IMG/VR virus record: IMGVR_UViG_3300028030_000047
Location: 1-28,161 of that record
Length of the DNA: 28,161 nucleotides
From: a virus
Strand: one strand, 5' to 3'
Below are positions 1-28,161 of this stretch, in pieces. Numbering within the stretch: position 1 is the stretch's first letter; every line of letters begins with the position of its first letter. The notes beneath the pieces were generated by a model. The model had not been told where the DNA came from and ran no database searches. It saw only the letters and a list, made by a program, of their open reading frames with translations. A program made the position numbers and the translations under genes.

Positions 1-96
1 AAGCTTGTGAAACTTTGCTATATGCACAGCAGAGTTTCTTATGGCTGCGTTTAGTTTGTCCATCTGTCTTGCACTTATAGTTGTGTTTACTCTTTG
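1..96. repeat. Terminal inverted repeat, left arm
   Basis: Bases 1-96 match the reverse complement of 28066-28161 at 94 of 96 positions, with differences at bases 1 and 33. Identity stops abruptly at base 96. Both copies encode the same part of two antirepressor genes, ending in the residues AVHIAKFHKL. Both reading frames are still open at the window edges, so this looks like an assembly break inside a repeat rather than a true molecular end. Confidence 0.9.
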
Positions 97-564
97 CTGT
101 GCCTGAACAAATTGCGTAGTTTGAGCACTTTTCATATCTGTTACAAGAGTAGTCAGCATCTTCATAGACTCAATCATCATCTCGTTTTGTTTTTGCTGTG
201 CATTCATAAATTCCACAAACATTGCACCTGTACCACCACCTTGCAACATCTCTTTTTCAACTGCAATGAAATAACTTCTTACTTCTTTACCCTTTGGAGT
301 ACGTGAAGCCATTGAGATGTGCTTTGCTGCATCAGTTGTTATGATGTAGTCAATACGATTTTGACCAGTTCTTGAAAGCTCCCCTTTTTGGGCGAGCTTA
401 ATAAAATCAACATTTTCATCAAGACCTAAAGTATTGATTTGATTTTTTATCCAACTTGAAAAGTCTTTTTTAATTTCCAATGTTTTATGTAGCTCTCTTG
501 CATCTACTGCGTTTAACTCTTGAGCACCTATAACTCTCTTTTCTATCTTAATCAACTCTTTCAT
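1..564 (-). CDS. AntA/AntB-type antirepressor 1 (3' end cut off by window edge)
   Basis: The minus-strand frame opens with ATG at 564 and stays open for 188 codons to base 1, so the C-terminus is missing. A good ribosome site (AAAAAGGAGA) lies just upstream of the start. The N-terminal half (about residues 10-110) resembles AntA/AntB antirepressor domains: NAVDARELHKTLEIKKDFSSWI, DYIITTDAAKHISMAS and KGKEVRSYFIAVEK segments are typical. The C-terminal part is a helical QNEMM-rich linker followed by a segment shared almost exactly with the gene at 27586. Antirepressors of this type inactivate phage repressors and trigger lytic growth; that role here is inferred from the family and from the S24 repressor at 2665. 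It is divergent from the HTH gene at 722 and shares a control region with it. Confidence 0.85.
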   Translation of the reverse strand, partial: MKELIKIEKRVIGAQELNAVDARELHKTLEIKKDFSSWIKNQINTLGLDENVDFIKLAQKGELSRTGQNRIDYIITTDAAKHISMASRTPKGKEVRSYFIAVEKEMLQGGGTGAMFVEFMNAQQKQNEMMIESMKMLTTLVTDMKSAQTTQFVQAQQRVNTTISARQMDKLNAAIRNSAVHIAKFHKL

Positions 565-589
565 GAGTTCTCCTTTTTGTTTAGTAAGT

Positions 590-606
590 GTTTCTTATTC
601 GAAACC
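590..606. promoter_or_regulatory. Operator-like site O1 (GTTTCTTATTCGAAACC)
   Basis: This 17-bp sequence occurs twice, identically, in the 157-bp gap between antirepressor 1 and the HTH gene at 722 (590-606 and 656-672). It is an imperfect dyad with GTTTC and GAAAC arms. An inverted half copy (ATAAGAAAC, 627-635) lies between the two full copies, next to a further TTATGC/GCATAA dyad (609-630). This copy sits 26 bp upstream of the antirepressor 1 start, where a bound protein would block that gene. The HTH protein at 722 or the S24 repressor are the obvious candidates to bind it. Confidence 0.6.
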
Positions 607-655
607 TCTTATGCTGAAAGTATGGCATAAGAAACCTTAAAGTAACTTTTAATAA

Positions 656-672
656 GTTTCTTATTCGAAACC
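656..672. promoter_or_regulatory. Operator-like site O2 (second identical copy)
   Basis: This is an exact copy of the 17 bp at 590-606, offset by 66 bp in the same orientation. It lies about 15 bp upstream of the -35-like hexamer of the rightward promoter for the HTH gene at 722. That position would suit activation or cooperative looping with O1 as well as repression. Confidence 0.6.
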
Positions 673-686
673 AATAAGTAGCAAAA

Positions 687-715
687 GAACTCTATAAGAA
701 AACTTTTAATACAAT
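687..715 (+). promoter_or_regulatory. Candidate promoter of the HTH gene at 722
   Basis: A TACAAT -10 box at 710-715 lies 17 bp after GAACTC (687-692). Transcription would begin near 721-722, on or next to the ATG at 722, and there is no ribosome site upstream of that ATG. A leaderless message is therefore likely if this promoter is the real one. Confidence 0.4.
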
Positions 716-721
716 AAACTT

Positions 722-928
722 ATGAAAGAAATACAATATAAAGATATAGCTGAATATACAGGCAAAAGTATCAACACAATAAAAGGGTGGAAGGTAAAGT
801 TTCCTGCACTATTAGAACTTGTGAAGCTCGGAGCGTTCTGCAAAAAAAATAACATTACGATGGAGATGATAAAAAGCTGCATCGAGATCAAAAAGATGGC
901 TACACAACAAGAGGAGACGAACAAATGA
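722..928 (+). CDS. Small helix-turn-helix DNA-binding protein
   Basis: This 68-residue protein has a compact HTH in its N-terminal half: YKDIAEYTGKSINTIKGWK gives two short helices with a polar recognition helix (SINTIKGWK). An FPALLELVKLGAF helix follows, then a charged tail. The layout resembles small regulators found beside mobile-element and phage genes in Campylobacterota; I do not know a named family. It is divergent from antirepressor 1 across the repeated operators at 590-672, so it is a natural candidate to bind them, perhaps in a Cro-like role. Its stop overlaps the next start (ATGA at 925), so the two genes are translationally coupled. No Shine-Dalgarno sequence precedes the ATG. 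Confidence 0.75.
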   Translation: MKEIQYKDIAEYTGKSINTIKGWKVKFPALLELVKLGAFCKKNNITMEMIKSCIEIKKMATQQEETNK

Positions 929-1293
929 TAAAAAATATACTTCTAGCAGCACTCATCAGTGCCTCTGCACTTAATGCTGCTGAAACAAAGCCACAATGCG
1001 CAAGACCTCTCAAACCTACATCGTTCGATGATAACAGAGCTATTCAAAACTACAATGATGATGTACACAGATACCAAGCCTGTATGAATGACTTCATACG
1101 AGAACACAAGGCTATTATTGACCGTGAGAGAAGAATAGTTAATGATGCAGTCAATGAATGGAACAACTTTGCCTCTGGCACATCTTCACACAACAAACGC
1201 AGCTCTGTATCAGCTCATACAGGCTCAACAGACGGACACCACACAGTTGACAATTCAGACCCTACAATGTTCTACAAAAACCTCAAGTTCTAA
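925..1293 (+). CDS. Small exported (periplasmic) protein
   Basis: The 122-residue product begins with a clear Sec signal peptide (MIKNILLAALISASALNAA, cleavage probably after residue 19). The mature part has two cysteines, C25 and C53, flanking a PLKPTSFDD segment and a helical region; they could form one disulphide in the periplasm. The C-terminus is Ser/His/Thr-rich and looks disordered. The pattern Cys-x-Arg-Pro-x-x-Pro, then Tyr-x-x-Cys, recalls small periplasmic proteins of unknown function seen in other proteobacteria; that is only a resemblance. The ribosome site GAGGAGA lies inside the upstream gene. Production from a lysogeny-region operon suggests a role in the lysogen's envelope, which is inference. 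Confidence 0.7.
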   Translation: MIKNILLAALISASALNAAETKPQCARPLKPTSFDDNRAIQNYNDDVHRYQACMNDFIREHKAIIDRERRIVNDAVNEWNNFASGTSSHNKRSSVSAHTGSTDGHHTVDNSDPTMFYKNLKF

Positions 1294-1312
1294 ACACAAA
1301 ATCTCTAAAAAG

Positions 1313-1363
1313 CTTCAAGTAGTACTAATGTACCTCTTGAAGTATAAAAAGCCCTTGTAGGGC
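1313..1363. terminator. Hairpin pair after the exported-protein gene; leftward terminator
   Basis: CTTCAAG (1313-1319) pairs with CTTGAAG (1336-1342), with inner GTAC/GTAC arms. A second hairpin, GCCCT-TGT-AGGGC, spans 1351-1363. On the minus strand this second stem is followed directly by five T (bases 1350-1346), the form of an intrinsic terminator for leftward transcription. For rightward transcription from 722-1293 no U-run follows either stem, so termination in that direction is uncertain. Confidence 0.5.
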
Positions 1364-1805
1364 ATTATACACGCCTCTTTTTCCATCAAAAAGCCCTAAA
1401 ACATCCACTTTCCAACAAACCACCGCACGTCTGCACACCTCCAACACCACCACAAAAATCGCCGCCTTTTGATTTTTTTTTGGCTTATTTTCGTATGTTC
1501 CGATTTTTCAAGAAATGTCAAAATATTTTTTGAGATGCTAATATACAAAATTATTGAATTGGATGCCAAAGGTATTGAATTGCCGTAAAAATGCTCATTT
1601 TTACGAAGGAAGTGGGGAGTGAGATGCGGGGGTGGATATTTTTTCGGAAGTTTCGGGTTTCGGAGTGGGCTGAAATGTTGTGAATTTGTGGAAAAGTTGT
1701 GATGATCTCTTTGAAAATCTTGCAAAAGTGCGTGATTTTAGCCTGAACCTTAATCGGTTTTAGGGCTTTTTTCCTGCACTTGGCTGTGTTTGACTTCTTT
1801 TTAGA
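1364..1805. other. Non-coding segment bounded by a 15-bp perfect inverted repeat
   Basis: AAAAAGCCCTAAAAC at 1388-1402 is matched exactly in reverse complement at 1757-1771. Between the arms are a perfect 9-bp hairpin (CGTAAAAAT, loop GCTC, 1584-1605) and two TATTGAATTG direct repeats at 1552 and 1573, 21 bp apart. The only sizeable frame here (minus strand, 1725-1396) has no recognisable domain, a Trp/Cys/Arg cluster unlike the neighbouring proteins and no clear ribosome site, so I treat the segment as non-coding. Confidence 0.45.
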
Positions 1806-2081
1806 TGACTTTTTTATACTTTTGTTGGTACTAATTTTATGACAAGATGGTGCAAATAAGAGATTATTTTTGCTTCAATGTGAGGAGCAAGTGCGTGAAC
1901 CTACCAAGAAATGTATCGTTTTTCCGGTGCAGGGAAGACGATAGTCATGTTCTTACAGGCATAAGCAGAGTGTGTAAACCTTTTTCCTGATGTCGGGAAG
2001 ATGGTACGAGTGAAGTGGTGTAGCCTTGAAAATGTGTGGAATTTGTCATAAATATATTATTTTATTTATTTTAATATATTT
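1806..2081 (+). ncRNA. Candidate structured RNA gene with its promoter
   Basis: TGACTT (1806-1811) and TACTAA (1829-1834) are 17 bp apart, the same geometry as the late promoters elsewhere in the window. Downstream are two similar hairpin-forming segments: TTTTTCC...GGGAAGA around 1920 and again around 1980, each preceded by a GTGaAACCT-like block. An AT-only stem (AAATATATTA at 2050-2059, TAATATATTT at 2072-2081) followed by T-rich sequence could end the transcript, giving an RNA of roughly 240 nt. It matches no RNA family that I recognise, and no plausible protein is encoded. Confidence 0.25.
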
Positions 2082-2215
2082 TTATAGCCCTATTTTTAGG
2101 ACTTTGGTGCATCTGTTTAAGTTTCAGAGCCTTATTCGCTACTTTTTGGCTTAAGGTTTGGCAGATAAATGTGAGTGAGTTGATGTGCTGGCTCTCATGC
2201 AATGATGCGTGTTGT

Positions 2216-2320
2216 GGTGTGTTATACCTGTATTGTTGTGTAACTGCTGATATGTTAGAGAGATAATGTCTGCGCTGTGATGTGTACCGCCTGCATTGTT
2301 GTGCTACTTTGCGATATGTC
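2216..2320. repeat. Degenerate tandem repeat, two copies
   Basis: The segments 2216-2256 and 2279-2320 are imperfect copies sharing ATTGTTGTG and GATATGT blocks. They fall in one minus-strand frame (2328-2071, 85 codons) where the copies read as VAQQCRRYTSQ and AVTQQYRYNTPQ. That frame has no visible ribosome site or known domain. It may be a small repetitive protein or simply repetitive DNA. Confidence 0.45.
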
Positions 2321-2408
2321 GGCGACATTGATGTCGTCTAGTCGGGGAGATAAGCTACTGCCGTGCCGTGCTGCCATCTTTTTTTGGTTTTTGGTTTTGG
2401 TGGAATGA

Positions 2409-2452
2409 GGGGGGGGGGTGTTCCCCAAGTAGTCGCTCTGTCTGAGCTACTT
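2409..2452. other. G10 homopolymer and adjoining hairpin
   Basis: Ten consecutive G occupy 2409-2418. They are followed by TTCCCC, which can pair back on the G run. A separate stem AAGTAG (2427-2432) / CTACTT (2447-2452) follows. No gene crosses the G tract. Such tracts are slippery in Campylobacterota, but nothing here shows that this one varies. Confidence 0.5.
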
Positions 2453-2539
2453 ATGAGAGAATTGCCCTATGACTGTATGAATTTTACTTCATTTTCCCTA
2501 GTGAAAAAGGCTTAAAAAATTTTCAAATGGCGGCGAACT

Positions 2540-2660
2540 TTATACACTTTTAGGTAGTAACATTTCTTTACGGCAGTAGTAACGTTTCTTTACGAGGGGT
2601 AGTAACGTTTCTTTACACAATAATAATACCAATACATAACTATAATAAAAAAAAAGAGAA
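2540..2660. other. Candidate iteron-type replication origin
   Basis: A DnaA-box-like 9-mer (TTATACACT, 2540-2548, one mismatch to TTATNCACA) is followed by three direct repeats at 2554, 2576 and 2599 and then by a very AT-rich stretch (2617-2656). This order, box, repeats at about two helical turns, AT-rich zone, is that of iteron origins. No Rep-type initiator of a known plasmid family is seen; the wHTH/DnaT-like protein at 3652 is the best candidate initiator. The alternative is a repressor operator cluster, but the repeats lie 3' of the repressor gene rather than at its promoter. Confidence 0.4.
2554..2616. repeat. Three iteron-like direct repeats
   Basis: The repeats are GTAGTAACATTTCTTTACG (2554-2572), GTAGTAACGTTTCTTTACG (2576-2594) and GTAGTAACGTTTCTTTAC (2599-2616). 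They differ at one internal base and start 22 and 23 bp apart, so they lie on the same face of the helix. I saw no further copies elsewhere in the window. Confidence 0.8.
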
Positions 2661-2664
2661 TTGC

Positions 2665-3339
2665 TTATAATTTCTTAATTTGCATATCTGCAATCACTTT
2701 CCCAATAATCCTAAAATCTTCACAATCTGCCATAATATCAGGATAGATGTCATTGTCTGATTTTAAGAGTATCTCTTTTGTTTTGTGCTGTTTAAATATT
2801 CTCTTTACATAGACCTCTTCACAGAGATAGACTACATAGATCTTCCCGTCTATAACATCAGTACTATTTTTATCTATGAAAATTACATCCTCGTCGTTGA
2901 TGGTTGGCTGCATAGAGTTACCTGTTACACGTATGGCTTCTATGCTGTCAGAGAGTGTCGGGAGCATATCTTTTGAGATGGTTATATTTGTAGGAGTACA
3001 GTCTCCATTTTCACATCCATGTCCTGCTGATGCTTGTATATCTTTGTAAAACGGAATAGATATACTGTTGTCAAGCAGTGCAGCAGTTTGAGTGATGTCA
3101 TCAAGAAGCAGATCACTTTCAGAGCGTATCATCTCCCCTACTCCATCTTCGAGCCACTCTTTAGATACCTTAAAATGTTTGGCAAGTTTGAGAGAGTCTT
3201 TTGGTTTGATGTTCTTTGTATTACCCTGTTCCCATGCCTTTACCTTGCCGTCAGAGCATCCAAGTACATCTGCTAATTGCTCCTGCGTTACTCCAAACTT
3301 TTTGCGAAGAAGTTTTATTCTATCTGCTAAATTTTCCAT
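2665..3339 (-). CDS. CI/LexA-like phage repressor (HTH plus S24 peptidase)
   Basis: The 224-residue protein has an N-terminal XRE-type HTH (about residues 5-65: TQEQLADVLGCSDGKVKAWEQ) and a C-terminal LexA-like autoprotease fold. The cleavage site is probably Ala105-Gly106 (QASAGHG). The catalytic serine is S142 in GNSMQPTI and the lysine is K179 in VYVKRI. Family members hold lytic promoters off in the lysogen and self-cleave on RecA activation or respond to antirepressors; both apply by inference. It is transcribed leftward and faces the plus-strand replication operon across 3340-3464. The two antirepressor genes at the window ends are its likely antagonists. Confidence 0.92.
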   Translation of the reverse strand: MENLADRIKLLRKKFGVTQEQLADVLGCSDGKVKAWEQGNTKNIKPKDSLKLAKHFKVSKEWLEDGVGEMIRSESDLLLDDITQTAALLDNSISIPFYKDIQASAGHGCENGDCTPTNITISKDMLPTLSDSIEAIRVTGNSMQPTINDEDVIFIDKNSTDVIDGKIYVVYLCEEVYVKRIFKQHKTKEILLKSDNDIYPDIMADCEDFRIIGKVIADMQIKKL

Positions 3340-3464
3340 AACATACCCTTTTTTATATCCAATTAAGTATAAAAACTATAAACTTACGGATATTATTAGT
3401 TATTTTGTATATTTTATTATATCAAATTAATACTAATTAGACTTGAAACAGGGGAGAACAGAGC
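3340..3464. promoter_or_regulatory. Divergent repressor/early-operon control region
   Basis: This 125-bp AT-rich gap lies between the starts of the minus-strand repressor and the plus-strand HTH gene. It contains TAAGT/ACTTA arms (about 3365-3386), and TATTAGTTATT and TACTAATTAG blocks that look like related half-sites, but I cannot define a clean operator. A strong ribosome site (AGGGGAG) precedes the plus-strand start at 3465. By position it should hold the repressor promoter and the main lytic promoter. Confidence 0.5.
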
Positions 3465-3662
3465 ATGCCAGAGAACATTTTTACCATCAAAGAGGCAGCG
3501 GCTCTTTTGAAAGTACCAGATAAAACAGTTGAAAATATCATAAGAGAGAAAAAACTTAGCCATTTTAAGATTAAGGGTAAAACTAGAATAAGTGACTCTC
3601 AAATACAAGAGTATCTCAAAAGTGTTGCAGTTGTGCGTGAGGATGCAAGTCGTGACATATAA
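3465..3662 (+). CDS. Excisionase/MerR-like small HTH protein
   Basis: The 65-residue product is a single winged-HTH of the helix_turn_helix_17 (excisionase-like) type: FTIKEAAALLKVPDKTVENIIREKKLSHFKIKGKTRIS, then a short helix with DSQIQEYLKS. AGGGGAG lies 10 bases before the ATG. It is first in the rightward operon, directly under the repressor-facing promoter region. With no integrase in the window, an excision role is doubtful; regulation or origin binding is more likely. Its 3' end overlaps the next gene by 11 bases. Confidence 0.75.
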   Translation: MPENIFTIKEAAALLKVPDKTVENIIREKKLSHFKIKGKTRISDSQIQEYLKSVAVVREDASRDI

Positions 3663-4272
3663 TATAAATATAAACCAAATTAAGGCTATTGAGTGGAAAC
3701 TCTCAATTAAAGCAGCTCTAACAATGAGTAAACTATCAGACCTATCCTCATGGGCTGAAGCCGTTTTTCTTGATGGAAAAACATATCATATCCTCTACCG
3801 CTCAAAACTCCTCGAAGAACTCCCTATACTTGGAAAAAGTCTTCCTACAGTATCAAAAGCCCTCACAGAACTCGAAGAGAAAGAGATAATAGAGTCCATA
3901 CACAAAAACACAGCTCCAGCATATAGGCTCACAGACAAAGGCAGGGAGTGGGTAAGTGATACTTCAAAACCAAAAAACGGCGAAAAAAGCAAAAAGTTCT
4001 CATTTCGCTTGAAGCGTGATCTTGAGTATGATGATCTCGATGCACAGTATAAAGAAAATCTAAAAAACGGCGCAATGAAATATATTGAAGAGAGCAACGC
4101 TAAACGCAGTACTTTTGATGATTTTATAAATCATAGAAAATCAAAGGGGATAGCTTACAAGAACTGGGCAAGCGCATTTAAAATGTGGGTGGCAAACTCT
4201 AAAAAATATGAGAAGCTCTCAGACAGAGCGAACCCATCAGATATGAACAACACTGGAAATATGGAGCTTTAG
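3652..4272 (+). CDS. Replisome-organiser-like protein (winged helix plus DnaT-like C-terminus)
   Basis: I chose the GTG at 3652 because GAGGA (3639-3643) is 8 bases upstream; an in-frame ATG at 3643 lies on top of that site. The protein has about 206 residues. The first half is a winged-helix domain of the phage replication protein O or ArsR-like type (SKALTELEEKEIIESIHKNTAPAYRLTDKGREWV is a typical recognition helix and wing). After a charged linker, the segment FDDFINHRKSKGIAYKNWASAFKMWV resembles the DnaT/phage replisome-organiser C-terminal motif. Together with the DnaB-like helicase at 4903 it is probably the origin-recognition or helicase-loading factor. This is a resemblance by eye, not a profile match. 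Confidence 0.6.
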   Translation: MTYNININQIKAIEWKLSIKAALTMSKLSDLSSWAEAVFLDGKTYHILYRSKLLEELPILGKSLPTVSKALTELEEKEIIESIHKNTAPAYRLTDKGREWVSDTSKPKNGEKSKKFSFRLKRDLEYDDLDAQYKENLKNGAMKYIEESNAKRSTFDDFINHRKSKGIAYKNWASAFKMWVANSKKYEKLSDRANPSDMNNTGNMEL

Positions 4273-4713
4273 ATGATACGCATACTTGATGGTTTGGTTT
4301 TACTCAAAGAGGTGGCTGAGATACGCGGCAAAGAGTACAGTGTGGCGCAGATAAAAAAGATACACGCAAACAACATAATCATTGTCCGACACACAGCATA
4401 CATCTACAGAGCTGTTTTGTGCGAAAAAGCACAAAGAGAGGTCACACCTCTTGATGGATATGTGCCTCTTGGCGAACTCGTAGATTATTTGAGTGTGCAA
4501 AAGTCAATATTTCACGAGCGCATAGACTTTATGCAAAAGACAGGCGCACACTTCTTTGACTACAAAATAGTGTGCGGCATGCAGTATGTGAAAATAGACG
4601 ATGAGTTTAGACACCTGCTTGAGAACTACCAGCCATTCTTGGCAAAACTCGGCGATGCAAGCAATGTCGTTGCCTGTAAGCTGCTTGGCGACTTGAAGAT
4701 AGGATTTTACTAA
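4273..4713 (+). CDS. Unknown protein of the replication operon
   Basis: The 146-residue protein is not recognised. It starts immediately after the preceding stop and its own stop overlaps the next ATG (TAATG), so it is tightly coupled. The sequence reads as two small alpha/beta or HTH-like halves: LLKEVAEIRGKEYSVAQIKKIHANN and VPLGELVDYLSVQKSIFHERIDFM. It has no signal peptide or membrane segment and two cysteines. By position it may assist replication initiation or helicase loading. Confidence 0.65.
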   Translation: MIRILDGLVLLKEVAEIRGKEYSVAQIKKIHANNIIIVRHTAYIYRAVLCEKAQREVTPLDGYVPLGELVDYLSVQKSIFHERIDFMQKTGAHFFDYKIVCGMQYVKIDDEFRHLLENYQPFLAKLGDASNVVACKLLGDLKIGFY

Positions 4714-4913
4714 TGGCAAAAAACAGCGAATGGTTAAATACCGATGACTTAGCAGCAGAGTTTGGCATAGCAAAAAGCACACAGGCGAAGTATCGCAGCC
4801 AAAAGAGCATTCCATACTCAAAAGTGGGCGGCTTCATCTACTACAGCAGAGAGCTTATAAACAACTGGCTTATGCAGCATCTCGTAACGACAGGAGCAAA
4901 CAGTGAACAGTAA
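4713..4913 (+). CDS. AlpA/excisionase-like HTH protein
   Basis: The 66-residue product is a second excisionase-type winged HTH: WLNTDDLAAEFGIAKSTQAKYRSQKSIPYSKVGGFIYYSRELINNWL. Its start overlaps the preceding stop and its 3' end overlaps the GTG of the helicase gene by 11 bases. The location inside the replication operon suggests DNA binding linked to replication or packaging. A small terminase subunit is otherwise missing from the window, and a small HTH protein shortly before TerL could fill that role; this is speculation. Confidence 0.7.
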   Translation: MAKNSEWLNTDDLAAEFGIAKSTQAKYRSQKSIPYSKVGGFIYYSRELINNWLMQHLVTTGANSEQ

Positions 4914-6252
4914 TATTTTAAACATAAGAGAGGTGGTACTCTCCACGCTGCTGAGCGCCAACGAGTATGAAAACATTGACATAAACGCAGCGATGCGCAG
5001 CGGCATTAACAGAGACTACTTTGAACTTGAAGAGCATCAGTGTATGTTCGATGTCATAAAAGTTTGCTATGAGGGGAACATCACTTATGATGAGAGCATA
5101 GTTGTAAACTATATGAAAAAAGCAGGCATCAACAGCCCTGAGCAGACAGTGTTGCAGATCATGGCGCAAAAGCAAGTACCTCAAAATACTTTTATGGAGT
5201 ATGTCTCTTTTTTAAAGGAGCAGTATAAGCGAACAATGCTGCTCAAGCTCAATGCAAACATCGCAGAGCTTTTGCGAGATGAAAATGCACAGAGCGATGT
5301 AGTCATGCAAATGATGCAGAACTCATTAGATAACTTTTCATCACTCAATGTGGGAGCATATACAAGAAAACTCAGTGAAGTAAGAGAACTGCGAAAACAA
5401 CAGCCTCCTGCACAGCGTATAAAAACAGGCATACCGTTCATCGACACAGTCCTTACAGACAAAAACGGCGACAAAGGCATACGCAACGAGGGTCTTTTTT
5501 TTATAAGCGGGAAAAAACAGAGCGGAAAGACATTTGTACTGACAAGACTTATAGAGAATGTTTCAAAAGAGCTGCCTGTAATGTTTGGAAGTATGGAGTT
5601 TGGGCAAGATCTCTATGATGAGAACATAGAAGAGCAACAAAAAGAGGGGATATTTGAGGGAAATATAGAGAATATATATACTTTTGATGCGCTCTACGAT
5701 GTGAACCAGATCATAGCGGAGATACGCCTGCAACACAAACTACACGGCATAAAGCTTGTAGCACTTGACTCTATGATGCGTATGACAAACTTAGACCCTG
5801 AACTCAAGACAGATGAGCGAAGAATATCGGAGATGTTCTCAAAACTCGGAAAGCTTTCAAAAGAGATAAAAGTGCCTATTATCGTGGTGGTACAGAGTTC
5901 AAAAGAGGACTTGAAGTCAAGTGTGATTAGCGTTAAAGGGAGCATGAACGCAGACCATGAGGCGTATGTATGGTTTCATCTTGCAAAAACATTTCCAAAA
6001 CAAGTTGATGATGAGACACGTACAGTTATTTGGAACAAAAACAAAGATACACATAAGCATCCTATACAACATCTTATGTTCGTACCGCAGACAAGTGACT
6101 TCTACAGGGTAGAGATGGATGAGAACGGACACGCAGGCGAACCACTCGACAAGTTTAGAAGACCTGCACCAAAGGTAGTGGAGACAGTCTATGAGACAGT
6201 GCCGCAACAAGAGACAAGCGCACATCCAACATACGATATGCCAGAGTTTTAA
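4903..6252 (+). CDS. DnaB-like replicative helicase
   Basis: The 449-residue protein starts at a GTG with AGGAGC 5 bases upstream. Residues 5-75 resemble the DnaB N-terminal domain (VVLSTLLSAN, HQCMFDVIKVCYEG). After a linker the RecA-fold motor carries Walker A G203-KKQSGKT, a Walker B strand LVALDS (285-290) and a motif with Q331 (VVVQSSKED). It is close to the usual DnaB length, but the sequence after the motor is phage-specific, ending in a Pro/Glu-rich tail. It would unwind DNA at the phage fork, loaded by the protein at 3652. No phage DNA polymerase or primase is seen, so replication would rely on host enzymes. Confidence 0.88.
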   Translation: MNSNILNIREVVLSTLLSANEYENIDINAAMRSGINRDYFELEEHQCMFDVIKVCYEGNITYDESIVVNYMKKAGINSPEQTVLQIMAQKQVPQNTFMEYVSFLKEQYKRTMLLKLNANIAELLRDENAQSDVVMQMMQNSLDNFSSLNVGAYTRKLSEVRELRKQQPPAQRIKTGIPFIDTVLTDKNGDKGIRNEGLFFISGKKQSGKTFVLTRLIENVSKELPVMFGSMEFGQDLYDENIEEQQKEGIFEGNIENIYTFDALYDVNQIIAEIRLQHKLHGIKLVALDSMMRMTNLDPELKTDERRISEMFSKLGKLSKEIKVPIIVVVQSSKEDLKSSVISVKGSMNADHEAYVWFHLAKTFPKQVDDETRTVIWNKNKDTHKHPIQHLMFVPQTSDFYRVEMDENGHAGEPLDKFRRPAPKVVETVYETVPQQETSAHPTYDMPEF

Positions 6253-6274
6253 ACAAAAAAAGGAGATTAGGAAA

Positions 6275-6811
6275 ATGGCAAACATAGGAACAGTTTACAC
6301 AGACAGTTACAAAGGCAAGGACGGCAACGAGGTTAAGACCATAGTGCTTGACATACGAACCATTACAGTGCGCAAGAAGTTTACACTCAGTGTAAACAAA
6401 GTGAAGTATGAAGATGGAGTTATAGACGTAAACAGAGTAGCAGCAGGCAAAGAGGAGTACCCAGATTATCATATTTGGGCGAACTTGGCAAACAGAGGAG
6501 AGAGCGGCAAGAGTGAGATAGTAGGGAGCATTAAAAATGCCATAAGCGAGGGTGGACTTGAGTACAAAAAAGGGAAGCTCTTTGACCCGTTCGTATCACG
6601 CTACAACATCTACTTCTCACTCTTTAAAGTCGAGAAAGAAAAAGCGAAGTTTGCAGGGCACATTTATGATGTGGTAGCACAGCCTTATGTCAAGCAAAAC
6701 AGCTACAACAACGCTCAAAACGCAGCAGCAACACCAAACTACGATAATGTAGATACAGGCAGTGCGCAGCAGTATGGCGGAGATGCACAAGAGGCAGACG
6801 AAGTCTTTTAG
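6275..6811 (+). CDS. Putative single-stranded-DNA-binding-like protein
   Basis: The ATG at 6275 has AGGAGA 8 bases upstream; an upstream in-frame extension would run through the helicase gene and has no ribosome site. The 178-residue protein has a beta-rich first part (ANIGTVYTDSYKG, TIVLDIRTITVRKKFTLSV, DYHIWANL) that could form an OB fold. It then has a Gln/Asn/Ala-rich low-complexity region and an acidic tail ending in EADEVF. Bacterial and phage SSBs share this layout: fold, flexible linker, acidic tip with a final aromatic residue. Position directly after the helicase supports the idea. No specific SSB signature was found, so the call is an inference. Confidence 0.5.
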   Translation: MANIGTVYTDSYKGKDGNEVKTIVLDIRTITVRKKFTLSVNKVKYEDGVIDVNRVAAGKEEYPDYHIWANLANRGESGKSEIVGSIKNAISEGGLEYKKGKLFDPFVSRYNIYFSLFKVEKEKAKFAGHIYDVVAQPYVKQNSYNNAQNAAATPNYDNVDTGSAQQYGGDAQEADEVF

Positions 6812-6814
6812 CAG

Positions 6815-8386
6815 ATGAGCAGCGATGTAAAAAAGGTACTCATAAAGAAAAAAACAGAGCCTATCCGCTTGGCGATGTGTAGAAAAGATCTCCTACACTT
6901 TGCACGCTACATCTTTGAAGAGGAGTATGAGACTCCACTTTTAGAGAGTTGGTATCATGGGCTGCTTACAACTGCACTTATGAAAGTAGCAAGCGGAGAG
7001 GTTACACGCCTCATCATAAACATGCCACCAGCGTATGGAAAGACAGAGTTCGCAGTTCGGCTCTTTGTCTCGTGGTTCTTAGGTAACGCACCAAAGAAGC
7101 GCGTCATATACACCTCGTACTCAGATGACCTCGCCACAAAAACACCAGCAGAAGTAAAAGAGATCATAAAGTCTCAAAGCTACAAAAAAGTGTTTGAGAA
7201 TGTAGAGCTAGGACGCAAGACAGCAGATAAAGAGTGGTACTTAGAGAGCAAAGGCGGTATGTACTCCACAACCGTAGGCGGTGGTATTACAGGCTTTCAC
7301 GGAAATGTCGTCATCATAGATGACCCTATGAAAGCCATAGAGAAGAACTCGGCATCTACAAGAAAGATGGTTACAGAGTTTTACATAGGCTCTATATCTT
7401 CACGTCTTAGAAAAGACGACCCAAACTCTGCCATCATAGTCATCATGCAAAGGCTGCACGAAAAAGACCTTGTAGGCTACCTGCTCGAAGAGGAGCAAGG
7501 GATGTGGACGCACTTAAACCTTACAGGCATAGAGAGTGAGCAAAAAGTGTACGACTTCTTTGACTTCCACTACAACAGGGCTGCACATGAGCCTCTCAAC
7601 CCTCACTTTGAAGATGTAAAAGCACTTGAGAGACAAAAACAGGTCATGCACGAAGACTGGTACTCACAGTATATGCAAGACCCTAAAACCATAGAGACAG
7701 GCTATGTCAAAGAGGAAGATTTTGTAAGTATCGCGCAGTGGGAGCTTACAGAGGACAACAAGTGCATAAGCATAGACCCTGCACAAAGTACAAAAGACAC
7801 AAGTGACAACAGAGCCATAAGTGTGGTAGGTGTAGCACTTTCCCCTGAGAAAATAGAGCTGTTCAATGTCTATGGAACGTGGTTTGGAAAATGGAGCAAT
7901 GAAGAGTTTGTGCAGCAGATCATACAGGTCATGATGCTCTATAGAGGTGTGCCTGTATTTATGGAGAGCAGCGGCGGCGGTATCATCACTGAACAGTATT
8001 TGAAGAAGCAGATACAGCAGGTAAACTATGAACTCAAGCAGCAGAATAAGCCCATACTCACAAACAGAGTCGTACTTTTTAACCCAAAAACAAAGATAAG
8101 CAAAAACCAGAAAATAGACCAAAGTGTAACCTGCCTTAAAAATCATCAGATACGCTTTGTGGTGGGCGCTACAGGCACAGAGCAGGTAAAACAGGAGTAC
8201 AAAGGTTTTCATCCTGAAAAGGACTCCAAAGAGGATGACTGTATGGAGACCATAGCAAATGTAGTGGTAAACAACTTTGTACCTGCAAAGAGCAGCAAAA
8301 TAAACAAGCAAAAAGATGGCATAAGCATGGCAATGTCGGGAGAAAAAACAAGACGAAGCAGCCGAAGAGGAAGATGGAGAATTTGA
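6815..8386 (+). CDS. terL: Terminase large subunit
   Basis: The 523-residue protein shows both enzymatic parts of TerL. The ATPase carries Walker A PPAYGKT (71-77), Walker B VVIIDD (165-170) and the motif MQRLHEKDL (211-219). The C-terminal nuclease has CISIDPAQ with its metal-binding Asp near residue 321, the MESSGGG segment and a final DDCMETI acidic motif. It packages genomic DNA into the prohead through the portal (22523). It has no ribosome site of its own and begins 3 bases after the preceding stop, so it is translationally coupled. It sits next to the replication genes and nearly 16 kb from the portal, and no clear small subunit is present. Confidence 0.93.
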   Translation: MSSDVKKVLIKKKTEPIRLAMCRKDLLHFARYIFEEEYETPLLESWYHGLLTTALMKVASGEVTRLIINMPPAYGKTEFAVRLFVSWFLGNAPKKRVIYTSYSDDLATKTPAEVKEIIKSQSYKKVFENVELGRKTADKEWYLESKGGMYSTTVGGGITGFHGNVVIIDDPMKAIEKNSASTRKMVTEFYIGSISSRLRKDDPNSAIIVIMQRLHEKDLVGYLLEEEQGMWTHLNLTGIESEQKVYDFFDFHYNRAAHEPLNPHFEDVKALERQKQVMHEDWYSQYMQDPKTIETGYVKEEDFVSIAQWELTEDNKCISIDPAQSTKDTSDNRAISVVGVALSPEKIELFNVYGTWFGKWSNEEFVQQIIQVMMLYRGVPVFMESSGGGIITEQYLKKQIQQVNYELKQQNKPILTNRVVLFNPKTKISKNQKIDQSVTCLKNHQIRFVVGATGTEQVKQEYKGFHPEKDSKEDDCMETIANVVVNNFVPAKSSKINKQKDGISMAMSGEKTRRSSRRGRWRI

Positions 8387-8404
8387 AACAGACAAAAAAA
8401 TATA

Positions 8405-8433
8405 CCACTTAGCAAAAAATAAAAAGGTACTAT
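8405..8433 (+). promoter_or_regulatory. Late-type promoter 1 (CCACTT-N17-TACTAT)
   Basis: TATACCACTT ends at 8410 and TACTAT occupies 8428-8433, with exactly 17 bp between the hexamers and a GG before the -10. The same arrangement recurs at 10821 and 18524. The start of transcription would be near 8440, 26 bases before the spike gene. Confidence 0.65.
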
Positions 8434-8465
8434 ACTCGAAAATAGACAAGTTGGAGAGAAACAAC

Positions 8466-10130
8466 ATGGCATACAGAGAGATAGAAGCATATAACAAGAC
8501 GGGTACATCTTGTAAAATTGTGCATAAAGACGGTGTTGATGACATCATAATAGATAGTACCGAGCTAGGAAATGGGCTTGCAGCGATATCAGAAATAGGC
8601 AATGTTCAAAATGGATATGATTTTCCAAAAACAGCAATAGATAAATTATTATCAGACGCAAATAAAGGTTTAAAAAGCGATGTCACATACATAGTAACTG
8701 GTGACAGTACAAGGCACAATGATTTCAATGAGATGATACCTTACTATGAAGAGCAACTAGCTAAAATAAGTGTAAATGTTGTTAATAATTCTGCTAGTGG
8801 GCAAACAGCACTTGATTGGCTAAACAACACAGACCAAGTAACTATAAACCAATGTATGGATGCTTGTATGGGAGAAGATGGAGAGAACACAATTATTGAG
8901 TTTTCTTTTGGTATAAATGATGCTGGGACTGGTGCAGGTGATTATGCCTCTCTTAAAGCAAGAATTAAAGATTGTATAGATGCAATATTTCTTGCAAAAC
9001 CACGAGTAAATTTAGTATTAGCCACACCTGTTCCTACTAATGGCTCAGTTGATAACTTTGCGCCTCAAGTCTATAGTGATCTAGCATCAGAGTATGGATT
9101 ACAGCTTGTTGATACAACAATAAATGATGTACCAAGAAATAACAATCCTAAGTTTGCGCATGACACTACGCATCCGAACAAATATGGCTCACGCCGTCTT
9201 GTAAATTATATCTTAAATGAGATAGTTCCAGAGCCATTGAAGATTTATATGACTATGGAAGATATGGAGATAAAGACTCCTCCAACTCCAATTGAGCTTG
9301 GAGATGGTTTAGTATCTGATGGATATTGGAATACAGGAACAGGTAATCTTGAAGGTGCTGGCTCTGATTGGAGAAGAACTACAAATAAGATAGCAGTTGA
9401 ACCTAATTTTATAGTGCAGATAGCACATAATGGAAACCAATGGGCAATAGTGTTCTTTGATGAAAATGAGAATTTCTTAGAGTCAGTAGGTGCAGGATAT
9501 GTAGATGTAGGGCTTAGAGAGGTAACAGTACCAACAGCTGCTTGGTATATGGCGTTCAATATCACGTCAGATGTGAACTCTTACCCAGATACTACTTTTA
9601 GCGTTAAGTATAAAATAGATAAGTCTGGATGGCTGAGTGTAGATGAAATTAATGAAAATCTTACACTTGGTTTTCCTAGACAAACACACGCTTATGTGAG
9701 TAAGGGTGGATATAAGGCAAGTATTGAAGATGTTGATTTTATACAACAAGGTAAAAATCTCTTTGACAAAGACAATCTCATTGTAAACAAATACTTGCCA
9801 TCAAATGGATATGAAGGGGATAGTGACAACTACTCATACACAAATACACTTGTAGAAGTAAAACCATCTACAGTTTACCACACAAATGTTGATTTGAGAT
9901 ATATTATGACGTACGATAAAAACATGAAGCGTGTATATCCTAGTGTGACACCAAGCTCAGTAGCAGCGGGAACATTTGTAACAAACCCTACTGCAAAGTA
10001 TGTAAAGTTTACAATATACAATACAGCAGATATAAATACAGTACAGATTGAAGAGGGTGAGATAGAGACATCTTATGAAGCGTTTGGCTATGACATTGTG
10101 CTTCCTAATGGGAAAAAAGTAAGACTATAA
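8466..10130 (+). CDS. Tail spike / receptor-binding protein with SGNH (GDSL) hydrolase domain
   Basis: I chose the ATG at 8466 because GGAGAG lies about 8 bases upstream; the in-frame TTG at 8451 lies before that site. The 554-residue protein has a short N-terminal region, then an SGNH hydrolase (about 70-255): block I GDS with S81, block II G112, block III GIND with N151, and block V HDTTHPN with D233/H236. The rest is beta-rich, with jelly-roll-like stretches. Such domains de-esterify surface glycans, so it is probably a tail-tip or spike enzyme acting on the host envelope. From about base 8550 the sequence becomes AT-richer than its neighbours, which suggests an exchanged receptor-binding module on a conserved N-terminus. 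Confidence 0.75.
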   Translation: MAYREIEAYNKTGTSCKIVHKDGVDDIIIDSTELGNGLAAISEIGNVQNGYDFPKTAIDKLLSDANKGLKSDVTYIVTGDSTRHNDFNEMIPYYEEQLAKISVNVVNNSASGQTALDWLNNTDQVTINQCMDACMGEDGENTIIEFSFGINDAGTGAGDYASLKARIKDCIDAIFLAKPRVNLVLATPVPTNGSVDNFAPQVYSDLASEYGLQLVDTTINDVPRNNNPKFAHDTTHPNKYGSRRLVNYILNEIVPEPLKIYMTMEDMEIKTPPTPIELGDGLVSDGYWNTGTGNLEGAGSDWRRTTNKIAVEPNFIVQIAHNGNQWAIVFFDENENFLESVGAGYVDVGLREVTVPTAAWYMAFNITSDVNSYPDTTFSVKYKIDKSGWLSVDEINENLTLGFPRQTHAYVSKGGYKASIEDVDFIQQGKNLFDKDNLIVNKYLPSNGYEGDSDNYSYTNTLVEVKPSTVYHTNVDLRYIMTYDKNMKRVYPSVTPSSVAAGTFVTNPTAKYVKFTIYNTADINTVQIEEGEIETSYEAFGYDIVLPNGKKVRL

Positions 10131-10144
10131 ACAGGAGATATAAA

Positions 10145-10507
10145 ATGGAAACAACAACACAAGAGATCATCTATCAAGTGATAGTAATAGCAGTAGGTTT
10201 AGCAGGTACAGTTGTACTTGCTGGGATTAAAAAGTATTTAGGCACTAAAGAGGAGTGGGCTAAATATGGCTTTGATAAAGAGCAGATAGACGACTTGCTC
10301 ACTAAAGCAGTACTGTTCGCAGAGCAAAAAGGTAAAGAGTATGCTAAAGAAAACGCAAAATACTTAGCAGGTAGCGAGAAGCTTAAAATAGCAAAGCAGT
10401 ATATTGACAGGATTGATAAAAATGTAGTGACTAATTATGCCACAGAACTTGACGACCTGCTGACTACTAAAGTAGCAGAAATGTACGGCACTGATTTGAG
10501 GAAGTAA
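10145..10507 (+). CDS. LLH-family holin-like protein
   Basis: The 120-residue protein has one N-terminal membrane segment (about 8-29: IIYQVIVIAVGLAGTVVLAGI) and then an amphipathic, charged helical body. The AVLFAEQKGKEYAKENAK segment matches the pattern of LLH-family phage holins. These proteins assemble in the inner membrane to time lysis. The ribosome site is AGGAGA. It is downstream of the spike gene and upstream of a tiny HExxH protein, and is the first of three holin-like genes. Confidence 0.65.
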   Translation: METTTQEIIYQVIVIAVGLAGTVVLAGIKKYLGTKEEWAKYGFDKEQIDDLLTKAVLFAEQKGKEYAKENAKYLAGSEKLKIAKQYIDRIDKNVVTNYATELDDLLTTKVAEMYGTDLRK

Positions 10508-10513
10508 CCTGCC

Positions 10514-10786
10514 GTGAAACTCTTTCAACTCCCAAAACTCCTCCTGCCATTCGGCTACGGTCTCACTATCGGTCAATTCGTCTTTATAAGAAAAGGCTTG
10601 AGTGATAGCGATAGGGGATATGTCACGGCACATGAGTACAGACACACTTTACAGTTTAAAGAGTATGGCTTTTTTCGATTTGTCTATCTCTATACAAAAG
10701 AGCTGCTGCGACATGGTTACTACCTTAACCGTTTTGAGATAGAGGCTCGTGCGTATGGGGATAAACATAAACACGAGTTTATGTAA
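10514..10786 (+). CDS. Tiny HExxH zinc-metalloprotease-like protein
   Basis: The GTG at 10514 is preceded by GAGGA. The 90-residue product carries H40-E41-Y-R-H44 in a helix after VTA, followed by LNRFEIEARAYGDK, where E75 or E77 could be the third zinc ligand. This is the layout of minimal gluzincin-like proteins of unknown function. An N-terminal segment (LLLPFGYGLTIGQFVFI) may associate with the membrane. It lies in the lysis/tail block, so a role in degrading the cell envelope or in virion maturation is possible. Substrate unknown. Confidence 0.6.
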   Translation: MKLFQLPKLLLPFGYGLTIGQFVFIRKGLSDSDRGYVTAHEYRHTLQFKEYGFFRFVYLYTKELLRHGYYLNRFEIEARAYGDKHKHEFM

Positions 10787-10820
10787 AAGCGCGTAAATTT
10801 AAAACTCATAAAAATATACA

Positions 10821-10849
10821 CCACTTAAAGCAAATTAAAAAGGTACTAT
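10821..10849 (+). promoter_or_regulatory. Late-type promoter 2 (CCACTT-N17-TACTAT)
   Basis: CCACTT (10821-10826) and TACTAT (10844-10849) have the same 17-bp spacing and the same AAAAAGG before the -10 as the copy at 8405. It lies in the 90-bp gap before the gene at 10877. Confidence 0.65.
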
Positions 10850-10876
10850 TTTCATACAATAAACAGAGGTTTTTGC

Positions 10877-11398
10877 ATGAGAAAAGTAGTACTTGACATA
10901 GATAAACTCGGACTAAGTGTCGGCGATACCATAGGCATTTCGCTTGTAGATAAAATGGGCAACATCGCAACACAGGAACACTACTACAACAAAAACTTCA
11001 TCTTGCAAACGCAGCTCTTTGAGTGTGAACTTTTTGAAAACGACCTGCTGCACAACGAAACTTTTTACAGATTAACCCTCCCTACAAATGAGCAGTTCAA
11101 CTTTAGAGTTCACGCCAGCGAAGACTCAACACCGCTTGACATGTTCGCCCTCTTCTCTCTTGGCTGCTATGATAGCATCATACGGCGCGAAAATGAAAAG
11201 CTTGTTGTTGTAGATGCTGCGTTTGTAACAGAGCTTGAAAAGTACTTCAGAGGCGAGTCGTATCACTTTACACCACTTCAAAGAAACCTCGTAAATCTCT
11301 ATGAGAACTACTATGCACAAGAGATACGCCCTACAACAAGAACTATAGATGCAGTTGAACTGCTCGACAGATATTTATCTCAAAAAGGAATGAAATAG
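10877..11398 (+). CDS. Predicted tail/virion protein upstream of the fibre
   Basis: The 173-residue protein is not recognised. The first half is beta-rich (KVVLDIDKLGLSVGDTIGISLVDKMG), like N-terminal domains of virion-attachment proteins. The second half is helical and ends next to the fibre start. It has no signal peptide or membrane segment. AGAGG lies upstream of the ATG, and a late-type promoter directly precedes it, so it begins the fibre operon. An adaptor that joins the fibre to the tail is a reasonable guess. Confidence 0.6.
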   Translation: MRKVVLDIDKLGLSVGDTIGISLVDKMGNIATQEHYYNKNFILQTQLFECELFENDLLHNETFYRLTLPTNEQFNFRVHASEDSTPLDMFALFSLGCYDSIIRRENEKLVVVDAAFVTELEKYFRGESYHFTPLQRNLVNLYENYYAQEIRPTTRTIDAVELLDRYLSQKGMK

Positions 11399-11399
11399 C

Positions 11400-14300
11400 A
11401 TGGAAACACCAACAACCGACAGCTTTATAGAAAACGTAAACAAAGTCGCTGCCAATCTCTCTTCTATCATAGAGTCCATAGGTCTCTTTGACAACAATGT
11501 CATAGACAGACTTGAGCAGCTCGCAGGACTTGACATCTCACTCATCACACAAGATTTAGACAAAGGCAACTATCTTGGTAACAGAAAGATGGACATTGAC
11601 CTCGCACTTAATAACAACTCTACCACCTCAGAGGTCTCTTACTCAAAAGCAGTACTGACACTCAACAACGGTGTTTATGTAAACATTGACTTTGCAACAG
11701 AGGACAGTGACGGCAATACGGTCATAGAAGAGATCACATCATACACGGCACTCTATACAAAGATCGTTGATGGCATTAACGAGCATAATGCACACGAAGC
11801 AGATGCCACAAAACACGTAGTGAACTACGAAATAGATGTCATCAATGAGACCATAGATGCACTCCCTACCCTCCTGCGCATCAGAGATGTGGACGGAAGT
11901 GCGTGTAACATCGACCGCGTTACACTCAGTGTCTATGCAGGCGGACTGCCTATAGACTCAAACCCGTCTTACTTTTGGACGAAGACCACATCAAGCTTAC
12001 AGGTACTTGCAAACAGAGTCGGGGACATCATCACACTCGGAGAGAGCATAGACAAGATCATAGCTCTCTCGGACAAAGAGGATGAAATAGCCTATCTCTA
12101 TGAAAAACGAACAGAGCTTGAGTCACTCAACAACGAGCTGCTTACCATCATTAACATCAATGCGAACATGGGCATCATAGAGAATGTCAATGCGAACATC
12201 GCAAACATCACAGCCGTAAATGACATAGAGACGGCAGTGACAAGTGTCGCAGCAAACGCAGCGAGCATTACAAATGTAGATGCAAACAAATCTGACATAG
12301 ACACAGTGTCACTCAACATCACAAAGGTTAAAGATGTAGCAGCCAATGAAGCAAACATTAACACAGTTGCAAATAACAAGCCAAACATTGACAGTGTTGT
12401 TACACACATGGCAGAGATCACAGCCGCAGAGTCAAATGCACAGACAGCTACACAAAAGGCAGCAGAGGCAAGCGGGTATGCAGTAGATGCAAAAGGCTAC
12501 AGAGACGAACTTACATCCCTCTCCACACAAGCCATCAGTGTTACACCATCAACACCGCCAGCAGCATCGTACAACTCAAGTACAGGGCTGCTCTCTTTTG
12601 CCATTCCTCAAGGGGTCAAGGGAGACAAAGGGGATGCTTTTACCATAGACGCAAGCGGTACAATAGCAAACAGAAGTGTTTATGATGACCAAAGCACAGG
12701 TTTCTCTTACCTAAGTGTAGATGAAGACCCTACACAGGTATACTTCAAAAAATCAAGTGCAAGTGCAGACTGGAGTGTGGGCGTTGCGTTTGGTAAGGGA
12801 GACAAGGGAGACAAAGGAGACAAAGGAGACGGCATACTCTCAGTTGTAAAAACGGCAGGAGACGGCAGCGCAGGCACGGTCGATACCTACACCATCACTT
12901 TTACAGATGGCTCTACTACTACCTTTGGTGTAAGAAACGGAGCAGATGGTGGTGTGAGTAGTGTTGCAGGTAAAACTGGTGCGGTCACACTTACAAAAGC
13001 AGACGTAGGACTCTCAAACGCAGACAATACCTCAGATGCAGCAAAACCTATATCAAACGCAGTACAAACTGCGCTCAATGCAAAAGAGGATGCGGACAGT
13101 TCTATACTTAAAGCTGCAAACATCGGTGTAGATGTGCAGGCATACAACGCGGCAACAGTCACAGATGCCTCGTATGTGCATACAGACAACAACTACACAA
13201 CGACAGAGAAGAGCAAACTCGCAGGTGTGGAGACAAACGCGAACAAGTACATACACCCATCATCTCATGCAATGAGTATGATAACAGGGCTTGTGGATGC
13301 CCTTGATGCAAAAGTAGATAATTCACGTGTACTTACAGATGTTCCAGCAGGTGCGACATTTACAGATACATGGAGAAGCGTAAGCGACAGTGTCACATCA
13401 ACATCATCAACGGTAGGCGCGAGTTCAAAAGCTGTAAATAGTGCGTATAATCTTGCAAACTCAAAACAGCCATACAACGCAAACACGGTCATAGATGCCT
13501 CGTATGTGCATACAGACAACAACTATACAACGACAGAGAAGAACAAGCTCGCAGGTGTGGAGACAAACGCGAACAAGTACATACACCCATCATCTCATGC
13601 CATGAGCATGATAACAGGGCTGGGAGATGCACTAGCAGCAAAGGCGGATACGAGTGCGGTTTATACAAAAACAGAGATAGATGATACTCTGACACAAGGT
13701 GCAGGCAGCGGTGTTAATGCAGATAAACTTGACTCAAAAGAGTTATCCGTATCATCTACAGGAAATACAGTAGTCCAAAGAGATGCATCAGGAGATATTA
13801 ACGCAAGACTCTTTAGAAGCGAATACGACACTGCTAATCCAACTATTGGTTTTATTATGACACAGGTAAATACTGACTCTGATAACTATATAAGACCAAG
13901 TACGCCTGCGCAGCTAAGAGCCGCTCTCTCTGTTTACACAAAATCAGAAGCAGATACAAAGTTCATCACATCACAGCGTGCTGTAAGCGACAGTGTCACA
14001 TCAACATCATCAACGGTAGCGGCGAGTTCTAAAGCTGTAAAGAGTGCGTATGATTTGGCAGCTTCAGCATCTTCTATGCACACAGGATTGAAAAATATAC
14101 TTTTAAATGGAGACATGAGTATAAATCAAAGAGGATTTAGCGGAGACTGGAGCACTATTCATAATGGGAATTTCGGATATGACAGATGGAAAAAAGTTGA
14201 TGCCTCCACAATAGTGCAAACAGTAGAAGATGGAGGGTATATACCATCTACGACCTATGTATTAAGCGGAACAAATGTTACAACAACAGTTGTTACATCT

Positions 14301-14783
14301 CCTGCAAGCGGAAACTGGGAAATTCCTGCAATACCAAATACCGCAACAAATGTGCAGTTAGAGCTTGGAAACACACCTACATCTTTTGAGAAAAGACCAC
14401 TCGCATTAGAGTTGTCTATGTGTCAAAGATACCTAAAAATAATACGTCCTAGCAGCGCAAACGGAGGAGGAATTGTGGCAAACGGTTCACTTGGCGGTAC
14501 TATATTTAAATGGCCATATATATCTCCTGTTGAAATGGCTAAAGATATTGTTTATATAAACATATATGGTAGTTTTTCTATATCATATATAACAACTGAC
14601 AATATCCCAATATCTATTGATGTGGACTCCTCTACGGCAGGACTATATACTACAAATAGATCACAATACTCATCTCTTGCACAAGTGAAATTAGCTGATA
14701 CTTTATCACATCATGGGCTGCCTGCGACACTGTATTTTAAATCAGATGTGAATGCAAGAGTAGAGATACTTGCAGAAATATAA
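11400..14783 (+). CDS. Large tail fibre with coiled-coil, collagen-like and duplicated segments
   Basis: At 1127 residues this is the largest gene. Residues 1-230 form an N-terminal domain that is probably the virion anchor. About 245-345 holds Asn/Ile-rich coil repeats of the form NxANIxxV. Two collagen-like stretches follow, GVKGDKGD near 404 and four GDK triplets from 465. A 150-bp block is then duplicated (see repeat entry). The C-terminal tip from about 900 begins ILLNGDMSINQRGF, continues to FGYDRWKKVD, and ends in QLELGNTPTSFEKRPLALELSMCQRY, a common fibre-tip pattern that binds host surface glycans. The middle of that tip domain looks shorter than usual. The sequence becomes AT-richer after about 13730, so the tip may be imported. 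Confidence 0.85.
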   Translation: METPTTDSFIENVNKVAANLSSIIESIGLFDNNVIDRLEQLAGLDISLITQDLDKGNYLGNRKMDIDLALNNNSTTSEVSYSKAVLTLNNGVYVNIDFATEDSDGNTVIEEITSYTALYTKIVDGINEHNAHEADATKHVVNYEIDVINETIDALPTLLRIRDVDGSACNIDRVTLSVYAGGLPIDSNPSYFWTKTTSSLQVLANRVGDIITLGESIDKIIALSDKEDEIAYLYEKRTELESLNNELLTIININANMGIIENVNANIANITAVNDIETAVTSVAANAASITNVDANKSDIDTVSLNITKVKDVAANEANINTVANNKPNIDSVVTHMAEITAAESNAQTATQKAAEASGYAVDAKGYRDELTSLSTQAISVTPSTPPAASYNSSTGLLSFAIPQGVKGDKGDAFTIDASGTIANRSVYDDQSTGFSYLSVDEDPTQVYFKKSSASADWSVGVAFGKGDKGDKGDKGDGILSVVKTAGDGSAGTVDTYTITFTDGSTTTFGVRNGADGGVSSVAGKTGAVTLTKADVGLSNADNTSDAAKPISNAVQTALNAKEDADSSILKAANIGVDVQAYNAATVTDASYVHTDNNYTTTEKSKLAGVETNANKYIHPSSHAMSMITGLVDALDAKVDNSRVLTDVPAGATFTDTWRSVSDSVTSTSSTVGASSKAVNSAYNLANSKQPYNANTVIDASYVHTDNNYTTTEKNKLAGVETNANKYIHPSSHAMSMITGLGDALAAKADTSAVYTKTEIDDTLTQGAGSGVNADKLDSKELSVSSTGNTVVQRDASGDINARLFRSEYDTANPTIGFIMTQVNTDSDNYIRPSTPAQLRAALSVYTKSEADTKFITSQRAVSDSVTSTSSTVAASSKAVKSAYDLAASASSMHTGLKNILLNGDMSINQRGFSGDWSTIHNGNFGYDRWKKVDASTIVQTVEDGGYIPSTTYVLSGTNVTTTVVTSPASGNWEIPAIPNTATNVQLELGNTPTSFEKRPLALELSMCQRYLKIIRPSSANGGGIVANGSLGGTIFKWPYISPVEMAKDIVYINIYGSFSISYITTDNIPISIDVDSSTAGLYTTNRSQYSSLAQVKLADTLSHHGLPATLYFKSDVNARVEILAEI
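13141..13620 (+). repeat. Duplicated 150-bp block within the fibre gene
   Basis: Bases 13141-13290 and 13471-13620 are near-identical and lie exactly 330 bp (110 codons) apart. Both encode DASYVHTDNNYTTTEK and NANKYIHPSSHAMSMITGL. A second repeated block (VSDSVTSTSSTV) appears at about 13381-13446 and 13984-14049. In-frame repetition lengthens the shaft and could recombine to change its length. Confidence 0.85.
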
Positions 14784-14808
14784 TAATTAACACATAAAGG
14801 ATACTAAC

Positions 14809-15162
14809 GTGCCATTCAATCATTTTAGCGAAATAGATAAGACTGCAAGCATAATAGCTGCAATAGCAGGAGTTTGGGGAGCAATTCTAAGCTTCTCAAG
14901 AAGAGACTGTAAAAATCACAACTTTTGTCAAAAGTGTCTCTTCTTTGTGTTTGATATGATCGTAAATGTTGGAATAACAATGCTTATATATATTGGATGT
15001 ATAGGATATGGTTTTAATGAACTTACAAGTGTTGCTATTGCGGGATTTTTAGGGCATCAAGGAACTCGCAGTATATATTTAATGGAACTTATTATTGCAG
15101 AAAAACTTGGAGCAAAAGCAACATTTGAAGAGATAAAGAGAGAGGGTGATGACAAACTTTAA
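14809..15162 (+). CDS. LydA-type holin
   Basis: The GTG at 14809 is preceded by AAAGGA. The 117-residue protein has three hydrophobic segments (about 12-30, 45-66 and 70-84), a Cys-containing cytoplasmic loop and the pattern DKTASIIAAIAGVWGAILSFSRR ... AGFLGHQGTRS. This matches LydA-like phage holins. It would form inner-membrane holes for the endolysin. Its 3' end overlaps the endolysin start by 14 bases. The gene is AT-rich like the preceding fibre tip, suggesting both came in together. Confidence 0.7.
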   Translation: MPFNHFSEIDKTASIIAAIAGVWGAILSFSRRDCKNHNFCQKCLFFVFDMIVNVGITMLIYIGCIGYGFNELTSVAIAGFLGHQGTRSIYLMELIIAEKLGAKATFEEIKREGDDKL

Positions 15163-15622
15163 CAAAGCAGTAGCAAAAACACTCATTCATGAGGGCGGTT
15201 ATGTCTTTGACAAAAATGACAGAGGCGGTGAGACGAACTTCGGTATATCGAAGAGAGCTTACCCAGATGTTGACATAAAAAACCTTACAGTTGCAGGTGC
15301 AAAAGAGATCTACAAGCGTGACTACTGGGATAGACTCCGCGCAGATGAGATAAAGTCACAGGCTGTAGCGAGTGAACTGTTTGACACAGCAGTCAATATG
15401 GGAGTGCGCACAGCCTCAAAACTCCTGCAAACGTGTTTGGACGTACACCCAGACGGCTTTATAGGCAACATTACACTCTCTAAGCTAAACGCAGCGCAAG
15501 AAGAGACACTACTACTGCGTTTCAAGCTTGCAAAAGTGGCACGCTATGCCTATCTTGCACAGAAACGTCCAGCAAACAGAAAGTTTTTGCTTGGCTGGAT
15601 TAACAGAACATTAGGAGCTTAA
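15149..15622 (+). CDS. Endolysin, GH108 family
   Basis: I place the start at the ATG at 15149; an in-frame GTG sits one codon upstream. The 157-residue protein carries the GH108 signature near its N-terminus, IHEGGYVFDKNDRGGETNFGIS, with the catalytic glutamate at residue 15. The C-terminal half, with DTAVNMGVRTASKLLQ and DGFIGNITLSKLN, matches the peptidoglycan-binding part usually found in this family. It hydrolyses the peptidoglycan glycan backbone at lysis. No signal peptide is present, so release depends on a holin. It lies between two holin-like genes. Confidence 0.9.
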   Translation: MTNFNKAVAKTLIHEGGYVFDKNDRGGETNFGISKRAYPDVDIKNLTVAGAKEIYKRDYWDRLRADEIKSQAVASELFDTAVNMGVRTASKLLQTCLDVHPDGFIGNITLSKLNAAQEETLLLRFKLAKVARYAYLAQKRPANRKFLLGWINRTLGA

Positions 15623-16078
15623 ATGGGTTGGATGGATTTTCTCGGGGGAAATATAGTAGAGAGCGTAGGAAAGGTAGCAGATGAGCTTGTCACAAGTGAC
15701 GAAGAGCGCATGGAGAAAGAGAACGAGCAGCAAAAGACAGAACTGAACTACAAAGCAAAAATGCGTGAGAGTGATGTCAAAGAGCAGGCTATTTACTTAC
15801 AAGACAAACAAGATGCAAGAGAGATGAACAGCTCACTTGTAGCTTCAAAAGACTGGCTTGTAAGAAATACTGGCAGCCTAATGGCTTGGTTCATAGTGCT
15901 CGGTACTGTAGCACTTGATTATATGGTAGTGTTCAATGGACTCTCTGAGAGTGTAAAAGACAAAGAGGTGCTTATGTTCATACTCGGCGCTATGAATACA
16001 TACACAGCAAACGTCATAAGCTTTTACTTCGGCAGTTCAAAGACTGAAGCAGACAAGAACAGAGTAAAGGCTCTGTAA
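15623..16078 (+). CDS. 3TM-type holin-like protein
   Basis: The 151-residue protein begins with MGWMDFLGGNIVESVGKVADELVTSDEE and continues as a charged helix. It then has hydrophobic segments at about 85-104 (SLMAWFIVLGTVALDYMVVF) and 117-138 (VLMFILGAMNTYTANVISFYFG). This layout matches the Holin_3TM family, common beside endolysin genes. The ribosome site TTAGGAGC overlaps the endolysin stop. It is the third holin-like gene in the window. It may act as a pinholin, antiholin or regulator for the others. Confidence 0.7.
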   Translation: MGWMDFLGGNIVESVGKVADELVTSDEERMEKENEQQKTELNYKAKMRESDVKEQAIYLQDKQDAREMNSSLVASKDWLVRNTGSLMAWFIVLGTVALDYMVVFNGLSESVKDKEVLMFILGAMNTYTANVISFYFGSSKTEADKNRVKAL

Positions 16079-16383
16079 TGCCTACACAAAAACAGCGTAA
16101 CTTTGACAAAGCATCCATTGTAAAATCAAGAGAGCTGCAAGAGCTTATAGATACGCTTAACAATACTACCGTAGGCAATTTGCAGTCGCAAATAGATTTG
16201 ATAAACACAAAAATAGATGCAATAGCGGGAGTGTTTTCAATACTTTTCAACACAAACGGAACACTCTCAAGTGAAGCATACACTACGCACACACATAATT
16301 ACGAAGATGAGACCATAGCAGATACCGCAGACGGAACAGGTACAAGTTCTACTGCTACAAAAACAACGACAGGAGTGGCATAA
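16078..16383 (+). CDS. Small virion-associated protein, unknown
   Basis: The 101-residue protein starts on the preceding stop (TAATG). It has a helical, coiled-coil-prone middle (ELQELIDTLNNTTVGNLQSQIDLINTKIDAIAGVFSILF) and a Thr/Ser-rich, probably disordered tail with a THTHNYEDETIAD segment. The EDETIA motif recurs in the next gene, encoded by the same 18 bases (16303-16320 and 16481-16498), hinting at local duplication. Its function is not recognised; position suggests a structural or tail-assembly protein. Confidence 0.6.
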   Translation: MPTQKQRNFDKASIVKSRELQELIDTLNNTTVGNLQSQIDLINTKIDAIAGVFSILFNTNGTLSSEAYTTHTHNYEDETIADTADGTGTSSTATKTTTGVA

Positions 16384-16384
16384 G

Positions 16385-17632
16385 ATGGCAATAGATATGG
16401 CAGATATAGAGAGTATTTACGATACATTTCTACAAAAAGGGAGCGAGAAGCTCATCGCCTTACAAAAAGATGTAAACATAGAAGATGAGACCATAGCACA
16501 GGTTACAAGTGACATCATTGTAGGTGCGATGAACACCTCTCTTCAAGCAGTGGAGATGCTCAAACGTGTCGAACTCTTAGAGAAGCAAATTGTAACAGAG
16601 ACAAACAGAGCAGCAGACATTGCATCAACAACAGCAGTAAGAGACGCGCAGTCTGTAAAAGATCTGGCACTTAAAGACAAAGATATCGCTCTTAAAACTG
16701 AGCAGCTCGTCACAGAGACAAACCGTGCAGCAGACATTGCATCTACCACAGCAGTAAGAGATGCACAATCTGTAAAAGATCTGGCACTTAAAGACAAAGA
16801 CATCGCTCTTAAAACTGAGCAACTCGTCACAGAGACAAACCGTGCAGCAGACATCGCATCGACAACAGCAGTAAGAGATGCACAATCTGTAAAAGATCTG
16901 GCACTGAAAGAGAAGCAACTCGTCACAGAGACAAACCGTGCAGCAGACATTGCATCTACCACAGCAGTAAGAGATGCACAATCTGTAAAAGATCTGGCAC
17001 TGAAAGACAAAGACATCGCACTCAAAGACAAAGACATAGCGCTCAAAACTGAGCAGCTTGTCACAGAGACAAACCGTGCAGCAGACATTGCATCAACAAC
17101 AGCAGTACGAGATGCGCAGTCGGTTAAAGATCTGGCATTTAAAGAGAAGCAAATTGTCACAGAGACAAACCGTGCGGCTGATGTTGCATCGACAACAAAT
17201 GTTCGTAACACACAGGCAGAGAAAGACAACCTCATAAAAGATGAGCAGTATCTTACACAACAGTTGCAAAACGGCGGGCTGAAGTATGACTACACGTACA
17301 ACGCAGATGGAAGTGTGGCAACAAAAACACTCATCAACGGCGGCGGCAAGTCTATTTATGAGATACAGCAGGAGAAACTCAGTGCAGACAAAGCCTTTGT
17401 GGATGAGCAGAAGATACAGCTTTCATACTCAGTCATCTACAACAACCGCATAAAGTCACTAGACAACTACTCAGATATGATAGGAAACTTAGGAGTCGGC
17501 GGCTTTGTAATAAGCAGCGACATGTGGGAAACATACTTCAAAATGATAAACGACATATACATCAACTCTGGAGATACACCTGTGAACTCTGAAATAACAG
17601 CTCCAGCAGATACGACACTGACAAAGGTGTAA
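16385..17632 (+). CDS. Repeat-rich coiled-coil structural protein
   Basis: The 415-residue protein has a helical N-terminus (1-67), six tandem units (68-287) with the core VTETNRAADIASTTAVRD, and a C-terminal domain (288-415) with YDYTYNADGSVATKTL and a beta-rich end. The repeated part is strongly helical and charged, as in trimeric coiled-coil rods. GGAG precedes the ATG. The next ATG begins one base after its stop, so the two genes are coupled. It probably forms a rod-like tail or fibre component. No family is recognised. Unit lengths differ only by sevens (see repeat entry), which keeps the coiled-coil register. Confidence 0.7.
   Translation: MAIDMADIESIYDTFLQKGSEKLIALQKDVNIEDETIAQVTSDIIVGAMNTSLQAVEMLKRVELLEKQIVTETNRAADIASTTAVRDAQSVKDLALKDKDIALKTEQLVTETNRAADIASTTAVRDAQSVKDLALKDKDIALKTEQLVTETNRAADIASTTAVRDAQSVKDLALKEKQLVTETNRAADIASTTAVRDAQSVKDLALKDKDIALKDKDIALKTEQLVTETNRAADIASTTAVRDAQSVKDLAFKEKQIVTETNRAADVASTTNVRNTQAEKDNLIKDEQYLTQQLQNGGLKYDYTYNADGSVATKTLINGGGKSIYEIQQEKLSADKAFVDEQKIQLSYSVIYNNRIKSLDNYSDMIGNLGVGGFVISSDMWETYFKMINDIYINSGDTPVNSEITAPADTTLTKV
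16586..17245 (+). repeat. Six tandem coiled-coil repeats with heptad-sized length variation
   Basis: The units begin at residues 68, 107, 146, 178, 224 and 256 of the protein and are 39, 39, 32, 46, 32 and 32 residues long. All differences are multiples of 7 residues (21 bp). They arise from zero, one or two copies of a DKDIALK heptad at the end of each unit. The last unit is the most diverged. Confidence 0.9.
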
Positions 17633-17633
17633 G

Positions 17634-18497
17634 ATGGCATCTGGCAATGACTTAGTAGTTATCGGTGGTGGCGGTGGCGGCTCTGGCGGAGGAGGCAACA
17701 ATAACGATGCTGGAGATCAAGGAAACCATCATTTAGACATTGGCTCAGGCGGGGGAAGTGGTGGCGGAACGCCGCACCAACAAGAGCAATATAAAATAGA
17801 CTTGGCACTACGAACAGGTTCACTTGAAGATATTAGGCATCTTTTAGCAGCAGTAAAAAGAATGGCTAATGATTACCCTGCAAATAATTTTGATGGGTGG
17901 ATAAACACCTTAGAAACAAGACTTCAAAAACTTACAACTCTTACAAATGTAGAACATCTTGAAAATGAGAGAGATGCTGATGGAAAAGAGTTTAATTGGA
18001 GTTTCGCATACCTACCTCCTCCGCCACCTGGACTTGATTTGTCTGCTTTTACACATCGCAACATACCTGCAAGCAAGTATGCTACGTTTCATATAAAACA
18101 CGATGTAAATAAATGGATGGCAGGCGGTAGTCTATATGATGCACCACGTGCGGGAAATGTTCTCTTTAATGTCATAGGAGATCTTAACACTACAAGATTT
18201 TTAGGACTAGAAGATAAAAACTTCTCCCCAGAACTCAATAAAGTGTTTGCTAATCCTGAAGTATTTAGAATCCTAAATGTTACAGCAGGCGGTACATCTT
18301 CCAAACAAGAAAATCATCATTATATGACTCACTCTTCGCATACTGATTACTATGACACACTTCCAACTATACCAAAACACGGTGTTGAAGATAAGCAAAA
18401 AGACCAATTTTTGCGTTGGGAAGATGACATTAATAAAACGGTAGATAAAGCCATAAGAGATATAGGAGATACACTTGGAGATGTTTTTGGCTGGTAA
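17634..18497 (+). CDS. Gly-rich virion protein, unknown
   Basis: The 287-residue protein has an N-terminal low-complexity region of Gly, Ser, Asn and His (about 10-50), a helical region (RTGSLEDIRHLLAAVKRMAND) and a proline run (LPPPPPGLD, near 126). A globular remainder follows that I do not recognise. The first 50 or so codons look like the surrounding phage genes, but the rest is AT-richer, as in an exchanged domain. It sits between the repeat rod and the scaffold. A receptor-binding or adsorption role fits the position but has no direct support. Confidence 0.6.
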   Translation: MASGNDLVVIGGGGGGSGGGGNNNDAGDQGNHHLDIGSGGGSGGGTPHQQEQYKIDLALRTGSLEDIRHLLAAVKRMANDYPANNFDGWINTLETRLQKLTTLTNVEHLENERDADGKEFNWSFAYLPPPPPGLDLSAFTHRNIPASKYATFHIKHDVNKWMAGGSLYDAPRAGNVLFNVIGDLNTTRFLGLEDKNFSPELNKVFANPEVFRILNVTAGGTSSKQENHHYMTHSSHTDYYDTLPTIPKHGVEDKQKDQFLRWEDDINKTVDKAIRDIGDTLGDVFGW

Positions 18498-18523
18498 AAA
18501 GCTAAAACTCTCAGAACGATATA

Positions 18524-18552
18524 CCACTTATGATTTTTTTTATTACTACAAT
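18524..18552 (+). promoter_or_regulatory. Late-type promoter 3 (CCACTT-N17-TACAAT)
   Basis: CGATATACCACTTA ends at 18530 and TACAAT lies at 18547-18552, so CCACTT and the -10 are 17 bp apart, as at 8405 and 10821. It is in the 85-bp gap before the scaffold gene and would drive the head module. Confidence 0.65.
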
Positions 18553-18582
18553 ACATACAATATAAAACTTTAAGGATACGAA

Positions 18583-19335
18583 ATGGGTAATGAAGCAAAA
18601 GAGAGCGTAGTTGATGAGATGCAGGAGATGTTAGGGCTTGGCGAAGAAGAGCCTGGACAAGAAGAGCCTGAACAAGAAACAGAGGAGACCGAAGAGGAGA
18701 CCGAAGAGGAAACCGAAGAAGATAGTGAGCCAAAGCTTGAAACTACTGCCGTGACACAAGAGCAGATAGATCTTAACAAAGAGATGGCAAAGCTTGATCT
18801 CAAGATAGAAGAGCTTGAGAGTAAGAGCGTTGATGTAGATGCCTTTTATGCAAACATCACAGACCATCTTACAGAAGATGAGCAGCAGCTTGAGTTTGAC
18901 GACAAACCTGCATATATGAAACTTGTCAATAAAAAACTCAATGAGTATGAAAAAGAGCATGCACACAGCGATGAAATAGAAAAACTCAAAGAGCAAAAAA
19001 AAGAACTTGAGGGTGTTTATGAGAGACAAAGTGCCATCATCGAGGTAAGCAACAGATACCCTGATTATAACCATGAGAAGATTATGGAATATTTTCAAAA
19101 TGATCTGAGCAAAAAAGAGCAAGATGCCATTTTTGCAGACTCAAACTCATACGCAGATGTATATGAGAACACATACAAAAAGTTCAAAGGTGTAAACCCT
19201 ACAAAGGTAAAGAGTGAAAAAGCGCCAAACATTCCAAATGTAGATAAAGTAAGAAAAACAGTGACCTCTACAAAAGAGATAGGCGATGCACTTGCAGATG
19301 AAGAGGAACAGCTCAAAGAGGCTTTAGGGCTGTAA
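18583..19335 (+). CDS. Capsid scaffold protein
   Basis: The 250-residue protein is acidic and helical. Residues about 20-45 are a run of Glu and Thr (the EETEEE repeat), and 60-150 are coiled-coil-prone. The basic or neutral C-terminus ends EEEQLKEALGL. Size, acidity, predicted helix and position just upstream of the coat gene are typical of phage scaffolds, which shape the prohead and then leave. The start has AAGGA upstream and follows late promoter 3. A LGLGEEE motif near the N-terminus (about 17-23) echoes the C-terminal ALGL. Confidence 0.75.
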   Translation: MGNEAKESVVDEMQEMLGLGEEEPGQEEPEQETEETEEETEEETEEDSEPKLETTAVTQEQIDLNKEMAKLDLKIEELESKSVDVDAFYANITDHLTEDEQQLEFDDKPAYMKLVNKKLNEYEKEHAHSDEIEKLKEQKKELEGVYERQSAIIEVSNRYPDYNHEKIMEYFQNDLSKKEQDAIFADSNSYADVYENTYKKFKGVNPTKVKSEKAPNIPNVDKVRKTVTSTKEIGDALADEEEQLKEALGL

Positions 19336-19356
19336 CTATGACACAAGGAGAAACAG

Positions 19357-19569
19357 ATGGATGAAAACAAAGCAGTAGAAGCACCAAAGCGAGACGAGTG
19401 GGAAGTAAAAGAGGATTTACGCGCAGTAAGGCGTGCTATTGAAATCTTTAAAGACAAAGCACGTTTAAAAGATGTGCAGGAACTTATTAAAAAGAAACAG
19501 GGTACAGAGAAAGTCATTGATGCTATTGCAGAGGGTGAAGACCTGAACAAAGCGCTGGGGCTTTCGTAA
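19357..19569 (+). CDS. Small head-assembly partner, unknown
   Basis: The 70-residue, charged, helical protein sits between scaffold and coat, with AAGGAGA upstream. Its C-terminus, EGEDLNKALGLS, mirrors the scaffold end EEEQLKEALGL. This suggests the two proteins bind the same partner, perhaps the coat protein. It has no membrane segment or known domain. Confidence 0.6.
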   Translation: MDENKAVEAPKRDEWEVKEDLRAVRRAIEIFKDKARLKDVQELIKKKQGTEKVIDAIAEGEDLNKALGLS

Positions 19570-19584
19570 GTAAATAGTTTTTGA

Positions 19585-19668
19585 CCTACCTTAAACTAGG
19601 TAGTAATGCATGAGATGAGCCTAACCCTTACAGTATCCTCTTAGCATTACTATCTACTTTAGGGTAGG
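19585..19668 (+). other. Long imperfect hairpin in the coat-gene leader
   Basis: The 25-base arms 19585-19609 and 19644-19668 pair at 22 of 25 positions, with a 34-base loop. A second small hairpin (AGATGTC / GGCATCT, 19679-19697) follows it, then the coat ribosome site AAAGGAAAAG. No terminator-like U-run is present. The structure lies between the scaffold-partner stop and the coat ATG, where processing or attenuation would change coat-to-scaffold ratios. Confidence 0.65.
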
Positions 19669-19722
19669 CAAAAGATGAAGATGTCATGACGGCATCTATC
19701 AAAACAAAACAAAGGAAAAGAT

Positions 19723-20886
19723 ATGGGAAGTGTTTTTGGTGGAATGTCAGCACAAGATTTTTTATCTGATGCAGACACAAAAGTATCGTATAGCCAGTCG
19801 GTTACGCGTGGTGTTACAAGAAAGAGTAAGGTAAAACCGTTTATCTCAACAAGTGAGAGTGACAACACAAGCGTTATTAAAGCGGTTAAGAAGCCATGTG
19901 AACTCGGAAGCGTTGTTGCTTTAGAGCTTGAAGATGAACTCGTAGAGAGTGGTGCAGTCGGAAATGTGGACTTCTCGGCAAGCGGCGAAGAGCTGAAGCA
20001 GATCAAACAGTTTGTAAAAGTGGACAGATGGCAACACGCTGTACCATCAACGCAGTCTATTGTAAATCAAAGAAACGCGGACAAGTTTAAAAGCCGTGCA
20101 AAGAACTCTTTGACAAACTGGGGAACAATGAAGTTCGACAAGGTATTCTTTTCGGCAATGAGTGCTGATTGTACGAACATTGTGGCGTGTGGGCATCATT
20201 CAGATGCGACAACTGCAAACATTACTCAAGCAGATGTGCTTACAACAGCAGATGTAGAAGAGTCAAAAAACAGAGCATTGTTAGGGCTTGATGCAGCAGG
20301 TAATCAAACTGTACCGCCACTCATTCCTATTAAGACAACTCAGAACGAGAACTTAGGCTACTATGAAGACGTAGAGTTCTTTGTAATGTTCGTTGGAACA
20401 AACACAGCGCGCCACATTAAAAATGATGCGAACTGGGCAGATGCTCGTAAAGATGCACTAGAACGCGGGAAAACAAACCCTATCTTCACAGGTGCTTTAG
20501 GTTTCTGGGATGGTGTTTTACTTCTTGATGTCAAGACAGACACACCTCGTCAGTCTGGTATTTTAACATCGAAGTCTAAGTTTGTAGGTTTTGGAAATGT
20601 GAAAAAGTCTGATCTTGGTATCTACGCTGGGCTAAACGGACAAGAGACAGAGATTAACCTTTTAATGGGTGCGAGTGCATGTCACATCGTTGTAGATCAA
20701 GGTGTGGCGTATTATGACTGGGCAGACAAAAATGACCCTCGTAGAATGAACGCTGGTATTGACAGAGTGTACGGGCTTGCAAAAACGAAGTATGATGCAA
20801 GTGCAAATGACGGCATCCTTGAAGATAGTATCTTTAACGGAAAAGACTACGGTGTTATCGCAGTAGTTGCATCAACTGGTAAATAA
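19723..20886 (+). CDS. Major capsid protein, N4-gp56-like (DUF4043-type)
   Basis: The 387-residue protein follows a strong AAAGGAAAAG site. The segment SGEELKQIKQFVKVDRWQHAVPS, the helix NQRNADKFKSRAKNSLTNW and the later FVMFVGTNTARHI ... PIFTGALGFWDGVLLLD match the pattern of N4 gp56/DUF4043 major capsid proteins, which adopt the HK97 fold. The length is typical. It forms the head shell together with the scaffold. It is the first structural gene after the long leader hairpin, which suggests separate control of its expression. Confidence 0.85.
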   Translation: MGSVFGGMSAQDFLSDADTKVSYSQSVTRGVTRKSKVKPFISTSESDNTSVIKAVKKPCELGSVVALELEDELVESGAVGNVDFSASGEELKQIKQFVKVDRWQHAVPSTQSIVNQRNADKFKSRAKNSLTNWGTMKFDKVFFSAMSADCTNIVACGHHSDATTANITQADVLTTADVEESKNRALLGLDAAGNQTVPPLIPIKTTQNENLGYYEDVEFFVMFVGTNTARHIKNDANWADARKDALERGKTNPIFTGALGFWDGVLLLDVKTDTPRQSGILTSKSKFVGFGNVKKSDLGIYAGLNGQETEINLLMGASACHIVVDQGVAYYDWADKNDPRRMNAGIDRVYGLAKTKYDASANDGILEDSIFNGKDYGVIAVVASTGK

Positions 20887-20897
20887 GGAGTAGTTTT

Positions 20898-21284
20898 ATG
20901 GCTATTACAGTAAAAAGAAAAAACCGTGAAATCAGAGACACGGGTACGGTGTGCGCAACCTTTACGGGTGCGGACGTAGGTTCTACTATTGATTTCATGG
21001 GTATTCCAGAGGGTTTTAGAGTAGTGGGTGTGAACATCACAGTAGAAGAGGCTTTTGCAAATGCTGATAACAAGATCAGTGTGGGCATTGAGGGAGATTT
21101 GACACGTTTCATTGGACAGTCGGCTGTAAATGCTTTAAATGGTTACGGCTTTAACAACAAACAACTCACAGCTCCTCAGTCTATGGCTATTGTTGCAGAT
21201 GTTGTAGGAACTGCAAGTGCGACAGGGAAAGCGGTCGTTACTGTATCTTATGTCAAGTTGCCTGTTTCTAAGCAAGAGTATTAG
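20898..21284 (+). CDS. Head decoration-like protein, unknown
   Basis: The 128-residue product is beta-rich: RDTGTVCATFTGADVGSTIDFMGIPEGFRVVGVNITV, and a similar strand pattern at the end (VVTVSYVKLPV). This suits a small capsid-binding or minor head protein. AAGGAG lies before its ATG. It is immediately after the coat gene, where decoration proteins are often encoded. Not a member of any family I can name. Confidence 0.6.
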   Translation: MAITVKRKNREIRDTGTVCATFTGADVGSTIDFMGIPEGFRVVGVNITVEEAFANADNKISVGIEGDLTRFIGQSAVNALNGYGFNNKQLTAPQSMAIVADVVGTASATGKAVVTVSYVKLPVSKQEY

Positions 21285-21293
21285 GAGCTGGTT

Positions 21294-21644
21294 ATGGCTA
21301 AAGTACATTTTGAACCAATGTGTGCTGTTAAGTATGTCGGTGCTAAGGCTAAGGACTTCAATACCTCCTTAGCCCGACCAAAGCCGAGACTTAAAAAGGG
21401 TGACATCGTCATCGTAGATAAAAAGACATCTTTTAACCTTATTCAAAAAGGGTTCGGGGAGTTTGTAGAGGTAAAGAGCATCTCTTTTACAAAGGCTGAC
21501 GCAGAAGCGCAGGAGATGGAAGATGCACTTACAGCAGAGAATGAAGACCTCATAGCAGAGCTTGAAGCACAAAGAGCTATGAATGAGAAGCTGCTTGAAG
21601 ACATACAGGTTTTACAAGCAGCAAACAAAGAGGAAAACGAGTAG
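21294..21644 (+). CDS. Small head protein with coiled-coil tail, unknown
   Basis: The 116-residue protein has a basic N-terminal domain (about 1-65, VKYVGAKAKDFNTSLARPKPRLKKGDIVIVDKK) with SH3-like beta character, then an acidic helix (about 65-116, EAQEMEDALTAENEDLIAELEAQRAMNEKLLEDIQVLQAAN). Its stop directly abuts the next ATG. It probably acts in head completion; the exact role is not recognised. Confidence 0.6.
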   Translation: MAKVHFEPMCAVKYVGAKAKDFNTSLARPKPRLKKGDIVIVDKKTSFNLIQKGFGEFVEVKSISFTKADAEAQEMEDALTAENEDLIAELEAQRAMNEKLLEDIQVLQAANKEENE

Positions 21645-22235
21645 ATGATAAGCGCTCACGACTTTATAATTTTGGTACAAAACGACTTGCAGGACAAGTC
21701 TGAGCATTGGAAGCGTGAAGCGCTCTTCGCAAAGTTGCAGGGAAGCTATGCTGAACTGCAAGCTGATCTGCCTTTTTTTGTGTTTAATCAGATAATAGAT
21801 ACAACAAAAGACAAAGAGGAGTACTACCTCCGACACCGCCCTTTACAGAATGTTTCGTGCGCAAGCGATCATGTTGCATTTGAGTTTACGGAGGTAGAGA
21901 ACTTTTACGCACTCAAGAAAAAGAATAGATACACTTTCAATGAAGACGTGCTGCTCCTGCGCAGAGCAGAGAAAAGAGATGAAATCATAGAGGTAACATA
22001 CAAGTATGCAAAAGCGCTTGAGACACTTAACTGTAATGTAGAGTTGCCTGATCGTTTTCATACAGCACTGCGCTACCTGATGATGGCAAGACTTCATGAG
22101 AAGCCGACACTCAACTCAAAGCAGAGAAATCTCAGTGCCTATTATTTGAAACTCTATGAGACAGAGATACTCAAGCTCAAGCGTGACAAACCTACACGGG
22201 TAAAGAATATAACTTCAAACTTTCAAAGGATATAA
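21645..22235 (+). CDS. Probable head-tail adaptor protein
   Basis: The 196-residue protein is mostly helical with a beta core (HVAFEFTEVENFYAL, EIIEVTYKYAKAL). A Leu/Arg-rich end follows (RYLMMARLHEKPTLNSKQRNLSAYYLKLYETEILKLKRD). The order of short helices, then a long C-terminal helix, is typical of connector or adaptor proteins that ring the portal. It is located between coat and portal. The assignment is by position and shape only. Confidence 0.5.
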   Translation: MISAHDFIILVQNDLQDKSEHWKREALFAKLQGSYAELQADLPFFVFNQIIDTTKDKEEYYLRHRPLQNVSCASDHVAFEFTEVENFYALKKKNRYTFNEDVLLLRRAEKRDEIIEVTYKYAKALETLNCNVELPDRFHTALRYLMMARLHEKPTLNSKQRNLSAYYLKLYETEILKLKRDKPTRVKNITSNFQRI

Positions 22236-22238
22236 ACT

Positions 22239-22517
22239 ATGGCATGGGACAGCAAAGATACAGCATTGGCAATACAGGGTGTAGGTTCACTCGCAAGCGC
22301 ATGGGGTCAGTACGAGAGCGACAAAAAGAGAAACAAGCTCCTGCAAAAACAACTCGACTACGAGCAGCAACAAAACGACATCGCAAACCAGAAGCAGGCA
22401 CAAGCACAGGCAAGCCTTGACAATGCGTTTGATACAGCAGACCTTAATCTGAACAAGAAGAAGAAAAAGAAAAACCCTCTTGATGCGGCAATAGATACAA
22501 CTACGCCAACGGTATAA
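22239..22517 (+). CDS. Small ejection/internal virion-like protein
   Basis: The 92-residue protein begins WDSKDTALAIQGVGSLASAWGQYESDKKRNK, an N-terminal hydrophobic patch like those in small internal virion proteins. It continues as a Gln/Ala-rich helix with a basic KKKKKK cluster near residue 75. AAAGGA precedes the ATG. Placed just upstream of the portal, it may be ejected with the DNA. The call rests on general resemblance. Confidence 0.45.
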   Translation: MAWDSKDTALAIQGVGSLASAWGQYESDKKRNKLLQKQLDYEQQQNDIANQKQAQAQASLDNAFDTADLNLNKKKKKKNPLDAAIDTTTPTV

Positions 22518-22522
22518 GTGCC

Positions 22523-24394
22523 ATGTTTGAAGATACAACTACACTCATTGAGTGGCTCAGAGAGTCGGCGTACCACTTTAAAAAGACAAAAGAACTCTCT
22601 CAAAAAGCAAGAGAGTATTACAATGGAGACCAACTTGACAGCTTTATAAAGAATGTGCTGGCAAATCGTGGGCAGCCAGAACACTACGAAAACCAAATAG
22701 CAAAGCACAACAACTCTATACTGGGATTTAAAAAGAACAGAGAGGTAGAGATAAAGCTCTTTGGACGACAGCAGCAAGACAGAGCAAGTGCAGATGTTCT
22801 CAACGCAATTTTAAAAGCCATAACACAGGTAAGCAGCTACACAACAGAAGTTGATGCTCTTGATGACACACTGAGTCTTGAGGGTGTGGCAGTTGCAGAG
22901 CTGAGTGTCACGGCTACGGGAGAGTATGACGAGTTTGGCAGAGAGCATAAAGACCTTGACATCAAGCAAGTGCCACCCGATGAGATATACTTAGACCCTT
23001 TTTCACGCGGGAAAAACTACAATGATGATGCACGCTACCTTACACGCTGCTTTTGGATGGACGCTGATGATCTACCAAAGCTCGGCTTTGATGAGAGCAA
23101 GACAAAAGAGCTTACAAATGTGAACTTTGCAAGCTCTATGGTAGAAGATGACATACAGACAGACAAGAGTTTTAGAAAAAGAGTACTCCTTGCATACACA
23201 TGGTACAGAAAGTTTGATGCAAAGAGTGGACGCGACAAGTTCTACTACTGCTTTTGGAGTGACAACACTATTCTCTTGCAAAACGAGTCTCCTTTTTTGG
23301 CAGAGGGCTTTCCTTATGAAGTTGAGTTTTTGCACAGAGACTTTAAAGGCGACATAAAGTACTGGGGATTGTACAAAGACATCATTCCTTTACAGGACTC
23401 CATAAACTACTCGAAGCTGCGTTTACAGAATATGCTTGCAAACAACAAGACACTCATTAACAAAGGCGCACTTATAGATGAGGATATAGAACAGTTCAAC
23501 GAAGAGTACTCGCTCGATGATGCTACGGTTATGGTAGAGGACATCAACGGTATTAAAGAGGTCAAGCAGAATGTGCAGATACAGCAGATACTCAACATCA
23601 TCATAGACTCACGCAATCAGATAAGCGAACTCTTAAACGCAAACAAAGAGATGCTCGGTGTGGCAAACAACAGAATGAGCGGTGTAGGACAGGAGCAGCG
23701 CATACAGACTGGACTTGTAGGACTAAGCCGTTTTATGGATAAAGCGGACAACCTGCAAAAGAAGATCATAGAGAAATCTATAAAATTTGTGCAGCAGTAC
23801 TATGACACGCAAAGAGTCATAAGCATCATAGATGAAGACTATGCGCAGAACTACATCACTATGAACGAAGCAGCGCGCAATGAAAAGGGAGAGTATGACT
23901 TTGACGTTATGAGTGACGGGAGTGTCGTACCCGTTGCGCGCAATACTATAAGTGTCTCAAAGTACGACCTGATATATACGGCAAAACCGAAGTCGAACTC
24001 TATGACAAGTGAGCGCCTAAAACAAAACGTAGAGCTGCTTAAAGTGTTGCAAAGCACAGAGCCAGACCTTGTGAAGTACTTAATACCTGACATACTCCGT
24101 GACAGCGACTCGCCAAGTGCTACGAAGATACGCCAGATAATAGAGCAGCGTGACACAGAGGCGCAAAACTCTCCGCAGGCACAAGCGCAGGCACAGCAGG
24201 AGCAGGAGATAACACGGCTCAATATGCTGCTCAAACAGTCTCAAGCGAATTTGAACGAGGCAAAAGCAAAAGCGATGATAGACAAAAACAAGATAGACCT
24301 GCAAAAAGCCTACAGCAACTCGCTTATAGCAAAAGAGAGTGTACAGGCAAAGAGAGATAAGAACCAACTTGATGCAATGAGGAGAGTGAACTAA
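22523..24394 (+). CDS. P22-like portal protein
   Basis: The 623-residue protein fits the P22-like portal family in length and pattern: a helical N-terminus (QKAREYYNGDQLD), a conserved VPPDEIYLDPFSRGK region near 153, a WGLYKDIIPLQDSINYSKLRLQNML segment near 281, and a long C-terminal Gln/Ala-rich helix (540-623) that would form the portal barrel. It makes the DNA channel at one head vertex and binds TerL. There is no obvious ribosome site and the start lies 5 bases after the previous stop, so translation is probably coupled. Confidence 0.85.
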   Translation: MFEDTTTLIEWLRESAYHFKKTKELSQKAREYYNGDQLDSFIKNVLANRGQPEHYENQIAKHNNSILGFKKNREVEIKLFGRQQQDRASADVLNAILKAITQVSSYTTEVDALDDTLSLEGVAVAELSVTATGEYDEFGREHKDLDIKQVPPDEIYLDPFSRGKNYNDDARYLTRCFWMDADDLPKLGFDESKTKELTNVNFASSMVEDDIQTDKSFRKRVLLAYTWYRKFDAKSGRDKFYYCFWSDNTILLQNESPFLAEGFPYEVEFLHRDFKGDIKYWGLYKDIIPLQDSINYSKLRLQNMLANNKTLINKGALIDEDIEQFNEEYSLDDATVMVEDINGIKEVKQNVQIQQILNIIIDSRNQISELLNANKEMLGVANNRMSGVGQEQRIQTGLVGLSRFMDKADNLQKKIIEKSIKFVQQYYDTQRVISIIDEDYAQNYITMNEAARNEKGEYDFDVMSDGSVVPVARNTISVSKYDLIYTAKPKSNSMTSERLKQNVELLKVLQSTEPDLVKYLIPDILRDSDSPSATKIRQIIEQRDTEAQNSPQAQAQAQQEQEITRLNMLLKQSQANLNEAKAKAMIDKNKIDLQKAYSNSLIAKESVQAKRDKNQLDAMRRVN

Positions 24395-25500
24395 TGGGAT
24401 GGTATGACGCATTTAAAGGACACCCTGAGCGGGTAAACACACTGGCAATAACAAGCAATGACGGAAGTGCGGCAAAGCATTTCGGGGATGCTTTTAAAGA
24501 GATAGGCGCATCCATACAGGATGCCGATACGCAAAGGGCAAAAGAGAACCTCCTCAACTCTCAAGCAGCATACCAAACGAAAAAAGATGCACAGCTCACA
24601 CACTCAATGCAGCAGGCAACACAGCAAGAAGAGCAGAAGAAGATAGACGATGCCTTTAAAAAGGACTTTAATTTTAACAGTGGCGATACGGACTATCAAA
24701 AAGCACTGCTTGAGTTTGAAAAACCAGACGGCACGTTTGATAGTGATGTAAGCAACAGCGCACTTGAGTATGCAAACAAGAAGATAACTGATGATGAGAG
24801 CGCCGCACAGACAAAGTTTAACGATGAAGCAGTAGAGCAGTCTGTTACAGGCGGGTACAAAGACATCGCTGCGTTTACCAAAGCAAACCCTACCCTTGTG
24901 CAAAATGCAGACGGCGCGACAATGGTACATATAGACAAATACTTTAGAGACAAAGACACAAGCCTCGCAGCACTCAAGTCAAAAGAGAAAGATATAAAAC
25001 AGGCAACAGCCCTTGAGAAGATGCAGGCGAAGCTTGTTAAGGCGAATGCAGGGAAAACGAACAAACCATTTAGCATAAATGAGCAAAAAATTGTGGACAA
25101 CATTCTCGCAAATGAGAGCTACAAACTTGATACAAACGGAAAAGTAATCATAGACGACAATGGACAAAAAGAGCTTATAGATGGAATGACACCGGAGAAA
25201 TACAACTTTTTGAGAGAGAGCATCTTTCAAAAGATGTCTGAACCGAACTCAGATAAGAACTATGTCAAGATAAAAGAGAAAGCTTTACAGGAGTGGAACA
25301 ACAGCAAACTCGGTAAAGCCGAAAAAGCAGCACTAGAAAAACAGCAAGCAGAAGAGAACCTAAGCCTTTGGGATAAAATAGTAGGCAATGAACCTACTCT
25401 GCCTCAAACGCAGCAACAGGTAGCTACAAAAGAAGAGAACAATGCTACTCCACAAACGCAGCAGGGAGAAGCATCATGGAAGAAGTTTCTGCCTAAATAA
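24394..25500 (+). CDS. Probable ejection (internal virion) protein
   Basis: The 368-residue protein starts on the portal stop (TAATG). It is helical, rich in Ala, Gln, Lys and Asp, with coiled-coil-prone stretches and a disordered Gln/Thr-rich C-terminus ending ASWKKFLPK. A place after the portal and such composition are usual for DNA-ejection proteins of podoviruses. No enzyme motif was found. Its stop codon is directly adjacent to the stop of the minus-strand gene at 25501. Confidence 0.55.
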   Translation: MGWYDAFKGHPERVNTLAITSNDGSAAKHFGDAFKEIGASIQDADTQRAKENLLNSQAAYQTKKDAQLTHSMQQATQQEEQKKIDDAFKKDFNFNSGDTDYQKALLEFEKPDGTFDSDVSNSALEYANKKITDDESAAQTKFNDEAVEQSVTGGYKDIAAFTKANPTLVQNADGATMVHIDKYFRDKDTSLAALKSKEKDIKQATALEKMQAKLVKANAGKTNKPFSINEQKIVDNILANESYKLDTNGKVIIDDNGQKELIDGMTPEKYNFLRESIFQKMSEPNSDKNYVKIKEKALQEWNNSKLGKAEKAALEKQQAEENLSLWDKIVGNEPTLPQTQQQVATKEENNATPQTQQGEASWKKFLPK

Positions 25501-26013
25501 CTAATAAGTTTGAAATAGATAGTTTATTGACACTCCAATATCTCTATAGGCTGTAGCATCTCCTCTTGTTGGGGCATAGAGTCCTATGATGATGCTAGGC
25601 TCTATTTCAAATTGTTTGTTTATAGGGTATGTAAAACCACCTTTAACTCTAAAAACAATTCCCTCCTCGTTTGGAGCGTACGCTTCTTGATCTTGTTGGT
25701 ATGTACGTGTGTATTTATTATAATATAGCCCTCCACCTAAATACGGAGTAAAGTTACTCTGCTCTAAGTTAAACAGATATGCAGCATCAAAACCTATGAC
25801 ATGTTCATAATCCATAGATAGGCTTACTCTATAGCTATCAAAATATTTCCCCATTACAAAATATTTTGATACTGTTTCAAGTGTGTTTTCTGAGAGACTG
25901 CCCTCTGCTCCAGAATGTGTTTTTACAACTCCGTATCTTGCACCTATAAATACATTCTCTTTTGCATACACGCTAAACGCAAACATTAACAACAATAAAA
26001 CAATTTTTTTCAT
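25501..26013 (-). CDS. Outer-membrane beta-barrel protein
   Basis: I chose the ATG at 26013 because MKKIVLLLLMFAFSVYAK is a complete signal peptide (cleavage after residue 17) and AAAGGG lies upstream; the longer in-frame extension would bury it. The mature protein (170 residues in total) has alternating strands with aromatic girdles (FTPYLGGGLYYNKY, FEIEPSIIIGLY) and ends in FQTY, as in small porin-like barrels. A prophage gene for an outer-membrane protein usually changes host surface properties, such as superinfection exclusion; that is inference. It is AT-rich compared with the structural genes. Confidence 0.75.
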   Translation of the reverse strand: MKKIVLLLLMFAFSVYAKENVFIGARYGVVKTHSGAEGSLSENTLETVSKYFVMGKYFDSYRVSLSMDYEHVIGFDAAYLFNLEQSNFTPYLGGGLYYNKYTRTYQQDQEAYAPNEEGIVFRVKGGFTYPINKQFEIEPSIIIGLYAPTRGDATAYRDIGVSINYLFQTY

Positions 26014-26074
26014 ACTAAAACCCTTTTTTTGATTTAGCAGGTATGTTAGCAAATATAAAATAAAATACAAATGT

Positions 26075-26986
26075 TTAGTTGTTTGCAGGTCTAAATCCTT
26101 TACCAACAGCTTCTTTCTCAGACTCAAGATAGATATCCCCTTTTTTTATACTCATTTTTATCCTATCATAATTGGCATTACATGGAAGATGGTAAATCAT
26201 ACTCTCTTTTTTGCATTTAATGAGTGGGTAATCTAAAGAGTACGGTTTTACAATATGGACAATATTATGCATAGATAAAACTACTCTTGCTCTATCATCT
26301 AGGTTATCATTACTTGTTATAAGCATTTTGTGAACTTCCACATCTGGATGTTCAAGCACATACGTTGAAATTGTTCCAAGAAGTTGGGTAATAGTGTTTT
26401 CATGTATTTGATGATGCTGCGCATAATTTTTACACTGAATAATAATATGCTTGTTGTTTTCTTTAACAATCAGGTCTATACCTTTATCTCTTACTCCTCT
26501 GTAAATACCATTATAAACAACGTCAAAACCAGCTTGTTCATAAGTATATCCTACCTGCCTCTCAAACCTTCGTCCAACTTCCTCTTTTTGTTCCTCTTTT
26601 GTTCCTCGTATAGAATGATTACGGTAATAATCAATACAATTTTTAATACGAAAATCTCTATTCTTCATGTTTTTAAAAAATATATTTTCTTGTATTTGTT
26701 TTTCTATCGCCTCTGCTTTCTTCTTTTCTTTTTCAATATTTTTATATACAGTTTTTCTAATTTCACGCTCAATACATTTATACTCATCTCGATTTTGAAA
26801 TGTTAGATTATTTTCTATGCAATATTTCACATAGCTATAAGAACATTTTTCACATTTAAAAGGGAAATAATAAGCATATTGTATCCCATGTTCACAAGGC
26901 TTAGTGAGCATTTTATAAGCTTTTTCATCTTCTCTTTCTATATCTCTTTTGAGCGTAGTAAGTTCGGTTGCTTTGCTTCTGTTCAT
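26075..26986 (-). CDS. Zinc-ribbon protein with Mrr-like PD-(D/E)XK nuclease domain
   Basis: The 303-residue protein has a possible zinc-binding cluster near the N-terminus (C31, H33, C45, C48). A charged helical linker follows, then a restriction-endonuclease-like core: E142 in GRRFERQVG, D171 in DKGIDLIV and Q184-K186 in IIIQCKNY. This matches Mrr-type nucleases in type IV and defence systems. The first 62 bases overlap the gene at 26925, and an ATG at 26911 is an alternative start that avoids the overlap. It would cut DNA, perhaps of invading phages; target unknown. Sequence is AT-rich, indicating transfer. Confidence 0.75.
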   Translation of the reverse strand: MNRSKATELTTLKRDIEREDEKAYKMLTKPCEHGIQYAYYFPFKCEKCSYSYVKYCIENNLTFQNRDEYKCIEREIRKTVYKNIEKEKKKAEAIEKQIQENIFFKNMKNRDFRIKNCIDYYRNHSIRGTKEEQKEEVGRRFERQVGYTYEQAGFDVVYNGIYRGVRDKGIDLIVKENNKHIIIQCKNYAQHHQIHENTITQLLGTISTYVLEHPDVEVHKMLITSNDNLDDRARVVLSMHNIVHIVKPYSLDYPLIKCKKESMIYHLPCNANYDRIKMSIKKGDIYLESEKEAVGKGFRPANN

Positions 26987-27194
26987 AATCTTTTCTAAAC
27001 TCCTTTACAGAATCAGGAATATATTCCACTGTCATGTATTTTAAATGATCTTCTCTTTTTTTTCTTAATTCATCTACTTCTTTTTGCAACGCAGGTAACT
27101 CTTTTTTTGCTTTTTTTTCATCAAAATAATTACCAATTTTATCTATTAAGTATATAAATAAAAAGAAACCTCCTACAAAAAGTAATTCCTGCAC
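26925..27194 (-). CDS. Small membrane protein with basic coiled-coil tail
   Basis: The GTG start at 27194 follows the preceding stop directly, with GAGGG inside the HTH gene as the ribosome site. The 89-residue product has one membrane segment (about 4-22, LLFVGGFFLFIYLIDKIG), then a Lys/Glu helix, and a strongly basic end (QKRYRKRR). It is tightly linked to the nuclease, whose start lies inside it. It could anchor or control the nuclease; this is inference. Confidence 0.65.
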   Translation of the reverse strand: MQELLFVGGFFLFIYLIDKIGNYFDEKKAKKELPALQKEVDELRKKREDHLKYMTVEYIPDSVKEFRKDYEQKQSNRTYYAQKRYRKRR

Positions 27195-27407
27195 TTACTT
27201 ACCCTCAATCTCAAAAACTTTGTTTTTTACATCTTCATAGCTTTTGGCTTTGATGTAATTTTCTAGCCATGATTTTACCCAATATGGAACATCTTTACTA
27301 CTGCCCCAATTATTTACAGATGGATACGATATGCTTAAGAGTCCACAGAACTCTTTTTTTGTTAAATTTGCTTTTTTTAATAAATTGTTAAATTCTTCTC
27401 TATTCAT
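27195..27407 (-). CDS. HTH protein heading the accessory cassette
   Basis: The 70-residue product has an XRE-like HTH: LTKKEFCGLLSISYPSVNNW, then a helical PYWVKSWLENYI and a basic tail. It is first in a four-gene leftward cassette. A 24-bp dyad lies 23 bases upstream of its start. It may control its own promoter and the divergent antirepressor 2 gene. Its ORF is AT-rich. Confidence 0.7.
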   Translation of the reverse strand: MNREEFNNLLKKANLTKKEFCGLLSISYPSVNNWGSSKDVPYWVKSWLENYIKAKSYEDVKNKVFEIEGK

Positions 27408-27585
27408 CTTTCCAAACCCCTAAAATACTGCATTAACCCTAAAAGGATAATGCTAAACAGTAACCTTTTTATTACATAATTATACAATAATGTACTCAAA
27501 GTATTGTTGTTTTCTTGACTTAAGTAATCTAAATATGATAGAATTTTATAATTAAATATCCAAATGGTTATAAAAAGGACTAGAA
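27408..27585. promoter_or_regulatory. Divergent control region with two 24-bp dyads
   Basis: Dyad A (27430-27453) has GCATTA/TAATGC arms with inner CC/GG pairs, 9 of 12 positions symmetric. Dyad B (27484-27507) has ACAATA/TATTGT arms, 8 of 12 symmetric. They begin 54 bp apart. Dyad A would overlap the leftward promoter of the HTH gene. No copy of the operator at 590-672 is present, so the two antirepressors seem to be controlled differently. Confidence 0.5.
27515..27544 (+). promoter_or_regulatory. Promoter of antirepressor 2
   Basis: TTGACT (27515-27520) and TAGAAT (27539-27544) are 18 bp apart. Transcription would start near 27551, leaving a leader with AAAAAGGA before the ATG at 27586. 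Confidence 0.45.
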
Positions 27586-28161
27586 ATGAAAAAACTAATT
27601 AAGATAGAAAAGAGAGTTATAGGCGCAGAGGAGCTAAACGCAGTGAACGCAAGAGAATTATGCGGAGAACTCGGAATAAAGAAACAGTATTCCAGTTGGA
27701 TTACTGCACAAATAGACCGTGCAGGTCTTCGTGAAAATATTGATTACATAGTAGTATCTCAAAAAGTAGAAGCCGGCAAAGGTGTATCTACTCGAAAAGA
27801 GTACTACTTAACTACAGATGCAAGTAAACATATAGCTATGATGAGTCAAGGTCAAAAAGCTAAAGAGGTTCGTGACTACTTCATAGCAGTTGAAAAAGCT
27901 ATGAAGCAAGGAAGCAGCGACTCAAACGCAATGATGCCTATGTTCGTGGAGTTTATGAACGCACAGCAAAAACAAAATGAGATGATGGCTGAGTCTATGA
28001 AGCTTCTCACTTCACTTGTAAGTGAGATGAAAAACACTCAAGCAACACAGCTCTTACAAAAACCACAAAGAGTAAACACAACTATAAGTGCAAGACAGAT
28101 GGACAAACTAAACGCAGCCATAAGAAACGCTGCTGTGCATATAGCAAAGTTTCACAAGCTC
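27586..28161 (+). CDS. AntA/AntB-type antirepressor 2 (3' end cut off by window edge)
   Basis: The frame runs from ATG at 27586 to the window end for 192 codons without a stop. Residues 10-110 show the same AntA/AntB pattern as antirepressor 1 (NAVNARELCGELGIKKQYSSWI, YYLTTDASKHIAMMSQ, AKEVRDYFIAVEKAM). The domain differs clearly from antirepressor 1, but the last 32 codons are almost identical. It probably counteracts a repressor by binding it; with a different N-terminal domain it may respond to another partner or signal. The control region is unlike that of antirepressor 1. Confidence 0.85.
   Translation, partial: MKKLIKIEKRVIGAEELNAVNARELCGELGIKKQYSSWITAQIDRAGLRENIDYIVVSQKVEAGKGVSTRKEYYLTTDASKHIAMMSQGQKAKEVRDYFIAVEKAMKQGSSDSNAMMPMFVEFMNAQQKQNEMMAESMKLLTSLVSEMKNTQATQLLQKPQRVNTTISARQMDKLNAAIRNAAVHIAKFHKL
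28066..28161. repeat. Terminal inverted repeat, right arm
   Basis: This is the reverse complement of bases 1-96 with two differences. See the left arm. In a circular molecule the two arms would face each other at the meeting point of the convergent antirepressors. Confidence 0.9.

Follow-up and report, generated by a model that had tools for sequence, protein, structure and literature searches.

Two exclusion systems acting at phage DNA entry come closest to the locus described here. SNIPE has its N-terminus outside, one helix and a cytoplasmic nuclease, and it cuts DNA during injection; SNIPE lacking the helix is toxic, as anchoring is needed to spare host DNA (PMC13190303). SieA of phage P22 is an inner-membrane protein expressed from the prophage, which prevents related phages from injecting their DNA (PMC10883804). 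Its gene is part of the immI region, for which the P22 sequence (AF217253) gives the order 16 > <sieA orf59 mnt< >arc ant> 9. Zorya and Kiwa set a membrane component and a DNA-acting component against incoming phage DNA (PMC12904381), and in the prophage and satellite hotspots of the P2/P4-like type, a phage locus of fixed position carries anti-phage cargo that varies (PMC9122126). Here, we compare with these systems a four-gene cassette of the IMG/VR virus record IMGVR_UViG_3300028030_000047, the whole 28,161 bases of which were analysed and are called the window.

The cassette consists of four ORFs, all leftward (-), which are located between virion genes and diverge from an antA antirepressor gene. 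An earlier sequence-only reading had named them as HTH, membrane protein, nuclease and barrel genes. They encode a small HTH regulator of 70 amino acids (27407-27195), a single-pass membrane protein of 89 amino acids with a GTG start and a basic coiled-coil tail (27194-26925), a nuclease of 303 amino acids (26986-26075) and a putative outer-membrane beta-barrel protein of 170 amino acids with a signal peptide (25501-26013). The frames and the ribosome sites are closely interlocked: the stop codon of the HTH gene leads directly into the GTG of the membrane gene, upstream of which GAGG is found, and the nuclease ATG, preceded by AAGGAG, overlaps the membrane ORF, as had been noticed before, by 62 nt. 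The cassette was rightly described as AT-rich, with a GC content of 30.9% compared to 37-46% in most 1-kb blocks of the window. Two features had been missed, the C-terminal "sunset" domain of the nuclease and the divergent antirepressor at 27586-28161 (+). A search of the PADLOC defence families gave no convincing match, only weak generic ones (3.8e-4 for the best in the window), in agreement with the earlier statement that no named system has this combination.

We propose, in a reading that we consider about evenly balanced, that the cassette represents half of an immI-like island in which an Mnt-like HTH protein is combined with a membrane-tethered nuclease cutting the DNA of superinfecting phages and with the barrel as passenger. 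The cassette would be the lysogen-expressed half of this regulatory island, inserted in the late (virion) operon, and the HTH protein would repress the divergent antirepressor gene and head the leftward operon. Together, the membrane protein and the zinc-ribbon Mrr-sunset nuclease would amount to a recurrent type of inner-membrane-anchored nuclease in split form, the catalytic domain of which would face the cytoplasm and cut the DNA of superinfecting phages at entry, with anchoring keeping the nuclease off the host nucleoid. Either the zinc ribbon or the coiled coil might sense the entering phage, and the barrel would be a separate outer-membrane passenger. If true, inner-membrane cutting of phage DNA would have been reached with an unrelated nuclease family under prophage repressor control, and the cassette would represent a new superinfection-exclusion family in bacteria with little-studied phage defences, further members of which might be found by searching beside antirepressors behind a small HTH gene.

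The nuclease is composed of a zinc ribbon (CxH..CxxC, residues ~31-48), a coiled coil, an Mrr_cat domain (residues 138-248) and the sunset domain (residues 256-301). Mrr_cat (PF04471) was detected by Pfam scan over residues 138-239 with 4.8e-9 and 36.8 bits versus a curated cut-off of 21, and the sunset domain (NF051437) with 1.1e-6 and 28.6 bits versus a cut-off of 27; relatives scored just under the NF051437 cut-off or gave no match, yet are alignable through the sunset module. The catalytic residues E142, D171 and Q184-K186 (with C185 between) are placed as predicted by the sequence-only reading and are invariant in alignments of six and seven rows. The motifs E142-R143, D167-x-G-x-D171 and Q184-C185-K186 and much of the C-terminal P..KC...I/LYHLP...YD block are maintained in the relatives, whether these are encoded by phages, plasmids or chromosomes. 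The zinc site named there (C-x-H...C-x2-C) is likewise in place and recurs in two Campylobacterota loci, L060 and L061; it is missing from the related phage L003 and from the other relatives, and the ribbon is thus optional. An AlphaFold model based on the seven-row alignment was used, a three-sequence model with a pLDDT of 46 having been set aside. Its overall pLDDT is 74.6; values of 82-94 prevail in residues 170-300, and the loop at 161-169 is weak. In a structure search, residues 137-251 superposed on EndoMS/NucS (Z 12.2, 2.5 Å, 105 residues) and residues 137-288 on AF1548 (Z 11.3), and because of these matches a PD-(D/E)XK fold of the modelled protein is well supported. Judged by these domains and residues, the protein is an Mrr-type PD-(D/E)XK enzyme of predicted nuclease activity.

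The catalytic domain with its D..QxK motif is common to the Mrr (Mrr_cat) type IV restriction endonucleases, to which the window protein adds the zinc ribbon, coiled coil, sunset domain and membrane link; the N-terminal Mrr DNA-recognition domain was not detected in it by Pfam scan. A sequence search against solved structures gave no significant match, no relatives were found among named phages, and none was present in 398 Pseudomonadota genomes at E 1e-25, a set without positive control. The family is recurrent in prophages; we found no description of it, and a literature search for "sunset domain" returned no relevant paper.

The closest folds, EndoMS/NucS and Hjc, are those of DNA-repair nucleases, and many chromosomal membrane-anchored Mrr proteins are without known role, so that the anchored nuclease might instead serve recombination, repair or packaging of the phage's own DNA as a resolvase-like or EndoMS-like enzyme. 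We regard this as unlikely, as the nuclease gene, part of a cassette of reversed orientation with a repressor gene at its head, lies apart from the replication genes and is missing from sister phages, and as its relatives adjoin lysogeny repressors or sit on plasmids.

The tethering on which the proposed entry nuclease depends finds its support in the relatives. For the 89-amino-acid membrane protein (26925..27194, -) sequence homologues were not detected, and its pairing with the nuclease therefore rests on position and on the architecture of the relatives. We propose it as an anchor with a putative N-out/C-in orientation according to the positive-inside rule, transmembrane helices having been called by hydropathy and topology by the charge rule only. 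In a related phage (L003/L002), the nuclease, 54% identical to that of the window, carries its own N-terminal transmembrane helix, and copies on Hymenobacter plasmids show the same fused layout. Fused helix-nuclease proteins were also found in five IMG/VR viral contigs (L112, L113, L115, L116 and L117) and in a Campylobacterota genome (L062). On a Campylobacterota chromosome (L061), an S24 repressor gene is followed by a separate membrane gene, which directly precedes a zinc-ribbon Mrr-sunset nuclease gene, the gene order of the window thus recurring in an independent copy, and in another genome of this group (L060) a CI-like repressor gene is followed by a helix coding sequence just upstream of, and partly in, the nuclease frame. 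The earlier suggestion that membrane protein and nuclease may work together as a membrane-linked enzyme is thus borne out in architecture, nuclease and membrane segment occurring together in L003, the Hymenobacter plasmid and L061.

Altogether, a helix was present in all 11 independent Mrr-sunset cases, the window counted, from Campylobacterota, Bacteroidota plasmids and prophages: eight times in the same ORF and three times immediately upstream. An N-terminal helix occurs in 17% of 399 comparable ORFs, which gives a binomial value of 8e-5 for eight out of 11. A repressor or HTH gene was located directly upstream on the same strand in seven of the 11. The tethered-nuclease architecture is therefore well supported, and in the window, membrane protein and nuclease would form a complex. 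However, 17 out of 22 Campylobacterota Mrr proteins without sunset domain are also membrane-anchored, and anchoring, as predicted from these sequences, is a trait of a group wider than Mrr-sunset. Anchoring need not mean phage defence for this reason, and the anti-phage role of the cassette, including its target and the protection it would confer, is putative. We do not favour a frameshift joining the membrane ORF of the window to that of the nuclease, since a stop at 27004 closes the nuclease frame upstream and this ORF has a start and an AAGGAG of its own.

On paper, the pair would work like SNIPE with unrelated domains, and it is not a SNIPE. In common they would have a single-pass N-terminal anchor, a nuclease on the cytoplasmic side (predicted for the window by the charge rule only) and the cutting of DNA at entry. 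SNIPE unites DUF4041 and GIY-YIG in a single protein, whereas the window combines Mrr PD-(D/E)XK with the sunset domain; Pfam scans gave no match to GIY-YIG in the nuclease and none to DUF4041 in either the membrane protein or the nuclease. Unlike SNIPE, the window system has its proposed anchor in a separate, adjacent gene (fused in eight relatives), is headed by a repressor gene and is phage-borne. With Zorya and Kiwa the cassette would share the pairing of a membrane component with a DNA-acting one, and according to PADLOC, ZorD of Zorya is a helicase that includes an Mrr-like nuclease; in contrast, the motor proteins, the helicase and KwaA/KwaB of these systems are without homologues in the window.

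The first cassette gene (27195..27407, -) matches the PHROG families phrog_8898 (2e-19) and phrog_4779, a transcriptional regulator (2.6e-4). The antirepressor gene (27586..28161, +), which is cut by the record end, matches PF08346 AntA (3.3e-19) and phrog_5817, anti-repressor Ant (1.7e-29). An antirepressor is the divergent partner in at least 19 of the 23 HTH loci tested in viral contigs, and by analogy we propose that the HTH protein is an Mnt-like repressor. Compared by gene content, the HTH gene marks a wider hotspot with variable cargo, as the same HTH family precedes an SNase in a sister phage (L015), a PemK-like toxin (L029), a PBECR3 protein scoring below the PBECR3 cut-off (L008) and numerous small proteins of the membrane or periplasm. 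In one Campylobacterota family, 78 of 151 genomes gave matches to the HTH protein, a large share of them weak. The P2/P4-like hotspots likewise carry variable cargo at a fixed locus; they belong to different phages, whereas the present one adjoins an antirepressor and begins with a leader hairpin and the HTH gene. More broadly, and only tentatively, TM-Mrr-sunset proteins may be undescribed repressor-controlled, inner-membrane-tethered nucleases acting at phage DNA entry in prophages, plasmids and chromosomes of several phyla, which in Campylobacterota phages would be among the cargoes of a defence hotspot linked to antirepressors, many genes of which start with the conserved leader hairpin.

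The toxin-like PemK and PBECR3 genes that follow members of this HTH family, the HTH-headed operon and the toxicity of SNIPE once its anchor is removed (PMC13190303) might also point to an abortive-infection or toxin module, in which a membrane-held nuclease controlled by the HTH or the membrane protein attacks the DNA of the host once infection has freed or activated it. This is improbable as well: the HTH gene also occurs with unrelated cargo and is thus not a dedicated antitoxin gene, and anchor and nuclease are one polypeptide in most relatives, which leaves nothing releasable.

Three further arrangements were observed at HTH loci. Beside the antirepressor of another phage, an HTH-headed set (L014:6313-10080) comprises a C5 cytosine methylase, an HD-CE protein and an ORC-CDC6-like ATPase and is, by its predicted domains, a candidate defence system. 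L003 carries two tandem HTH-headed units (L003:4089-6561), HTH-TM-TM/zinc and HTH-TM-nuclease, as if added one by one. A short tyrosine recombinase with the motif RAKKPILKKE, which may move the island, is encoded beside HTH cassettes at L003:2361-2954, L087:2841-3192 and L037:4313-4960.

The insertion is bordered by the last gene of the virion module, encoding the "MGWYDAF" protein (24394..25500, +). In the sister phages (L040, L042, L043, L045/46, L047-49 and L050), no cassette follows this gene; after 66-134 bp, a giant gene begins, with more than 2,300 codons where the contig is long enough. These empty sites are consistent with the cassette being prophage cargo, as had been suggested. The window, L003 and L015 have an island at this place, with the leftward cassette next to the "MGWYDAF" gene and then the rightward antirepressor, and in L003 the island continues with a tyrosine-recombinase gene and an ORF that by inspection resembles the start of the giant gene. 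Like the window and L003, immI of P22 comprises a leftward regulator with exclusion gene(s) and a divergent rightward antirepressor between late/virion genes. The likeness is one of gene order, exclusion by the window cassette being predicted; SieA is a membrane protein without nuclease, and the window is without an arc-like gene. Mnt and Arc of P22 belong to a DNA-binding family different from that predicted for the HTH protein.

The claim that the four genes form one unit holds for their position and not for their content, which is composite. This composite content, the AT-rich composition and the patchy presence would be expected of a neutral or decaying passenger cassette of real genes that brings the phage no current benefit. 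Such a state is very unlikely, as the catalytic, zinc and sunset residues are intact, the identity to L003 by codon position (0.77/0.86/0.56) follows the pattern of purifying selection, and frames and ribosome sites have stayed coupled.

The barrel gene (25501..26013, -) scores 0.0053 and 17.4 bits with PF13505 versus a curated cut-off of 28.7, its relative in L087 reaching 31.8. A start at TTG 26127, inside the nuclease gene, was rejected in favour of the more likely ATG 26013, where the signal peptide begins. The L087 cassette, HTH-TM-barrel, is without nuclease, and its barrel is 36% identical (1e-21) to that of the window; other relatives are ordinary outer-membrane proteins whose chromosomal genes have no such company. 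By these comparisons, the barrel is predicted to be an ordinary outer-membrane passenger, separate from the nuclease, and the idea that it may block adsorption is not upheld. Outer-membrane proteins are known from lysogenic conversion by other phages, lambda Lom being an example. A role of the barrel as the selected function, masking a receptor while the nuclease is directed at plasmids or further mobile DNA, would fit this and the L087 cassette and is most improbable given that the barrel relatives are ordinary chromosomal proteins.

Concerning expression of the island, inspection of the upstream regions revealed a TATAAT at 27479..27484 (-) as putative -10 of the HTH promoter, located similarly in relatives and missing from the list of the consensus promoter scan. 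For the antirepressor, TTGACT-18-TAGAAT at 27515..27544 (+), with 10 of 12 consensus positions and TG before the second hexamer, is a putative promoter; the scan as a whole was at chance level. The intergenic regions have in common a TATAAT-type block on the HTH side and a TTGACA-like one on the side of ant. Between the divergent promoters of L003, L010, L014, L015, L025, L027 and L028, near-identical 14-mers occur at a near-constant spacing of 31-32 nt, as operators would, and are putative operator-like elements; operator repeats in the window were not above shuffles.

A hairpin, GCATTATCCTTTTAGGGTTAATGC, is located at 27430..27453 (-), 23 nt before the HTH start. It has a stem of ~10 bp and the loop CTTTTAG, the stem sequence being variable with compensatory pair changes. 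With a covariance model built from 13 copies (R1), the window, itself a training sequence, scored 54.9 bits (E 1.4e-10). In 537 kb, all matches with E<0.01 were at cassette gene starts or immediately upstream, including the untrained L030:5948, L027:5892 and L027:6212. Copies were found in L003 (4042-4067, 4803-4830 and 5220-5247), L015, L017, L021, L025, L027, L028 and L030; they are present in a subset of HTH loci only, and as a second cassette gene is preceded by a copy too, the hairpin is not only an HTH leader. Pattern scans of the viral contigs gave, beyond the known loci, only matches in unrelated genes, and an Rfam search of the leader region gave no match. A terminator was rejected: no T-run follows, and by inspection the outer arms of many copies have their T-rich side 5′ and their A-rich side 3′, opposite to what a terminator shows.

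The host is inferred from relatives to be a Campylobacterota-type bacterium, and the phage is presumed to form lysogens, in which the cassette would be expressed. No integrase was seen in the 28,161-base record, which is a fragment. Its ends (1-120 and 28042-28161) carry a nearly identical inverted repeat of ~95 nt, and both are 3′ ends of antA genes, 1-564 (-) and 27586-28161 (+). The assembly probably broke at these antA end repeats, leaving a 28-kb fragment, and the rest of the island is consequently unseen. The left end (1-3339) represents a second antirepressor region, in which the antA gene (-) is accompanied by a gene for a small periplasmic protein (925-1293, +), whose family recurs downstream of the HTH gene in L017, L019 and L020, and by a CI/S24-type repressor gene (2665-3339, -).
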